Source of the DNA: Ruegeria halocynthiae
GTDB taxonomy: Bacteria; Pseudomonadota; Alphaproteobacteria; Rhodobacterales; Rhodobacteraceae
Assembly (NCBI RefSeq): GCF_900106805.1
Contig: NZ_FNNP01000001.1
Coordinates: 62,001-126,000 of the forward strand
Direction: 5' to 3'
Length of the DNA: 64,000 bases
The stretch's first letter is position 1. Every line of letters begins with the position of its first letter. Below are positions 1 to 64,000 of this stretch, in pieces. Both the position numbers and the translations under genes were made by a program. The notes beneath the pieces were generated by a model, which made no database searches, was not told the DNA's origin, and saw only the letters and a program-made list of their open reading frames with translations.

Positions 1-2466
1 TTCCACATACCAGTCGCAAACCTTGCCCCAGACAAACGCATAAAGCCCGTTCGCCGCATCGTTGAAACGATAGCTTTCCAGCGCCGCGTCGACCTCTTCC
101 CGTACACGGGCAGTTTCGCCGATGATCCAGCGGTTCACGGCGGCCTTGGGATTCAGATCGGCCACGTCAGCGCGCGGAACGGCGTCGGTAAAGACCTCGT
201 TCATCTCGGCAAAGCGGACGGCGTTCCAAAGCTTGGTGCCGAAGTTGCGATAACCGGTGATGCGTTCGCGCGACAGCTTCAGCACGCCGCCAATCGCCGC
301 CATCGAGGCGTTGGTAAACCGCAGCGCGTCGGCGCCGAATTCGTCCACGATTTCCAGCGGGTCGATGACATTGCCGGTGGTCTTGGACATCTTCTTGCCC
401 TTCTCGTCACGGACGAGGGTGTGCAGGTAGACGGTATGGAACGGGATTTCATTCACCACGGCCAGTTGCATCATCATCATCCGGGCGACCCAGAAGAATA
501 AAATATCCGCACCGGTGATCAGAACGTCGGTGGGGAAGTAGCGCTCCAGCTCCTCGGTTTGATCGGGCCAGCCCAGCGTGCCGATGGGCCAGAGGCCCGA
601 GGAGAACCACGTGTCGAGCACGTCGGGGTCGCGCCAGACTGGGTAGACCAGCTTGGTCGGGTCTTGTTCGATTGCGTACTGAGCAAGGCTTTCAGCGAAT
701 TGATGGATCGCTTCCTGTTTGTCGGCGACTTCGATGACCGTCGCGTGGCTCAGCGGGCTGGGAATGTTTGCGTTGTCGTCGAGGAATTTTTCAGTGACGG
801 CTTCCAGGCTCGCCGCGCATTCCATGACATTGCCACGGTGCAGCATACCGCCTTGGTTCAGCAAACGACCCAATTCGACCAGATCAAGGTCGCCATCGTT
901 CTCGTCATCTTTGAAGTTTTCGGCCGACAGATCGAGACCATACCAAACCGGAATCTGATGTCCCCACCACAGCTGGCGCGAGATACACCAGGGCTCGATG
1001 TTTTCCAGCCAGTGATAATAGGTCTTTTCACCCGACTCGGGGATGATCTTGACGGTGCCGTCTTTGACCGCATCCAACGCGGGACCGACGACCTTTTCGG
1101 CGTCGACGAACCACTGGTCGGTGAACATCGGTTCGATCACGACTTTCGAGCGGTCGCCAAAGGGCTGCATGATCGGTTTGCTCTCGACCAGCGGCACCAA
1201 CGCCGCCGGATCGTCATCTTCGCCCAGCTTGGTGCCCAGAATCGGATTGTCGGCGCGGGTCATGACGGCCAACCCATCGGCAGTGATTTCTTCCACCACC
1301 TTCGCCCGCGCCTCAAACCGGTCGAGGCCGCGCAGGTGATCGGGGACCAGATTGATGGCGTCGATCTCGTTCTCGGTGAACTCACGCCCACGCGCGTATT
1401 CCTGCGCCTTGCCTGCCTCATCAGCGTAGGGCGCACCATCAGCCCGCATCGCGCCTTTGGTGTCCATCAGGCGATACATCGGAATACCGCCGCGCTTGGC
1501 CACCATATTGTCGTTGAAATCATGCGCGCCGGTGATCTTCACCGCGCCCGAGCCGAAATCGGGGTCGGGATAGTCATCTGTGATGATCGGAATCTGGCGG
1601 CGATGCTCTTTTGGTCCAACCGGGATTTCACAGAGTTTCCCGACAATTGACGCATAACGTTCATCCGACGGATGAACCGCGACCGCGCCGTCGCCCAGCA
1701 TGGTCTCGGGGCGAGTCGTGGCGATCGAGATATAATCACGTTCTTCCTCAAGGACGATGTTCCCATCCTCGTCCTTCTCGACGTAAGTATATGTATCACC
1801 GCCCGCCAGCGGATACTTGAAGTGCCACATGTGGCCTGCGACTTCGATATTCTCGACCTCAAGGTCCGAGATCGCGGTTTCAAAATGCGGGTCCCAGTTG
1901 ACCAGTCGCTTGCCGCGATAGATCAGGCCCTTTTCGTACATATCAACGAAGACCTTGATCACCGCGTCGTGAAAATTCGCAGAATTTTCGTGGCCCGTGC
2001 GCGGGTCGCGTGGCGCGCCTGCCATAGTAAAGGCGTTGCGCGACCAGTCACAGGACGAGCCCAGACGCTTCAACTGCTCAATGATGGTGCCGCCGTATTC
2101 GCCCTTCCATTCCCAGACTTTGTCCAGAAACGCCTCACGTCCCAGTTCGTTTCGGCTAGGCTGTTGGGTGGCGGCCAGCATTTTTTCCACCTGCATCTGC
2201 GTCGCGATGCCCGCATGGTCCTGTCCGGGCTGCCACAGCGTGTCGAACCCGCGCATCCGGTGCCAGCGGATAAGAATATCCTGCAGCGTGTTGTTGAATG
2301 CATGGCCCACATGCAAAGCGCCCGTCACGTTGGGCGGCGGGATCATGATGGTAAAGCTTTCGTCGCGCGAACGGTTCGCGCCTGCCTTGAAGGCTCCGGC
2401 CTGTTCCCAGGCCTCGTAAATGCGGGCCTCGGCCTCGGCCGCGTTGAAGGTCTTTTCCATCGCCAT
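1..2466 (-). CDS. valS: Valyl-tRNA synthetase, 3' end beyond the window
   Basis: Class I aminoacyl-tRNA synthetase that charges tRNA-Val in the cytoplasm. The reading frame runs off the left edge, so about 822 codons are visible and the C-terminal part (anticodon-binding remainder and coiled coil) is missing. The HIGH-type signature reads HVGH after PPPNVTGAL near 2300-2330, and the KMSKS loop reads KKMSKT near 385-400. The last visible residues, around [14 protein letters not shown], match the anticodon-binding helical domain of ValS. The start is ATG at 2466 ([16 protein letters not shown]) or the second ATG at 2460. The edge, not a mutation, causes the truncation. The identification is firm. 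Confidence 0.97.
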
Positions 2467-2597
2467 GGGATGCGTCCTGCGTCAACAAATTGAGGGTCAG
2501 CGCCTGCAATAACGAATGCATGAGAGAAGGGGAAGGGCCTGCATATGATCTGGACAATGAACAAGAGCAGCCCAATCATCGCCCCTGATACCATCCA

Positions 2598-3770
2598 ATG
2601 GATCATCTCGCGGAAAAGCTTGGAACAAGCCACCCGATCAAACGGACCGAGGATCAACGGTTTCTGATCAGACAGGGACAGTACATGGATGATGATGTGC
2701 TGGATAATGTCCGGTTCGCACTGCTTTTTTGCAACCCTGTAGTGCCTGCTACGATAACTGCGCTGGGCCTTGAAGACTCACGCGCCGTTGACGAGAGTGT
2801 ATCTGGTCATGGCGTTGGATGAATTGACCTTCGGGTTAGATACGGTGATGGCTGCCACTACGATCGCAAACCGCGACAGAAGCTAGGGTGCCACGTCTGA
2901 GCGCAACATGCTGGCAAAGAATCGCGTGTGCTTCGTGAAAGAGCCCGTGCACTGGATGCCGAAAACAGCCCGATCCGGGGGCAGGGGCGTGAAGCAGCCT
3001 ATGCACAGTTTCTGTCCGATCAGGCGGGCATTCCCGCACATCTGATTAACGTGGTTCAGGGCGGCACTGACAGGCTGACGCAGGGGACCGGCAGGTCACG
3101 CTCTGTCGCGGCGTGAGGCAATGCCACGCTGGTAATGGTTGATACGATGATTGCCGTAATCACGCCCTATCTTGCGGATATGATCGGTGTTGAGGAAATC
3201 GATGTGACCTTCGACCATGAAACCTGCTGCGCTGCGGGGCACAACCAAGCCCCCACGCTGACCAATACCGCCGAGGTGGCCCGCGCCAGGATCGAGGCGC
3301 GCAGCCATCCCAATGGCGCACATGTTGCCAAAGTCGTTATCGTTTCTTACAGCGGCGAAACATGGATTCAGCGCTATTCGGAGGCCGATGATTTCGGTAA
3401 TCTTATCAACCTCATGCTGGCCGAAGGACAGGTGCATGGCGAGATGGTGCCAGGCATAGGTCAGGCCCTTGGCGAACACGTCGCACATGATGCCGAGGGG
3501 CAACTGCTCACGGCATCGTTCATAGATTACGCCTTGCCCCGCGCCGCCGGGATACCCATGATTGAATTTACCTCAGCGCCGGTTCCTTCAGTCGCCAATC
3601 CGATGGGGATGAAAGGCTGCGGCGAGGCTGGCTCAGTGGGCGCACTGGCCGCAGTGGCAAGCACGGTACAGGATGCGCTCTGGGATCACGGGGTGTGGCA
3701 GGCCGATATGCCGTTCACACCTCACAAAGTATGGGAATTGTTGACGCATGGTTCTGTCGCGGCTGAGTAG
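2598..3770 (+). pseudogene. Decayed xanthine dehydrogenase/CoxL-family molybdopterin subunit
   Basis: Remnants of an aldehyde oxidase/xanthine dehydrogenase large subunit, all in one frame. The piece at 2598-2822 resembles the family N-terminus (RTEDQRFLIRQGQYMDD). The piece at 2928-3116 resembles the middle (QGREAAYAQFLSDQAG, INVVQGGTDRL). The piece at 3135-3770 is the C-terminal third, with AEGQVHGEMVPGIGQALGE, LLTASFIDYALPRA and GMKGCGEAGSVG. In-frame stops end the first two pieces, and roughly 350-400 codons expected between the first and second are absent. Full-length members have about 750-800 residues. No FAD or FeS subunit gene lies beside it. This is a dead gene with a large internal deletion. 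Confidence 0.85.
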
Positions 3771-4824
3771 AAAGGTACTGGGATGGCTCGGACGGCCCTT
3801 ACGGTCCGAGCACTCGGCCGAGACGCGCCACCGCGAACCGATCAGCCATGTCATAATTCTTGATGGTACAATGTCGACGCTCGAAAAAGGCCGGGAAACC
3901 CACGCAGGCCAGACTCTGCAACTGTGTTGCGAAATGGGCAGCAAGGTTTCGGTTTTCTACGAAGCAGGTGTGCAGTGGGAAAGCTGGAAGTCCACCATGG
4001 ATGTGATGATGGGCCGGGGCATCAACCGGCAGATTCGTCGCGCTTATGGCTACCTCGCCTCGCGCTACAAGCCCGGCGACAAGATCTTCTTCATCGGCTA
4101 TTCGCGCGGCGCCTACGGGGTGCGCAGCCTTGCGGGCGTGATTGATGCGATCGGGCTGCTCAAGGCCGAACACGCCACCGTCCGCAACATCAAACAAGCC
4201 TATCGCCACTATGAATGTACTGCGAATGGCAAGGCAGCGGCTGAGTTCCGGCAGGCGTTTTGTCATGAGGATGTCGCCATCGAAATGGTAGGTGTCTGGG
4301 ATACGGTCAAAGCACTGGGCCTGCGCCTGCCGCTGCTCTGGCGCTGGGCCGAGGAACGCCACGCGTTTCACAGCCACCAGCTTGGCCCCGCCACCCGCCA
4401 CGGCTATCATGCCATGGCGCTGGACGAGACCCGCGAAGTGTTCGAGCCGGTGCTGTGGAAATGTACGCCTGAATTCAAGGGCCATGTCGAGCAGGTCTGG
4501 TTCCGTGGCACCCATGGCGATGTGGGCGGTCAGCTCAATGGGTTCGAGGAGGCGCGCGCCCTCAGCAACATCTCCCTGATCTGGATGCTGGATAAGGCTG
4601 AACTGCACGGCCTGCCATTACCTGAAGGCTGGCGCGATCGCTTCCCCGCTGATCCACATGCTCGTTCGGTGGGTACTTGGCGCGGTTGGGGCAAGATTTT
4701 CCTGCTGCGCAAGCATCGGAAGGTCGGGCGGGACAGGTCCGAGCGTCTGCACGTCTCAATCGCGCCGGACGAGTTGCCCGGCTGGGTGCCGATGCCGGAC
4801 TTGCCGTCGCATCCGGCGCAGTGA
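3748..4824 (+). CDS. DUF2235 alpha/beta-hydrolase (Tle1-like lipase family)
   Basis: Protein of 358 residues with a DUF2235 domain, the fold of type VI secretion phospholipase effectors of the Tle1 group and of many uncharacterised hydrolases. The nucleophile elbow GYSRGA places the serine at residue 119. A likely acid lies in GVWDTVKAL, and the family signature around the histidine reads GTHGDVGG. HVIILDGTMS near residue 34 corresponds to the conserved start of the domain. The chosen ATG overlaps the end of the upstream pseudogene and has no clear ribosome binding site, so a slightly later start is possible. It converges on an Imm11-type immunity gene two bases away. A toxin role is inference. 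Confidence 0.8.
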   Translation: MVLSRLSRKVLGWLGRPLRSEHSAETRHREPISHVIILDGTMSTLEKGRETHAGQTLQLCCEMGSKVSVFYEAGVQWESWKSTMDVMMGRGINRQIRRAYGYLASRYKPGDKIFFIGYSRGAYGVRSLAGVIDAIGLLKAEHATVRNIKQAYRHYECTANGKAAAEFRQAFCHEDVAIEMVGVWDTVKALGLRLPLLWRWAEERHAFHSHQLGPATRHGYHAMALDETREVFEPVLWKCTPEFKGHVEQVWFRGTHGDVGGQLNGFEEARALSNISLIWMLDKAELHGLPLPEGWRDRFPADPHARSVGTWRGWGKIFLLRKHRKVGRDRSERLHVSIAPDELPGWVPMPDLPSHPAQ

Positions 4825-4826
4825 GC

Positions 4827-5447
4827 TCAGGACAGGTCGTAGGGACCGGCGAATCTAATGCCTGAGAAACCTGCAATCTCAATCGCTTGCTTTAGTCGGT
4901 CAGAAACAAAGATCAAGTTAAAGACTTCAGCGGTGCAAAATACATCATGTGAACTCACAATGGCTTGTTGGAAAACAAAATGCCAATCAGCAGGCGGGAT
5001 TGTTTGATCGTAATAACCTGGACCACTCAAAGGAGGAATGACACGGTCTGGGTCCAATGCATGAAGCCTAACGCCTGGAAAAAACCAAAAAAAATCGCGC
5101 TTCTCTGGCTGGCCGTTGCGATCCAGTATTTCCAACGCTTCAAACTGATGAACTCCTGGATCAAACTGCTCAACCAATTCACGAAACGCGCCAGAGCAAA
5201 TCTGAGCCAAACGGACATCCTTATAGTCTTCTATCGGCTGTGTTCCAGCTCCGCTACGTTTTGCTATGGTCGGCAAAAAATCCGTCCTCATACGCCGCCC
5301 AGACTGAAAAAAGTCAGCGCGCGTGAGTGGTTTTCGGCCGATATCAACCGACATATCCTCTAGCTGGTTCTTGTCCCAATCACCGTTCAGCAGATCTATT
5401 TCGACCGGATAGGTTCCGGTCGGTTGCGTCAGAAGATTCCAGATCAC
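4827..5447 (-). CDS. Imm11/DUF1629-type immunity protein
   Basis: Protein of 206 residues resembling the Imm11 (DUF1629) family, whose members protect against toxins of bacterial polymorphic toxin systems and usually sit beside the toxin gene. The C-terminal stretch FVSDRLKQAIEIAGFSGIRF is the part that most resembles the family. There is no signal peptide, so it is expected in the cytoplasm. Base composition is more AT-rich than the flanking gcrA and DUF2235 genes, consistent with acquisition by transfer. No toxin lies upstream on its own strand (gcrA does). The only nearby candidate effector is the convergent DUF2235 protein. The family assignment is moderately sure; the partner is unknown. 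Confidence 0.65.
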   Translation of the reverse strand: MIWNLLTQPTGTYPVEIDLLNGDWDKNQLEDMSVDIGRKPLTRADFFQSGRRMRTDFLPTIAKRSGAGTQPIEDYKDVRLAQICSGAFRELVEQFDPGVHQFEALEILDRNGQPEKRDFFWFFPGVRLHALDPDRVIPPLSGPGYYDQTIPPADWHFVFQQAIVSSHDVFCTAEVFNLIFVSDRLKQAIEIAGFSGIRFAGPYDLS

Positions 5448-5529
5448 ATTAGGATTCCCTTATGCGTGGACAGACCTTCGAACCAAGCCGCCCGCACTTC
5501 GCGGACGCAGTGCTGGTCGGAGAAGTGCC

Positions 5530-6099
5530 TTACCGCCGACGATCTCGGCGCGAGCTCATCGGCTGGAACGCCACGCCCACATGCGCCTCGCAGTACGGCT
5601 TACCCGCCTCAACCGGCAGGCCGCAGAACCAGAAATCCTCGGTCGCAGGGTCGCCCACGGGCCATTTGCAGGTTTTCTCGGTCAGTTCCATCAGCGTCAG
5701 CTTCTTGGCCTTCTTCTCGATCTCGTTGACCTTGGCTAGCGCCTCGGGGCTGATCTCATTGGCCGAAGGTTGCGGCGGCAGAGGCTGGCCGGCCGGAATG
5801 ATCTGACGGCGGGCAGGGATGGCGGGTTTTGCCGCCGGAGCAGGCGCAGGCCGCGCCGGTTCGGTTTTAGGCGCAGGTTTGGGCTTGGCCGCGGCCTTGG
5901 GCGCGGGGGCTGGCTTTTCCTTCGGCTCGGCCTTGGCCGAGCTGGCACCGGTGGCGCGGTTCGACAGGCCCAGACGGTGCACCTTGCCGATCACCGCGTT
6001 GCGGGTGACACCGCCCAGTTCCTTGGCGATCTGACTGGCCGACTGGCCCTCGCCCCACATCTTTTTCAGCAGCTCTACACGCTCGTCAGTCCAGGACAT
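5530..6099 (-). CDS. gcrA: GcrA cell cycle regulator
   Basis: Alphaproteobacterial transcription factor that works with sigma-70 holoenzyme at promoters carrying methylated GANTC sites and so links DNA methylation by CcrM to cell-cycle transcription. The N-terminal helix-turn-helix reads SWTDERVELLKKMW...SASQIAKELGGVTRNAVIGK. A long Ala/Pro/Lys-rich linker follows, then the C-terminal sigma-interacting part with CKWPVGDP and FCGLPVEAGKPYCEAH. The second of two tandem ATGs (6099) is chosen because AAAGG lies six bases upstream, and orthologues begin MSWTDERVE. Length is about 189 residues, slightly above the Caulobacter protein because of the linker. Confidence 0.96.
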   Translation of the reverse strand: MSWTDERVELLKKMWGEGQSASQIAKELGGVTRNAVIGKVHRLGLSNRATGASSAKAEPKEKPAPAPKAAAKPKPAPKTEPARPAPAPAAKPAIPARRQIIPAGQPLPPQPSANEISPEALAKVNEIEKKAKKLTLMELTEKTCKWPVGDPATEDFWFCGLPVEAGKPYCEAHVGVAFQPMSSRRDRRR

Positions 6100-6224
6100 C
6101 ATTTGCCTTTCAAAAGCGGAAAGCGGCCCCGGATTCGGGCCGCCTTGGGAAATCGTCTCAGCCCCCTATTTTAATCACTGCGGCCCGAGTTACAAGCGGT
6201 CTTCGAATCAGGTATGGGACAGAC

Positions 6225-7028
6225 ATGCAGAATCTCTTGGATCAGGACGCGCGCCGCTTTGGCGCGGTGAATTGGATGGGCCTCTATACGCTGGCGCAGC
6301 GCGAGACACTACGCTTTCTGGCTGTGTGGACTCAGACCTTGCTGGCCCCTCTGGTGACCGCAGGCCTGTTCCTGCTGATCTTCAACATTGCCATCGGCCC
6401 AAGCCGGCCGGATGTGATGGGCGTGCCGTTCCTGACGTTTCTGGCCCCGGGCATCATGATGATGACGGTGATTCAGAATGCCTTTGCCAACACGTCGTCC
6501 TCGATGATCATCGCCAAGGTGCAGGGCAATATCGTGGACACGCTGATGCCGCCGCTGTCACCGCTGGAAATCCTGATGGGCTATTTGGCCGGTGGCATCG
6601 TCCGGGGAATCCTGATCGCCCTGGTGGTCGCTGTGGCCCTGGCGCTGGTATTGGGCCTTGTGCCTCAGAACCCTTTGGTTGCGCTGGTGTTTGTGATCAT
6701 GGGGGGCGCGTTCTTGGGGGCGCTGGGCCTGCTGGCCGGGATATTCGCCAACAAGTTCGACCAGATGGCGGCCATCACAAACTTCATCGTGACTCCGCTG
6801 GCGTTCCTGTCCGGCACGTTCTACTCGGTCGAGGCGCTGCCGCCGCTGCTGAACCGAATAAGCCATGTAAACCCGGTATTCTATCTGATCGACGGGCTGC
6901 GTTACGGCATGATCGGTGTATCCGACAGCGCCCCGTTGCTGGGATTGGCGATCTGTGGCGCCGCGACGGTACTGGTTTGCGTGGTGACTTGGCAGATGCT
7001 GCGAACGGGCTACAGGCTCAAGGCCTGA
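6225..7028 (+). CDS. ABC-2 type transporter permease
   Basis: Inner-membrane permease of 267 residues of the ABC-2 family, the type that exports drugs, polysaccharides or lipids. Six hydrophobic segments are visible, beginning around LAPLVTAGLFLLIFNIAIG and ending around LAICGAATVLVCVVTW. The family signature region is FLSGTFYSVEALPPLLNRISHVNPVFYLIDGLRYG. No ATPase gene lies next to it in this window, so its nucleotide-binding partner must be encoded elsewhere. It is transcribed divergently from gcrA with about 125 bases between the starts. The substrate is unknown. Confidence 0.9.
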   Translation: MQNLLDQDARRFGAVNWMGLYTLAQRETLRFLAVWTQTLLAPLVTAGLFLLIFNIAIGPSRPDVMGVPFLTFLAPGIMMMTVIQNAFANTSSSMIIAKVQGNIVDTLMPPLSPLEILMGYLAGGIVRGILIALVVAVALALVLGLVPQNPLVALVFVIMGGAFLGALGLLAGIFANKFDQMAAITNFIVTPLAFLSGTFYSVEALPPLLNRISHVNPVFYLIDGLRYGMIGVSDSAPLLGLAICGAATVLVCVVTWQMLRTGYRLKA

Positions 7029-7135
7029 GACTGTAAAGGCACGTTAACGTTCTTGCTTGAAACAATTATTGCGCTGCCCCTGGCAGGGTTATAATCCAGA
7101 GTTCTTAACGAGTGCAGTGATCGAAGGACTGACAC

Positions 7136-8245
7136 ATGCCTGCGGTGGAACTTATAGTTGGTGGTGATTTCCAGACACCTGGAACACCGGGTGGGTTTAT
7201 TGTCACAAATTCGTATGGCGCATGGTCGGGCACCGAAGTCGAAGTTGGCCAAGAATCGCTCTACTTTTCGGGCGGGGACACATCCAATCTCGCAATCGAA
7301 CTCGACGGTAATGCCGGTGTTACTTCAGTTGTTCAACAGAGCTTTTCTGTCTCGGGGGACAACAGATCCGCCACGCTGAGTTTTGATTTGGGCGCGCGAA
7401 ATACAGGCGGGATCACCGCTGACCCTGTGTTGGTTGAGGTGCTGGATTCCAGCAACAACGTCATATTTACACAAACGGTGACGCCGACCTCTGTGGGTAG
7501 CTTCAGCAGGGTTGAATTCGATTTCGATTTCGGAGACGAGGGCACCTATACCCTGCGATTCACCGAGCAGGGCAGCAATAACAGTCTGGGTACGATCCTC
7601 GATAATATTTCGCTGATGGTTTGTTTCACCTCGGGAACCAAAATCCTTACACCCGAAGGTGAAGTCGACATAGATGATCTTAAGGTCGGGGACCTGGTAA
7701 TTACACTGGACGGAGAGCCACAGGTGATCCAATGGATCGGTTCAAAAAAGTTGCGCCGCTCCGGTTTGCGGGCCAATCCGAAAATGCGCCCGGTTATGGT
7801 GCGTCAGGATGCGCTTGGCCCGGGGATACCAAAGGCGGATCTTCTGGTGTCACCACAACACAGGTTGATGGTGCGCTCGAAAGTGGCGCAGAGGGTTCTG
7901 GGGGATTTCGAAGCCCTGATTCCGGCCCGAAAGCTGACGCGGTTGCCTGGTGTCGAAGTCGTCGATACCTGCGATGAAGTAGAGTATTTCCATTTTGCGC
8001 TGGAACAGCATTCAATCGTGGTGGCACATCGGGCCTACACCGAGTCCCTCTATTTTGGTCCTGAAGCCCTGAAAATGCTGGATGCCGATGCAGTGGAAGA
8101 GTTGACCTTCCTGTTCCCCGAGCATTTCATCGAACAAGCCAGCCCGATGCCTGCCCGAGCCATGCATTCCCATCGCAAACACATCGACCGCCTGTGCGAT
8201 CGCCTCATTCAGAACAGCAAGCCAGCGGTCGAGCTTTCGGTATGA
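7136..8245 (+). CDS. Hint-domain protein with an N-terminal beta-sandwich
   Basis: Protein of 369 residues in two parts. Residues 1 to about 160 look like a galactose-binding or DUF642-type beta-sandwich (LIVGGDFQTPG, SFSVSGDNRSATLSFDLG, TYTLRFTEQGSNN). From about residue 163 a Hint (hedgehog/intein, Hint_2) domain begins with CFTSGTKILTPEG and VGDLVITLDG, and continues with LLVSPQHRLMV and YFHFALEQHSIVVA. Hint domains cut or rearrange the peptide bond before their first cysteine, here VCFT. No classical signal peptide is seen. The stop overlaps the next start as ATGA, so the two genes are translationally coupled. A paralogue with another N-terminal domain lies at 20558. Confidence 0.88.
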   Translation: MPAVELIVGGDFQTPGTPGGFIVTNSYGAWSGTEVEVGQESLYFSGGDTSNLAIELDGNAGVTSVVQQSFSVSGDNRSATLSFDLGARNTGGITADPVLVEVLDSSNNVIFTQTVTPTSVGSFSRVEFDFDFGDEGTYTLRFTEQGSNNSLGTILDNISLMVCFTSGTKILTPEGEVDIDDLKVGDLVITLDGEPQVIQWIGSKKLRRSGLRANPKMRPVMVRQDALGPGIPKADLLVSPQHRLMVRSKVAQRVLGDFEALIPARKLTRLPGVEVVDTCDEVEYFHFALEQHSIVVAHRAYTESLYFGPEALKMLDADAVEELTFLFPEHFIEQASPMPARAMHSHRKHIDRLCDRLIQNSKPAVELSV

Positions 8246-8661
8246 GCGATAATCATCTTCTTGAAGTCGCTGAAGGTTTTGTTCTGAAGGGCGACCGAAG
8301 CCTGCAGGCGCTGGCACGGGCCCTGGCGAAAGAACAAGGAGTTCCCCTCAAGGCCGCGATTCAGGACATCGAAGCCTCGTACGTGCGCGCTGCCGAGGCC
8401 GAGTATGGCCCGGAGTATGAGTTCTGGGCGCAGGTGAAAGAAGATGGAACGGTTCAGCTTGCGCAGGTTCTGAAGGCGGTTGAAGTGATGCGAAACGCCC
8501 AGCGAGAGGTGGCGGTTGACGATCTACGAAGATCCCGCCCGGATGCGCAGCCCGGCCAGTACGTCGTGAACACTCTCGACCCTATCCACCCTCACAAGAT
8601 CGCACAGTGGATGCGCTCCACCGAGACGCAGATCGAGAATGTGAAGATCACCAGCCAGTAG
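8242..8661 (+). CDS. Stand-alone NusA N-terminal-domain-like protein
   Basis: Small protein of 139 residues starting at the ATG that overlaps the stop of the Hint gene (ATGA). By eye it follows the N-terminal domain of transcription factor NusA: ALAKEQGVPLKAAIQDIEASYVRAA matches the first helices, EYEFWAQVKEDGTVQL the strand-turn-strand, REVAVDDLRRSRPDAQPGQYV the next element, and NTLDPIHPHKIAQWM the end of the domain. The S1 and KH domains of NusA are absent. In NusA this domain binds the flap of RNA polymerase, so a polymerase-directed role is possible here but only inferred. Neither DNA- nor RNA-binding motifs are visible. Confidence 0.6.
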   Translation: MSDNHLLEVAEGFVLKGDRSLQALARALAKEQGVPLKAAIQDIEASYVRAAEAEYGPEYEFWAQVKEDGTVQLAQVLKAVEVMRNAQREVAVDDLRRSRPDAQPGQYVVNTLDPIHPHKIAQWMRSTETQIENVKITSQ

Positions 8662-8673
8662 GGTTTTGGTCCG

Positions 8674-9561
8674 CTACTGTGCTTTCCTTGTTCGGGCCTC
8701 GCGCCAGACCAGAATCAGCCCACCCGTCAAGATGATCGCCGAGCCGATCAGACTGACACGATCCGGGATCACATCGAATACCGCAAAGTCGTAGAACGCT
8801 GCAAAGATCAGTGTTGCATAGCTGATCGGTGCCACAAACGAAGCATCCGCCCGCGCCATTCCGTTGACGAAACAGGCTTGTGCGCAGGCCATCAGCACTC
8901 CGATCCCCGCCAATGCGGCCCATTGCGTGTGGGTTGGCATCTGGAACACAAAGCTTACCGCGACCGAGGCGATGGTCAGCCCCATTGCATTGTTGACCAG
9001 CAGTATCTGGATCGGACTCTCTCGGCCTGAAAGCTTTTTGATGAAAATCAGCTCCAATCCGATCACTACGGCTGCGCTCAGGGCAAGCAATGCGGCGGGC
9101 TGAAAGCTATCGGGCGTTGGCCGCAACAGGATCAATGCTCCGATCAGCGCGACAGCGGCGGCCAGCCATCGCCAAGGTCCGACGCCCTCTTTCAGCAACG
9201 GGATCGCAAGGACCATCGCAAACACCGGATTTAGAAAGGAAATTGCCGTCGCGTCCGCCATGGGGATGAACGCAACCGAGGCGAACATCAGCGTAATCCC
9301 CAGCCATCCGAAACTTGTCCGGCCGATGTGAAGCCCCCAATGGGGGCGGCGCAGGCGCGGGCGCAGGATGCCGACCGCGCTTACAATCACCAGAAAGGCA
9401 AACAGAAACCGCCCGTGGCTGATCTGCATCGGATGTAGTGGCGGCCCCAGCGCGTCGGTGCCCAGCGCTTTGGCCAGCAGGGTGGTGGCTGCCAGAAACG
9501 CGCTTGCGACAAAGATCAGCAACGCAGCCAGCGGCGGGTTATGGGGCTTGGCAATGAACAT
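8674..9561 (-). CDS. EamA/DMT-family transporter
   Basis: Inner-membrane protein of 295 residues with ten hydrophobic segments in two five-helix halves, the arrangement of the drug/metabolite transporter superfamily. The first half contains GRFLFAFLVIVSAVG and TAISFLNPVFAMVLAIPLLKEG; the second contains NAMGLTIASVAVSFVF and the closing IGSAIILTGGLILVW. The conserved AISFLNPVF motif supports EamA. The substrate cannot be deduced. It is convergent with the NusA-like gene, with 12 bases between the stops. Confidence 0.9.
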   Translation of the reverse strand: MFIAKPHNPPLAALLIFVASAFLAATTLLAKALGTDALGPPLHPMQISHGRFLFAFLVIVSAVGILRPRLRRPHWGLHIGRTSFGWLGITLMFASVAFIPMADATAISFLNPVFAMVLAIPLLKEGVGPWRWLAAAVALIGALILLRPTPDSFQPAALLALSAAVVIGLELIFIKKLSGRESPIQILLVNNAMGLTIASVAVSFVFQMPTHTQWAALAGIGVLMACAQACFVNGMARADASFVAPISYATLIFAAFYDFAVFDVIPDRVSLIGSAIILTGGLILVWREARTRKAQ

Positions 9562-9862
9562 GGCTCAGCGGTGCGGCAGCGGGCAGGGAATAGCAAGCGT
9601 GAAATGCGCAAGTGGCAGCGATCAGAACGAAATTTCACCCCTGTTCATATTCGGTCTTTTCAGATGCGACATGTGCCGCTATACGGCAAAGCATGATCAA
9701 ACACGCACATACCCTGCGCCTTCGACGCCGACGCCTGACCGCGTAACCGGCCCGTTTGATCCATCGCGCTGTGCAAATCGGCGCAAATCCCACCAAATCA
9801 GTTGACGAACCCGCACTTCGTGTTTCACTCACGAGGCCTAATCTTTCGAAAAGGATGATCCG

Positions 9863-11050
9863 ATGATCCCGTCCGTTCTGCCGACCTATAACCGTGCGCC
9901 CCTGACTTTCGTGAAGGGCGAAGGCGCCTGGCTGACCGAGGCGGATGGCCGACGTTTTCTGGACCTCGGCGCGGGGATCGCGGTGAACGCATTGGGCCAC
10001 GCGCACCCGGCGCTGGTGGCTGCTCTGACGGAACAGGCGCACGCGCTTTGGCATGTCTCAAACCTCTACAATATCCCGCAGCAGCAGGCGCTGGCTGATA
10101 AGCTTGTGGAACACACCTTTGCGGACACAGTGTTCTTCACCAACTCGGGCACCGAATCCTGCGAGCTGGCCGTGAAAATGGCCCGCAAGTATTTCTATGA
10201 CAAAGGTCAGCCCGAGCGGGTTGAGATCATCACCTTTGATGGCTCTTTTCATGGCCGGTCTTCCGCCGGAATCGCCGCTGCCGGGTCCGAGAAAATGACC
10301 AAAGGCTTCGGCCCGCTGTTGTCCGGTTTCGTGCATCTCATGTTCGGAGACCTTGACGGTGTTACCAATGCCATCACCGATAAGACGGCGGCGATCCTGA
10401 TCGAACCGGTGCAGGGCGAAGGCGGCATCCGTCCTGTCCCCGACGCGGAACTCAAGGCCCTGCGCCAGATTTGCGACGACAACGGGTTGCTGTTGATCCT
10501 TGACGAGGTGCAATGCGGCGTTGGTCGGACAGGCAGATTGTTTGCGCATGAGTGGGCAGGAATCACCCCCGATATTATGATGGTCGCCAAAGGTATCGGC
10601 GGTGGCTTCCCGCTGGGTGCAGTGCTGGCCACCGAGGATGCTGCCAGCGGCATGACTGCAGGCACCCATGGTTCGACCTATGGCGGCAACCCGCTCGGCT
10701 GCGCCGTGGGTTGTGCGGTGATCGATCAGGTCGCCACTCCGGCCTTCCTTGAAGGCGTCAACCGCAAGGCCGGTCTGCTGCGTCAGAAGCTTGAAGGCCT
10801 GATTGCTGAGCACCCCGAGGTGTTCGAAGAGGTCCGCGGTGCCGGCCTGATGCTGGGTCTGAAATGCAAGGCCAGCAATATCGACGTGGTGAACGCGGGA
10901 TATGACAACGAGGTCATCACCGTTCCTGCCGCAGACAACGTGATCCGGCTGCTGCCGCCGCTCACCCTGACCGAGGATGACATTGCGCAGGCGATGATCC
11001 GCCTCGACAAAGCTGCAAGTCAGATCGAAATGCATCTCGCGACCGCCTGA
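9863..11050 (+). CDS. argD: Acetylornithine aminotransferase
   Basis: Class III PLP-dependent aminotransferase of 395 residues. It converts N-acetylglutamate semialdehyde to N2-acetylornithine in arginine synthesis, and members often also act on succinyldiaminopimelate. Visible motifs are FFTNSGTESCELAVKMAR (phosphate-binding region), ILIEPVQGEGG, LILDEVQCGVGRTG, and MMVAKGIGGGFPLGA, which carries the PLP-linked lysine. The start ATG follows AAAAGGATG at about 9850. argF lies 66 bases downstream on the same strand, which supports the arginine assignment over a generic ornithine or GABA aminotransferase. Confidence 0.94.
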   Translation: MIPSVLPTYNRAPLTFVKGEGAWLTEADGRRFLDLGAGIAVNALGHAHPALVAALTEQAHALWHVSNLYNIPQQQALADKLVEHTFADTVFFTNSGTESCELAVKMARKYFYDKGQPERVEIITFDGSFHGRSSAGIAAAGSEKMTKGFGPLLSGFVHLMFGDLDGVTNAITDKTAAILIEPVQGEGGIRPVPDAELKALRQICDDNGLLLILDEVQCGVGRTGRLFAHEWAGITPDIMMVAKGIGGGFPLGAVLATEDAASGMTAGTHGSTYGGNPLGCAVGCAVIDQVATPAFLEGVNRKAGLLRQKLEGLIAEHPEVFEEVRGAGLMLGLKCKASNIDVVNAGYDNEVITVPAADNVIRLLPPLTLTEDDIAQAMIRLDKAASQIEMHLATA

Positions 11051-11116
11051 TCTTTATCTTTTCTCAGATGTTTCGGGGCAGCGCCCCGGATCGTCGACAT
11101 CCAAAAGTGACACGAT

Positions 11117-12043
11117 ATGAACCACTTCCTAGATATCCACAAAACTGACGCAACTGAACTGCGGGGCATGATCGATCAGGCCAGCGCCATGAAACAGGCT
11201 CGCCATGGCCGCCCCAAGGCCGCGCCGGATGATGGCCAGCCGCTGGCGGGACGCATGGTTGCGCTGATCTTCGAAAAGCCCTCGACCCGGACACGTGTGT
11301 CATTTGATGTGGGCGTGCGCCAGATGGGCGGGCAGACTATGGTGTTGTCGGGCAAGGATATGCAACTGGGTCACGGCGAAACCATAGCCGATACGGCCCG
11401 GGTACTCTCGCGTTATGTTGATATGATCATGATCCGCACCTTTGATGAAACCATCCTGACCGAGATGGCCGAATACTCGGACGTGCCGGTGATCAACGGC
11501 CTGACCGATCGCACGCACCCCTGCCAGATCATGGCCGACGTGCTGACTTTCGAAGAGCACCGCGGCCCGATCAAAGGCAAAAAAGTGGTCTGGACGGGCG
11601 ACGGCAATAATGTCTGTGCCTCGTTCCTGCACGCCGCCGGTCAGTTCGGGTTCGACATGACTTTCACCGGCCCGGCCCAGTTCGACCCGGAAGAAGAGTT
11701 CATGGGCTTTGCCCGCCAGAAGGGTTCAAAAATCGTGGTTGAGCGGGATGCTTACAAGGCCGTCGAAGGGGCAGATCTTGTAGTTGCGGACACCTGGGTT
11801 TCGATGCACGATTCTCAGTCGGCCAAAGAACGGCGGCACAACTTGTTGCGGCCCTATCAGGTCAACACCGATCTGATGTCTCATGCCAAACCCGATGCGC
11901 TGTTCATGCATTGCCTGCCGGCTCACCGTGAGGAAGAAGCAACCTCTGAGGTGATGGATGGCCCCAACTCGGTCGTCTTCGATGAGGCCGAAAACCGTCT
12001 GCACGCGCAAAAGGCGGTCATGCGCTGGTGTCTGGGCGTTTGA
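11117..12043 (+). CDS. argF: Ornithine carbamoyltransferase
   Basis: Transfers the carbamoyl group from carbamoyl phosphate to ornithine to give citrulline, the sixth step of arginine synthesis. The carbamoyl-phosphate site reads [14 protein letters not shown], followed by [11 protein letters not shown] and the C-terminal ornithine-binding motif [12 protein letters not shown]. Length (308 residues) is typical of bacterial anabolic OTCases. It follows argD closely and the two probably form one transcript. An inverted repeat starts 16 bases after the stop. Confidence 0.97.
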
Positions 12044-12058
12044 ACCAAAAGGCGTTTA

Positions 12059-12085
12059 GAGAGAGCCATCAGGCTCTCTCATAAA
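12059..12085 (+). terminator. Hairpin downstream of argF
   Basis: A perfect nine-base stem, GAGAGAGCC and GGCTCTCTC, encloses an ATCA loop and is followed by ATAAAAA rather than a run of T. It sits between argF and the next gene. It could be a weak terminator or an mRNA-processing stem. The lack of a clear T-tract keeps confidence moderate. Confidence 0.5.
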
Positions 12086-12099
12086 AACCGGAGCGAACA

Positions 12100-12444
12100 A
12101 TGCCTCACGTCACTCTCGAATTCTCTCAGGGTCTGGATCAGGCTCATGATTTTCAGGCCATCTGCGAACAGCTTTTCTCGGTTCTGGCCAAGCATGAAGA
12201 GTTCGACGCCTCGGCGTTGAAAATTCGTGCCACTCCGGTCCAGTATTATCGTATCGGGACTGACCCTCAGACGTTTGTGCACGCCACACTGTTGTTGATG
12301 CAGGGCCGGGATGAGGTCACGCGCACACAGCTCAACACCATTATACTGGACGTTCTGAGCGCAGCGATGCCCGAGGTTGGCAGCATCACGGTGCAAGAGG
12401 TCGAGATGAACCGTGCCTCTTACGCCAAACGCCTCTCGGGTTGA
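12100..12444 (+). CDS. CHMI-family protein (5-carboxymethyl-2-hydroxymuconate isomerase-like)
   Basis: Protein of 114 residues with the start MPHVTLEFSQGL typical of the tautomerase-fold CHMI family. The initiator methionine would be removed to expose Pro1, the general base of this superfamily. Further agreement lies in IRATPVQYYRIG and FVHATLLLMQGRDEVTR. The best-known member, HpaF, acts in homoprotocatechuate breakdown, but no other hpa gene is near. It sits 20 bases after the hairpin that follows argF. The physiological substrate here is unknown. Confidence 0.8.
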   Translation: MPHVTLEFSQGLDQAHDFQAICEQLFSVLAKHEEFDASALKIRATPVQYYRIGTDPQTFVHATLLLMQGRDEVTRTQLNTIILDVLSAAMPEVGSITVQEVEMNRASYAKRLSG

Positions 12445-12564
12445 CGGGCGCTCGCTTCGGGTCGGCACACCTGATCTGTGCGTGTGCGCACTTTGTCTTG
12501 TGATGTTACTGTTCTAACTTGTTTCCGTGAACAGATCCCGTTTGATGATCTACGGAGAAACGCG

Positions 12565-13530
12565 ATGAGCTGGAACCCCACCCAAGGCCCCGATTGCAGG
12601 TCCGAGAATACCGCCCTTGAGACGTTGATTATTCCGCGCGCCCGCGATCTGGGAGGGTTCGAAGTGCGCCGCGCACTGCCATCGGTCAAACGGCAATTGG
12701 TCGGTCCGTTCATCTTTTTTGATCAAGTGGGTCCGGCAGAGTTCATCACCGAAGGCGGCATCGATATCCGCCCGCATCCTCATATCGGCCTTGGTACCGT
12801 GACCTACCTGTATCAGGGAGAGTTCGAGCATCGCGACAGCCTCGGCACCCATCAGATGATCTATCCCGGTGAGGTCAATTGGATGGTTGCGGGCCGTGGC
12901 GTGACCCATTCCGAGCGGACAAGCAAAGAAACACGCGCGCGGCAGAGCAAGCTGTTTGGCGTCCAGACCTGGCTCGCGCTACCAGAAACGCACGAGGATT
13001 TGCCCCCTGATTTCGAACACCACAAGCAGAGTGCGTTGCCTCATATCGAAGATGAAGGCGTCAGCGCCCGGTTGATCCTCGGCTCGGCCTATGGCGAAAC
13101 CAGCCCGGTGTCGATGCTGTCCGAGACCTTCTATCTTGATTTGCAGCTCGCCCCCGGCGCGTCATTTCCCTTACCCGACGATCACGAAGATCGCGGCGTC
13201 TATATCACCCAAGGTTCGGTCGATGTGGCAGGAGACACGTTCGACCAGGGGCGCATGATGGTGTTTCGGCCCGGCGATCAGCTCTCGGTCAGGGCAGGGC
13301 CTCTTGGTGCGCGGCTGATGCTACTGGGCGGTGCGACCATGAACGAGGATCGCTATATTTGGTGGAATTTCGTTTCCTCTTCGAAGGAAAAGATCGAAAG
13401 CGCCACCCGTGAATGGAATACCGCAGACTGGACGAACGGAGCATTCCATCTGCCGCCCGGCGACGATCAGGAGTTCATACCCATCCCGGACGAGCTTGAA
13501 CGCACCCGCCCACGTCTGGCCCGCGTATGA
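12565..13530 (+). CDS. Pirin-family bicupin protein
   Basis: Protein of 321 residues of the pirin family, iron-binding double-cupin proteins; some bacterial members show quercetin dioxygenase activity. The metal site lies in RPHPHIGLGTVTYLYQGEFEHRDS, with VNWMVAGRGVTHSER completing the first cupin. The C-terminal cupin includes VYITQGSVDVAG. The ATG at 12565 is preceded by GGAGAAACGCG, a good ribosome binding site, whereas the frame upstream lacks one. The neighbours give no clear hint of function. Confidence 0.9.
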   Translation: MSWNPTQGPDCRSENTALETLIIPRARDLGGFEVRRALPSVKRQLVGPFIFFDQVGPAEFITEGGIDIRPHPHIGLGTVTYLYQGEFEHRDSLGTHQMIYPGEVNWMVAGRGVTHSERTSKETRARQSKLFGVQTWLALPETHEDLPPDFEHHKQSALPHIEDEGVSARLILGSAYGETSPVSMLSETFYLDLQLAPGASFPLPDDHEDRGVYITQGSVDVAGDTFDQGRMMVFRPGDQLSVRAGPLGARLMLLGGATMNEDRYIWWNFVSSSKEKIESATREWNTADWTNGAFHLPPGDDQEFIPIPDELERTRPRLARV

Positions 13531-13595
13531 CCTGACGTCACACTGGCCGCGCCTGCCAATCCCGGTGATCCTTTGTGTCACAGCGGAGGGTTGCC

Positions 13596-14570
13596 ATGAA
13601 AATCGTCATCGCCGGTGCAGGCAGCATAGGGTGCTATTGCGGCTCATTGCTGGCTGCGGCGGGCCACGGCGTCACGCTGCTGGGTCGCGCCCGCGTGTTA
13701 GAACCCATCCGGACGCAGGGGCTGACAGTTACGGATTTCTCGGGCCTGCACCACAGGGCGGGCGCCGGGCTTCTGAACCTCAGTGAGGATCCGGCCTGTC
13801 TTGACGGTGCTGACCTGATCATCGTCACGGTCAAATCCGTCGCCACAGCCGAGATGGCCGCGCTGATTGCCATTCATGCCCCTTTGGGGACTGCGGTCCT
13901 GTCATTGCAAAACGGTATGGAAAACGCCCGTACCCTGCGCACCGCGCTTCCAGACCGAGATGTGCGGGCGGGGATGGTACCTTTCAACGTGGTACCAACC
14001 GACGTGGCCACCTATCACCGCGCCACCTCGGGTGAGATCGTCATCGAACACGGGCCGGGTGAACTTGCCAGACACCTCACCACGCCTGAGTTTCCCGTCA
14101 CTGAAAGCGATCGGATCGAGGCGGTGCAGTGGGGCAAGCTGGTGATCAACCTCAACAACGCATTGAATGCACTATCGGGCCTGACCCTTCAAAATCAATT
14201 GCTGGACCGAAACTGGCGTCGGCTAATGGCCGATCAAATGGCCGAAGCGCTGCGCGTACTGAAAGCCGCTGGTATCGAGGTCGCCTCGACCACGCCGCTG
14301 CCGGCCTGGATGACGCCGCATATACTGCGTCTGCCAACACCGCTCTTCTCGCGGATCGCGGCGCGGATGTTGACCATCGATCCCAGCGCGCGCACCTCGA
14401 TGGCCTACGATTTGCTGGCAGGCCGCCCGACAGAGATAGAAAGCCTGCAAGGTGAAATCATCAAACTCGGCCACGAACACGCAATCAAAACGCCGATCAA
14501 CAGCCGCATTTCGCAGCTGATCCAACAAGTCCCGCGCACACCGCTCACGGTCGACCAGATCACTCCTTGA
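13596..14570 (+). CDS. panE: Ketopantoate reductase family oxidoreductase
   Basis: NADP-dependent reductase of 324 residues resembling 2-dehydropantoate 2-reductase, which forms pantoate for coenzyme A synthesis. The Rossmann motif is IVIAGAGSIGCYCGSLLAAAG, and the family motifs TVKSVATAE, LSLQNGMENA and WGKLVINLNNALNALSG contain the catalytic lysine and binding residues. The ATG at 13596 follows GGAGGG by six bases. Many genomes carry several paralogues of this fold acting on other 2-oxo acids, so the exact substrate is not certain; no other pantothenate genes are nearby. Confidence 0.8.
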   Translation: MKIVIAGAGSIGCYCGSLLAAAGHGVTLLGRARVLEPIRTQGLTVTDFSGLHHRAGAGLLNLSEDPACLDGADLIIVTVKSVATAEMAALIAIHAPLGTAVLSLQNGMENARTLRTALPDRDVRAGMVPFNVVPTDVATYHRATSGEIVIEHGPGELARHLTTPEFPVTESDRIEAVQWGKLVINLNNALNALSGLTLQNQLLDRNWRRLMADQMAEALRVLKAAGIEVASTTPLPAWMTPHILRLPTPLFSRIAARMLTIDPSARTSMAYDLLAGRPTEIESLQGEIIKLGHEHAIKTPINSRISQLIQQVPRTPLTVDQITP

Positions 14571-14630
14571 TCCGCCCTTCATCTGGCTAAAAATACCTCG
14601 GAGCGCTAGGCAGAGCCTCGCAAAAACTAA

Positions 14631-16109
14631 TCAGCCGAACGCGTTCAAAACCCAGAAGATGGCCGCTGACATCACCGCTGCCGCCGGAACCGTGATCACC
14701 CAGGCTGCGACGATGGTCATGAAATGCGAACGCCGTACCAGCTTGCGCCGCCGGCGCTCCTCGCGCGCCAGCCGCAGATCGGCAGGGCGTTGACGGTTCG
14801 AGTATTTCCACCGCCGCTCAGCGTGCCATTCCCGGTAGAACCCGACACCAAAAACGGCACCCACCGCGATGTGGGTTGAACTCACCGGCAAACCCAACCA
14901 GCTGGCTACGATCACCGTGATGGCCGCCGACAGCGCCACGCAGAACGCCCGCATCGGGTTCAGCTTGGTGATCTGGCTGCCCACCATACGGATCAGTTTG
15001 GGTCCGAACAGGAACAGGCCAAACGAGATGCCAAACGCCCCGATCACCATGACCCATGTCGGGATCGATACTTTCGAGGCAACATCGCCGAACTCCGCCG
15101 CATGTACGATCGCGGCCAAAGGACCTACCGCATTGGCCACGTCATTGGCCCCATGTGCAAAGCTCAGGAACGCTGCCGAGATCACCAGCGGCAATCCGAA
15201 CAGCGTTTTCAGCGACCGCGTGCGGTTCTCCAACCCTTCGGACTTGCGCCGAACCCACGGCACGGTTGCCGCCCAAACCAGACCGCCCGAGGTCAGTCCG
15301 ATCAACAGCGCGAATTCCAAATCGATCTTCACAATCCGCTTCAGGCCCTTGACCGACAGATAGGTGGCAAATGCACCGGCCATCACCGCAACCAGAATGG
15401 GCACCCAACGCCGCGCGGCTGCAATCTTGTCGTCCTGATACTGGATTCTGTGCTTGATCAGCGCCAGAAATCCTGCCGCGATCACACCACCCAGCACGGG
15501 CGAAATCACCCAGCTGGCGGCAATCGCGCTCATCGTGCCCCAGTTCACTGCGCCTAGGCCCGCCGCCGCGATGCCCGCGCCCATCACACCGCCCACAACC
15601 GAATGTGTGGTCGATACCGGAGCCCCGACCCATGTGGCCAGATTGACCCACAACGCCGATGAGATCAGCGCCGCCATCATCGCCCAGATGAACACGTTGC
15701 CGTTCTGGACCGACGCCGGGTCGATGATCCCTTTCGAAATCGTCGAGACCACATCGCCCCCTGCCAGCAAAGCCCCCGCGCTTTCAGCGATGGCGGCGAT
15801 CAGGATGGCGCCGCCCATGGTCAGCGCTTTTGCACCCACCGCCGGACCCATATTGTTGGCCACGTCATTGGCGCCGATATTGATCGCCATATAGGCCCCG
15901 AATGCGGCCGCTGCGACCACGATCAACCCGCCATCGGCCCGTCCGAACAGAATGGCCGCGGCCAGTCCCGCCAGCGCGATAAAGGCAAACGCAATTCCGG
16001 GCGCCAGCAACGGGCGCGTCACATGGGCATTGGCATATTCAACGCGCGAGATGCGATGAAGGTCGCTGTCCAGCGCGTGCCAACGGGCTTTGGGGGGTAG
16101 ATCTGACAT
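14631..16109 (-). CDS. pit: Low-affinity inorganic phosphate transporter, PiT family
   Basis: Integral membrane symporter of 492 residues that takes up phosphate (or metal-phosphate) with protons. The two diagnostic repeats are present: INIGANDVANNMGPAVGAKAL in the N-terminal half and FAHGANDVANAVGPLAAI in the C-terminal half. Conserved serine-threonine motifs PVSTTHSVVGG and PVSSTHIAVG occur once per half. The long basic cytoplasmic loop around KYSNRQRPADLRLAREERRRRK lies near the C-terminus. No PhoU-like gene is adjacent. The identification is firm; specificity for phosphate over sulfate is from family knowledge. Confidence 0.92.
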   Translation of the reverse strand: MSDLPPKARWHALDSDLHRISRVEYANAHVTRPLLAPGIAFAFIALAGLAAAILFGRADGGLIVVAAAAFGAYMAINIGANDVANNMGPAVGAKALTMGGAILIAAIAESAGALLAGGDVVSTISKGIIDPASVQNGNVFIWAMMAALISSALWVNLATWVGAPVSTTHSVVGGVMGAGIAAAGLGAVNWGTMSAIAASWVISPVLGGVIAAGFLALIKHRIQYQDDKIAAARRWVPILVAVMAGAFATYLSVKGLKRIVKIDLEFALLIGLTSGGLVWAATVPWVRRKSEGLENRTRSLKTLFGLPLVISAAFLSFAHGANDVANAVGPLAAIVHAAEFGDVASKVSIPTWVMVIGAFGISFGLFLFGPKLIRMVGSQITKLNPMRAFCVALSAAITVIVASWLGLPVSSTHIAVGAVFGVGFYREWHAERRWKYSNRQRPADLRLAREERRRRKLVRRSHFMTIVAAWVITVPAAAVMSAAIFWVLNAFG

Positions 16110-16198
16110 CAGTTCTCAGGCGCCGTATTGTTTGACGCCCGCCGCTACCCTTTTCCACAGGAAGCGGCAACCTTTGTCATAAGAATTTTACATAATTG

Positions 16199-16657
16199 TT
16201 ACATCTGCAGCAGCAGATCACGCAATTCAGGCTCTTGTACCCGTTCTGCGGCCACTTTGGGTGACACCCAGCAGCGCGTGCGCTGATCAGCCTCGGGATA
16301 CTCGTCGGCCAGATCGCTCACCTCAATGTGGTATACGCTGGTTACAACCTGCTGTGCAGACCCGTCGTCCAGCTTCTTGTCATAAGAGTAGTGGCCAACC
16401 GGTTCTTTCGGCACACCAGCGGCCCGCACTCCGGCCTCTTCCCAGGCCTCCTGCAGCGCGCTTTCAGGTCCGTTGAGCCCATCGATGGGCCAGCCTTTGG
16501 GAATAATCCAGCGCCCGGTCCCGCGACTGGTGATCAATAATACATCGTCGCCCGGGCCCGTCTTACGGGTGCACAGAGCCGCCACCTGCACCCGTCTGGG
16601 GCGCTGGAACAGCGGTCGCGCGACCTCTTCCCAAATGTTGCGTATCCACTTTGTCAT
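16199..16657 (-). CDS. NUDIX hydrolase
   Basis: Protein of 152 residues with a NUDIX domain that hydrolyses nucleoside diphosphates linked to another group. The Nudix box appears as GLNGPESALQEAWEEAGVRA (close to GX5EX7REUXEEXGU, with an alanine where arginine is usual). WIIPKGWPIDG is typical of the DIPP/MutT-like subgroup that acts on diphosphoinositol polyphosphates or dinucleotide polyphosphates. The ATG at 16657 is preferred because AGCAGG lies six bases upstream; an in-frame TTG six bases earlier has no site. Substrate not determinable. Confidence 0.9.
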   Translation of the reverse strand: MTKWIRNIWEEVARPLFQRPRRVQVAALCTRKTGPGDDVLLITSRGTGRWIIPKGWPIDGLNGPESALQEAWEEAGVRAAGVPKEPVGHYSYDKKLDDGSAQQVVTSVYHIEVSDLADEYPEADQRTRCWVSPKVAAERVQEPELRDLLLQM

Positions 16658-16851
16658 GTTCAACCTGCTCGAAAAATCTTTTTTTAGTTGGAAGATGTTA
16701 CATAATCATGAATTACAGAGTTAACAATACACCCGCCAAATAACCGGCGAAAATGGCTGGATTTCATCGAAAATTGTTGGTTTTCGCGGCAAACAGGGCG
16801 CTTTGTGCCATGGTCGTCAGTCAGAATACAACCGGCCAATGGGGGCCGGGT

Positions 16852-19293
16852 TCAACTTTTGCGGCGTTTTGCGCGCAAGGTTGGGTCGGCCAGCGTCGGG
16901 TCCTCGGGCCAGGGATGTTTGGGATATTGCGCGCGCATATCCTTGCGCACATCGGCATAAGATCCGGCCCAGAAGCCCGGCAGATCGCGGGTGATCTGGA
17001 TCGGGCGCTGGGCGGGTGACAGCAGGGTGATCTTCAAAGGCTCACCGCCAACGACCGGATGTCGCGTCACGCCAAAAAGCTCCTGCAGGCGGACAGAGAT
17101 TTCAGGCGCCGCCCCGCCATATTCAATCGGTACCTTGCGGCCCAACGGCGTTACGAACGCCCCCGGAGCGCGCCGGTCCAGCTCCTGTGTTGCGCTCCAG
17201 TCCAGCCGGGCACGCAGGGCGGGCAGCAGATCGAACCGTTTCCAGTCTTCGCCAGAGCGCACTTTGGTCAGCATCGGAAGCAGCCAGTCCTCAAGCGTTT
17301 GCATCAGCCCCGGTTCCGAGAAGTCCGGCAGATCAGCCCCTTCGGCCCGCACCAGTTCAACCCGAGAGGCCAGTCGCGCGGCTGCCCCGTCCAGGCGCAG
17401 ACCCAGATCGCGCACCCCATCCAGCATGGCCCGTGCCACAGTGTCCTCGGGCGCGTCTTTCCAGATACGGTCATCCAGCGTGATGGCGCCGAACCGCTCT
17501 TGCTGCCGGGCCACAACCCGGCGCTCGCGTTTCGACCAGGCACAGCTGTTGACCCATTCGATCTGATCACCGAACCGATCGCGAATATCGCGTTCCGAGA
17601 TTTCCGCCGCCATGCGCACCCGAGCTTCGCGCGGGTTTCCGTCGGTATCGGTCACCACCAGATAGGGGGCCGCTGCCAGCGTATCGGCGTTTTCCAGCAC
17701 CACACCTTTTCCGCCCGACAGCACATAGCGCGGTACATCGCCCTTGCGTCGTTGCCCGATCCGGTCGGGATAGGCCAGTGCTGCCATCGCGGCCGGGCTC
17801 AGCTCGTTATGATGCTTTGACTGCGCGCGCAGTCGTTTGGTCTCGACCTTGATCCGATCCAACGTGGCTATGTTTACCGGCCAGACCCGGTTGCGCTGAA
17901 ACGCGCGCGTATCCCGCAGCGCTTCAAGCCGCAGCGACAGATCGACCGGAGCCCCCTTCAGCGGGTCCCGTTCCGCCATCAGCGCCGCCAATGGTGCAGC
18001 GTCAGGTCCGGCCTGCACCAGCATATGCCCCAGACGCGGATGCAACGGCAGCGCCGCCAGAGCCCGCCCGTGTTTGGTGATCCGCCCTTTGCCATCCAGC
18101 GCACCCAGCATCGTCAGCAGGGCGCGCGCACCGGCCAATGCGCCCTCGGGCGGAGGTGTCAGGAACGACAGATCCCCCGGCTCGGCCCCCCACAACGCCA
18201 GCTCCAGCGCCATCCCGGTCAGGTCGGCGGCTTCGATCTCGGCAGGTGGATAGGCGGCCAATGCACCCTCTTCGCCCTTGGCCCACAGCCGGTAGCAGAC
18301 ACCTTCCGCTACTCGACCCGCACGACCCGCGCGTTGCGTGGCCTCGGCCCGCGTCACCCTATCGGTCACCAGCCGCGACATGCCTGACCCCGGATCGAAC
18401 CGCGCCCGCCGGGCTTGCCCCATGTCCACCACCACACGAATGTCGGGGATAGTCAGCGAGGTCTCGGCAATTGAGGTCGCCAAAACCACCTTGCGCCCTT
18501 GTTTGACTGGCGCAATCGCTGCGCGTTGGGTGGCGAAGGGCAGGGCGCCAAACAGGGGCCGCACCGTGCAATCGGCAGGCAGGCGTTTGGCCAACGCGGT
18601 CTCGGTGCGTCTGATTTCCCCCTCGCCGGGTAGAAACACCAACATACCGCCTTTTGTCTCCCGTTCGGCCTGAACCACCAGATCGATCAGCGCATCCAAC
18701 CGCCGTGTCTGAGCACCCAGCGGTCGGTCCAGCCAGCGCGTCTCAACCGGATAGCTGCGCCCTTCCGAGGTGACCACCGGCGCGCCCATCAGTCGCCCCA
18801 CCGGATCGGCATCCAGCGTCGCCGACATTGCCAGCAGGACCAGATCGTCGCGCAGTGCGCCGGTTACCTCAAGGCACAGCGCTAGCCCCAGATCGGCGTT
18901 CAGAGATCGTTCATGGAATTCATCGAAAATTACCCCGCCTACGCCTGGGAGATCAGGCTCGGATTGCAGCACTCGGGTCAGGATCCCCTCGGTCACGACC
19001 TCGATCCGCGTGGTCTTTGACACTTTCACGTCACCGCGTACGCGGTAGCCGATGGTTTGGCCCACCACCTCGCCCAGCGTTTCAGCCATGCGTTCGGCGG
19101 CTGCCCGCGCCGCCAGTCGGCGCGGCTCCAGCATCACGATACGGCCTTGGCACAGCCCGGCCTGCAGTATTGCCAGCGGCACCCGAGTCGTCTTGCCCGC
19201 ACCCGGAGGCGCCTGCAGCACCGCCCGGCCATGGGCTTTCAGGGCCTGCAGCAGTTCAGGAAGGGCGTCGTCTATGGGCAGGCGTATTGTCAT
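16852..19293 (-). CDS. hrpB: ATP-dependent helicase HrpB
   Basis: DExH-box helicase of the DEAH/HrpA-HrpB group, 813 residues, a usual length for HrpB. Motif I reads APPGAGKTTRVPLAIL, motif II FDEFHERSLN, motif III AMSATLDA, and motif VI is in TQRAGRAGR. The C-terminal region with RKVPIEYGG and the final GFWAGSYADVRKDMRAQYPKHPWPEDP is specific to HrpB. The ATG at 19293 (MTIRLPIDDALPELL) is the natural start; the open frame continues upstream without homology. The cellular substrate of HrpB is unknown in general. It is divergent from meaB. Confidence 0.95.
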   Translation of the reverse strand: MTIRLPIDDALPELLQALKAHGRAVLQAPPGAGKTTRVPLAILQAGLCQGRIVMLEPRRLAARAAAERMAETLGEVVGQTIGYRVRGDVKVSKTTRIEVVTEGILTRVLQSEPDLPGVGGVIFDEFHERSLNADLGLALCLEVTGALRDDLVLLAMSATLDADPVGRLMGAPVVTSEGRSYPVETRWLDRPLGAQTRRLDALIDLVVQAERETKGGMLVFLPGEGEIRRTETALAKRLPADCTVRPLFGALPFATQRAAIAPVKQGRKVVLATSIAETSLTIPDIRVVVDMGQARRARFDPGSGMSRLVTDRVTRAEATQRAGRAGRVAEGVCYRLWAKGEEGALAAYPPAEIEAADLTGMALELALWGAEPGDLSFLTPPPEGALAGARALLTMLGALDGKGRITKHGRALAALPLHPRLGHMLVQAGPDAAPLAALMAERDPLKGAPVDLSLRLEALRDTRAFQRNRVWPVNIATLDRIKVETKRLRAQSKHHNELSPAAMAALAYPDRIGQRRKGDVPRYVLSGGKGVVLENADTLAAAPYLVVTDTDGNPREARVRMAAEISERDIRDRFGDQIEWVNSCAWSKRERRVVARQQERFGAITLDDRIWKDAPEDTVARAMLDGVRDLGLRLDGAAARLASRVELVRAEGADLPDFSEPGLMQTLEDWLLPMLTKVRSGEDWKRFDLLPALRARLDWSATQELDRRAPGAFVTPLGRKVPIEYGGAAPEISVRLQELFGVTRHPVVGGEPLKITLLSPAQRPIQITRDLPGFWAGSYADVRKDMRAQYPKHPWPEDPTLADPTLRAKRRKS

Positions 19294-19407
19294 CAGAGCT
19301 TTATCCGCGAAGCGCAGGCTGAGGTCCAGTTCCCCGATGCAGCTTGGCTCTGGACAAAACCCCCATGAGGGCGGCAAGTAGTCGTGCCGCAGAGGATTGG
19401 TTTCGGA

Positions 19408-20385
19408 ATGCAGACAGACAGCCTTGCTGACAGGATATTGAACGGAGACCGCCGGGCACTGGCCCGCGCCATCACGTTGGTTGAAAGCGGTCGCGCCGAT
19501 CACCGCGTGCAGGCGACGGCCTTGCTGGACGAGTTGGCAGGTGCCGGACGTCAAGCCTTGCGGATTGGTCTGTCGGGCACGCCTGGCGTAGGCAAATCCA
19601 CATTCATCGAGAGCTTTGGCATGATGCTGACGGGGCAGGGCCTGCGCGTGGCGGTTCTGGCGGTCGATCCCAGTTCGGCGCGTTCGGGGGGGTCGATTCT
19701 GGGTGACAAGACCCGGATGGAACGCCTCAGCCGCGACAAGAACGCCTTTATCCGCCCCTCTCCCAGCCAAAGCCATCTGGGCGGCGTTGCCCGCCGCACC
19801 CGCGAGGCGATTGCCTTGTGCGAGGCTGCCGGGTTTGACGTGGTGCTGATCGAAACCGTCGGCGTCGGCCAGTCCGAAACCGTGGTGGCCGAAATGTCAG
19901 ACCTGTTCCTGTTGCTTCTGGCCCCGGCAGGCGGGGATGAATTGCAAGGCGTCAAGCGCGGCATCATGGAAATGGCCGACATGATCCTGATCAACAAGGC
20001 GGATGGTGATCTGAAGGCGACCGCCACGCGCACCTGCGCCGATTACGCGGGCGCACTACGCCTTCTGCGCAAACGCCCGCAGGACCCCGAGGGCTTTCCC
20101 AAAGCCATGACCGTCTCGGCTGTTGAAGAGCACGGGCTGGAACAAGCCTGGGACGAGATGCAGGCCCTCACTGCCTGGCGGCGCGAGGCCGGGCACTGGG
20201 TGACGAACCGGGCCACGCAGGCGCAATACTGGTTCGAACAAGAGGTCCGGCACGCCTTGCTGGCCCGTCTGTCAACGCCCCGGATGCGCGGCAGAATGGG
20301 TGAGCTTGGTGCACAGGTCAGCGCGGGGAAGCTCAGCCCCACTGCAGCTGCCGAGCAGATGCTTTCCGGGCTTTCCGACCAATAA
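19408..20385 (+). CDS. meaB: MeaB/ArgK-family methylmalonyl-CoA mutase chaperone GTPase
   Basis: G3E-type GTPase of 325 residues that protects and reloads adenosylcobalamin-dependent methylmalonyl-CoA mutase. The P-loop is SGTPGVGKSTF. Other motifs are AVDPSSARSGGSILGDKTRM, the switch region DVVLIETVGVGQSE and INKADGD for guanine recognition. The ATG at 19408 (MQTDSLADRIL) is the likely start; a GTG 24 bases upstream is possible. The mutase genes are not in this window. About 115 bases separate its start from hrpB. Confidence 0.92.
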   Translation: MQTDSLADRILNGDRRALARAITLVESGRADHRVQATALLDELAGAGRQALRIGLSGTPGVGKSTFIESFGMMLTGQGLRVAVLAVDPSSARSGGSILGDKTRMERLSRDKNAFIRPSPSQSHLGGVARRTREAIALCEAAGFDVVLIETVGVGQSETVVAEMSDLFLLLLAPAGGDELQGVKRGIMEMADMILINKADGDLKATATRTCADYAGALRLLRKRPQDPEGFPKAMTVSAVEEHGLEQAWDEMQALTAWRREAGHWVTNRATQAQYWFEQEVRHALLARLSTPRMRGRMGELGAQVSAGKLSPTAAAEQMLSGLSDQ

Positions 20386-20557
20386 CAACCTGGTCGGTTG
20401 GTCAGGGCGCGGCTGGTGACAGCATATCCGATGGTGTGTATTATATGCACCTATTGCTATGATTATGTGGTGAGTTGCTGAGTTTGAAGTTGGGTGGTGC
20501 AGAGTACGATATACTCTGATTTTTGACCGAATGGCCTGATGATGGGACGCTTCTAGA

Positions 20558-21718
20558 ATGCCCAATATCAACGGAACCAACGGCGACGACAATATCGATG
20601 TCACAAATGACAACGGTACGTTGAATGGCACGCCGCAGGGAACTCCGATTAATAATGTCCGGGGACGCGGTGGCGATGACGATATCACCATCACAGACAG
20701 TACGATTGCCAACAACGTTCTGGGTAACGCAGGCACGGACACGATCACTGTTACCAACAGCACGATCGGCGGGCGCCTTGCCAGCGGGTCCGATGCCGAT
20801 ACGGTCGATATCAGCGGTTCAACTGTGGGCAATATCAGGCTTGGTGGTGGTGATGACACACTGAACTTCATCAGCACTTCGGTATCAGGTGACATTCGCG
20901 GTGGCAGCGGAACCGACACTCTGAACCTGCCCGTTGGCACTGTGATCACCGACGATACATTTGGGGTGATCACGGTTGAAGACGGGGTCGGATATTCGAT
21001 CTCAAGCGGCACGTTCACTCTGCCGTCCGGAACGACTGTCACGTATTCGGCGTTTGAGAACGGCTCTGGTATGCCCTGTTTCACGCGCGATACGTTGATC
21101 TTGGCGCAGCAAGGGCCGATTGCGATCCAGTCGCTGCGTACCGGAGATCTGATCCCCACACTTGGACATGGCTTGCACCCAATACGCTGGATTGGGAAAC
21201 GCGAATTTGATCGAAAGGCGTTGGTGGACAATCCCCGGCTCTGGCCTGTCCGCATCTCTGCCGGGGCGCTGGGGGGCGGGTTGCCTGAACGTGATCTGCT
21301 GGTCTCACGCCAGCACCGGATGCTGGTGCAGTCCAGAATCGCCCAGCGGATGTTCGGCGCGACCGAGGTTCTGATCCCGGCCATCAAACTCACTGCAATG
21401 CCGGGCATCTATGTTGATGAAAGTGTCGAGAGCGTTGAGTATTTTCACCTCCTGTTCGATCAACATCAGGTAATCTTTGCCGAGGAAGCCCCCACCGAAA
21501 GCCTTTATACCGGTCCCGAAGCGCTGAAATCCCTCAGCGCCGCATCGCGCCGCGAAATATTCGAGATTTTTCCCGAACTGACCGATCTCGACTACTGTGT
21601 CGATCCGGCCCGTCCGATCCCGCGCGGACGACTGCAGGCGCAGCTGATCACCCGGCATTTAAAGAATAACAAACCCCTGTTGCAGTCGGTCCCGAGCTGC
21701 GCGACAAATGAATTCTGA
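20558..21718 (+). CDS. Hint-domain protein with an RTX-like N-terminal region
   Basis: Protein of 386 residues. Residues 1-150 carry repeats resembling calcium-binding RTX/beta-solenoid repeats (GTNGDDNIDV, GRGGDDDITI, GGGDDTLNF, GGSGTDTLNL). From about residue 173 a Hint_2 domain begins with PCFTRDTLILAQQGP, followed by LRTGDLIPTLGHG, RWIGKREF, LLVSRQHRMLV and VEYFHLLFDQHQVIFA. It shares its C-terminal half with the Hint protein at 7136. Proteins of this type are multicopy in roseobacters and are thought to be exported, perhaps by type I secretion; that is inference. About 170 bases upstream hold no gene and presumably its promoter. Confidence 0.88.
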   Translation: MPNINGTNGDDNIDVTNDNGTLNGTPQGTPINNVRGRGGDDDITITDSTIANNVLGNAGTDTITVTNSTIGGRLASGSDADTVDISGSTVGNIRLGGGDDTLNFISTSVSGDIRGGSGTDTLNLPVGTVITDDTFGVITVEDGVGYSISSGTFTLPSGTTVTYSAFENGSGMPCFTRDTLILAQQGPIAIQSLRTGDLIPTLGHGLHPIRWIGKREFDRKALVDNPRLWPVRISAGALGGGLPERDLLVSRQHRMLVQSRIAQRMFGATEVLIPAIKLTAMPGIYVDESVESVEYFHLLFDQHQVIFAEEAPTESLYTGPEALKSLSAASRREIFEIFPELTDLDYCVDPARPIPRGRLQAQLITRHLKNNKPLLQSVPSCATNEF

Positions 21719-21870
21719 AAGGGTGCAAAGATTTCGCCGCACCCATCTTGACCCTTCGCGTGATTCCCACTAAACGCATCCAACCAGTTTTCGGGCGCGA
21801 CTTCGGGTTGTGCCCCTTGTGATTTGGCCGAGGGCGATATGCCTGGCCTCCAGAAACAAAGGAAGAAACC

Positions 21871-22158
21871 ATGTCGCGCCGTTGCGAACTGACCGGAAAA
21901 GGCCCGATGACTGGCAACAATGTCAGCCACGCCAAAAACAGAACTCGTCGTCGTTTTCTGCCCAACCTGAACGACGTTACCCTGCAGTCCGAAACTCTGG
22001 GTCGTGGCGTCAAGCTGCGCATCTCGGCGGCTGCCCTGCGCTCGGTCGATCACCGCGGTGGTCTGGACGCGTTCCTGGCGAAAGCCAAGGACGATGAGCT
22101 GTCCAACAACGCGCTGAAAGTGAAGAAAGAAATCGCCAAGGCACAAGCTTCGGCCTAA
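21871..22158 (+). CDS. rpmB: 50S ribosomal protein L28
   Basis: Ribosomal protein of 95 residues of the large subunit. The start [25 protein letters not shown] is the classic L28 signature, with [15 protein letters not shown] following. The ATG is preceded by AGGAAGAAACC. A strong terminator follows 24 bases after the stop. It is a monocistronic gene between a Hint-protein gene and a gene-poor stretch. Confidence 0.98.
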
Positions 22159-22182
22159 TCCTTTCTTACGCTCGAAATTCCG

Positions 22183-22213
22183 GCCCTGTACCTTGCGGTG
22201 CAGGGCTTTTTTT
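22183..22213 (+). terminator. Rho-independent terminator of rpmB
   Basis: A ten-base stem GCCCTGTACC and GGTGCAGGGC (one G-T pair) with a TTGC loop is followed directly by a run of T. Placed 24 bases after the rpmB stop. Confidence 0.9.
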
Positions 22214-22347
22214 GTACCTGATACGCAGGCATTTCCCCAGATTGTTTTCAGTTCGAATATTAATTCGTATTTTTCGTGACATTGTTCACATACAGATTGA
22301 AAAACTCCACATATGTTTGTGCTTATTTCATTGAGGAGATGGACCTC

Positions 22348-22491
22348 ATGCCATTAAAATTAAAGAGTTTTCTGTTCCTGTTGCCCGCTTCGATCGCAGC
22401 CGTTCTGATACGTTGCACCCGGATGCAGCGCCGGGTGAATCGCTTACATACCGGAATGAATGCGGGGGCGGTCAAGTCGCCCAGATCCTGA
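22348..22491 (+). CDS. Possible 47-residue small protein
   Basis: A short frame beginning MPLKLKSFLFLLPAS after a convincing ribosome binding site (GAGGAG, nine bases upstream). The product would have one hydrophobic segment (SFLFLLPASIAAVLI) followed by a basic tail rich in arginine. An in-frame ATG nine bases earlier is too close to the binding site. I do not recognise the family, and the surrounding 400 bases between rpmB and the next gene are otherwise empty. It may be a real small membrane protein or chance. Confidence 0.3.
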   Translation: MPLKLKSFLFLLPASIAAVLIRCTRMQRRVNRLHTGMNAGAVKSPRS

Positions 22492-22563
22492 TGCGGGCAT
22501 ACTGTCTCAGGCCTGCCTTTCCGCTTGAAGCAGGCCGGAGGCCGGGCGTATATCCGGCTTGTT

Positions 22564-22914
22564 ATGATAGGTGTTTTCCGCAACCTTCTGCCTTTCGCGC
22601 TCTCTCTGCTGGTGGTTCTCACCGGGCAGGGTGTGGCCGAATCGCGAGGGGTTGATCAGGCGGTCGGCCAAATGGTGCTGTGTACCGGCACTGGCCCTGT
22701 CGTTGTGTATATGGACGAGGACGGTCAGCCGACGCGCGCACCGCACTATTGCCCTGATTATGCGCTGAATCTGCTGGGAGCGGTTCATCAGGCACAGACT
22801 GATGTGCCTCCGGCTCCGCCGCGGGTGCTGCCCGAGCTGCCGCGCCGCGTCGACAACCAGATAGCGGCCCCATTGCCGAAGAGACCCGCGCGCGCGCCCC
22901 CTGCGTTGACCTGA
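22564..22914 (+). CDS. Small exported protein upstream of the copper chaperone
   Basis: Protein of 116 residues with an N-terminal signal-like segment (NLLPFALSLLVVLTGQGVAES), two cysteines in MVLCTGTGPVVVYMDEDG and PHYCPDYALNLL, and a proline-rich tail. The pattern resembles the DUF2946-like proteins seen next to copper-handling genes. A PCuAC chaperone gene starts 44 bases after its stop, so a shared role in periplasmic copper delivery is a reasonable inference. The start is uncertain: ATG at 22564 has no good binding site, and a TTG lies 39 bases upstream. Confidence 0.65.
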   Translation: MIGVFRNLLPFALSLLVVLTGQGVAESRGVDQAVGQMVLCTGTGPVVVYMDEDGQPTRAPHYCPDYALNLLGAVHQAQTDVPPAPPRVLPELPRRVDNQIAAPLPKRPARAPPALT

Positions 22915-22958
22915 TCCAACCCCTAATACAATCCGACAGAATTCACAGGAGAGGCGCA

Positions 22959-23423
22959 ATGACCCTCAAATCCACTCTGCTTGCAACTTTGACTACGCTT
23001 TCTTTGGCTTCGGGCGCTTGGGCTGCCGATGTCATCGTTGTTGACGATGCATATGCGCGGTCCTCTGGCAAATCTGCCAAGGCCGGTGCAGCCTTTATGA
23101 TGATCGAGAACCACAGTGACACGGATGACCGGCTGATTGGCGTGACCTCGGATGCGGCGGGCCGCGTCGAGTTGCACACCCACAAGATTGATGAAAACGG
23201 CGTGGCAAAGATGGTGCATGTCGAGGAAGGCTTTGCCATCCCTGCAGGCGATACCCGCATGCTCAAGCGTGGTGGCGATCACGTCATGTTCATGGGCCTC
23301 AAAGCTCCGTTCGAACAGGGCGCAATGGTTCCGGTAACGCTGATCTTCGAACAGGCCGGTGAGGTCGAGATCGAAGTCCCCGTCGATCTTGAGCGTAAGG
23401 ACGCGGGCGGGCATTCGAACTAA
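22959..23423 (+). CDS. Periplasmic copper chaperone PCu(A)C
   Basis: Secreted protein of 154 residues of the PCuAC (DUF461) family that carries Cu(I) to the CuA site of cytochrome oxidase, often with Sco proteins. A signal peptide ends near LASGAWAA. The copper motif of histidines and methionines is visible as ELHTHKIDENGVAKMVHV...DTRMLKRGGDHVMFMG. The final residues contain an additional GGHSN. AGGAGAGGCGCA precedes the ATG. It is probably co-transcribed with the preceding small exported protein. A bidirectional terminator follows about 90 bases downstream. Confidence 0.93.
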   Translation: MTLKSTLLATLTTLSLASGAWAADVIVVDDAYARSSGKSAKAGAAFMMIENHSDTDDRLIGVTSDAAGRVELHTHKIDENGVAKMVHVEEGFAIPAGDTRMLKRGGDHVMFMGLKAPFEQGAMVPVTLIFEQAGEVEIEVPVDLERKDAGGHSN

Positions 23424-23512
23424 GGCCAGTTTTCGGGCCGCCCACAACGCGCCCCGATCGGAGAACCGCGAGCAAACCGCAAGTTAGTCGCGCAGCCTTC
23501 AATCACGCATCA

Positions 23513-23535
23513 GGCCGGGCAATGCCCGGCCTTTT
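23513..23535 (+). terminator. Terminator between the PCuAC and HdeD genes
   Basis: Inverted repeat GGCCGGGC, AAT, GCCCGGCC followed by TTTT on the plus strand. It lies between two convergent genes and could serve both. Confidence 0.75.
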
Positions 23536-23538
23536 GCA

Positions 23539-24147
23539 TCAGCGGTTGATGACCCGCATATCCAACCGGTCCCCCGCCCGTTTGAACCGGGCGGCCAGAA
23601 AGAACATCGCGACCGCCGAGGTCAATGCGAAGAATGCGATTGCCCAGCCCAGCGCCACCATTCCGCTGCCGGGCCAGAAGATCAGGATCAAGCCGATGAT
23701 CAGGGCGAAGATGCCCGAGTTGCGCACTGTCGCACGCTCGGGGTCTTGCGGGTGCATCTGAGGCAGCGCCATGAATGAGCCGATGGCCACAAACAGCGCC
23801 ATTGCCCCCATCAGCGTAAAGGCCAGCCAGGCGACGCCCTGCGGCCAGATCAGCAGCACCAGCCCGATGATCGCAGCGCCGATCCCGAAGCCGCCCATCA
23901 CTCCGCGCCGCCCAAAGCCCAGCCATGTCAGCGCCCCGTCCAATATCAGCAGCACACCCACCAGCCGCAGCAGGAGTGAGATGCTGCCGGTCGGCCAGAA
24001 CAGCGCCGCGATGCCGACCAGCCCGGCCAGCACCCCGCGCAGCAAAAAGGTCCACCACAGGCTGGCTAGATTGGTGCTCAGCGTGTCACGGGCATTGACG
24101 GTCTCGTCGTCGAGGATTTCACCTTGTCGGGGGGGCTGATCGGTCAT
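23539..24147 (-). CDS. HdeD/DUF308-family membrane protein
   Basis: Inner-membrane protein of 202 residues with six hydrophobic segments in short repeated pairs, such as GVLAGLVGIAALFWPTGS and FALIIGLILIFWPGSGMVAL. This repeated motif with a WP turn is the hallmark of DUF308/HdeD. E. coli HdeD is linked to acid resistance at high cell density, but the molecular function is unknown. A hydrophilic N-terminal tail of about 30 residues precedes the first helix. It lies 63 bases downstream of cobB on the same strand. Confidence 0.88.
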   Translation of the reverse strand: MTDQPPRQGEILDDETVNARDTLSTNLASLWWTFLLRGVLAGLVGIAALFWPTGSISLLLRLVGVLLILDGALTWLGFGRRGVMGGFGIGAAIIGLVLLIWPQGVAWLAFTLMGAMALFVAIGSFMALPQMHPQDPERATVRNSGIFALIIGLILIFWPGSGMVALGWAIAFFALTSAVAMFFLAARFKRAGDRLDMRVINR

Positions 24148-24210
24148 CGGATTCTCGCGGGTAGTTGGGTTTTCAACAGCATAGACGAGGTTTCCACCCG
24201 ATGTCTTCCC

Positions 24211-24915
24211 CTATCGGCTGCCGGCTTTGGCCAACACCGCGTCTACCCAGCGGGGCACTGCTTCGGACGCAGGACCCAGGTATGTCTCGTCAAACTCCGA
24301 CGCCCCGGCGGATGGCTCCAGGTTCAGCTCAACCGTCCGCGCGCCTACGGCCTGCGCCTGCTGCACAAAACCCGCGGCCGGATAGACCTGACCCGAGGTG
24401 CCGATTGAGGCAAACAGCGCTGCGCCCGCCAAATGGTCAAAAATCTCATCCATAAAGTATGGCATCTCGCCAAACCAGACGACATCAGGCCGGGCCGAAG
24501 GTTGATGACAGGCAGGGCAGGGCTCGCGCACCTTCATCTCGGGCGGCGAGGTCCAGCGGTGTTCGCAAGCGCCACATAGGGCGCCTGCCAACGTCCCGTG
24601 CATGTGGATGACATGCCTCGCACCTCCGGCTTCGTGCAGGCCATCGACGTTCTGAGTGACGATGATCACCTCACCGGGCCAGTCCTTCTGCAACCGGGCC
24701 AGCGCCTGATGGGCGGCGTTGGGCTGCGCCTTGGCGGCTTGCACCCGGCGCGCGTTATAAAACCTGTGCACCAGCGCCGGGTTGCGGGCAAAGCCCTCGG
24801 GCGTGGCCACATCCTCGATCCGGTGCTGCGCCCAAAGTTCCCCTTCGTCGCGAAACGTGCCCAGCCCGCTTTCGGCCGAAATCCCGGCCCCGGTCAGAAT
24901 GACGATCTTTTCCAT
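24211..24915 (-). CDS. cobB: NAD-dependent protein deacylase, sirtuin class
   Basis: Sir2-family enzyme of 234 residues that removes acetyl or succinyl groups from lysine using NAD. Motifs are LTGAGISAESGLGTFRD, TQNVDGLHEAGG, and the catalytic histidine in VIHMHGT. A zinc-binding pair is seen as CGACEHRW and CPACHQ, followed by RPDVVWFGE. The NARRVQAA region has the Tyr/Arg pair typical of class III desuccinylases. The ATG at 24915 follows GAGGCGGGT. It is divergent from the phosphatase gene, with only 28 bases between the starts. Confidence 0.94.
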   Translation of the reverse strand: MEKIVILTGAGISAESGLGTFRDEGELWAQHRIEDVATPEGFARNPALVHRFYNARRVQAAKAQPNAAHQALARLQKDWPGEVIIVTQNVDGLHEAGGARHVIHMHGTLAGALCGACEHRWTSPPEMKVREPCPACHQPSARPDVVWFGEMPYFMDEIFDHLAGAALFASIGTSGQVYPAAGFVQQAQAVGARTVELNLEPSAGASEFDETYLGPASEAVPRWVDAVLAKAGSR

Positions 24916-24943
24916 ACCCGCCTCTCGCGCTACACCCGTTCCC

Positions 24944-25387
24944 ATGACACACCGTATCCTTTTCGTCTGCCTGGGCAATATCTGCCGTTCGCCAGCTGCC
25001 GAGGGCGCCTTTCGCGCCCGCGCGCCGCATCACACAACCGACAGCGCCGGAACCTCGGGCTGGCATATCGGAGACCCGCCCTATGGCCCGATGCAAAAGG
25101 CCGCCCGCGCCCGCGACATCGACCTCAGCGACCTGCGGGCGCGCCAGTTTGTGGCCGAGGATTTTGACCGGTTTGATCTGATTATTGGGATGGATGCCGA
25201 GAATATCACTAATATCGAAAACCTGCGCCCCGATGGAGCAGAGACCCCGGTTCGTCTGCTGACCGATTTCGCACCCCATACCGGGGCCGATCACGTCCCA
25301 GACCCGTACTACACCCGTGATTTCGACGGAGCGCTGGACTTAATTGAAGAATCGGTGAAGGGGCTTGAGGCGCGTCTTCGCACATAA
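24944..25387 (+). CDS. Low-molecular-weight protein tyrosine phosphatase
   Basis: Cysteine phosphatase of 147 residues. The active-site loop is VCLGNICRSP (CX5R-S) right after the first strand, and the general acid is in DPYYTRD near the C-terminus. It may act on tyrosine phosphate of proteins or, as in some bacteria, on regulators of exopolysaccharide; neither is shown by the neighbours. The true start is the ATG at 24944 (MTHRILFVCLGN). The open frame continues upstream, antisense to cobB, without meaning. Confidence 0.93.
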   Translation: MTHRILFVCLGNICRSPAAEGAFRARAPHHTTDSAGTSGWHIGDPPYGPMQKAARARDIDLSDLRARQFVAEDFDRFDLIIGMDAENITNIENLRPDGAETPVRLLTDFAPHTGADHVPDPYYTRDFDGALDLIEESVKGLEARLRT

Positions 25388-25569
25388 GTTCAATAACCAA
25401 ATTCACTCAAATTCAGAAATTGAACAAGGATCAACGACCTTAGCGGGGTTAAGCGCCTTAGTCTGGCACAACCGCATATGTTTACAATTAGGTTCAAAAT
25501 AATGCGGACTCATTTGGGCTGTGGGCGGCACCGTTGAGCGAATACAAAGTGTTAAAGTGGTTCAAGGAT

Positions 25570-26829
25570 CTACTTCTCAACCGTGTATGCTGGATGCCAA
25601 GCGGGGATATGCCAGTCATAACCGCGCTGAAGACATAGCCCTTCTTGATGATAATAAGAAAGCCCAACCGAGACCGACCTGGAAAGATCGTCGGTCGGTC
25701 GGCTTAAATCCCGATCTAAGTGGCTCGGGCGTGTAAATGGAGGAAGGTCCAGCTTTTGCTCCAAGGCAGTGAGGAGATTTAAAATGGTGTTGCTAGCAAA
25801 GCCGTGATGACCTTCATCCTCCTCTTTCTGCGGATACGAGAGCGAGTGGTATTGATAAAATCCGGTATTCCATCTTTGCAATACCGCTTCGAACGCATCT
25901 CGGAGCGTTGTTTCTCCTCGCTCCTTTTGCATCTTCAGTTCCCAGTCCAGAACTTCCCAAGAGATCATTCCAACTATAAAGTGCCACGCGGTTAAACGAT
26001 CGCATTCCGGTTGTTCCAAAATCCAGAAAGCTGCTTCTAAGCGGTCGCTCACATATTCTTCGAATTCGGTTGCAATATCATTCCAGAGCTTGATATCAGG
26101 GTGTTCTAATGATCTGAGGAAAGGCAGCCATCCGTTCGCTAAAAGGTGCTGTGCGGAATTGCTTCCTCCGACCCGTTGGAGCCAGTCCGAAGACGCTTTT
26201 GCTTTAACCCCGATCGATGCTTTTCTTTGCTCTAGAACAGCCCCCAAATTTGCAAAAGACTTAACTATCGCGATCCCTTTGAGCCATTTAGATCTTTCAG
26301 ATATTTTACTTTCTCTCTCAAAGTGACTTCCAAACATCTTGAGTTGATAAAGCGAGCGAATTTCGTCATCAGTCAACGGAGATAACTTACTCGTCTTGGC
26401 CGGCCCCGAGCTCCATTTCTCTGGCAATATAGTGTGAAGCATATTTCTAATCAGATCACCGAGCGTCGAGATATCGTTGATGATGCTCTCGTCGTTTTGC
26501 AGGTCACGCCAGGCGAAGAAATTTGATGCCAAATGCACGGCAATAATTTGCTCGACACTGTACTTATCCCGGTCCGCTTGGGCGCTTAGGCTTGCGATGT
26601 CATCATCAAGAGAAGCCCACAGCACGGGGCTACTCATTGTATAAGCCAAGAACTCTAACATCCCTGATCGATCTTCAGGGGGGAGTGAAGGTCTTATTTC
26701 AGAATTCATGAGGCCCGTGCTTCTCCGAAGCGCTCTGCACTTTGCTTCTGATTTAGAGCGTTTTCGCTTAACAATGAAAGGTACCGATGCAAGTCCGAAG
26801 ACTATGCCGAGTATCAATAAAATAGCCAT
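25570..26829 (-). CDS. Unknown membrane-anchored protein
   Basis: Protein of 419 residues that I do not recognise. One N-terminal hydrophobic segment (ILLILGIVFGLASVPFIV) followed by KRKRSKSEAK suggests a membrane anchor with the bulk in the cytoplasm. The body is helical and rich in charged residues and tryptophan, with no known catalytic motif. Base composition is distinctly AT-richer than the flanking phosphatase and LysR genes, and it stands alone, so lateral acquisition is likely. It lies 42 bases downstream of the LysR gene on the same strand but need not share its promoter. Confidence 0.7.
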   Translation of the reverse strand: MAILLILGIVFGLASVPFIVKRKRSKSEAKCRALRRSTGLMNSEIRPSLPPEDRSGMLEFLAYTMSSPVLWASLDDDIASLSAQADRDKYSVEQIIAVHLASNFFAWRDLQNDESIINDISTLGDLIRNMLHTILPEKWSSGPAKTSKLSPLTDDEIRSLYQLKMFGSHFERESKISERSKWLKGIAIVKSFANLGAVLEQRKASIGVKAKASSDWLQRVGGSNSAQHLLANGWLPFLRSLEHPDIKLWNDIATEFEEYVSDRLEAAFWILEQPECDRLTAWHFIVGMISWEVLDWELKMQKERGETTLRDAFEAVLQRWNTGFYQYHSLSYPQKEEDEGHHGFASNTILNLLTALEQKLDLPPFTRPSHLDRDLSRPTDDLSRSVSVGLSYYHQEGLCLQRGYDWHIPAWHPAYTVEK

Positions 26830-26871
26830 CCAGCTTACAAAATTACCTTTCTCAGTTCGAAGAGCTTCAAT

Positions 26872-27813
26872 TCACCCCATCACCTTCAACTGCCCACTTA
26901 GCCACGGCACCTGCGCGACCGCTGGATCAACGATCTGGCTCTGCATCAGCCGGCGGATCATGTCTGCAATCTCCTGCGGCACCTGATCCGACCAGTCGTT
27001 GCGTGTAAAAAGTGAGATTGTACGCGCGAATTCTCCAAATGGGGCCGGGTGCGCCTCCATTCCGTCATGGAACCTCGCTGCGCGCATATAGCCCAGCGGC
27101 GTGGTGATCGCCCATCCGAGACCCCGCGCAACCATCGCCATCAACGCGAGGTGGGAGCCGATTTCGAACCGTTCCTCGAACTCCAATTGCTGCCGGGCCA
27201 GGTGGCCCTCGATCTGACGGCTGATCAACTGCTCGCGCGCATAGCGTAGAAACGGAAGATGCTGTATGGGCTGTTCGGCCCCTTTGGGCGCAACCAGAAT
27301 GAACGGATCCTGCACCAGAGGGTATTCGACCACGCCCTCCAGCACTTCGCCGGTATGGGCTGAGACGGCCATGTGCAGCCGCTGTGCCGCCAACGCTTCG
27401 AACAGATCAAGGCTCGACAGGGTGATCAGCTTGAACTTCGACCGGGTCAGACTGTCGGCCAGCAACGTGGCCAGCCGGGGCGTTAGGTCATTGTCAAAAT
27501 CGTCGATCAACCCGATGGACAGGGTGGTCAGATGGCCCAGATCCATCACCGCCAGTTCGCTCTGTGCCAACTGCAACTCGGCCAACGCCGCCTCGGCCCG
27601 CGCCAGAAAGCTGCGCCCGGCCTGCGTTAGCCGCATTGGCCGCCGCCCGTGATCCACCAGTTCGGTGCCCAAAGCCTTTTCCAGATTGCGCAACTGCTGG
27701 CTCACCGAGGGCTGGCTGAGCCCGGTGATCTCGGCGGCCTGCGCCACCGATCCCGTCCGTGCCAGTGCCTCGAACACTTCAAGGCCCCGCAGGGTCAGCC
27801 CTTTCATTACCAT
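26872..27813 (-). CDS. LysR-family transcriptional regulator
   Basis: Regulator of 313 residues. The N-terminal winged helix-turn-helix reads LTLRGLEVFEALARTGSVAQAAEITGLSQPSVSQQLRNLEKALGTEL, and the remainder is the LysR substrate-binding fold (ILVAPKGAEQP, GLGWAITTPLGYMRA). The ligand is not known, and no obvious target operon stands divergently. The start is ATG at 27813, with another ATG six bases in. A small secreted-protein gene lies upstream on the same strand. Confidence 0.93.
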   Translation of the reverse strand: MVMKGLTLRGLEVFEALARTGSVAQAAEITGLSQPSVSQQLRNLEKALGTELVDHGRRPMRLTQAGRSFLARAEAALAELQLAQSELAVMDLGHLTTLSIGLIDDFDNDLTPRLATLLADSLTRSKFKLITLSSLDLFEALAAQRLHMAVSAHTGEVLEGVVEYPLVQDPFILVAPKGAEQPIQHLPFLRYAREQLISRQIEGHLARQQLEFEERFEIGSHLALMAMVARGLGWAITTPLGYMRAARFHDGMEAHPAPFGEFARTISLFTRNDWSDQVPQEIADMIRRLMQSQIVDPAVAQVPWLSGQLKVMG

Positions 27814-27877
27814 GCAACATACCTTTCGCTGCGCCTTTCTGGGGCGCAGCGTGCATCAGGTCAAGGATTGACAGGGG

Positions 27878-28186
27878 TTAGCTACAGATCGCCTGCGCCA
27901 TCTGGCCAAAGTTCTGATACCGATCCCACAGCGCATCATCGCGCGAAGTCTGCGACATCTTCAACTCCTGCGCCTGATGGGGGTCAGTGAACCATTTGGC
28001 CACGGTCTTCTGATCGCTGCGCGTCAGCGCCTGATTGGCCACCCGTTGAATGCAACTGCACCGATCCCGCGTCGCCGCCGACCGGTCCGACGCCATACAC
28101 GCCCGTTTGATCTGCGCCGCGTCCGCAACCGGAGCCACCGCCGTCAGCGATGCCGCACAAAATGCGATAAGGAGGAACTGTTTCAT
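27878..28186 (-). CDS. Small secreted cysteine-containing protein
   Basis: Protein of 102 residues with a signal peptide (MKQFLLIAFCAASLTAVAPVADA). The mature part has cysteines in RACMASDRSAATRDRCSCIQRVANQALT and near the very end (QAICS), which could form two disulfides. The ATG at 28186 follows GAGG by eight bases. The pattern is familiar from short conserved proteins of Rhodobacteraceae with no assigned function. Predicted location is periplasmic. Confidence 0.8.
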   Translation of the reverse strand: MKQFLLIAFCAASLTAVAPVADAAQIKRACMASDRSAATRDRCSCIQRVANQALTRSDQKTVAKWFTDPHQAQELKMSQTSRDDALWDRYQNFGQMAQAICS

Positions 28187-28327
28187 ACTCGAGCCTCGTT
28201 TTTTGCCTGCCCGGACGGGTCTGTTGCCCCTCTCGGTCTGCGCGGCAGTATGAATCAAACTGGATTCGGGATCAATTGGGTGGTTCGAAAAAGTGAATAC
28301 ACGAGTCGGAAACATCCCACCCCGTAG

Positions 28328-28345
28328 GCCGGGCTTCAGCCCGGC
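28328..28345. repeat. REP-like palindrome GCCGGGCTTCAGCCCGGC
   Basis: A perfect inverted repeat at the 3' end of the following minus-strand gene. It belongs to the same GGGCTTCAGCCC type as the cluster at 32813-32959 and may be a repetitive extragenic palindrome that also acts as a transcript end. Confidence 0.65.
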
Positions 28346-28350
28346 ACTGG

Positions 28351-29514
28351 CTACGATAGAAACGGTAGCCACCGCTCTATTGCTTCAATCAAAGCCTCAA
28401 TTTTCTCTGGATACTTGGCAGCATATCCAGCCCCGGTCGCAGGAATACCCCACTTGATCAAAGTATCGACGGCAAGATCACCTTTGCTTGCGCACCACTT
28501 GAGAAAGCTGGCCAGTCCGGTTTTGAGCTTAGCTACGATTGCCTCAATCCGCTCACGCTCTGGATATTCCGCTTCTAATGCGGTCGAGAGTTCTTCTTCT
28601 GCTTCCCAAATTAATGCAGTCGCACCGGACAAACGCTTGTCGTCAATGCTTTCAGGAGGGTAGTTCCCCCCAATACCATGGCGGGCAGAGGTTCGAGTGT
28701 TCAAACTTTCTTTGAGGTCAGCATGTGCGACTTCGACGTCACGCCGTGATTGAATGCGTTCTATTTCGGATGCAACGGCCTTGGGTCCCATATTCCAAAT
28801 CTCTTCGCGAATATTGGCTATCCGTTTTTCGAGTTCCGCATCAGCGATGTCGCCTAATAGATGGCTTTCATACCACGGACGCCAATAGCTCCACTCCTTC
28901 CGCCCGTCGTCGAACAAGAAGCCAAACAGTTTTTGGAATCTTATGGACCGTTTGTCTTTTCTGTCGCTGAGCGGATTTGACATCAGGCCTTGCGTATTGC
29001 CGCTGTGTGAAAGATTGGCCAGTTCAGCGTCTAAATCAGCAATGAATTGCTTCTGCAACGATGCTCCTAGGCTATGCCCAGCGTAAAACGTGTTTTCGGG
29101 GCTCGCAGGATACCAGTCGTCTGCTTCTTTGGAGAAAGGGACATAAGATTGACCGGGGCCGTATCTGAAGCTTATCGCGATGCCGGTTCGAGGGCGCGAG
29201 AGATTGGTTAGGTTTACGCCCAGGTTATGGTGGAACTGAAAGTTACCGGCCATCAACCAGAGTTTTGTACCCTGCTTGTCCACTAGAGTAGTGATTGTAC
29301 TTCGATGATTGCCGTACTGTTTGGCCAATAGAGCGGCGCGAAAGCACTGAAGGAGATAGAACTCCCTTTGTTGTTGCGAAAACTGATTAAGTTGGACTGG
29401 GTAGGAAAGGCTTCTAAGTATGATGCGCGCGAGAGCGGCGAGGTGCACCTTCGTTTCTCTGCGGCGTGAAAGTTCATTCACGAACTTCTCGATTTTCTCG
29501 CTTGCTCCATCCAT
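28351..29514 (-). CDS. Unknown 387-residue protein
   Basis: I do not recognise the family. The N-terminal half mixes strands and helices (TLVDKQGTKLWLMAGNFQFHHNLGVNL, GIAISFRYGPGQSYVPFSKE). A glycine-rich joint with HGIGGNYPPE at about residue 283 resembles GHNxPPE-type motifs seen in assorted phage and accessory proteins. The C-terminal part is helical, with a weakly hydrophobic end (WGIPATGAGYAAKYPEKIEALIEAIERWLPFL). AT-rich codon use and isolation between core genes point to lateral transfer. A defence or mobile-element role is possible but unsupported. Confidence 0.7.
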   Translation of the reverse strand: MDGASEKIEKFVNELSRRRETKVHLAALARIILRSLSYPVQLNQFSQQQREFYLLQCFRAALLAKQYGNHRSTITTLVDKQGTKLWLMAGNFQFHHNLGVNLTNLSRPRTGIAISFRYGPGQSYVPFSKEADDWYPASPENTFYAGHSLGASLQKQFIADLDAELANLSHSGNTQGLMSNPLSDRKDKRSIRFQKLFGFLFDDGRKEWSYWRPWYESHLLGDIADAELEKRIANIREEIWNMGPKAVASEIERIQSRRDVEVAHADLKESLNTRTSARHGIGGNYPPESIDDKRLSGATALIWEAEEELSTALEAEYPERERIEAIVAKLKTGLASFLKWCASKGDLAVDTLIKWGIPATGAGYAAKYPEKIEALIEAIERWLPFLS

Positions 29515-29561
29515 CTAATCCACCTTGACCAACCCACGATTCCTCTACATATCCCCAACCC

Positions 29562-31361
<1,800 letters not shown>

Positions 31362-31423
31362 GGCTTCTTGCATAAGTGGAGCGTATTAGTAAGGTTGTCC
31401 AAAATTGATTGGAGACCTTTGCT

Positions 31424-32077
31424 TTGGCTACACTTCCTTACCTCACTTCCCCAGGGGGGCTTGCAAAAGCGTTCAACGCGATTCAATCAGCGGCGACGCC
31501 TCCCAAAGTATCCGGTGATTTTGTCAAAACCGTATTAGGTATTCGCGGCGGCAGCGGCGACAACATGACGACGTTTCTGAAGCGCATAGGTTTCGCTTCA
31601 AGTGATGGATTGCCCACTGAAATCTACAGGAAGTTTCGAAACCAACAAACATCGGGTGCAGCCGTTGCTGAAGCGATGCGGAGTGCATATTCGGAGATCT
31701 TTCGTAGGAACGAATTTGCCAACCTGTTGTCAGACGAAGAACTGAAAGGACATATTGTTGAAATAACAGGAAGTGCGGCTGACGCGAGAAACGTAACTTT
31801 AACACTTTCGACGTTCAACAACATGAAAGAGTTTGCTGACTTTTCTGCCCAGGAAGCGGTGGATCAGCTTGCTGGTGATGACGGTAATTCAGTTGAATCC
31901 GTAAGAGATCAGATAAGAGAAAGTTTGCCAGAACCGCAAAACAAACAGAGATCAGAAACGGTTGGTTTAAACATAGGCTATACGATCAATCTAAATCTGC
32001 CGGCCACCAGTGATATCGCTGTTTTTAATGCGATTTTTAAGTCCCTTAAAGAACACCTTTTGACTGAAGATGGTTAA
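31424..32077 (+). CDS. DUF5343-domain protein
   Basis: Protein of 217 residues. LPYLTSPGGLAKAFNAIQSAATPPKVSGDFVKTVLGIRGGSGDNMTTFLKRIGF and the following FASSDGLPTEIYRKFR fit the DUF5343 family, a winged-helix-like domain of unknown function. The start TTG at 31424 (MATLPYL) has GGAG nine bases upstream; the frame also opens at a TTG 15 bases earlier, inside that site. The last eight bases overlap the next gene, a Swt1-type HEPN protein, so the two are translationally coupled. AT-rich relative to lepA. A toxin or defence role together with the HEPN partner is inferred. Confidence 0.75.
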   Translation: MATLPYLTSPGGLAKAFNAIQSAATPPKVSGDFVKTVLGIRGGSGDNMTTFLKRIGFASSDGLPTEIYRKFRNQQTSGAAVAEAMRSAYSEIFRRNEFANLLSDEELKGHIVEITGSAADARNVTLTLSTFNNMKEFADFSAQEAVDQLAGDDGNSVESVRDQIRESLPEPQNKQRSETVGLNIGYTINLNLPATSDIAVFNAIFKSLKEHLLTEDG

Positions 32078-32666
32078 GAAAGCGGAAATTGACATTCTCC
32101 TCCGTGCGTTCGGAGTGAGCGGTGTTCAAGCAGTGTCAGAAGTCGAAGAAGTTGAAGAGACCTTTGATGTAGAAGTTCTTCCTCGAAAACGGTCAGAAAA
32201 AAAACGTAAGCTCGCGGGATACGACCAATTTGAAGCTGAGGTTCGCCACCAGTCCTCAGAAATGTCTCAGTACTACGAGATATTTTATTGTCTGGAAGTT
32301 TCTATTCGTCAGTTGGTGGAAAACACTCTTTCAGAATCTGAAGGCGCAATGTGGTGGAACTCAGGAAGAGTTCCTGAAGGTTTCAGAACCGAGGTTTCAA
32401 ATCTCAAGAAGAAGGATGAAGATAGTGGGATCACGCCAAGATCAGAAAATGCTCTGGATTATCTGACTTTTGGTCAACTTGGGCAGCTGATTACATCCAA
32501 CTTTGATTTGTTTGGTGCATCGCTTTCTTCAAAAAGTGCGGTTTCAAGGATCATGAACCAGCTTAATATGTTGCGTAACCCAATTGCTCATTGTTGTCCT
32601 TTGGCTGAAGACGAAAAGGAACGTCTGGAACTAACGGTTCGCGATTGGTTTAGACTGAGGTCGTGA
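32070..32666 (+). CDS. Swt1-type HEPN domain protein
   Basis: Protein of 198 residues whose C-terminal 120 residues resemble the HEPN domain of Swt1 proteins: YYEIFYCLEVSIRQLVENTL, then the HEPN ribonuclease signature RNPIAH (Arg169, His174, pattern RX4H). An acidic and basic linker (EVEEVEETFDVEVLPRKRSEKKRK) precedes the domain. HEPN proteins with intact RX4-6H commonly cut RNA in toxin-antitoxin and phage-defence systems. Overlap with the DUF5343 gene indicates an operon. Whether DUF5343 restrains or guides it is unknown. Confidence 0.72.
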   Translation: MVKKAEIDILLRAFGVSGVQAVSEVEEVEETFDVEVLPRKRSEKKRKLAGYDQFEAEVRHQSSEMSQYYEIFYCLEVSIRQLVENTLSESEGAMWWNSGRVPEGFRTEVSNLKKKDEDSGITPRSENALDYLTFGQLGQLITSNFDLFGASLSSKSAVSRIMNQLNMLRNPIAHCCPLAEDEKERLELTVRDWFRLRS

Positions 32667-33037
32667 ACAGGCCCTTCTAGTAGTTGAGCAATTGGGTGCC
32701 AAGCTTTATTATTCCACGCGCCCGGCGGCACCGCCGACCCGCCCCCATGGGGCGGCGCGTTTGCGCCTCCCCTCGGGCCGGCGCTGCCCTTAGTTCTGTT
32801 GAACAACTGTAGGGCGGGCTTCAGCCCGCCATTCACCTGATCCAAACTCAACGCGCGTGGATCGGGTGGGTTTGGTGGCGGGCTGAAGCCCGCCCTACGG
32901 GGATGGAATGGTGGGTTGAAAACCCACCCTACGTAGGATGGGTTTTTAACCCGTCATCCCACTGTGACCCACCTCACAGCCCCAACCGCACCCTCCTGCT
33001 ACACTTGACCCAACGGAACCCTCGGCAGGAGGCGCAG
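32667..33037. repeat. Gene-free stretch with REP-like palindromes
   Basis: No coding gene. Palindromes lie at 32813-32830 (GGCGGGCTTCAGCCCGCC), 32877-32894 (the same element inverted), 32910-32928 (GGTGGGTT, GAA, AACCCACC) and 32937-32959 (GGATGGGTTTTTAACCCGTCATCC). The first two form a head-to-head pair like a bacterial interspersed mosaic element. The 5' part, 32700-32790, is GC-rich and contains the small palindrome GCCCCCATGGGGC. The last 40 bases hold the ribosome binding site of the next gene. Confidence 0.7.
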
Positions 33038-33358
33038 ATGTCCACATCCATGATCCCCCTTATCGCCCTCGGGTCGGCGGGTCTCTATTCTGTGGCCATG
33101 ATCGCGATGAAGTTCTGGTGGAAGCTCCCCGGCGTGGGCCTTGGCCTGCTGATCGTCGCGACCCTGCTGGCCGGGGCGACGCTGGAACTCGCCGCGCTGC
33201 GCGACGAACGGCTGGGCATCATCTATACCGGCATTCTGGGGGCCGAGGTTGTTCTGATCGCCATCGCCTCGTTCTTTCTATTCGGCGAGAACTTCTCGTA
33301 TCGCGAGGCGGCTGGCATTGGCCTCGTCATCCTCGGCACCGCGCTTGCCTGGGCGTAA
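33038..33358 (+). CDS. Small four-helix membrane protein, SMR/EamA-like
   Basis: Protein of 106 residues with four hydrophobic segments (IPLIALGSAGLYSVAMIAMKF, GVGLGLLIVATLLAGATLEL, GIIYTGILGAEVVLIAIASFFLF, AGIGLVILGTALAWA). The size and the closing FGENFSYREAAGIGLVILG resemble small multidrug resistance transporters and half-size DMT proteins, which work as dimers. The conserved glutamate of the first helix of EmrE is not evident, so drug transport should not be assumed. The ATG is preceded by AGGAGGCGCAG. Confidence 0.7.
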   Translation: MSTSMIPLIALGSAGLYSVAMIAMKFWWKLPGVGLGLLIVATLLAGATLELAALRDERLGIIYTGILGAEVVLIAIASFFLFGENFSYREAAGIGLVILGTALAWA

Positions 33359-33489
33359 GGCGAACATTAAGCGATTGTGAACTTTCCCTTAGGTAACTTG
33401 TAAGCCGCGCACCTCCTCCCAATCTCTTATCCCACAGCAACGATGTTCGTTTTTGAACTCTAAAGGGTCGCATACGGGAGGATATTCCA

Positions 33490-33936
33490 ATGACCAGATA
33501 CATGACTGCCGGCGCAGCCGCTCTGGCCACCGGCCTCACCCTCGGGACCGCCGCAATGGCCGATACGCCGGACCTGCGCGGCACATGGTTGGGGACCTAT
33601 ACGACCGTGCAGCCCAGCCATTTCTACAAGGGTGATCAGCCCCGCTTTAATCAGGCCGAATGGATGCTCGACGTCCAGATGCAGGAAGACAATGTTTTCT
33701 GGGGCCCCAGCAAATGGCGCCGCGAGGGTGATACCGAATGGAACGAATACGAGGTCACCGGAGCCATCAGCCGCGATGGATCAGGTTCGATTGGCATTGT
33801 TGAGACATCCCCGCTGGTGATCGGCGCGAATGCGTTGATCGATGCGCGGTACGAGGACGGCAAGATATTTGCCGATTTCCGTAGCCTGCGGAACGGAACG
33901 ACCTATAGCACCGTTCTGGAACGTCAGGTGAACTGA
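33490..33936 (+). CDS. Secreted protein of unknown function
   Basis: Protein of 148 residues with a signal peptide (MTRYMTAGAAALATGLTLGTAAMA). The mature part looks like a small beta-barrel: LRGTWLGTYTT, EWMLDVQMQEDNVFWGPSKWRR, SGSIGIVETS, GKIFADFRSLRNGTTYSTVLER, reminiscent of avidin- or lipocalin-like folds. No catalytic motif is seen. GGAGGATATTCCA precedes the ATG. Predicted location is the periplasm. I know no function. Confidence 0.75.
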   Translation: MTRYMTAGAAALATGLTLGTAAMADTPDLRGTWLGTYTTVQPSHFYKGDQPRFNQAEWMLDVQMQEDNVFWGPSKWRREGDTEWNEYEVTGAISRDGSGSIGIVETSPLVIGANALIDARYEDGKIFADFRSLRNGTTYSTVLERQVN

Positions 33937-34013
33937 AGCGTCTCCGGCCCGGGCAGGGATGTTAAGGGGGTACGATTGTCGCTGAATTTGTGACTGCGGC
34001 AAGGAGTAGTAGG

Positions 34014-34451
34014 TTACCCCGCTCGGGTCGGAGCGCTTCTCATGAATAATCGTCTCCAAACGGAGGCGACGGGCCGGGCGGCGATCTCACCGCCCGCGAC
34101 AGGGTCCAGACCCCCGCGTTTCAGGATGCGGCGTTCCTCGGCACGGGTCATCTGGATCTCGCGGACCTTCAGCGCGGCGTCGCGCGCGGTGCCATAGGTG
34201 CCGTCCGGCCCAGGTTCCATTCCGGGAATGCCCTGTCCCTTCGACCACCACCCGCGCAGCCCGCTGAGCGGGTGTTTGCGTCCGATCTGATCGTCATTGT
34301 GCAGATCCCAGATCCGTTCTGCCTCGGCCATCGAAACCAGCGCGGCCAGCGGTTTGCCATAGCGGGTCAGCACGATCACCTGACGGGGGTCTTGCGAGAG
34401 GGTGACCAGCTCACCCAAGCGATCGCGGGCCTGGGAAATGGAACAGCGCAT
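34014..34451 (-). CDS. Phd/YefM-type antitoxin domain protein, orphan
   Basis: Protein of 145 residues whose first 60 (MRCSISQARDRLGELVTLSQ, VIVLTRYGKPLAALVSMAEAERI) match the Phd/YefM fold that binds DNA and neutralises a toxin. The second half, rich in basic and glycine residues, is not typical of antitoxins. The ATG at 34451 follows GGAG by eight bases; the open frame extends upstream without support. No RelE, Doc or PIN toxin gene is adjacent: downstream is a convergent secreted-protein gene and upstream is a gene-free stretch. Confidence 0.75.
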   Translation of the reverse strand: MRCSISQARDRLGELVTLSQDPRQVIVLTRYGKPLAALVSMAEAERIWDLHNDDQIGRKHPLSGLRGWWSKGQGIPGMEPGPDGTYGTARDAALKVREIQMTRAEERRILKRGGLDPVAGGEIAARPVASVWRRLFMRSAPTRAG

Positions 34452-35233
34452 CAGCGAATCTCCGGTTATGCGATTCGTAAGATCTCGGGTCCGAGTGTCA
34501 TACGATCCGGACAATGCACCCCTAACACAGCGTGCGCGGCCTTTGCGGGTGCAGAAACCGGGCGGATTTCAGCCTGCGATCGAGGTTTGAACTTTTCTTC
34601 TTTCAAGCCTGCGGGATGCCGCGAAAACTCGGGTTATCCACATTGCTCTCCCGGTGGATATCAACAGCTTATCCCCGTCAAATTTTCATGCTGCAGTGCT
34701 ATTTTCTTGCCGGATGAGGGCGCTGATGCAAAAGTTCTTTCACTGCTTCGGTTCTTAGGAACAGGGGCGGTACGCAAAGGCCAAGGGGGTCGCGGCGACG
34801 AAGGCAGATTTTAGGATTTGTACTTGGTTGCAATGGCTTACCGGTGGTGGATCAGGTGGCTTGGGCTTCGGTCCGAGGCAGATGATCAACCTCTCAGAAG
34901 GTCTGAGCGGGCTGCGACGCGACATAGCGCGTGTGGCAGTCGTCCGGTTCCTTCGGGGGCCGGGCAACTGGATTGAAACGTCCCTCGGGCGGATCGGACC
35001 GGCAAGGCGTCAGGAGTGTCCGCAAGGATGCATGCAAAGACCGCGTCTGAGCACCTGACGCCTTTTCCTTTTGAGAACACTAGGCTCATACAGGCTACCA
35101 CGCACCACCCTCCGGACCAGAACGGGGTTCTTTCGCTTGCGCAAAAGAACCCCGTCTAAGTGTCAGAAATGCAATGCCGCGTCTATGCACCTGTACGTCA
35201 ACATTACGCGTGCCGGGTGCATGAGGCAACTAT
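34452..35233. other. Long gene-free stretch with DnaA-box-like sites
   Basis: About 780 bases in which no frame looks coding. At 34634-34642 there is a perfect consensus DnaA box, TTATCCACA, with two partial matches close by: ATATCCACC on the minus strand (34653-34661) and TTATCCCCG (34669-34677). The rest, about 34740-35160, has short spurious frames only. It may be the scar of a lost mobile element. Confidence 0.4.
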
Positions 35234-35266
35234 ATATTGCGGGTGGGCGCTGCGCAGCCGCAATAT
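35234..35266 (-). terminator. Hairpin downstream of the entericidin gene
   Basis: A perfect nine-base stem, ATATTGCGG and CCGCAATAT, with a 15-base GC-rich loop lies 11 bases past the stop of the small lipoprotein gene. The downstream tail is AT-rich but not a clean T-run. Confidence 0.4.
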
Positions 35267-35276
35267 CCCGTTACAT

Positions 35277-35414
35277 TCAGATATTTTCCTGAACGTCCTC
35301 AGCAGCACCCTGGATGGCGTCGCCTGCGTTTTCGATGTCTTTGCCGGCGCCCTTTGCAGTTTCGCAGGCGGTCAGAGTGAACAGGGCCAGGCCAATCAGA
35401 ATTGTGCGGATCAT
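35277..35414 (-). CDS. Entericidin A/B-family small lipoprotein
   Basis: Lipoprotein of 45 residues: MIRTILIGLALFTLTACETAKG with a lipobox LTAC, followed by the family pattern GAGKDIENAGDAIQGAAEDVQ. Entericidins are small membrane lipoproteins first described as an antidote/toxin pair in E. coli stationary phase; in alphaproteobacteria single copies are common and their role is unclear. GGAG lies six bases before the ATG at 35414; an ATG 12 bases earlier overlaps that site and is less likely. The gene stands alone. Confidence 0.85.
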   Translation of the reverse strand: MIRTILIGLALFTLTACETAKGAGKDIENAGDAIQGAAEDVQENI

Positions 35415-35514
35415 CGTTTGCTCCATAAGTACTTGTTTCAAATTGACTAGCAGCTTTCACAGGGCAGAGCTACAGGTTTTGCGCGACCCATGTATTCAGG
35501 ATCGAAGGTAACAA

Positions 35515-35856
35515 TCAGCTTTGGTCCTGGGCGCAGAAAAGTTCGTAAACAACTTCCAGTATTCGGGCGGGCCGATCATCGGCCAGCCTGTAGTAGATCG
35601 CTTTGCCCTCGCGGCGGGGAACAACCAACCCTTCAAGCCTGAGGCGCGACAGTTGCTGCGATACGGCGGCCTGGCGCGCCGACAGCAACCGCTCCAGCTC
35701 GGTCACGGATTTCTCGCCAGAGACGAGGTGACACAGGATCATCAGGCGCCCTTCGTGGCTGATGGCCTTGAGGAAGTTCGAGGCCCGTGTTGCGTTTTCG
35801 ACCATTCGGTCAAGTTCGCCAGGAGACATATCCCCGGTCATTTGCGGAAAAGCCAT
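35515..35856 (-). CDS. bigR: ArsR-family repressor of the BigR/SqrR persulfide-sensor type
   Basis: Winged-helix repressor of 113 residues. The HTH is in SVTELERLLSARQAAVSQQLSRLRLEGLV, with the beta-wing VPRREGKAIYYRLAD. Two cysteines, Cys42 (LMILCHLVSGEKS) and Cys108 (YELFCAQ), sit exactly where BigR and SqrR carry the pair that forms a polysulfide bridge on sensing reactive sulfur. Such repressors control persulfide dioxygenase and YeeE/YedE genes; a matching operon lies at 49160-51340, about 14 kb away, so control in trans is likely. The symbol follows the closest known type. Confidence 0.85.
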   Translation of the reverse strand: MAFPQMTGDMSPGELDRMVENATRASNFLKAISHEGRLMILCHLVSGEKSVTELERLLSARQAAVSQQLSRLRLEGLVVPRREGKAIYYRLADDRPARILEVVYELFCAQDQS

Positions 35857-36162
35857 GATCTTACACCCTCGTTACTGTCGCCGAATCCCGAATTAGCCTG
35901 AAGCCATCTTGAAGCGGGAGCCCTTCGTACAATTTTCATGCATGTATTTCCATATGCATGGATCAAAATAGCGTGATGCGACGGCCATGAACCGCGCAAT
36001 CTGATTTTCGCACCGCCTCAGAGGACACAATCGACCGGCGCGGGTCGTTTGAAAGTACAGGATCGCGCGGCCCCCCTTGCAGCCCCCCAGTGGCGGCACT
36101 AAGACTCGGGTAACTACTCTTCGGGTAATGTCCCGATCCATTGCAAAACAGGCAGGTTCCGA
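35857..36162. promoter_or_regulatory. Divergent intergenic region between bigR and clpP
   Basis: No gene is seen in 306 bases. It must hold the promoters of the divergent repressor and clpP genes. I could not identify a convincing heat-shock (RpoH) promoter by eye, nor a BigR/SqrR-type operator. Confidence 0.4.
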
Positions 36163-36795
36163 ATGTTCGATCCAGTTGATACATATATGAACACTCTCGT
36201 CCCCATGGTCGTCGAGCAGACCAGCCGGGGCGAGCGCGCATATGATATTTTCTCGCGCCTTCTGAAAGAGCGGATCATTTTCATCAACGGCCCGATCCAC
36301 GACGGGATGAGCCATCTGGTTGTGGCCCAGTTGCTGCACCTTGAGGCGGACAATCCGAACAAGGAAATCTCGATCTACATCAACTCGCCGGGTGGCGTGG
36401 TCACCAGCGGTTTGTCGATTTACGATACAATGCAGTATATCAAGCCGAAATGTTCCACATTGGTGATCGGTCAGGCGGCCTCGATGGGGTCGGTTCTGCT
36501 GGCCGGAGGCGAGAAGGGGATGCGTTTCTCGCTGCCCAACAGCCGGATCATGGTTCACCAGCCCAGCGGCGGGTATCAGGGTCAGGCCAGCGACATCATG
36601 ATTCATGCGGCCGAGACGCAAAAACTCAAGGATCGCCTGTATGACATCTATGTACGTCATACCGGACAGACCAAAAAAGCGGTTGAAAAGGCGCTGGATC
36701 GTGACAATTTCATGAGCCCGGAAGAAGCCAAGGAATGGGGTCACATCGACGAGATCGTCGAGAACCGCGCCAAGATGGATGGCGACGAGGCCTAG
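36163..36795 (+). CDS. clpP: ATP-dependent Clp protease proteolytic subunit
   Basis: Serine protease subunit of 210 residues that forms the double-heptamer chamber used by ClpX and ClpA. The catalytic triad is visible: Ser107 in GQAASMGS, His132 in MVHQPSGG, Asp181 in LDRDNFMS. The N-terminal [14 protein letters not shown] region and YINSPGG are conserved. clpX follows 135 bases downstream, the usual order. Codon use matches the core genome. Confidence 0.98.
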
Positions 36796-36930
36796 GTTCA
36801 AATCCTCGCGCGTCAGGCGTGGGGATCGATTTTGAGATTGTAGCTGCCAGGGTGCTGGCCTAAGCTGCAGGCATATACGGCAAGCGCGGTCCTAAGAGGG
36901 GCCGCTGAGACGGAGCCCGAGGGGTAAAGC

Positions 36931-38196
<1,266 letters not shown>

Positions 38197-38218
38197 GCCG
38201 CATTGTTTGATGCACACA

Positions 38219-38245
38219 CGGCGCGGCATTGTCCGCGCCGTTTTT
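38219..38245 (+). terminator. Rho-independent terminator of clpX
   Basis: Eight-base stem CGGCGCGG and CCGCGCCG with a CATTGT loop, followed by TTTTT. It lies 22 bases after the clpX stop and just before the RidA-family gene. Confidence 0.85.
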
Positions 38246-38258
38246 GTTTGAGGACTCG

Positions 38259-38621
38259 ATGACAATAAAACGTATTTCGTCAGGTGGAGAATTCGAAGCC
38301 AAGGTGGGTTACTGCCGCGCGGTTGTGGCCGGGGGCTGGGTACATGTTGCAGGGACCGTCGGGCAGGGCGCAACGGTTGTCGATCAATGCCGTTCAGCAC
38401 TGTCGATTATCGAGAACGCGCTGGCCGAGGCGGGTGTATCGTTCTCGGATGTTGTCCGCGTCACATACATGCTGCCGGATCGCGCCGAATTCGACCCCTG
38501 CTGGCCAGTTCTGGCCGAGACCTTTGGCGCCAATCCACCTGCCGCGACGATGATCGAATGCGGATTGATCGATCCGAAGTACCGGATCGAAATCGAAGTT
38601 ACCGCTATTCTGCCGGAATGA
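38259..38621 (+). CDS. RidA-family protein (YjgF/YER057c/UK114)
   Basis: Protein of 120 residues of the Rid superfamily; archetypal RidA hydrolyses reactive enamine/imine intermediates. The fold is indicated by RAVVAGGWVHVAGTVGQ, SIIENALAEAGVSFSDVVRVTYML and IEIEVTAIL. The arginine essential in RidA (usually in PARxxV near residue 105) is not obvious: the corresponding part reads PPAATMIECGLI, so this may belong to another Rid subgroup without imine deaminase activity. The ATG at 38259 follows GAGGACTCG, right after the clpX terminator. Confidence 0.87.
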   Translation: MTIKRISSGGEFEAKVGYCRAVVAGGWVHVAGTVGQGATVVDQCRSALSIIENALAEAGVSFSDVVRVTYMLPDRAEFDPCWPVLAETFGANPPAATMIECGLIDPKYRIEIEVTAILPE

Positions 38622-38700
38622 CGCAGGCAGCGCCGGCAGTACTGGACCTTGGCGTGCCTTTGGTCCATATCTGCGGGGATAGAAATGCCGGAGGCAGCCG

Positions 38701-39084
38701 ATGGGAATCCTGAACAGTCTTTTGCGGGCCGTAACCTGGTGGAACGGAGCTACCCTGAACACGCAGATTTTCACCGCGCGCAAGGGCGTCAAGGTCGGTG
38801 AAGACGACGAAGGCAACGTATTCTACCGCACTGCCGACGACAGCAAGCGTTGGGTGATTTTCAATGGCGAGGCCGAGGCCAGCCGGATCGATCCGGATTG
38901 GCATGGCTGGCTGCACCGTACATGGGACGAGCCTCCAACCGATAAACCCCTGGCCCACAAGTCTTGGGAAAAACCACATCAGGAAAACCTGACAGGAACC
39001 GCGCTCGCCTACGCACCAGCGGGATCTCTGCGTCGCGCCGATCCGGTCGAACGCACAGATTACGAGGCGTGGAGCCCGGAATAG
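38701..39084 (+). CDS. NADH:ubiquinone oxidoreductase subunit NDUFA12
   Basis: Accessory subunit of respiratory complex I, 127 residues, homologous to mitochondrial B17.2/NDUFA12 and restricted to alphaproteobacteria among bacteria. Diagnostic parts are [46 protein letters not shown] and the C-terminal [22 protein letters not shown]. The gene begins a run with mlaD and the DUF2155 gene, an arrangement familiar from Rhodobacterales. Confidence 0.95.
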
Positions 39085-39095
39085 GCGAAGAATAG

Positions 39096-39548
39096 ATGTC
39101 TGCTCACACCAAGACCGAAGTCATTGTCGGCGGGGCCGTACTGGCCTGCGCCATTGCGTTTGGCGTTTATGCAAGCCAGTCCACCGGCCTGTCGCAATCC
39201 AGTGCTGGATATGAACTCGGCGCGTCTTTCCGCTCGTTGGAAGGTGTCGGCGTCGGCACTGATGTACGACTGGCGGGCGTCAAGATCGGGGCCGTGACGA
39301 ATGTCACCCTGAACTCTGACACCTATCGCGCGGATACCCAGTTCTCGGTGGCAGATGGGATCCTTATCCCGGATGACAGTGCTGCCGTGATCTCGTCCGA
39401 AGGGCTGCTGGGCGGCAACTTTGTAGAACTGATGCCCGGCGGTTCGCCATTCTACTTCGAGGCGGGGGATCAAATCGAGGATACGCAGGGTGCGGTCAGC
39501 CTGATCTCGTTGCTGGTCAAGTTTGTGGCCGGGGACGGCAGCGAATGA
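39096..39548 (+). CDS. mlaD: MlaD-type MCE-domain lipid transport protein
   Basis: Periplasmic protein of 150 residues anchored by one N-terminal helix (EVIVGGAVLACAIAFGVYA), with an MCE domain (YELGASFRSLEGVGVGTDVRLAGVKIGAVTNV, then SSEGLLGGNFVELMPGG). MlaD hexamers bind phospholipids for the ATP-driven Mla system that maintains outer-membrane lipid asymmetry. Partner genes mlaE and mlaF are not in the window. The stop overlaps the next start by four bases. Confidence 0.92.
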   Translation: MSAHTKTEVIVGGAVLACAIAFGVYASQSTGLSQSSAGYELGASFRSLEGVGVGTDVRLAGVKIGAVTNVTLNSDTYRADTQFSVADGILIPDDSAAVISSEGLLGGNFVELMPGGSPFYFEAGDQIEDTQGAVSLISLLVKFVAGDGSE

Positions 39549-39904
39549 TCCGCGCGGCTCTTGTGGCGCTGCTGGTCACCGCGACCGGAGTATCAGCGCA
39601 GCAGAAGGTCGTGTCCGGCCCCGGCGCCATGTTGCGCGGGCTCGATAAGGTCAATGGGCAGACTGTGGATATCGAGGTGCAGAACGGTCAAACCGCAACG
39701 GTGTTTGGCCTCGATGTCGCTATGGGCGACTGCCGGTATCCGGCCGAGAACCCGACAGGTGATGCCTTCGCCTATCTGACCATCTGGGAACAGGGCAAGG
39801 CGCAGCAGCTGTTTGATGGCTGGATGATTGCAACCTCGCCGGCACTGAATGCATTGGACCACGCGCGTTACGACGTCTGGGTGATCCGCTGTATAACCCC
39901 CTGA
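39545..39904 (+). CDS. DUF2155 secreted protein
   Basis: Protein of 119 residues with a signal peptide (MIRAALVALLVTATGVSA) and a DUF2155 domain: GLDKVNGQTVDIEVQNGQTATVFGLDVAMGDCRYP, AYLTIWEQGKAQQLFDGWMIATSPALNALDHARYDVWVIRC. The two cysteines probably form a disulfide in the periplasm. The function is unknown; the fixed position after mlaD suggests a link to envelope maintenance. Its final 37 bases overlap the 3' end of the convergent aat gene. Confidence 0.9.
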   Translation: MIRAALVALLVTATGVSAQQKVVSGPGAMLRGLDKVNGQTVDIEVQNGQTATVFGLDVAMGDCRYPAENPTGDAFAYLTIWEQGKAQQLFDGWMIATSPALNALDHARYDVWVIRCITP

Positions 39905-40500
39905 GGGGTCTGCTGCAGATCGGCAGTGAAATCCGCATCGACCTCAAGTGCTTGTTTCAACGCGCCATGATAGACCGCCCGCGGGACTTCAACGGCCCCC
40001 AGTGAGGCCAGATGCGCTGTCAGGAACTGCGTGTCAAACAGGGTAAATCCAGTTTGGCGCAATCGATCGACGAGATAAGCAAGCGCGATCTTCGATGCAT
40101 CCGTTCGACGAGAGAACATGCTTTCGCCAAAAAACGCGGCACCCAGAACCACGCCATAGACACCACCGATCAGTGAGGCACCATCCCAGACTTCAAGTGA
40201 GTGCGCACGGTCGATCCCGTGCAACTGCTGATACAGGCGGCGCAGTTCGGGGTTGATCCAGGTATCTGCGCGGTCGGCGCAACCATCCACGACGCCCGCA
40301 AAGTCGCTGTTGATGGTGACGGTGAATCCGCAGGTCCGGATGCGCCGCGCCAGACTGCGTGAGATGTGGAACTCATCCAGCGGGAACACGCCGCGAAACT
40401 TTGGATCGACCCAGAACAGTTCCGGGTCGTCGCGGTGTTCGGCCATCGGGAAAATCCCGATGGAGTAACCGTGTAGCAAAAGTTCAGGGGAAAGGCTCAT
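39868..40500 (-). CDS. aat: Leucyl/phenylalanyl-tRNA-protein transferase
   Basis: Enzyme of 210 residues that adds Leu or Phe to N-terminal Arg/Lys of proteins, marking them for ClpS/ClpAP (N-end rule). Motifs: YSIGIFPMAEHRDDPELFWVDPKFRGVFPLDEFHISRSLAR, TWINPELRRLYQQLH, HSLEVWDGASLIGGVYGVVLGAAFFGESMFS and LFDTQFLTAHLASLGAVEVPR. It is the last gene of an accB-accC-aat run, 48 bases after accC. Convergent overlap with the DUF2155 gene. Confidence 0.96.
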   Translation of the reverse strand: MSLSPELLLHGYSIGIFPMAEHRDDPELFWVDPKFRGVFPLDEFHISRSLARRIRTCGFTVTINSDFAGVVDGCADRADTWINPELRRLYQQLHGIDRAHSLEVWDGASLIGGVYGVVLGAAFFGESMFSRRTDASKIALAYLVDRLRQTGFTLFDTQFLTAHLASLGAVEVPRAVYHGALKQALEVDADFTADLQQTPQGVIQRITQTS

Positions 40501-40548
40501 GCCGGGTGCCCCGGAACCGGAAGGCCGCAGCCCTCCGATCCCGTGTTC

Positions 40549-41898
40549 TTATTGGGCCATGTTCTCCGCAAGCCAGTGCTCCAGCCAGTGGATGTTGTAT
40601 TCACCGCTATGCAGGTCAGGTTCCTGCAGCAGCGCGTGGAATAGCGGCACAGTGGTATCGATGCCGTCGACGATCAACTCACCCAGCGCGCGGTTCAAAC
40701 GCGCCAGCGCCTCATCCCGGTCGCGGCCCTGCACAATCAGCTTGCCGATCAGCGAGTCATAATAAGGCGGGATCGAGTACCCATCATAGAGCGCCGAATC
40801 CATCCGAACACCCAGACCACCTGGCGCGTGATAGGCCGAGATCTTGCCCGGGCAGGGCGAGAAATTGGGCAGCTTTTCCGCGTTGATCCGAACCTCGATG
40901 GCGTGACCGTTGATAACCAGATCGTCCTGACCGAACGACATCGGCTCACCAGCAGCGACAAGGATTTGTTCGCGCACCAGATCGACACCGAAGATGGCCT
41001 CGGTCACCGGGTGTTCCACCTGCAGGCGGGTGTTCATTTCGATGAAATAGAACTCGCCGTTTTCATACAGGAACTCGATCGTGCCTGCACCGATATAGTT
41101 GATCTTGGCCACCGCGTCGGCGCAGACCTTACCGATTCTGGCGCGTTCTTCCGGGGTGATGCAGGGACCGGGAGCCTCTTCAAATACCTTCTGGTGTCGG
41201 CGCTGCAGGGAACAGTCGCGTTCGCCCAGATGCACCGCTTTGCCCTTACCATCGCCAAAGACCTGAATCTCGATATGGCGCGGCGTGGTCAGATATTTCT
41301 CAATATAGACCTCGTCATTGCCAAAGGCAGCTTTGCCCTCGGCGCGCGCAGTCATGAAGGCGCTTTCCATCTCGTCAGCGCTCATTGCAACCTTCATGCC
41401 GCGACCGCCACCGCCAGCGGTGGCTTTGATGATGACGGGATAGCCAAATTCCTCACCGATACGCTTGGCGTCGGCCAGAGTGGGAACACCGCCATCAGAT
41501 CCGGGGACGCAAGGAACACCCAGTTCCTTCATCGTGTCCTTGGCAGTGATCTTGTCACCCATCACGCGGATATGTTCGGCGGTGGGGCCGATGAATGTGA
41601 TACCGTGATCTTCGACAATCTGCACGAACTCGGCATTCTCGGACAGAAAGCCATAGCCCGGATGGATTGCCTGCGCGCCGGTGATTTCACAGGCCGATAT
41701 GATCGCGGGGACAGACAGATAGCTTTGCGGGCTGGGCGGAGGGCCGATGCAGACCGATTCGTCGGCCATGCGTACATGCATGGCGTCGCTGTCAGCGGTG
41801 GAGTGGACAGCAACCGTCTTGACGCCCATCTCGCGCGCGGCGCGGATCACGCGCAGGGCGATCTCGCCTCGGTTGGCAATCAGGATTTTGTCGAACAT
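40549..41898 (-). CDS. accC: Acetyl-CoA carboxylase, biotin carboxylase subunit
   Basis: ATP-grasp enzyme of 449 residues that carboxylates the biotin of BCCP with bicarbonate and ATP, the first half-reaction of fatty acid synthesis. Motifs: [20 protein letters not shown], the glycine-rich ATP loop [38 protein letters not shown] and [14 protein letters not shown]. It starts nine bases after the accB stop. Length is standard for AccC rather than for the fused propionyl- or pyruvate-carboxylase subunits. Confidence 0.97.
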
Positions 41899-41907
41899 GG
41901 GCCCGCC

Positions 41908-42396
41908 TTACTCAACAATGACCAGAGGCGTGCCGAATTCAACAGCGTCACCATCGCCCACCAGAATGCGCTTGATGGTGCCCGATTTGGGCGCGTGGAT
42001 GTGGTTCATGGTCTTCATCGCTTCGACGATCAGCAGCGTATCGCCTTCGGACACCGATGCACCGACCGAGATGAATGAGGGCGCGCCCGGTTCGGGCTGC
42101 ATATAAACGGTGCCAACCATGGGCGAGGTCACGGCGCCGGGATGGCTGGCCGGATCGTCCTGCGCAGCGGGGGATTCGGCAACGGTTGCCGCAGGCGCTG
42201 CCATCGGTGCCGCCGCAGGAACGGCAACCTGAACCGGTGCCGCAACCGCCTGCGACATACGGCTCACGCGGATATTCAGACTGTCGTCGTCGCCGTATTC
42301 GCGCATGACTTCCAGTTCGGTCAGGTCATTTTCGCGCAGCAGTTCAGCCAGTGCCTTGATAAACGCGACATCCGCTTCGTGTTTGGTATCTGTCAT
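41908..42396 (-). CDS. accB: Biotin carboxyl carrier protein of acetyl-CoA carboxylase
   Basis: BCCP of 162 residues. The C-terminal biotinyl domain carries the modified lysine in [15 protein letters not shown], preceded by the thumb-type region [20 protein letters not shown]. An Ala/Pro linker joins it to the N-terminal dimerisation part ([21 protein letters not shown]). It heads the accB-accC-aat run. The gap to the upstream PAS-LuxR gene is 150 bases and presumably holds the promoter. Confidence 0.97.
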
Positions 42397-42546
42397 GAGT
42401 GTCCTCGAAGGTTCCCCTTTGGCCCGTCTGTTCCCTGCGGGCTTGGTCTGATTACGCAGGGTTATAAGCTATGCGGTCGGTCATGAAAAGCGCCGACTGA
42501 GCCTGTTAAATGGGGGTTTTTGCGTTAATTTCGAGTGCCGTTGCGA

Positions 42547-43083
42547 TTAAAGAGGTGTTCCCGATAGTTTCGCCACCAGTTCGGGCAACTTTCGGGCGCC
42601 GTATTTCTCCAGCAGGCGGGCGCGATAGGCCTCGATCGTGCGGTAACTCAGCCCTAGTTCAGCGCCAATCTCTTTCGCGGACAGGCCCCGGCAGGACAGA
42701 ATGGCCACTTCGCGCTCGCGCGGGGTCAATTCGACAAGCGGGCGTTCTTCCGAAATGTCCGAAAAGCTCCAGATACCGTGACGAAACGGGTCGTCGGGTG
42801 TTAGCGACCGACCGCGTGCGCGGCACCAGAAAAGGTCTCCGTCGCGCCTCCGCATGACCCGTTCGTCGGTATAGCACCCGGTATCGCGCATCACCTGCAG
42901 ACTGCGCGCACCGATCCGCTCCCAATCGGCGACTGATGGGTAAAGATGCAGCAGGGGCATGTTGCGGTAATCAATCTCATCACCGCCGAAAGTGCGTGCA
43001 AATTGCAGATTGCAGCGGCGGATAATCCGATTTTCAAGCTCGACAAGCCCGATGGGTGCGTATTCGAAGGCGGGATCGCTCAT
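42547..43083 (-). CDS. PAS-domain LuxR-family regulator
   Basis: Regulator of 178 residues: an N-terminal PAS domain (APIGLVELENRIIRRCNLQFARTFGG, then RRDGDLFWCRARGRSLTPDDPFRHGIWSFSDISEER) and a C-terminal LuxR-type HTH (LTPREREVAILSCRGLSAKEIGAELGLSYRTIEAYRARLLEKYG). There is no receiver domain, so the PAS domain is the likely sensor of redox state or a small ligand. It is divergent from the XRE regulator at 43260. Targets are unknown. Confidence 0.9.
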   Translation of the reverse strand: MSDPAFEYAPIGLVELENRIIRRCNLQFARTFGGDEIDYRNMPLLHLYPSVADWERIGARSLQVMRDTGCYTDERVMRRRDGDLFWCRARGRSLTPDDPFRHGIWSFSDISEERPLVELTPREREVAILSCRGLSAKEIGAELGLSYRTIEAYRARLLEKYGARKLPELVAKLSGTPL

Positions 43084-43259
43084 ATACCTATGGTGACGGG
43101 TATTGTGCCGAAAGAGAAGGGCGCAGGGCTGGAAAGCAAGGGTTTCTTGCGGCAGGGTTTGTTAAGGTTGTAAATCTTCTTTGAAAACCTGTCAGCAACA
43201 GATAATAAATACACAGTTAATCTGCAAATCCAGTCGCAGTAGCCAAGGATACCGACGCA

Positions 43260-44555
43260 ATGCGCGACACCCTGACCGGCAGCCGGATACGCGAAAGGCG
43301 GCAAATCTCTGGGCTGCGTCAGGCTGAACTGGCGCGGCAGGTGGGGATTTCGGCCTCGTATCTGAACCTGATCGAACACAATAGGCGGCGCATCGGCGGC
43401 AAGCTTCTGGTCGACATCGCAAGTGCCTTGTCGGTAGAACCGTCGCTGCTGACGCAGGGGATTGAAGAAACGCTCATCTCGGCCCTGCGCGAGGCCGCGG
43501 CCGATGCGGTGGGTCAAAAGGCCGAGGTGGACGGGCTCGAGGAATTCGCCGGCCGCTTTCCCGGCTGGTCCGGGGTTCTGGCTCAGATGCACCGCCGCGT
43601 CGTGTCCTTGGAACGCACCGTCGAAATCATTTCCGACCGGTTGACCCATGACCCGCACTTGGCGGCCTCGATGCACGAGGTGCTGTCAACCGCCGCCGCC
43701 ATCCGCTCGACCGCCGCAATTCTGGCCGAACCAGGAGAGATCGAAGCCGAATGGCGCGACCGCTTCCATCGCAACTTGCATCAGGATGCCGAACGGTTGG
43801 CGGAAAGCTCTAAGGCGCTGGTGACCTATCTGGATGACAGTGACGGACGGCGCGATCTGCGCGGTATTCCTCTGGACGCGGTTGAGGCGTTTTTTGCCAA
43901 TCAGGGATTTCATTTCCCCGCACTCGAATCTGGTGATCCGGCGACTGAAACCCCGCTGGATGGGCTCGATTCCGCAGCTGCCAGAACCGTCGCCTTGGGG
44001 TTGCTGGACCTCTATGCTGCCGACGCGCAGGCCATGCCGCTGGATCAGGTGCGCGCCGCGCTTGACGCGGCCGACCCCGACCCGCTGGCGCTGGCCGCAG
44101 CCTTTTCGGTGGATCTGGCCACGGTACTGCGTCGGCTGGCCTTTCTGCCCGAGGGAACGCTGGCGCGCCCGGCGGGGCTGGTGATCTGCGACGCCTCAGG
44201 TAGTGTTCTGTTTTACAAACCTGCGCCGGGGTTTGCCCTGCCGCGCCATGGTGAGGCCTGTCCACTCTGGCCACTATTTACGGCGTTGAACCGGCCATTG
44301 GTGCCGATCCGCCAGCGTATCGTTCAACTTGGCCGAACAGCGGCCGAATTCGAATGTTTCGCCATCGCGACCCCGCAACCGGTAAAGGCCTTCGGGGCCG
44401 AACCGGTATACCGGTCGACCATGCTGGTGGCGCCGGTCGACGGCATGGTGCGACCAGCGGAGAATACGGCGCAGGCCGGGGCCAGTTGCCGCATATGTCC
44501 AAAACGCGATTGCAGCGCACGGCGGGAACCATCGATCCTGAGCGAAGGGTTTTGA
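43260..44555 (+). CDS. XRE/DUF2083 short-chain acyl-CoA regulator-like protein
   Basis: Regulator of 431 residues. The N-terminal Cro/C1 HTH reads GSRIRERRQISGLRQAELARQVGISASYLNLIEHNRRRIG. The rest matches the DUF2083 group represented by RamB/PrpR/ScfR, which respond to short-chain acyl-CoA or acetate-propionate metabolism. The C-terminal CRICPKRDCSARREPSIL resembles the cysteine signature of this group. It precedes a receiver protein and a symporter-kinase by about 80 bases, suggesting a common theme of carboxylate sensing. The exact ligand is inferred, not shown. Confidence 0.85.
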   Translation: MRDTLTGSRIRERRQISGLRQAELARQVGISASYLNLIEHNRRRIGGKLLVDIASALSVEPSLLTQGIEETLISALREAAADAVGQKAEVDGLEEFAGRFPGWSGVLAQMHRRVVSLERTVEIISDRLTHDPHLAASMHEVLSTAAAIRSTAAILAEPGEIEAEWRDRFHRNLHQDAERLAESSKALVTYLDDSDGRRDLRGIPLDAVEAFFANQGFHFPALESGDPATETPLDGLDSAAARTVALGLLDLYAADAQAMPLDQVRAALDAADPDPLALAAAFSVDLATVLRRLAFLPEGTLARPAGLVICDASGSVLFYKPAPGFALPRHGEACPLWPLFTALNRPLVPIRQRIVQLGRTAAEFECFAIATPQPVKAFGAEPVYRSTMLVAPVDGMVRPAENTAQAGASCRICPKRDCSARREPSILSEGF

Positions 44556-44633
44556 CAGTTTCGTGACGCAGCGCTTAAGCTGGGCCGGACGGGTGGCCGA
44601 ACGCGCAACCGGTCATGGGGAGGACATGCAAAT

Positions 44634-45014
44634 ATGAGCCGTAAGGTTCTGTTGATCGAGGATGAGCCCAATATCACCGAGGCGATCCGTTTTCTGCTGA
44701 CGCGCGAAGGGTGGCAGGTGGATACCCATGCCGAGGGTACGGATGCAGTACAGGTAATTCTGTCCGCCCGGCCCGATCTGGTGATTCTGGATGTGATGCT
44801 GCCGGGCAAAAGCGGGATGGATGTGCTGCGTGATCTGCGCGAACATGATGAGATGAAGGCACTGCCGGTTCTAATGCTGACCGCGCGCGGGCAATCCCGC
44901 GACCGCGAGATGGCCGAACAGGCCGGCGTCAGCCGTTTCATGACCAAACCCTTTTCAAACACCGAGGTTCTGACAGCGGTGCGCGACCTGCACGCGCAGG
45001 CATCGCAGTCATGA
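44634..45014 (+). CDS. Single-domain response regulator
   Basis: CheY-like receiver of 126 residues with no output domain. Phosphoacceptor Asp53 lies in LVILDVMLPGKSG, the acidic pair in LLIEDEP, Thr83 in MLTARG and Lys105 in FMTKPF. GGGGAGGACATGCAAAT precedes the ATG. Its last bases overlap the next small membrane gene, and the symporter-type histidine kinase follows, so the kinase is the natural partner. Output must be by protein contact. Confidence 0.93.
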   Translation: MSRKVLLIEDEPNITEAIRFLLTREGWQVDTHAEGTDAVQVILSARPDLVILDVMLPGKSGMDVLRDLREHDEMKALPVLMLTARGQSRDREMAEQAGVSRFMTKPFSNTEVLTAVRDLHAQASQS

Positions 45015-45331
45015 GCTCTCCGGGCGAAGGCAAAGACCGGCCGTCGCCGGTTCGGCCCTCGCTATTCTTGGAACGGCAAAGCTACCGTCGCCGCAGACTT
45101 GCAGATGCAGCGCGGCTGCTGCCTTTTCTGGGCGCAGCGATGCTTGCTTTGCCGCTTCTGTGGCCAGATGAAAGCGAAGGGGCCCAAGCGCTGCCGCTAT
45201 CCTCAGCCATATTCTACATCTTTGCCTGCTGGGGCGTTCTGATCCTGATCAGTGTGATCTTTGGCATTGCTGCTCGACGCATGGCCGCGCGCGAGAACGC
45301 CGAACCCGAGGCCGAGACATGGCGACGCTAA
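45011..45331 (+). CDS. Small two-helix membrane protein in the kinase operon
   Basis: Protein of 106 residues with two hydrophobic segments (LLPFLGAAMLALPLLWP and AIFYIFACWGVLILISVIFGIAA) and an arginine-rich N-terminal tail (RQSYRRRRLADAAR). It overlaps the receiver gene by four bases and the kinase gene by 13, so it is a fixed operon member. I do not recognise the family; it may assist the large symporter-kinase in the membrane. Confidence 0.8.
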   Translation: MSSPGEGKDRPSPVRPSLFLERQSYRRRRLADAARLLPFLGAAMLALPLLWPDESEGAQALPLSSAIFYIFACWGVLILISVIFGIAARRMAARENAEPEAETWRR

Positions 45332-48000
45332 ACGTCCTGATACTGGTCTGTCTGGGCTATGTGGTGCTGTTGTTCGGGGTCGCCTTTGCGGCTGATCGTC
45401 TCGCAGCACGCGGAGGTGGTAAGTGGCTGCGTTCACCCCTGATCTACACCCTGTCGCTGTCGATCTATTGCACCGCCTGGACCTTCTATGGCGCCGTCGG
45501 CAACGCCGCGCGTTCTGGGTTGGAATTCGTGACCATCTATCTGGGCCCAACGCTGGTCATGGTCAGCTGGTGGTGGGGCCTGCGCAAATTGGTGCGCATC
45601 GGGCGCAGCCAGCGGGTGACGTCAATCGCTGACCTGATTTCGTCGCGCTATGGCAAGTCCAACACGCTGGCAGTTTGCGTGACTATTTTGGCCGTGCTGG
45701 GCGGCACGCCCTATATCGCGCTGCAATTGCAGTCGATCACCCTGTCCTTTTCGATCTTTGCCGAGGCTGACCCGACTGGTCTCTACCGCGAAGGCTCCAG
45801 CGTGTTCTGGGTGGCTGCAGGATTGGCTGTTTTTGCAATCCTCTTCGGCACGCGCAATCTGGATGCCAATGAACGCCACCACGGTGTTGTCACCGCTATT
45901 GCATTGGAATCTGTGGTGAAACTCTTCGCCCTTCTGGCCGTTGGCGTCTTTGTCGTCTGGGGCGTCGCGGGTGGTCTGGGGCCGATGATGGACCAGATCG
46001 ACGCCTCCGAGATCGGGCAGTGGCACGTGGATGCTGGGCGCTGGACCACCTTCATCTTCCTTTCGGCAGCGGCTTTTGTCTGCCTACCCCGGATGTTTCA
46101 GGTCATGGTGGTCGAGAATGATGACGAAAGCCACCTGCGCACCGCTGCCTGGGCCTTCCCACTCTATCTTCTGCTCATGAGCCTGTTTGTGGTGCCCATT
46201 GCGGTGGTCGGTCTGGATCTGATGCCCGAAGGGTCGAACCCCGACCTGTTCGTGCTGACGGTTCCGCTGTCACAGGGCAATGACTGGCTTGCGATGCTGT
46301 CGTTCATCGGCGGATTCTCGTCTGCCACGTCGATGGTGATCGTCACGGCCATGGCGCTGTCGACCATGGTGTCGAACCATGTGGTCATGCCGATCTGGCT
46401 GAACACGCAGGAGGGCACCGCGTCGGTATCCGGTGATGTCCGAACCATCGTTCTGATGGCACGGCGAGTCTCGATCGCGGTGATCATGGCGCTGGGGTAT
46501 TTCTACTTTCAGCTCTCGGGCGGTGGCGCCGCTCTGACCTCGATCGGGCTGGTGGCTTTTGCCGGGATTTCCCAAATTCTGCCCGCGCTTGTCGGCGGCC
46601 TGTTCTGGCGCGGTGCCACGCGCACAGGGGCGCTGGTGGGGCTCAGCGTGGGGTTTGTCCTTTGGATTTACACCTTGCTACTCCCCGGAATGGAGGGCGG
46701 CATTATCCCCGCCTCGGTGATCGAACACGGCCCCTTCGGCTGGGGGTGGCTACGCCCGCAGGCGCTGTTTGGGATCGAAGGGATCGACCCGATGGTGCAC
46801 ACGGTCATGTGGTCGCTGTCTTTGAACACAGTCGCCTTCTGCGTGGTCTCGATGCTCAGCTTCCCAAGCCCGCTGGAACGCCTGCAAGGCGCGCAATTTG
46901 TCAATGTCTTTGACCATTCGGTCTCGGCGCGTGGCTGGACCGGTTCGGTGGCGCAAAGCGAAGACCTGATGATCATGACCCAGCGAATTCTGGGCACCAT
47001 TCCCGCGCAGGAATTCTTTCAGGCCGAAGCCGAGCGCCAGAATGGCCGCCCCGGACGTCTGCCCGAGCCCACACCGCAGTTTCTGGAACGGCTGGAACGC
47101 GAACTCAGCGGCTCGGTCGGTGCCGCGACTGCCCATGCGATGATCGGCCAGATCGTGGGCGGGGCGTCTGTCTCGGTCGAGGATCTGCTGGCCGTGGCCG
47201 ACGAATCCGCGCAGATGCTGGAATATTCCAGCCAGCTCGAGGTGAAATCGACCGAGCTCAGCCGCACCGCGCGCCAGTTGCGCGAAGCGAATGCAAAGCT
47301 GACACAGGTCTCGATGCAGAAAGACGCGTTTCTCAGTCAGGTCAGCCACGAGTTGCGCACGCCTATGACCTCGATCCGGGCATTCTCGGAAATCCTGCGG
47401 GATACTGAAGGTCTGAGCGCGGATGAGCAGACCCGCTATTCCGCGATCATTCACGACGAAGCGCTTCGTCTGACGCGGCTGCTGGACGATCTGTTGGACC
47501 TGAGCGTTTTGGAAAGCGGGCAGGTTAGTCTGAACATGGGTGACGCGACCCTGACCGAGGTGCTGGATCGCGCAGTTTCAAGCGCGCTGGCGGGCGGGGA
47601 CCGCAAGCTCAGCGTGCGGCGGGTCCGTGCCAGCGAACGCATTCCTCTGCATACCGATCTGGACCGGCTGGGGCAGGTGTTCATCAACCTGATCTCGAAT
47701 GCCCAGAAATACTGCGATGCGGATGACCCCGCGCTGACGATTTCCGCCCATGATGTCGGCGGGCAGGTGGTGATTGATTTCATCGACAATGGTGGTGGCA
47801 TCCCGCCCGAGGCGCAATCGATGGTGTTCGAGAAATTCGCTCGGGTCGGATCGGACAAGGCGGGCGGGGCCGGGCTGGGGCTGGCGATCTGCCGCGAGAT
47901 CATGCAGCGCCTCGGTGGCGAGGTTGCCTATTTGCCGGGCCAGGGGGGCGCTGCGTTTCGCGTCAGCCTGCCACTGGCCTACCGTCAGGCCGCACAATGA
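45319..48000 (+). CDS. Sodium/solute symporter-type histidine kinase
   Basis: Protein of 893 residues. Residues 1 to about 500 have 12-13 membrane helices of the sodium:solute symporter family (RVTSIADLISSRYGKS, GGFSSATSMVIVTAMALSTMVSNHVVMP). After a linker with a coiled-coil-like segment (AQMLEYSSQLEVKSTELSRTARQLREANAKL) comes a HisKA domain with His677 in SQVSHELRTPMTS. The ATPase domain has LGQVFINLISNAQKY, DFIDNGGGIP and GAGLGLAIC. The architecture is that of CrbS/CbrA kinases that sense acetate or carbon status. It pairs with the receiver at 44634; the ligand is not known. Confidence 0.93.
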   Translation: MATLNVLILVCLGYVVLLFGVAFAADRLAARGGGKWLRSPLIYTLSLSIYCTAWTFYGAVGNAARSGLEFVTIYLGPTLVMVSWWWGLRKLVRIGRSQRVTSIADLISSRYGKSNTLAVCVTILAVLGGTPYIALQLQSITLSFSIFAEADPTGLYREGSSVFWVAAGLAVFAILFGTRNLDANERHHGVVTAIALESVVKLFALLAVGVFVVWGVAGGLGPMMDQIDASEIGQWHVDAGRWTTFIFLSAAAFVCLPRMFQVMVVENDDESHLRTAAWAFPLYLLLMSLFVVPIAVVGLDLMPEGSNPDLFVLTVPLSQGNDWLAMLSFIGGFSSATSMVIVTAMALSTMVSNHVVMPIWLNTQEGTASVSGDVRTIVLMARRVSIAVIMALGYFYFQLSGGGAALTSIGLVAFAGISQILPALVGGLFWRGATRTGALVGLSVGFVLWIYTLLLPGMEGGIIPASVIEHGPFGWGWLRPQALFGIEGIDPMVHTVMWSLSLNTVAFCVVSMLSFPSPLERLQGAQFVNVFDHSVSARGWTGSVAQSEDLMIMTQRILGTIPAQEFFQAEAERQNGRPGRLPEPTPQFLERLERELSGSVGAATAHAMIGQIVGGASVSVEDLLAVADESAQMLEYSSQLEVKSTELSRTARQLREANAKLTQVSMQKDAFLSQVSHELRTPMTSIRAFSEILRDTEGLSADEQTRYSAIIHDEALRLTRLLDDLLDLSVLESGQVSLNMGDATLTEVLDRAVSSALAGGDRKLSVRRVRASERIPLHTDLDRLGQVFINLISNAQKYCDADDPALTISAHDVGGQVVIDFIDNGGGIPPEAQSMVFEKFARVGSDKAGGAGLGLAICREIMQRLGGEVAYLPGQGGAAFRVSLPLAYRQAAQ

Positions 48001-48077
48001 AGATGTCATAAAGACATTCGTAACCCCCGCCGGGTTAGATCAATCGTCATAACATCGAAGAACGGCGGTATGGGGCC

Positions 48078-49163
48078 ATGACGGTATCAGCACTGGCACG
48101 AAAGCTTTCGGCGGCACAAGGTGGCGCCGAAACGCCCCGATCCATATTGCGCGCCCTGCGGCTGGGGTTGGCTCGGGCCGCAGGCGAAGGCATGGGGCTG
48201 GCGCTGTCGGTTATTGGCGCCAAACAGGCCGTGCGTACGCAGGAAGACATGGCCGGGCGGCTGAAAGGCGGTTGGTTACTGTTGCTGTTTTCCTCGGATC
48301 AGGGCGGCATCGCCGCAGCCTGCCTGGACCCTGGATGCGTATCAGCCATTGTGCAGCAGCAGACGATTGCCATGGTCACCTCTGATCCGCCGCCCGAACG
48401 GGTCTTTACGGATACCGACGCGGCGATGGTTGCGCCTCTGGTCGAGGATACGCTTAGCCGGGCGCAGAAACTGGTCGAGTCATCCGCCGATATGACCAGC
48501 CTGTCTGGGTTCGAGTTCGCCTCTCGCGCCGAGGACCGGCGCTCTTTGATCCTTGCGCTGGTGGATGAAGCCTATCGTATGTTCGATCTGACGGTCGAGC
48601 TTGCCTGCGGTGCCCGACAGGGTGAGGTCTGTATCCTGTTGCCCGAGCGTCCGCTGTCTGACGAAGAACAGGCGGCGGAGATCACTCAACCCGGGATGAA
48701 TCTGGATCAGGCATCGGGCGTGATACGTGCCGAACTGAACACAGTGATCAGCCGCATGTCGTTGCCGCTGACCGCGCTTTCAGAGCTTTCGGTGGGGGAT
48801 GTTCTGCCGCTGCAGGATGCGCGGGTGGACCGGGTCGAAGTTCTGGCTATTGACCGCGCCCGCACGGCCATTGGACGTTTGGGGCAATGCGGGGGAATGC
48901 GGGCGGTTCGGATCAACGAACAGCGACTAACCCCGGCGCTGCCTGCCAGCGAGGGGCAGGCGTTCCTGGCCAGTACGACCTCCAGCCGCGGGGAAGATGC
49001 GCTTTCTTCTGCACCGGATGAAGAGATCATAACCGGTGATCCGGTGATGGACGATATACTGCTGGATCCAGATGATCTGCTATCGGCCAGTTCAGATCAG
49101 CGGGTTGCAGAAATTTCGCACCTCGCCGGCCTGCCTGCGCCCGAGCGCGAGGGCAGGGATTAG
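48078..49163 (+). CDS. FliM/FliN-family flagellar C-ring-like protein
   Basis: Protein of 361 residues resembling the FliM-like proteins of Rhodobacteraceae. The C-terminal SpoA (FliN) domain is seen around MSLPLTALSELSVGDVLPLQDARVDRVEVLAIDRARTAIGRLGQCGGMRAVRIN. The N-terminal half corresponds loosely to the FliM middle domain. No other flagellar gene lies in the window, so it is either an outlying part of the motor or repurposed. It has an acidic extra tail (DALSSAPDEEIITGDPVMDDILLDPDDLLS). It overlaps the end of the convergent DUF442 gene by four bases. Confidence 0.75.
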   Translation: MTVSALARKLSAAQGGAETPRSILRALRLGLARAAGEGMGLALSVIGAKQAVRTQEDMAGRLKGGWLLLLFSSDQGGIAAACLDPGCVSAIVQQQTIAMVTSDPPPERVFTDTDAAMVAPLVEDTLSRAQKLVESSADMTSLSGFEFASRAEDRRSLILALVDEAYRMFDLTVELACGARQGEVCILLPERPLSDEEQAAEITQPGMNLDQASGVIRAELNTVISRMSLPLTALSELSVGDVLPLQDARVDRVEVLAIDRARTAIGRLGQCGGMRAVRINEQRLTPALPASEGQAFLASTTSSRGEDALSSAPDEEIITGDPVMDDILLDPDDLLSASSDQRVAEISHLAGLPAPEREGRD

Positions 49164-49588
49164 CCGTCTTCGCGCAACTGCTCCAGCGCCGGGCGCAGAT
49201 TGTCGAGCGCATAGCCCGCTTTGCCGGTCGCGTCGAGGATTTCGTCCGTGCTCAGCCGGTTGCATTGCCCAAGCGCCCAAACAACCGAGCATCTGGTGCC
49301 GGACGCGCAATAGGCCAAAACCGGCCCGCTGCAGCTTTCGGCCAGATCGCGTTGCAGGGCAATATTTTCCGGGGTCATGGTCTGGTGGGTCAGCTCCAGA
49401 ACCTCGTACTCCATCCCGGCATCGCGTACTGCCTGTCCGATAGCGTCGGATTGCTGATCCGGCGGCACCTCAACATTTGGACGGTTACAGATCACCTTGA
49501 CGAAACCTGCCTGGGCGATGGTTGGCACGTCCTCAACCAAGATCTGGGGCGAGACGGCATAGCGGGGGGTAATCGGTCGAATCTCCAT
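49160..49588 (-). CDS. DUF442/TIGR01244 sulfurtransferase-phosphatase
   Basis: Protein of 142 residues of the TIGR01244 family, with a rhodanese/tyrosine-phosphatase-like loop YCASGTRCSV that holds the reactive cysteine and arginine (CX5R). In plant-associated bacteria the same domain is fused to a metallo-beta-lactamase domain as Blh; here the two are separate genes at opposite ends of one operon. The likely role is handling of persulfide or thiosulfate. It starts nine bases after the second YeeE/YedE gene. Confidence 0.88.
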   Translation of the reverse strand: MEIRPITPRYAVSPQILVEDVPTIAQAGFVKVICNRPNVEVPPDQQSDAIGQAVRDAGMEYEVLELTHQTMTPENIALQRDLAESCSGPVLAYCASGTRCSVVWALGQCNRLSTDEILDATGKAGYALDNLRPALEQLREDG

Positions 49589-49597
49589 GGCAATTGA

Positions 49598-50029
49598 TTA
49601 GGCCGCGTTGGCCATTCTGTCCAGTTGCGCACCCAGCTTTGGTGCCGCAAACATGCCCGCAATCATGGCAATCAGGAAGATAACCCCGCCAACACCACCA
49701 TAGCCAAGCGACGCCATCGCCGGACCCGGGCACAAACCGGCCAACCCCCAACCGACCCCGAACAGAACCGAACCGACGATCAGGCGCCGGTCCAGCTCGA
49801 CCCGTGGCGGGGCAGGGAATTGCCCGCCCACCAGCGGCGCGCGGTTCCGGGTCAGTTGCCAAGCCACCAGCATCGGCAGGATCGCTCCGCCCATGACGAA
49901 GGCAAGCGTCGGGTCCCAGTTGCCGAACACATCAAGCCAGCCCTGCACTTTGGTGGTGTCAGTCATGCCCGAGATCAAAAGCCCGATGCCGAACAGTGAT
50001 CCGGCGAAAAAGGCAAACACAGCGCGCAT
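49598..50029 (-). CDS. YeeE/YedE-family membrane protein, second half
   Basis: Membrane protein of 143 residues of the DUF6691/YeeE-YedE group, with four hydrophobic segments (VFAFFAGSLFGIGLLISGM, TLAFVMGGAILPMLVAW, GVGWGLAGLCPGPAMASLG, GVIFLIAMIAGMFAA). A cysteine stands in GLCPGPA, as in thiosulfate-transporting family members. The start overlaps the stop of the upstream YeeE/YedE gene by one base. Together they probably form a split thiosulfate or sulfur-compound channel. Confidence 0.9.
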   Translation of the reverse strand: MRAVFAFFAGSLFGIGLLISGMTDTTKVQGWLDVFGNWDPTLAFVMGGAILPMLVAWQLTRNRAPLVGGQFPAPPRVELDRRLIVGSVLFGVGWGLAGLCPGPAMASLGYGGVGGVIFLIAMIAGMFAAPKLGAQLDRMANAA

Positions 50030-50457
50030 CAGATCACTCCCAAAGCGTGGCGAAACAGGGCAACGGTCAGCCCACCCGCAAGGATATAGAACACGGTTGC
50101 AACGATCCCGCGCAGTGAAAACCGGGAAATCCCGCAGACCCCGTGACCCGAAGTGCAGCCATTTGCAATGCGTGTGCCAACCCCGACAAGCAAACCTGCA
50201 ATGATCACGATCGCCAGATCCGGGGTCAGATGAGTTTCAGCCTGTGGCGCGATCAATGGGCGCAGTAAAAAGGGCATTCCGATCAGCCCTCCAACAAAGG
50301 CCAAACGCTCGGTCGTGGTGGCGCGATCACTGCGCGCGACCAGTCCGCCCAGAATGCCACTGGCGCCCATGATCCGCCCATTGCACAGCAGGTATGCGGC
50401 AGCACCCAGTCCGATCAACAGGCCACCAGCCAGCCCTGAAATCCACTCGATATTCAT
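50029..50457 (-). CDS. YeeE/YedE-family membrane protein, first half
   Basis: Membrane protein of 142 residues, four hydrophobic segments. The conserved cysteines lie in NGCTSGHGVCGISRFS, the motif shown in YeeE to contact thiosulfate. Starts MNIEWISGLAGGLLIGLGAAAYLL. It sits between the metallo-beta-lactamase dioxygenase gene and its partner YeeE/YedE gene. The two-gene arrangement corresponds to one full-length YeeE. Confidence 0.92.
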   Translation of the reverse strand: MNIEWISGLAGGLLIGLGAAAYLLCNGRIMGASGILGGLVARSDRATTTERLAFVGGLIGMPFLLRPLIAPQAETHLTPDLAIVIIAGLLVGVGTRIANGCTSGHGVCGISRFSLRGIVATVFYILAGGLTVALFRHALGVI

Positions 50458-50476
50458 TTTCTCGTCCGACTCTGTT

Positions 50477-51340
50477 TTACAGTTTGTTGACGGGGATTTT
50501 CATGAAGACATCGCCCTGTTCATCCGCTGGTGGCATCTGACCGGCTCGCATGTTGACCTGCAGCGACGGCAAAATCAGACGCGGCATTGCCAAGGTCGCG
50601 TCGCGCGCATCGCGCATTTCGACGAACTCCTCGATGCTGCGGCCTTGGCCGATGTGGACATTCAGCGCCTTTTGTTCGCCCACCGTAGTTTCCCACGCAT
50701 ATTCATCGCGGCCGGGCGCTTTGTAATCATGGCCCACAAAAATCCGTGTCTCATCAGGCAGAGACAGTATCTTCTGGATCGAGGCATAAAGGTCTTCCGA
50801 GGACCCACCCGGGAAATCACAACGCGCGGTCCCAAAATCCGGCATGAACAATGTATCACCCACAAAGGCCGCATCGCCGATCACGTAGGTCATACAGGCA
50901 GGTGTGTGGCCCGGCGTATGCAGGACGTCCCCGCGCATCTGGCCGATGTGAAAACTGCTGGCCTCAGTGAACAGAGCATCAAACTGGCTGCCATCACGTT
51001 GAAATTCGGTGCCCTCGTTGAAGACCTTGCCAAACGTGTCCTGTACCATGACGATGTTCTCGCCGATCCCGATTTTCCCACCCAGCTTCTCCTGCAGGTA
51101 GGGGGCCGCCGACAGATGGTCAGCATGGACATGGCTTTCCAGAATCCATTCTACCTTAAGCCCTTTCGCCGTCACATGGGTCACGATCTGATCCGCCGAA
51201 CTGGTATCCGTTCGCCCCGAGGCGTGATCAAAATCCAGCACGCTGTCGATGATCGCGCAGGCCTGTCCTTCGGGCTCTTGCACGACATATGAAACGGTAA
51301 ATGTCTGCGGGTCGAAAAACGCTTTCACAATGGGCGTCAT
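50477..51340 (-). CDS. MBL-fold persulfide dioxygenase-like protein
   Basis: Metallo-beta-lactamase-fold enzyme of 287 residues like the persulfide dioxygenase ETHE1/PDO and the MBL part of Blh. Metal ligands are in ILESHVHADHLSA, HTPGHTPACM, FVGDTLFMPDFGTARCDFPGG and FVGHDYKAPGRDE. Family enzymes oxidise glutathione persulfide to sulfite in the cytoplasm. The gene heads the four-gene sulfur operon. GGAGGACCCC lies directly before the ATG. Regulation by the BigR/SqrR-like repressor at 35515 is inferred. Confidence 0.9.
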   Translation of the reverse strand: MTPIVKAFFDPQTFTVSYVVQEPEGQACAIIDSVLDFDHASGRTDTSSADQIVTHVTAKGLKVEWILESHVHADHLSAAPYLQEKLGGKIGIGENIVMVQDTFGKVFNEGTEFQRDGSQFDALFTEASSFHIGQMRGDVLHTPGHTPACMTYVIGDAAFVGDTLFMPDFGTARCDFPGGSSEDLYASIQKILSLPDETRIFVGHDYKAPGRDEYAWETTVGEQKALNVHIGQGRSIEEFVEMRDARDATLAMPRLILPSLQVNMRAGQMPPADEQGDVFMKIPVNKL

Positions 51341-51363
51341 GGGGTCCTCCGTTCAGTCTTTCT

Positions 51364-51385
51364 ACATATAGCAATAACGGAATGT
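51364..51385. promoter_or_regulatory. Possible operator upstream of the sulfur operon
   Basis: An AT-rich imperfect palindrome with ends ACAT and ATGT, 14 bases apart, lies 24 bases upstream of the persulfide dioxygenase start. Its place fits a repressor site overlapping the promoter. It does not show the ATTC-N8-GAAT pattern reported for Rhodobacter SqrR, so the call is weak. Confidence 0.25.
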
Positions 51386-51583
51386 GATTAAAGTCCCAAA
51401 TTGCAAGTTGATGTCTGTCAAAGCAAACGGCACAATTCGAGTGTATGCTTTGATCGACCTGTTGCATATTGTCGGTTTTTCGCCCGCGCAGGCAAGATTC
51501 CGCGATGATTTAATTCAGGTCTCGTGTTGGTCTTAATCTCGTTACCTGTATCAGGCACACTGGCACCATATGGGAGGAAGAAA

Positions 51584-51799
51584 ATGACTGCTCAGGATCT
51601 TTATACCGAAGCGGAACAGCTTGAAGAGAAGCTGCATGGCGCATGTCTCGAGACCCGTCTGGCGCTTCAGCCAAGTGTCAGTCTCGTGCTGGACAAGATG
51701 CGCGCGGAGCGTGTTCAGATACCCTCGCGATTGCGGCGGCTGGATGCCGCACTGTGCGAAGACGTGTTGGAAGCGCGTTTCGACAATATGCCGGTCTGA
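51584..51799 (+). CDS. Small conserved protein of unknown function
   Basis: Protein of 71 residues: MTAQDLYTEAEQLEEKLHGACLETR and on. It is helical and charged with two cysteines and no membrane segment. GGGAGGAAGAAA gives a strong ribosome binding site for the ATG at 51584. I recognise no family. It is convergent with the small membrane protein gene that follows. Confidence 0.65.
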   Translation: MTAQDLYTEAEQLEEKLHGACLETRLALQPSVSLVLDKMRAERVQIPSRLRRLDAALCEDVLEARFDNMPV

Positions 51800-51808
51800 T
51801 CGCTCTGG

Positions 51809-52027
51809 TTATCCGAACGAAATCCCCAGGATGACCATCATCAGCCCCAGCACCGACAAGAAAAGCGAGGCAAGGTTCCAGGGCAAAACGCCCTGAACTG
51901 CTGCGCGAAGCTCGTCATCGGACAGGTTGGCCCGGCGCGCTTTCATCACCTGTAGAATGCACCAGACAAGGCCGACAAGCCCGGCCACAGACAGGGCGGC
52001 CCCGCCCCAGACGATAATGTCGAACAT
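51809..52027 (-). CDS. Small two-helix membrane protein
   Basis: Protein of 72 residues with hydrophobic segments FDIIVWGGAALSVAGLVGLVWCILQVM and LASLFLSVLGLMMVILGISF separated by a charged loop, KARRANLSDDELRAAVQGVLPWN. It looks like a conserved small inner-membrane protein of Rhodobacterales; the function is unknown. It is divergent from gapR. Confidence 0.75.
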   Translation of the reverse strand: MFDIIVWGGAALSVAGLVGLVWCILQVMKARRANLSDDELRAAVQGVLPWNLASLFLSVLGLMMVILGISFG

Positions 52028-52195
52028 GGTTGTCTACGCCCATCCATTGAACCCGGGACCGCGCTTAACGGATCAGCGCGGGGCAGACAAGCCCGCCGCG
52101 CCGAATGCCCGCTTGCGGTCGGGCCGGTGCCGATGTATCCGGCAAATTGCCCGATAACCCGGCACTTCAGTTTTCAGCCCCTTGGAGAGATGCAG

Positions 52196-52462
52196 ATGGA
52201 AGACATCACCGAAGATCAGGCCGCGGCCAACTACAGAGTGACCGCAGGCGAGCTGCGCCAGTTTGTCGAACGGCTCGAGCGTCTTGAGGCCGAAAAGAAG
52301 GACATCGCTGACCAGCAGAAAGAAGTCATGGCCGAGGCCAAAGCCCGCGGCTACGACACCAAGGTGATGCGTAAGGTTGTGGCCCTGCGCAAGCGTGACA
52401 AGGACGATATCGCCGAAGAAGAGGCGGTGCTGGAAATGTACAAAGAAGCGCTGGGTATGTAG
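52196..52462 (+). CDS. gapR: GapR-family nucleoid-associated protein (DUF2312)
   Basis: DNA-binding protein of 88 residues. In Caulobacter GapR binds overtwisted AT-rich DNA ahead of replication and transcription and stimulates type II topoisomerases. The coiled-coil-rich sequence AGELRQFVERLERLEAEKKDIADQQKEVMAEAKARGYDTKVMRKVVALRKRDKDDIAEEEAVLEMYKEAL is characteristic. The ATG at 52196 is chosen because GGAG lies eight bases upstream; another ATG six bases earlier is too close to that site. Confidence 0.94.
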   Translation: MEDITEDQAAANYRVTAGELRQFVERLERLEAEKKDIADQQKEVMAEAKARGYDTKVMRKVVALRKRDKDDIAEEEAVLEMYKEALGM

Positions 52463-52472
52463 CTCAGGCCAT

Positions 52473-53348
52473 TCACGGTTTCAGAAACCGGATATCTGGC
52501 ATGGTTTGAAGCCGTGCCAGATCCTGCTCATAAAGCTCGGTAAAGGCCGCAACGATATCTTCGTTCCAGCCGGGCAGTTCCAGCTCTTCCTCGATTGCAT
52601 CTGTCAGCGCATGTTGCTGAAAGATCTGCCCTAGTTTGCCTCTGAGTATGGGATCATTGGGGACGCTTTGCTGTTCGATCACGTCCGCCAACTCGCGTTT
52701 GCCCACATCTGATACCAGCGACGACAGAAGCGTGAACTCTTCTTCAATCGGCGTGTCATCTGGCATTCCGGCAAGGGTGCGCAGAATGTCTCCGCAGATC
52801 AGCGGGAAATCCTCGTTGCTCCACAAGGTGATTTTGACATCTGGTGCAAGATCGCGAATATCCTCGATCATGGCGAGCCAGCTCAGGCAGCTCAGATCGG
52901 TTGTGGCCAAGATATGTTCACGTTCATGTGCCGATAACAACATCAGCACGTTGGGGATGAAGCTGCCGGGATTTCGCAGGCCTATGAACAGCTCGACTGT
53001 TGATTCGCCGAACAATTGATCCAGGTAGGCCATCCTTTGCCCGGCGCGCGCATAAAACTGCCCGTCCATGATGATCGAAGACCGCTCGCCGAGATACAGC
53101 GCACTGGACAGGATCGCCCGATCGATCTGCTGTCCTTTGGGGAACAGATTTTGAAATTGCGCCAGCGTATCCTGGTGTGAGGGGCGATCAGCCGACGGCT
53201 TCAGCGCAGGCCTGAAAATCTTTCTGAACGGGCGAAGCCCCCAGAATGCAGTGTGATTATCGGCCATGATCTGCGTATTCGCCTGCAGCAGACTAAAAAG
53301 CTGAGCTTCATCGGTAAAATGTGCTCCGGCTTGGATGACCATCTGCAT
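52473..53348 (-). CDS. Uncharacterised Rhodobacterales protein
   Basis: Protein of 291 residues starting at MQMVIQAGAHFTDEAQLFSLLQAN, a beginning that recalls sulfotransferase-like proteins (xVIQAGAHKT). The P-loop basic residues of sulfotransferases are not evident, so the activity is uncertain. Other recognisable stretches: MDGQFYARAGQRMAYLDQLFG, VELFIGLRNPGSFIPN. The open frame extends further upstream but without a plausible start. It is convergent with gapR and immediately precedes the tRNA-Thr gene on the chromosome. Confidence 0.65.
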   Translation of the reverse strand: MQMVIQAGAHFTDEAQLFSLLQANTQIMADNHTAFWGLRPFRKIFRPALKPSADRPSHQDTLAQFQNLFPKGQQIDRAILSSALYLGERSSIIMDGQFYARAGQRMAYLDQLFGESTVELFIGLRNPGSFIPNVLMLLSAHEREHILATTDLSCLSWLAMIEDIRDLAPDVKITLWSNEDFPLICGDILRTLAGMPDDTPIEEEFTLLSSLVSDVGKRELADVIEQQSVPNDPILRGKLGQIFQQHALTDAIEEELELPGWNEDIVAAFTELYEQDLARLQTMPDIRFLKP

Positions 53349-53527
53349 GTCGGACTTGTCCTTACCTCTGATGGGATTTCCGCTTGGGTTACAACCTGTT
53401 CCCGGCGCAGTCAAATTCGGATAATACCTGATCTTCTTATTACCCTTAGGCAAACCAGCACAAAGTTAAGATGATGCGAAAATTCGGACTTGCAGTCCGT
53501 GCTCCGAAACATTAATCGACACCCAGT

Positions 53528-53603
53528 GCCCCTATAGCTCAGCTGGTAGAGCAACTGATTTGTAATCAGTAGGTCCGCGGTTCGAGTCCGTGTGGGGGCA
53601 CCA
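53528..53603 (+). tRNA. tRNA-Thr(TGT)
   Basis: A 76-base cloverleaf. The seven-base acceptor stem pairs GCCCCTA with TGGGGGC (one G-T), the D arm contains AGCTCAGCTGGTAGAGC, the anticodon stem ACTGA/TCAGT encloses the loop TTTGTAA with anticodon TGT, and the T arm has GGTTCGAGTCC. CCA is encoded. The sequence immediately downstream becomes AT-rich and accessory, which suggests that the 3' end of this gene serves as an integration site. Confidence 0.97.
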
Positions 53604-53790
53604 TTGAATCGGAATAAATATAAATAATACAAGTATTTACTGGTTCACTTGTGCATTCAGACCACCCTACAGACCACCTTTTAGCTTGGCCTTCAGGCAA
53701 ATTATTACCCGTAAGGTGATTTTGGTTCACAAGGGTTTTCTAACAAGTATAGGTTGCGCAGATACACGCATTTAGAATTGGTTGAGCCGA

Positions 53791-54912
53791 ATGTCTTTGA
53801 AATCCGAAATCGAAGAAGCCAGACAATCCGTCAAAACTGATAGGTTGCAGTTATCCGTGGGCGAGGTCATCTCAATGTACCAAAACGGAGAACTCAACAT
53901 ACAGCCCGAGTTTCAGCGTTTGTTTAGGTGGTCAGAAGAGAAAAAAGCTAACTTGATTGAGTCGATATTGATCGACATCCCGATCCCGTCGATTTTTACC
54001 TACGAGAATGAAGACGGAACTTGGGAGCTTATCGACGGGCTGCAACGAATTTCGACTATTTTTGAGTTCTTTGGTGTCTTAAAAAAGCTGGAAACCGACG
54101 AGTTACTTCCGCCGTCAGCTTTGCAGCAAACAACCTACTTGCCTTCTCTAGAGAATGCAGTGTGGGAAAAATCGAATGATATTGAACATGTTACGTTCGA
54201 CGATCAAAAGCCGCTGGAAAAGCCGCAGCAACTGGCCATCAGGCGAGCCCGACTAGATGTTCAAGTTTTAAAACAACCGAGTGATGCAGAAACAAAATTC
54301 CACCTATTTCAACGATTGAACCGAGGTGGTGCTTATGCCAACGAACAAGAGGTTCGAACATGTGCGATGGTCATGGTCGCACCTGAATTTGTTAAACGTC
54401 TTAAGGTCCTTGCTGCGAACGAGAAGTTTGCAGAGATGACGTCTATCAACGACAATGCGATCCAGCGGCAGAAAGACCTAGAATATGTTGTCCGGTCACT
54501 GGTTCACACGTACCGTGACTATGACAATGTCAGTGACGTTGAGGAGTTTTTGGACGCCAAGATCATCGAAATCCTTTCGACCGAAAATGTCGATGAGTTC
54601 GAGAAGAACTTCAAATTTACCGTCGATACTTTGCACGGTCTGTTTGGCACCAAGGCTCTTTTCCCTGATGCTGGTACTGTGAACAGCCCCGGAATAAGAT
54701 TCTCTCTTCGTTCTCTTGAAGCTGTTTTTGTTGGTATCCTGCGCAACGCGACAGAAATTCAAGCATTGGGTGATCCGGTTGCGTTTGTAAAAACTAGGGT
54801 GCTGGATTTTTGGAAGCAGCCTCAAGTCGACGGCATGTCAGCGTCAGGATTGCGGGGAACGCAACGACTACAAAGGACAATTCCATTTGGTAGTCTGTGG
54901 TTTACACCATAG
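53791..54912 (+). CDS. DUF262 (GmrSD-like N-terminal) protein
   Basis: Protein of 373 residues with a DUF262 domain, the ParB/sulfiredoxin-like fold found in GmrS-type restriction proteins and many defence genes. Matching parts are SVGEVISMYQNGELNIQPEFQRLFRWSEEKKANLIESIL and the nucleotide-binding motif LIDGLQRIST, followed by LFQRLNRGGAYANEQEVRTC. The ATG at 53791 is used. It is the first gene after the tRNA-Thr and is followed directly by a HEPN-nuclease-like gene, a known companion of DUF262 proteins. AT-rich codon use differs from the core genome. A phage-defence role is likely but inferred. Confidence 0.85.
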   Translation: MSLKSEIEEARQSVKTDRLQLSVGEVISMYQNGELNIQPEFQRLFRWSEEKKANLIESILIDIPIPSIFTYENEDGTWELIDGLQRISTIFEFFGVLKKLETDELLPPSALQQTTYLPSLENAVWEKSNDIEHVTFDDQKPLEKPQQLAIRRARLDVQVLKQPSDAETKFHLFQRLNRGGAYANEQEVRTCAMVMVAPEFVKRLKVLAANEKFAEMTSINDNAIQRQKDLEYVVRSLVHTYRDYDNVSDVEEFLDAKIIEILSTENVDEFEKNFKFTVDTLHGLFGTKALFPDAGTVNSPGIRFSLRSLEAVFVGILRNATEIQALGDPVAFVKTRVLDFWKQPQVDGMSASGLRGTQRLQRTIPFGSLWFTP

Positions 54913-54929
54913 TCGTAGGCGTCCAGCAG

Positions 54930-55550
54930 ATGCTGACCGAATTCTTGAAAAAATTGAGCGATGATCGACTTTGGCGCGTGCGGGAATTATCTGACCTGCG
55001 TATTATGCACAGGAAGGCAGCCAGTGGCCGAGAAAAGGCCGCGACATCCCGGGCAATCGTTGTCTTAAGTTACGCACACTGGGAGGGATATTGTGCTAGT
55101 TGCGCTGGCACCTTCATCGACTATTTGGAGGCTAAGAAGGTTCCATATAGCTTGCTTCCACCAGATATGATGCTTGGTGCAGTGTCACATGCGCTAGACA
55201 GCTATAGGGATACCGCGGACAATTTGGTTTCACGAAGAAAGCTGTTGAAATTGCAGCAACAAGCCTACACCGGTCACATTGAGCGGTACGACAGGAGAGT
55301 AATCCTGCCACGCTCCAATCTAAACTTTGATCGGTTAAGGTTTATCCACGAGATAATAGGGGCTGAAATTCAGCCATTTCAAAAATACCGCTTAAAAATC
55401 GATAAGGAATTGGTTGCGTGGCGGCATCTAGTTGCACATGGGGAAATGTTCGCCTTGGAAAACCTGTTGGCCGCTGATCACACTAAGTTGTGCGAAGAGC
55501 TAATGTTTTTGACTAAGGACACGTTTGAACCATTTTTGTTTGAGTATTGA
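54930..55550 (+). CDS. MAE_28990/MAE_18760-type HEPN nuclease-like protein
   Basis: Protein of about 206 residues. AIVVLSYAHWEGYCASCAGTFIDYLE is the typical first helix pair of this family (R-x-x-V-L-x-Y-A-H-W-E-G), and the HEPN signature near the C-terminus reads RHLVAHGE (Arg165, His170, RX4H). It follows the DUF262 gene; a GTG start at 54897 would overlap that gene by 16 bases, the ATG at 54930 would not. The pair likely forms a two-gene toxin or defence module in which this protein cuts RNA. Confidence 0.8.
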   Translation: MLTEFLKKLSDDRLWRVRELSDLRIMHRKAASGREKAATSRAIVVLSYAHWEGYCASCAGTFIDYLEAKKVPYSLLPPDMMLGAVSHALDSYRDTADNLVSRRKLLKLQQQAYTGHIERYDRRVILPRSNLNFDRLRFIHEIIGAEIQPFQKYRLKIDKELVAWRHLVAHGEMFALENLLAADHTKLCEELMFLTKDTFEPFLFEY

Positions 55551-55903
55551 GTTTTCAATAGCTGCTCGGACATCAACGAGATGTCGACGGGATAAATTGA
55601 AAAAGCGAGGACAGATTGAGCGCGCGGATAACACTTTGCGACATTGCGGCAAAGCTGACATTCCTTGAACATGCAGTAACTATAACACTGGGCTCAACAC
55701 GGTTCGCTGTTTTTCTCAGATGACAGCAAATCGCCGCTGAGCAGTCGCTCTGTCTCGGAAATCTGTATCACCGCGACCAAAGTCTTGTGCTTTTGGGTCC
55801 TGAGCCAATTTTATACCTATGATCCAGATAGATCATTGAGAGTTCAAATTATCTTCCGCAGAATGCCGGGCATTTGAAACAACCGAATCAAAGGCCATTT
55901 TCG
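55551..55903. other. Gene-free stretch inside the island
   Basis: No coding gene or RNA is recognised in about 350 AT-rich bases. The end carries AAAGG nine bases before the ATG of the exonuclease gene, so the promoter of that gene must be here. Confidence 0.4.
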
Positions 55904-56890
55904 ATGAAATTTTTCAATCGTCTTTTTGGGACTGCAAAGGCGAAGCCCAACGAAGTCCATAAGCGCTTCAACAAAAATAGCGCAAGGCCAGAACCTGCTG
56001 ATCCCTCTTTGGAAGACGTATTGAGAGGAACTTACCGGTTCGTTGCTCTCGACGTGGAAACAGCGAATAGCGATGCGAGTAGTATTTGCCAGATCGGGTT
56101 CGCCGTGTCGGATGGACAGGGTACGATTTTGACCTTCGGTACGTTAGTCGATCCGGAAACCCATTTTGACCCTTTCAACATCGGTATTCACGGCATCGAT
56201 GAAGATGCAGTGTATGCCGCGCCTGTTTTTCCTGAGGTATTGCAAACTTTCCGTGTTTTTCTTGAGCGCCATCCACTTGTGCAACACAGCAGCTTCGACA
56301 AACGTGCGGTCAACGCTGCGTGTGACCGCTATGACATTCCTCACTTGCGTTCGAATTGGCATGACAGTGTGGTCATGGCTCGAAGGGCGTGGCCAGAACT
56401 GAAGGGAAATGGAGGGCACGGGCTAGCAAATTTAAAAGAAGTTCTCGGTCTGGAATTCGAGCACCATGACGCCATTGAGGATGCGAAAGCCGCAGCGCAT
56501 GTCGTTTTGCTTGCCGAGGAAGCGACTGGCAAGGGTTTCGAAGATTTAACCAGCAAGCAAAGCCGCGGGCCAGTAGCTAGCGAGCGGTCTCGTTCCGTCG
56601 AAGGCAACCAAAATGGCCCTCTCTACGGGCACGTAGCCTGCTTTACTGGAAAGCTGTCGATGTCGAGGTCAGAAGCAAGCACAGTCGCCGCTGGTGCTGG
56701 CATATCTGTCAAAGCAAGTGTTTCGAAAAAAATCACGCTATTGATTGTTGGGGATCAAGACCTTGAACTGCTGAACGGGCAGGAAAAAAGCAGTAAGCAT
56801 CGTCGCGCAGAAGAGCTCATTGAACAAGGCCAAGACATAAAAATTATTGGTGAAAGTGATTTCCGAAGCCTCGTCGGCGAAATCAGTTAG
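55904..56890 (+). CDS. DnaQ-like 3'-5' exonuclease with C-terminal BRCT domain
   Basis: Protein of 328 residues. The exonuclease domain has the DEDDh pattern: Exo I in FVALDVETANSD, Exo II in LVQHSSFDKRAVNAACDRY, Exo III in HHDAIEDAKAAAHV. A linker leads to a BRCT domain (GHVACFTGKLSMSRSEASTVAAGAGISVKASVSKKITLLIVGD). This combination resembles the exonuclease of DNA polymerase III epsilon-like proteins with a ligase-type BRCT. The ATG at 55904 has AAAGG nine bases upstream; a TTG 30 bases earlier is possible. It may act in island replication, repair or defence. Confidence 0.88.
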   Translation: MKFFNRLFGTAKAKPNEVHKRFNKNSARPEPADPSLEDVLRGTYRFVALDVETANSDASSICQIGFAVSDGQGTILTFGTLVDPETHFDPFNIGIHGIDEDAVYAAPVFPEVLQTFRVFLERHPLVQHSSFDKRAVNAACDRYDIPHLRSNWHDSVVMARRAWPELKGNGGHGLANLKEVLGLEFEHHDAIEDAKAAAHVVLLAEEATGKGFEDLTSKQSRGPVASERSRSVEGNQNGPLYGHVACFTGKLSMSRSEASTVAAGAGISVKASVSKKITLLIVGDQDLELLNGQEKSSKHRRAEELIEQGQDIKIIGESDFRSLVGEIS

Positions 56891-57002
56891 ACCAACCAAA
56901 CAGCAGGAATAAGTTGCAAATACAGTTTCGCGATTTGTGCGCAGTTCATTCTGATTTTGGCTTTCTTCTCTTACGTGGCGGTAACTCTGCTCCTCGAAAA
57001 GG

Positions 57003-57581
57003 CTAGGCAGGTGGATCAGTCAGCACTGTGCTCAGTTCTGACAGCAATTTGTCGTAGCGTTCCGGTTCAGCATCTTCGGCAAGCTCTGCCTGACTGTCAG
57101 ACACCGAAAGCAGTTCGACCAACCGGATTTGGAGTTCACGGACCAGCATCATGTCGCTTTGCTCGCCGTCGCGCACTTCACCGTAAGTGTTGGCATCCAT
57201 CGGGTTTTGGCCGGGACGACCATACAATCCGATGCGTTCTCCCATTCTGGCGAACTGCGCTTCGGCGTTGGTCACAGTGTTCAAGAAGGCGCGTTTTTCT
57301 TTGGCGTCGCTTGCTGCTTGATAACCAGCCTATGCTTCGGCACGCACTTGTCGGAGAGAAGACACGCTTTCCATCACGAAGTCGCGTGGTTGCATGGATA
57401 CAGCTTCCTTGCGCAGGTCATCCAGCAGTCTCCGCTTCCATCTATAAGCGGTATCTACGGAAATTCCGAACGCGTCCGCGATAGCTTGGCCGGAATAGTT
57501 CTGCATTAACATCGGGTGAAGAAGTTGCCTAACTATATCCCAATGTTGCTCAGAGCGCAGGCGACCAGATTGCCGTACCAT
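57003..57581 (-). pseudogene. Duplicate HTH/terminase-small-subunit-like gene with a nonsense codon
   Basis: A second copy of the gene at 60284-60997, in one continuous frame from ATG 57581 but with a single TAG at 57330-57332. At that place the intact copy has TGG (RAEAWAG against RAEA-stop-AG). Both halves otherwise keep the reading frame and almost all residues (MVRQSGRLRSEQHWDIVRQLLHPMLMQNYSGQAIADAFGISVDTAYRWK; then ARMGERIGLYGRPGQNPMDANTYGEVRDGEQSDMM). The 27-residue N-terminal leader of the intact copy is missing. The damage looks recent because the remainder is well conserved. Confidence 0.85.
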
Positions 57582-57626
57582 TAATCCCGATGAGACCTCC
57601 CTACGTTGTGGCTCGAAATTTTGCTA

Positions 57627-59045
57627 TTAGGGTCCACACTCTGTGATATTTAGGGCCGATACTGCGCTCTGCAAAGCGGACGGCAGCAAGCAACTTGAGC
57701 TGTAATAAACCAGTAAAAAACAGAATCCGACCAATACAGTCGATATGCTTAGAAAGTTTTTTGCTGCATTAAGTTTATACAAGCACCAAAGAGTTAGCTG
57801 GTCAGGGAAGCGTTGCAGCAATCTGACGCGAGATGAAATTTGCATCGCCCACACAAATACGACAAGCGATAGCAATGCGCTAACACCCGGTAACAGGTAC
57901 CAAATGTTGAGCCCTGCAGGATTGAGTCCTGCGGCAAGCAGAGGCCAATATGCTGGAAAATCATTGTCTTTGGCCCATGCTGCGGCGTCTTGGTAGGCGC
58001 TGTAGTCCCACAGCCTGAAGAAGAATAAAAATGCTCCAATCAGTGCTATCAATGCAGCGGCAATGTCTACAGGCGTCCGAGCTAGGGTTGGGTTCCACTT
58101 TAGCCTACCTGATTGATCTTGTTCTAGACCACGTGGAGGCGCAGCGGCCCACATCAACGGAGCATAAAACCAGAAGGTTGATTTAAGTATAAGTCTGTAA
58201 AACATCGGAGGGATAAAAATAGTTAAAGCAAGAAGATTCCCATACTTTTCACTAACGCTTTGATCGTCAGCTCTAAATTGGAAAAAAAATGTTTGAAAGC
58301 TAAACGTATGATCGCTGGGGAGGCCAGGCAGAAGTTCAGGCTCAGTTGTTATGTCAGTCTTCAACATAAGGGTGGTCCAATTCTGCAAAAAGCGAGATAT
58401 GCCCTTTCTAAGATGCTTGAGGGTAGCAAACGCTCGAATGATGATGAAGCATCCGGTTACACTCACTACTGCTCCCGGAAGCAAAATTGTTAAACCGATC
58501 AAAACGTAAAAAATGGTGCGTTTGGAGGATGGTTCGGACGGGCCATCGTTGGTAGAAGCCACTGGTCGCCTCTCAGTCAAAATGACGATGGCCAATATTG
58601 TCACAAATACGACGGTAGCAATGGTGATGTTCAGCGACAAAAAGCCAAGCAGAACCAAGCGTTGATAACCAAGGGTCCAGCCAAATCGATCAAGTAGTAT
58701 CGGCGCGAACCAAAAAGTCCACGACACTCCGATCGCAACGGCGAATACAACAGTTACTCGGAAGAAACGTTGTGAAGCGTTGGTTTTACTAAGTCTTTCC
58801 CAAGACCGATTAAATATTGCAACACCATCTTCTATTGAGTCTTCGCTGCGTAGATGCACTAAGAAAGTCAAGAAGATCGATGTCCAAAGGACCCAATACA
58901 CTCCCCACCAAACCAGAATCAGACCAAAAATGCTGGCGGCGATCGTCTCAAAAACTGCAAGAGCTGATAGTTGTGAATGATAATCCACTTTACCTGCTGA
59001 ATAGAGAACCACCTGTCGTGCTGCCTCTTGAGCTTTTCTTGCCAA
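57627..59045 (-). CDS. Polytopic membrane protein of unknown function
   Basis: Protein of 472 residues with about nine hydrophobic segments in three groups: ETIAASIFGLILVWWGVYWVLW near the start, RVTVVFAVAIGVSWTFWFAPILL, LVLLGFLSLNITIATVVFVTILAIVILT and FYVLIGLTILLPGAVVSVTGCFIII in the first half, then four more from about residue 310. I know no family for it. AT-rich codon use marks it as accessory. It sits between the broken and intact copies of the HTH gene, so it probably came in with, or was trapped by, that duplication. Confidence 0.7.
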   Translation of the reverse strand: MARKAQEAARQVVLYSAGKVDYHSQLSALAVFETIAASIFGLILVWWGVYWVLWTSIFLTFLVHLRSEDSIEDGVAIFNRSWERLSKTNASQRFFRVTVVFAVAIGVSWTFWFAPILLDRFGWTLGYQRLVLLGFLSLNITIATVVFVTILAIVILTERRPVASTNDGPSEPSSKRTIFYVLIGLTILLPGAVVSVTGCFIIIRAFATLKHLRKGISRFLQNWTTLMLKTDITTEPELLPGLPSDHTFSFQTFFFQFRADDQSVSEKYGNLLALTIFIPPMFYRLILKSTFWFYAPLMWAAAPPRGLEQDQSGRLKWNPTLARTPVDIAAALIALIGAFLFFFRLWDYSAYQDAAAWAKDNDFPAYWPLLAAGLNPAGLNIWYLLPGVSALLSLVVFVWAMQISSRVRLLQRFPDQLTLWCLYKLNAAKNFLSISTVLVGFCFLLVYYSSSCLLPSALQSAVSALNITECGP

Positions 59046-59315
59046 ACCTCAAAATACATTAGAACTCAGGCAAGGAAGTTACAACGGGTGGAGGTGGCTC
59101 GCCTTTAGTCGTAATCCTTTTCTGCCACAGGGAAGGTGTTCGGTTGCGTTCAAGACCGGACTTGCGGGCAGCACTGCAGCATGACAGAGAGTTTTTCGAT
59201 ATCCGCCAAGGCCCGTACTAGGGAATTCGCAAATTCCACTTACTGCGCTTTTCGACCATTTGTGATGGTCGGTGCTGCACGCGCAGCGAATGGCGGCTAG
59301 ATGGCCTGAAACGCT

Positions 59316-60005
59316 CTAGTCTTTGAGCTCGGCGGGTGGTTCAAAAAGCAAATGCCAGCTATCCAAATTCGTCTTGTACCATGCGCCGCCATAAGGTCCG
59401 GCATATTTGGCGGGCATTGTTTCGCCGGTGTAACGAACCCCAGAAATAGGACCTGTCGACATCGGTACTTTTGAGGTATCGAAACTATGTATGCGTGTTT
59501 CGGTTGGTGCCTTTTCTGGTTCTCGATGGGGAGTGACGACCTCGATCGGCTCTGGCTCTGGCTCTGGCGGGATGGCTTTTACCGGCACAGGCTTGCGTTC
59601 TTTTTCCTTCACACCATCCAAATCGACCAATTCAGATAGCAAGGCTTCGCGCCGGTTTTGTGCGTTGTCGCGAGGGGTTACAATTCGCAGATTGCTGGGT
59701 CGATTATCAGTCGGGTCGTGATTGATATGATCAACTACGCACTCTCTTGGCATCCACCGACCAAGTGCGTACGACACAATAAAACGGTGCGTATATATTG
59801 ACTTATTGCCGCTCTTGAAATGCAGATACTGTTTACCGTCGCGGTTCTCAGAACCGAACGGCTCTTCGCCTTCCACCACGCCGTCTTTGAAACTGAACTC
59901 TTGCTCTCGAACGACGGCATCCAGAGGTGGGTAGGGTATTTCATGGTCGCGTTCGGTGGCATACTCTGATCTGAGTAGCTCTTTGACGTACACTACATCT
60001 TTCAT
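59316..60005 (-). CDS. HNH endonuclease
   Basis: Protein of 229 residues with an HNH motif: DHINHDPTDNRPSNLRIVTPRDNAQNR, as in phage and mobile-element homing enzymes. The upstream part GKQYLHFKSGNKSIYTHRFIVSYALGRW fits an AP2-like or related DNA-binding strand region that often precedes HNH_3. The C-terminal 90 residues are low-complexity, proline- and glutamate-rich (PEPEPEPIE), ending in PYGGAWYKTNLDSWHLLFEPP. HNH proteins also assist DNA packaging at cos sites in phages, which is of interest beside a terminase-like gene. Confidence 0.85.
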   Translation of the reverse strand: MKDVVYVKELLRSEYATERDHEIPYPPLDAVVREQEFSFKDGVVEGEEPFGSENRDGKQYLHFKSGNKSIYTHRFIVSYALGRWMPRECVVDHINHDPTDNRPSNLRIVTPRDNAQNRREALLSELVDLDGVKEKERKPVPVKAIPPEPEPEPIEVVTPHREPEKAPTETRIHSFDTSKVPMSTGPISGVRYTGETMPAKYAGPYGGAWYKTNLDSWHLLFEPPAELKD

Positions 60006-60283
60006 TTTATACCCCCACTCAGCTTAGATTCAGTAGCGCGCTAGAGTAGGCATCAGATTTGCAGAGCCTTCAAGGTCTTCCGTCGATATGCAGGTCAACG
60101 GCCATGTGGTGCTGCCTGAGTAGGCCACGTCTTATTTGGTCATCGATCAGTTCCCGAGACGAACGACGTTTTGGTCAAGACTATATCCCTGACGAAGTAT
60201 GCGCCGAAAACGAATTTTGGAAATGTCTTCAGGAGAAACTGCCAGCAGGAGACTTTCATTTTGGTTTTACTTCAAAGTGTGCG

Positions 60284-60997
60284 TCAGGAAGGTGAAGGCA
60301 ACTCTCGTCGCCTCTTTCTACCCGGTAAGGCTATTCGACACGGGAATTCTGTTTGGTTTGCGGCAGTACCCGCCCCTATCTCCAACAGTAAGTCATCATA
60401 GGGTTCCGGTTCAGCGTCTTCAGTGACCTCTACCTCGTTGTCAGAAACCGACAGCAATTCAACTAGCCGGATTTGGAGTTCGCGGACCAACATCATGTCG
60501 CTTTGTTCGCCGTCGCGCACCTCACCGTAGGCGTTCGCATCCAGCGGATTTTGGCCGGGACGCCCATATAGTCCGATGCGTTCACCCATTCTGGCAAACT
60601 GCGACTCGGCTTGGGTCACCGCGTTCAGATATGCTCGTTTTTCCTTTCGGTCTGTGGCGGAATGGTAGCCAGCCCACGCTTCGGCGCGCACTTGCCGGAG
60701 AGAAGACACGCTTTCCATCACGAAGTCACGCGGCTGCATGGATACGGCTTCTTTGCGCAGGTCTTCCAGCAGTCTCTGCTTCCACCTGTAGGCAGTATCG
60801 ACTGAAATGCCGAATGCGTCCGCAATAGCTTTGCCTGAGTAGTTCTGCATCAACATCGGATGAAGCAGTTGCCTAACTATTTCCCATTGTTGCTCTGAGC
60901 GCAGGCGGCCTGATTGCCGGACCATTGCGGCAGGTGAATATCCATTTTCGGTATTGGGTTGGGCTTGGTCGGGCGCTGGGCAGGGCTGGTCGGTCAT
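60284..60997 (-). CDS. HTH protein resembling phage terminase small subunits
   Basis: Protein of 237 residues. A helix-turn-helix lies near residues 50-80 (LMQNYSGKAIADAFGISVDTAYRWKQRLLEDL). It is followed by a helical stretch with DRKEKRAYLNAVTQAESQFARMGERIGLYGRPGQNP, an arrangement recalling small terminase subunits, although I cannot confirm membership. The C-terminal tail is basic (PGRKRRREL). The ATG at 60997 follows AAAGG by about eight bases. A near-identical but broken copy lies 2.7 kb further on. If it is a small terminase, the element may steer packaging of its own DNA; this is inference. Confidence 0.6.
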   Translation of the reverse strand: MTDQPCPAPDQAQPNTENGYSPAAMVRQSGRLRSEQQWEIVRQLLHPMLMQNYSGKAIADAFGISVDTAYRWKQRLLEDLRKEAVSMQPRDFVMESVSSLRQVRAEAWAGYHSATDRKEKRAYLNAVTQAESQFARMGERIGLYGRPGQNPLDANAYGEVRDGEQSDMMLVRELQIRLVELLSVSDNEVEVTEDAEPEPYDDLLLEIGAGTAANQTEFPCRIALPGRKRRRELPSPS

Positions 60998-61062
60998 TTT
61001 GACACCTTTTGGTTTATGGGGGGTGTTTTGCGGCATTAACCGGCATTGCCGATAAGAATTGT

Positions 61063-61073
61063 ACCCGGGTTCA
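61063..61073 (+). repeat. ACCCGGGTTCA motif, copy 1
   Basis: One of four identical 11-base copies. Its last three bases are the complement of the TGA stop of the two-helix membrane protein gene. It lies 65 bases upstream of the start of the HTH gene on the minus strand. Confidence 0.8.
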
Positions 61074-61325
61074 AAAATCGATGTCCAAACGGGCGATGAT
61101 CCAGCCCAAGACAATGATGACCGGGTAGAATATCAGCCAGCCTGCATATGTGAGGTAGTGGACCAGCGATTTTTCCTGTTCGTGGATGATAGAGACCATC
61201 GCATCCACGTCACCGCCCAGCGCATCGCGGTAGCGCGTCGGGACTATTATCTTGCAATAGGCCATCCGGCCAACCATCAGATAGAGGAGGGTGACGACGG
61301 CGAATACTAACGTGGCAGTGCTCAT
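61071..61325 (-). CDS. Small two-helix membrane protein of the RT cluster
   Basis: Protein of 84 residues beginning MSTATLVFAVVTLLYLMVGRMAY, then a hydrophilic middle (VPTRYRDALGGDVDAMVSIIHEQEKSLVHY) and a second helix WLIFYPVIIVLGWIIARL. It is 28 bases downstream of the reverse transcriptase gene. No family is recognised. Small membrane proteins next to reverse transcriptases occur as effectors in retrons and other defence systems, so an effector role is worth considering but is speculation. Its stop codon overlaps copy 1 of the 11-base motif. Confidence 0.65.
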   Translation of the reverse strand: MSTATLVFAVVTLLYLMVGRMAYCKIIVPTRYRDALGGDVDAMVSIIHEQEKSLVHYLTYAGWLIFYPVIIVLGWIIARLDIDF

Positions 61326-61353
61326 GGTTTTGCTTTCTAGTGTTGATCTGGAT

Positions 61354-62736
61354 TTAGCCGCGTTCATCACAATGTCTTTTGAGGATGGCGCGGATAGCGT
61401 CGTTCTCCCAAGTGCCGGGGTCCGCAAAGAGGTTTTCGTGAAGGTGGCTAATCCTTGGGTGGTCAATGGTCGCGTCGGCAGAGGTTCGCAAATAATGGGA
61501 AAGTTCTGGCCCATCTGAGCGCGCAGCCGGGAAGCCCGCGCGCCAGTCACGTAGGACACGCCATGCGCTCACCGGAGGCGCATCCAGAAGCGGGTTGGCG
61601 GGTGTTATTTGGGTTGGGTCAGCAGCAGATTGTTCATAGGTCTCTAGGAGCGCGTGTAGCCGCTCCATATCCACCTGCTCTGCTATGCCAAGGCGTTCTT
61701 CCAACCGCGACAGCGCGTCTTCGGCAATGCCAATGTCATCCCGGCTGGGATCGAACCGATAGCCAAGGAAATCCATAGGCGTATCGTCGGAAAATTCGGG
61801 TTCACACATCGCAAGCGGACCAGCAGGGCACCGTTCAAGATAAACGGCCAAGGTATCTGCCATCGCCCGAGTTCCGGCAGGTGTACGCGCCGCAATGACG
61901 ATGTTGTCAAAGCAGATCATAACCCTTGCGTTCGCGCTATCCGACAATCCGACAAGCAGATGCGCGAGAACAACACCGGAGGCCGGGGAGCCTTGCATAA
62001 GGCCCTTTGGCCCGCTTACATTGTGGTCAGTTCCATATATACTCCCAGAAGAACCAAAATCCTGTTTAGCCTGCGAAGCATTGTTGGGATGGTGGGTCAC
62101 TGAAAAGTGTAAGCTTCTAGTATCAAGTGCTCGGCGGGTCACCTCCTGTGGCAATGGTAGAGAATACAGCGCATCCGGGTTGATGCTCTGATAGCAGTCA
62201 ACCACGTCGGTCTTGGCTAGGTAGACGTACCCGGAGTTCTGAAGCTGTTTGAGTTGTCTGGCGAGGTCATCGCGGCTTGCCCCGGGGATACCGAACAGTG
62301 AGCCGTTAGGCGCGGTCTGTTGGTTAATCACTTCCCGGATCAGATACTGCGCGGCCTTCAGGGCAGGTGGCAGCACGCAGATAGGACGCGAAGACCTGTC
62401 AGGTTTGGTCTTCGGATACCATCTGATCGGCGGATAGTCGGTCGCCCAAGCGTCCACCTGTCTGCTCAGTGCTCTAACCTGATCCGGGTCCGCGCTGCCG
62501 CCCAGCGCCTTATATGCTGAGACGAGTTTAGCATGGGGTGATCGCAGGAAATCACGGGTAACAGGCTGAGGGCGTTTCCCGGACATGGTGGCGGAATGGA
62601 TGGCTTCAGCCCTCTGGTGATAGACCTCATATGCCCAGCCAATTTCTCGGGACCATTTGCGGTCCATATGGAATTTTGAACCCAAGTTCATTATCGCCAT
62701 GCGCTGGGCATTGGGAACTTCACAAGGATCAGACAT
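61354..62736 (-). CDS. Divergent reverse transcriptase with a CFDN active-site motif
   Basis: Protein of 460 residues with a reverse-transcriptase palm/finger domain. Seen in order: RWYPKTKPDRSSRPICVLPPALKAAQ (motif 1/2), VYLAKTDVVDCYQSINPDAL with Asp177 (motif A), GLMQGSPASGVVLAHLL with QGSPAS (motif B), RVMICFDNIVIAA with C-F-D-N at 275-278 in place of Y-x-D-D (motif C), and MDFLGYRF (motif D/E). Asp277 keeps the first metal-binding position; the second Asp is Asn. No maturase, integrase or retron-specific domain is visible. The ATG at 62736 (MSDPCEVPNAQRM) lies nine bases past copy 2 of the 11-base motif. The group is unclear. Confidence 0.78.
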   Translation of the reverse strand: MSDPCEVPNAQRMAIMNLGSKFHMDRKWSREIGWAYEVYHQRAEAIHSATMSGKRPQPVTRDFLRSPHAKLVSAYKALGGSADPDQVRALSRQVDAWATDYPPIRWYPKTKPDRSSRPICVLPPALKAAQYLIREVINQQTAPNGSLFGIPGASRDDLARQLKQLQNSGYVYLAKTDVVDCYQSINPDALYSLPLPQEVTRRALDTRSLHFSVTHHPNNASQAKQDFGSSGSIYGTDHNVSGPKGLMQGSPASGVVLAHLLVGLSDSANARVMICFDNIVIAARTPAGTRAMADTLAVYLERCPAGPLAMCEPEFSDDTPMDFLGYRFDPSRDDIGIAEDALSRLEERLGIAEQVDMERLHALLETYEQSAADPTQITPANPLLDAPPVSAWRVLRDWRAGFPAARSDGPELSHYLRTSADATIDHPRISHLHENLFADPGTWENDAIRAILKRHCDERG

Positions 62737-62745
62737 GGTTTTTGC

Positions 62746-62756
62746 ACCCGGGTTCA
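62746..62756 (+). repeat. ACCCGGGTTCA motif, copy 2
   Basis: Lies nine bases upstream of the reverse transcriptase ATG (minus strand), where it could act as an operator or include the ribosome binding site (GGGTG). Confidence 0.8.
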
Positions 62757-62788
62757 ATTTTGCTTCGATGGGGAAATGAGTATGGTTA

Positions 62789-63046
62789 TCAGCGGGCGAT
62801 TTGGCCCGCCGCTGAAACCTGTCTCAGATGGTGCAGAAAGACATTCCCGGCAGAGTGTGCAAGGACCAGTTTTTCTCCAAACTCAATATGCATCTTTGCG
62901 GGGAATGCATCCTCCGGGTTATCAAAGTCGCTTTGCATCGTTTCGCGCAGGCCGTCGAGACGAACAAGGTATTCCGCTATTAGCGCTTGGAGCGCGTAGT
63001 TTTTCTGTTCGGTTTCAGCAGGATCATAAGGCATGTTTTTAGGCAT
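62789..63046 (-). CDS. Small unknown protein of the RT cluster
   Basis: Protein of 85 residues: MPKNMPYDPAETEQKNYALQALIAEYLVRLDGLRETM and on, all helical with balanced charge, ending in HLRQVSAAGQIAR. No membrane segment or known motif is seen. It is 52 bases upstream of the reverse transcriptase start on the same strand. Copy 3 of the 11-base motif lies 49 bases upstream of it. Function unknown. Confidence 0.65.
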   Translation of the reverse strand: MPKNMPYDPAETEQKNYALQALIAEYLVRLDGLRETMQSDFDNPEDAFPAKMHIEFGEKLVLAHSAGNVFLHHLRQVSAAGQIAR

Positions 63047-63095
63047 GGGTTTTCCATTCTAGTTGGGTTGATCTGACAGGTAGGGATTGTTTTGC

Positions 63096-63106
63096 ACCCG
63101 GGTTCA
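63096..63106 (+). repeat. ACCCGGGTTCA motif, copy 3
   Basis: Overlaps the TGA stop of the gene at 63104-63352, exactly as copy 1 overlaps the stop of the membrane-protein gene. It lies 49 bases before the next start. Confidence 0.8.
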
Positions 63107-63352
63107 AACTGCGGGATCACCGTCCAATTCTTCGAACGTGAATTTGCACTCGTAAGTCTCTTCCACCTCGCCTGTGCTGAACTTGGTTTGAACCGGATCA
63201 ACAGCATATTTTTCGAGGTAGCGTTTTATTTCTGCGGAGACGGGCACAGCAACACCGTGTTTGAACACGATAAAGTCGTCCCGTGGGCCATTCGGAGTGC
63301 GCAGGCTGTATTTCCGCCCGCTTACAAGCATGGCGCTATATTTGGAATTCAT
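63104..63352 (-). CDS. Small unknown protein of the RT cluster
   Basis: Protein of 82 residues: MNSKYSAMLVSGRKYSLRTPNGPRDDFIVFKHGVAVPV, predicted mixed strands followed by an acidic end (YECKFTFEELDGDPAV). It is not a known family to me. It follows the gene at 63367 by 14 bases and is transcribed in the same direction. Its TGA stop is part of motif copy 3. Confidence 0.65.
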   Translation of the reverse strand: MNSKYSAMLVSGRKYSLRTPNGPRDDFIVFKHGVAVPVSAEIKRYLEKYAVDPVQTKFSTGEVEETYECKFTFEELDGDPAV

Positions 63353-63366
63353 CGTTGGTGCTCCCC

Positions 63367-63687
63367 TCAGCGGCTTCGCGTGCCGCCGAATGCGCGGGCG
63401 ATATTGCTGGAACTGTTTTGCGGCGCGGGCTTATCGCCCAGTGAGATGCCTAGACGGCTTTCGATGTCGTCTCGGCGGGCTGAACGTTCATCCTTTTTGA
63501 CGTTCTGTTTGTCCCGCCCAGCGCCGCCATGGCCGACACCGAACGCCGCTGCCGCGTTTCGTTGGGCGGTAATCTCGGTTGTTTCTGGTTTGGGCCTTTC
63601 CGGGGTGTCACTTGTGCGATTTGCCAAGCCCAACCGAGCTTTCATCGAGTTGTGGTTGAACCCGGGTTCATTTTTTAAAGAGGGCAT
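63367..63687 (-). CDS. Small unknown low-complexity protein of the RT cluster
   Basis: Protein of 106 residues, probably largely disordered: rich in Arg, Asp, Ala, Asn (NSMKARLGLANRTSDTPERPKPET; DKQNVKKDERSARRDDIESRLGISLGDKP). Motif copy 4 falls inside it, encoding EPGF. The ATG at 63687 has AAGGA nine to ten bases upstream. An internal ATG at 63645 lies 14 bases past the motif but lacks a binding site. Function unknown. Confidence 0.6.
   Translation of the reverse strand: MPSLKNEPGFNHNSMKARLGLANRTSDTPERPKPETTEITAQRNAAAAFGVGHGGAGRDKQNVKKDERSARRDDIESRLGISLGDKPAPQNSSSNIARAFGGTRSR
63660..63670 (+). repeat. ACCCGGGTTCA motif, copy 4
   Basis: In this copy the flanks extend the motif to a perfect 14-base palindrome, TGAACCCGGGTTCA (63657-63670). 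It lies inside the first codons of the unknown gene at 63367-63687. Confidence 0.8.
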
Positions 63688-63717
63688 GTTTGATTTTCCT
63701 TATTTTTTATTGGTGGA

Positions 63718-63924
63718 TTAGTCTTCACGGGCATCCGCGAATGCCTGCATTGCGGTGTCCACTTCATCGGCGAGCCAGAAAGATCGAGAGCCGATCTTGA
63801 TCGGTTTCGGCCACCGGCCATCTTTTATCAGCCGGTCACGAGTGCTTTTGCTAATCGGGCAGACTTCAAGTGTCTGAGTGCCGCTGAGGTACTTTTTGCT
63901 GAGATATTTTTTGTGAGCTAGCAT
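63718..63924 (-). CDS. AlpA/excisionase-like HTH regulator
   Basis: Protein of 68 residues with a winged-helix/MerR-like AlpA fold: CPISKSTRDRLIKDGRWPKPIKIGSRSFWLADEVDTAMQAF, with the typical sequence GRWPKPIKIG. AlpA regulators in prophages, P4-like and PICI satellites control integrase expression or excision. It is the first gene of the minus-strand cluster, 30 bases before the next start. It supports the view that the region is an integrated mobile element. No integrase is visible before the window ends. Confidence 0.85.
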   Translation of the reverse strand: MLAHKKYLSKKYLSGTQTLEVCPISKSTRDRLIKDGRWPKPIKIGSRSFWLADEVDTAMQAFADARED

Positions 63925-64000
63925 GGTGCATCCTGTGTCCCTTTAGTGTGTGTGGGGTCAGGATGACATACATCTGAGTAAATCACTTTTAGGAAAAAAC

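Follow-up and report, generated by a model that had tools for sequence, protein, structure and literature searches.

A reverse transcriptase with asparagine in its catalytic box, carried by integrative elements of Rhodobacterales

Introduction

Reverse transcriptases (RTs) are treated as fixed at a YxDD catalytic box. The window analysed here, the whole stretch of 64,000 nucleotides from Ruegeria halocynthiae, encodes an RT in which this box reads CFDN. This locus raises the question whether an RT with asparagine in place of the second catalytic aspartate still makes DNA, and what it does for the mobile island that carries it. Where uncharacterised bacterial RTs have been tested, most proved to be defence genes, which counts in favour of a role in defence.

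Results

The CFDN protein has the motifs and fold of an RT

The RT gene is an open reading frame with an ATG start and no internal stops (Table 1); a TTG lies further upstream in the same frame at 62757. The motifs of the protein follow in the order R117, motif A (D177-VVDCY182), motif B (GLMQGSPAS), C275-F276-D277-N278 and FLGY, and the aromatic residue at D+5 of motif A is Y182. This confirmed the initial annotation, which had described an RT with its motifs in order, Asp177 and Asp277 kept, and other residues in place of the box Tyr and second Asp. The annotation had also recognised no companions of retrons, group II introns or DGRs, and none was found at the window RT; it had further held that membership in a described RT system would count against it, and no family in PADLOC, NCBIfam, PHROGs or Pfam claims the protein. 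A literature search for an RT with a YxDN box found no paper.

Pfam RVT_1 matched the window protein at E=2.8e-5 and 24.4 bits, below the cut-off of 29.6; it was assigned to the RT fold by its ordered motifs and RT palm, the Pfam score itself being below the cut-off. Group II RTs of solved structure were matched at E=1e-13 by a family profile of eight rows, which aligned the YADN box onto YADD. An AlphaFold2 model from six rows was of moderate quality (mean pLDDT 72.9, pTM 0.65), both ends (residues 1-19 and most of 418-460) and the stretch 217-241 being poorly modelled. Its best fold matches were RTs, namely GsI-IIC RT (6.4e-9), G2L4 (8.1e-9) and DRT2 (1.4e-8), with TM values of about 0.4-0.5 and an rmsd of 9.7-11. 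The placement of Asn278 at the second-Asp position of the box rests on the alignment and on a predicted strand-turn-strand around residues 270-283. The window RT differs from a canonical RT with both Asp in YxDD, the DD being present in 29/29 reference RTs.

Table 1. Features of the integrative element that carries the RT gene (positions of the window)
Feature	Position	Strand	Description
att core	53590..53603	+	last 14 bp of tRNA-Thr(TGT) 53528-53603; second copy 66046-66059, beyond the window
NsnA-like protein (PADLOC), cargo	53782..54912	+	376 aa; E=1.9e-55
HEPN protein (RiboL-PSP / MAE_28990 type), cargo	54897..55550	+	217 aa; no PADLOC match
DEDDh exonuclease with BRCT domain, cargo	55874..56890	+	338 aa
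HNH_3 endonuclease	59316..60005	-	229 aa; E=6.7e-15
Helix-turn-helix protein	60284..61114	-	at most 276 aa, start uncertain; HTH_28, HTH_23
Small gene with hydrophobic stretches	61071..61325	-	about 84 aa from ATG at 61325; end of a 162-aa frame
RT gene	61354..62736	-	460 aa; box C275-F-D277-N278; motif A D177
14-bp dyad TGCACCCGGGTTCA	62743..62756	.	directly before the RT start
Small gene	62789..63046	-	85 aa; no family
Small gene	63104..63352	-	82 aa; related genes in the elements of Aliiruegeria and Shimia
Small gene	63367..63687	-	106 aa; without a Pfam family; weakly related gene in the Aliiruegeria element
AlpA-like regulator/excisionase	63718..63924	-	68 aa; PF05930 E=8e-5, above cut-off
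Integrase	64715-65866		just outside the window

Asparagine is a trait of the RT family

Relatives of the window RT were searched in several sets of genomes. In 84,980 species genomes, an alignment of four rows picked out 187 stretches, of which five loci were confirmed, all from Rhodobacterales. These five are the RTs of Aliiruegeria (53% identity, box FADN), Shimia (49%, CFDN), Defluviimonas (38%, CTDN; catalogued under the name Albidovulum), Gemmobacter (37%, CTDN) and Pseudoroseicyclus (27%, YADN). Whole-genome searches gave matches in 6/394 genomes of the window's family with the window protein as query (the window, G243, G018, G052, one fragment and one false match), 9/390 of the order, 3/385 of the class and 1/299 of the phylum, the last being the window itself; these genome sets overlap. 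No relatives were found in single-protein scans or in an alignment scan of viral contigs, the plasmid scan gave one weak group II RT and the phage scan one weak, unannotated match. The match in G081 (L009) was dropped by eye as a membrane-protein frame, that in G258 (L008), which covers just the C-terminal part and lies where a contig ends, was excluded from the member count, and L018, which is the same contig as L006/L011, was counted once. In G501, the RT gene (L062 8017-8610 and 12382-13086) is interrupted by ~3.7 kb of inserted DNA that carries transposase-like genes, which we take to be IS66-like.

The family comprises 16 members including the window RT, 14 of them within its family or order: ten with family code f1 (the window included), four more from named Rhodobacterales and two from elsewhere in the class (G999, G881). 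As found here, it is a clade almost wholly of Rhodobacterales. The box ends in Asn in 13/16 members, reading CFDN (window, Shimia, G643, G501), FADN (Aliiruegeria, G639), CTDN (Defluviimonas, Gemmobacter) or YADN (G018, G243, G567, G173, G412), and in Asp in the three distant members G052 (YEDD), G999 (YGDD) and G881 (YVDD). Close relatives with a normal YxDD box, named in the initial annotation as the finding that would overturn it, did not appear: at 37-53% identity all relatives read xxDN, and YxDD occurs only in the distant three. Asn is a family trait, which that annotation had overlooked.

That the gene is a pseudogene or a sequencing error is a practically negligible explanation, given its open frame and the recurrence of the box in other genera, whose genomes were assembled independently, even though copies do decay, as in the split gene of G501 and the terminal piece in G258. 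In addition, dN is below dS in the sole close pair, Defluviimonas-Gemmobacter (dN 0.072, dS 0.281), which is under purifying selection.

When the box columns were removed before tree building, one branch (95/91) separated the 15 full-length members from 29 reference RTs, which are Pfam RVT_1 hits of one phylum and represent 29 of 30 loci (no row came from L048). The window RT falls in a subclade of six with support of 100/100. Three changes of the Asn label are needed on this tree. G052 (L012 9156-10466, YEDD) nests among the DN members, beside G173 (YADN) at 96/59; therefore, a return to Asp or several separate gains of Asn must be allowed, and Asn is not irreversible.

Residues of the active site are conserved

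D177, D277, R117 (the motif-2 Arg), G249 and an aromatic residue (F/Y) at D+5 are invariant in 15/15 full-length members, and the motif B Gln is present in 12/15, with T, E or P in the other three. Identity at the far end of the family is ~20%. Since the pair of metal-binding Asp, the Arg of motif 2 and the D+5 aromatic are unchanged throughout, catalysis is probably retained in the family. These residues also bear on the idea of an RT fold that no longer copies, binding nucleic acid and regulating or packaging the element. The window's subclade lacks the Tyr of the box, the second Asp and the usual Lys of motif D, as might be expected of such a protein, and dyads repeated at gene starts (see below) imply that something binds DNA across the element. 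However, a dead site would be expected to drift, and the four residues D177, D277, R117 and the D+5 aromatic have not, even at the far end of the family. We regard the non-copying fold as unlikely, the conservation favouring an apparently active RT over an inactive one.

In the parts of PMC12337344 drawn on here, the first Asp of the box holds metal and the second faces outward in the structures of G2L4, group II and HIV RTs, the box Tyr contacts the primer base, and snapback DNA synthesis by G2L4 is aided by Mn2+. The passages cited from PMC3394715 and PMC4634563 describe that changes of the second Asp reduce activity or move it to Mn2+, and that Asn occurs naturally at this position in Mononegavirales and birnaviruses; otherwise, viral RTs and RdRps always have Asp there, according to the same part of PMC3394715. 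From these structures and the studies on the second Asp, the Asp-to-Asn change appears compatible with an active but altered enzyme.

The RT is encoded in a tRNA-integrated element and keeps its place

The RT gene of the window lies in an element of ~12.4 kb integrated at tRNA-Thr and bounded by a 14-bp repeat of the 3' end of this tRNA gene. The identity of the two repeats spans 14 bp and would alone reach a BLAST E value of 3; its weight comes from the position at the tRNA 3' end. With integrase, AlpA and an att repeat at a tRNA end, the island is an AlpA-type integrative element, presumably of the P4-like / PICI-like class. A relative of the window's helix-turn-helix protein is located after the RT in the Aliiruegeria element. 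A partial second copy of this helix-turn-helix gene was seen in the window (57052-57582 versus 60396-60926, 84% identical DNA).

The gene order in RT elements is integrase, protein X, AlpA, RT, variable defence genes and tRNA. An AlpA-like gene is found near the RT and on the same strand in 12/16 RT loci, integrases of one family in 10/16, and protein X, the second upstream protein, is common to five. The islands measure 10-12.5 kb, and the gene-free gaps around the RT vary from none to about 570 nt. Among 14 RT loci tested, six have att repeats at a tRNA end (tRNA-Thr in the window and G173, tRNA-Phe in Gemmobacter, tRNA-Leu in G018, G643 and G501) and none was found in the other eight. Cargo was checked in five elements, all of which carry at least one defence-family gene (8/10 proteins overall). 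The cargo comprises NsnA-like and DEDDh genes plus a HEPN gene in the window, type III restriction-modification in Gemmobacter, a cytosine methyltransferase in both G018 and G643, and type I restriction-modification in G173. The RT thus looks like a constant core gene rather than cargo, around which the defence cargo swaps. The initial annotation had placed the RT among small unknown genes in a mobile island; the island stands, but within it the RT appears to belong to the core, at a set position, and is not just one more of those genes.

Defence-family cargo in every element tested is also what would be expected if the RT were an anti-phage enzyme working like DRT, making cDNA or untemplated DNA on infection and retained by the islands as their fixed defence gene next to restriction-modification genes that are exchanged; DRT2 as the third fold match of the model points the same way. 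Against this, the position beside AlpA is fixed while the defence genes change, and neither a known effector nor an adjacent RNA gene accompanies the RT, which is flanked in the window by only 52 nt of free DNA upstream and 28 nt downstream, Rfam finding only a tRNA. Scores against DRT-type profiles are low as well, the window protein reaching 20.3 bits at best and none of the three other members tested exceeding 34.5; NCBIfam Drt3a gave 15.9 bits versus a cut-off of 200. By profile score, the window RT does not belong to the DRT, UG or Abi RTs of PADLOC-DB 2.0.0 of 2023, later-described groups lying outside that library. A defence RT is a serious contender, if a somewhat unlikely one.

Integrase and RT are the enzymes that stay the same from element to element, which would suit a tyrosine-recombinase retroelement that the RT copies by way of RNA and the integrase inserts. 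But elements of the same class move without any RT, the islands, at 10-12.5 kb, have exchangeable cargo and ordinary tRNA att sites, and neither a terminal repeat nor an RNA structure turned up in those elements that were searched. Such a retroelement is very improbable.

Related elements without RT often carry replication-type genes in the same slot

Relatives of the window's integrase are present in 56/189 genomes of the family. For comparison, 20 loci were taken from the listed integrase relatives (50-75% identity, not strictly the top 20); these siblings do not include G018 and G173, which are RT elements, nor several others in the same identity range, and three siblings (L072, L076, L078) are shortened by contig ends. 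An RT of the window family was found in 0/20 of these loci, and AlpA in 13/20. A winged-helix, DUF3631, DUF3987 or Toprim gene is carried by 11/20 siblings (winged-helix in L071-L073, L075, L080, L081, L083, L086 and L087; DUF3631, DUF3987 or Toprim in L075, L079 and L088), and L070 has an unassigned gene pair in the same place. In 8/13 siblings with AlpA, the replication-type gene follows within about 1.1 kb; such genes are absent in 8/20, including L074, L077 and L085 although AlpA is present. In PHROGs, 4/4 winged-helix genes tested matched a replication initiation protein or DnaD-like loader weakly (E 9e-5 to 2e-3), and the DUF3987 gene matched a DNA helicase strongly (4e-60). Frames with the repeated peptide SGPMPGTPADWH were noted in L074 (4869-6450), beside other defence-like genes; they are probably a repeat array read in the wrong frame.

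Twelve of the sibling genes were used as queries against the 16 RT loci, and 0/16 had any match. The difference between siblings and RT loci (Fisher 0.0006; 0.004 against the ten RT loci with that integrase) comes from a partly circular test, the queries having been chosen by eye and supplied by 10 of the 12 positive siblings; since they came from there, the sibling count is partly given by construction, but the zero in the RT loci is not. Because RT and RT-less elements have small genes in common between AlpA and the slot, the RT and the replication-type genes occupy the same slot.

Dyads are repeated across the elements

The dyad directly before the RT start has further copies in the window at 61060-61073, 63093-63106 and 63657-63670; a weaker copy falls within the RT gene, at 62677-62690. 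TGAACCCGGGTTCA is repeated at gene starts, and the pattern GNACCCGGGTTCA is confined to the element in this genome. Six copies of the window-type dyad were seen in the Shimia element L015, and other dyads elsewhere: TGCAACNNGTTGCA in the Aliiruegeria, Gemmobacter, Defluviimonas and G643 elements, TGAACG.. in G173, TGAACT.. in G567 and G639, and CGCACCNGGTGCG in G018 and G243. With all spacings allowed, at least three copies occur in 11/16 RT loci, 6/20 RT-less loci and 0/12 control stretches (Fisher 0.04, RT versus RT-less), and eight of these 11 RT loci have a copy no more than 50 bp from the start of the RT. The RT-less related element L086 has five clear copies of another dyad, AGTACA-N5-TGTACT. 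An operator linked to the RT, first suggested by a search with a single spacing, was rejected as RT-less loci including L086 carry dyads. The dyads, as putative element-wide operators, are not tied to the RT and, not being RT-specific, were kept out of the functional argument.

Discussion

From the features above, we infer activity, substrate and function of the RT as follows. The reading we tentatively prefer, and regard as possible rather than probable, is an altered DNA-making polymerase that would serve the element's own DNA synthesis; it ranks before the defence RT, which in turn ranks before the non-catalytic fold. It is suggested because the RT sits where RT-less elements with related integrases carry replication-type genes. 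The RT would still polymerise dNTPs via its two kept Asp, perhaps with a preference for Mn2+, and would supply the DNA synthesis needed by an excised or entering element; candidate steps are priming, second-strand or gap synthesis and end repair, as for group II-like RTs acting on DNA. The more specific proposal, that an RT-fold enzyme with the motif C Asp-to-Asn change replaced the primase/initiator module of integrative islands and primes or copies element DNA, which would make it the first RT known as a DNA-island replication enzyme, is on balance doubtful. If the argument from the slot is right, DNA synthesis for a mobile island would be a new job for bacterial RTs, distinct from retro-copying and defence. 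Beyond this, Asn kept at the second Asp across ~20% identity is a natural test of the role of that Asp, in a clade related to RTs used in the laboratory.

Compared with known systems, the window RT shows no features of retrons: no retron profile in PADLOC-DB or NCBIfam matched the protein, and Rfam reported no RNA besides the tRNA. Unlike DGR RTs, for which the cited part of PMC4244168 gives an SQ motif, it lacks this motif and reads QGSPAS. With DRT/UG and Abi RTs it shares a location on mobile or defence islands and weak profile matches (Drt3a, UG4, UG26), but its scores are far under those of members, its neighbours are others and no RNA gene is adjacent in the window. UG10 RTs (formerly G2L3, with Val in the box according to the same part of PMC4244168) have a fused primase domain, as described in the passage cited from PMC8934634, and likewise link an RT to priming, although no primase is fused to the window RT.

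The best sequence and fold matches are group II and group II-like RTs, G2L4 above all, with fingers, palm and a helical thumb. Unlike group II RTs, the window RT has Asn for the second Asp, and neither intron RNA nor maturase was identified: NCBIfam group_II_RT_mat did not match the window protein and three relatives scored far under its cut-off, and Rfam found no intron over the window. According to the parts of PMC12337344 and PMC4244168 cited, G2L4 is a domesticated RT whose box has changed to YIDD and which works on DNA; it is a host repair gene, whereas the window RT is a gene of a mobile element. This element resembles AlpA-bearing integrative elements in its tRNA att site, tyrosine integrase, AlpA and defence cargo, but differs from its presumed P4-like/PICI-like relatives in having an RT in the slot where those carry initiator, helicase or primase genes. 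Finally, the polymerases of Mononegavirales (GDN) and birnaviruses (ADN) differ in that they copy RNA, yet they resemble the window RT in the box itself: in the passages of PMC4634563 and PMC3394715 cited, they are active enzymes with a natural Asp-to-Asn change in the same place and a link to Mn2+.
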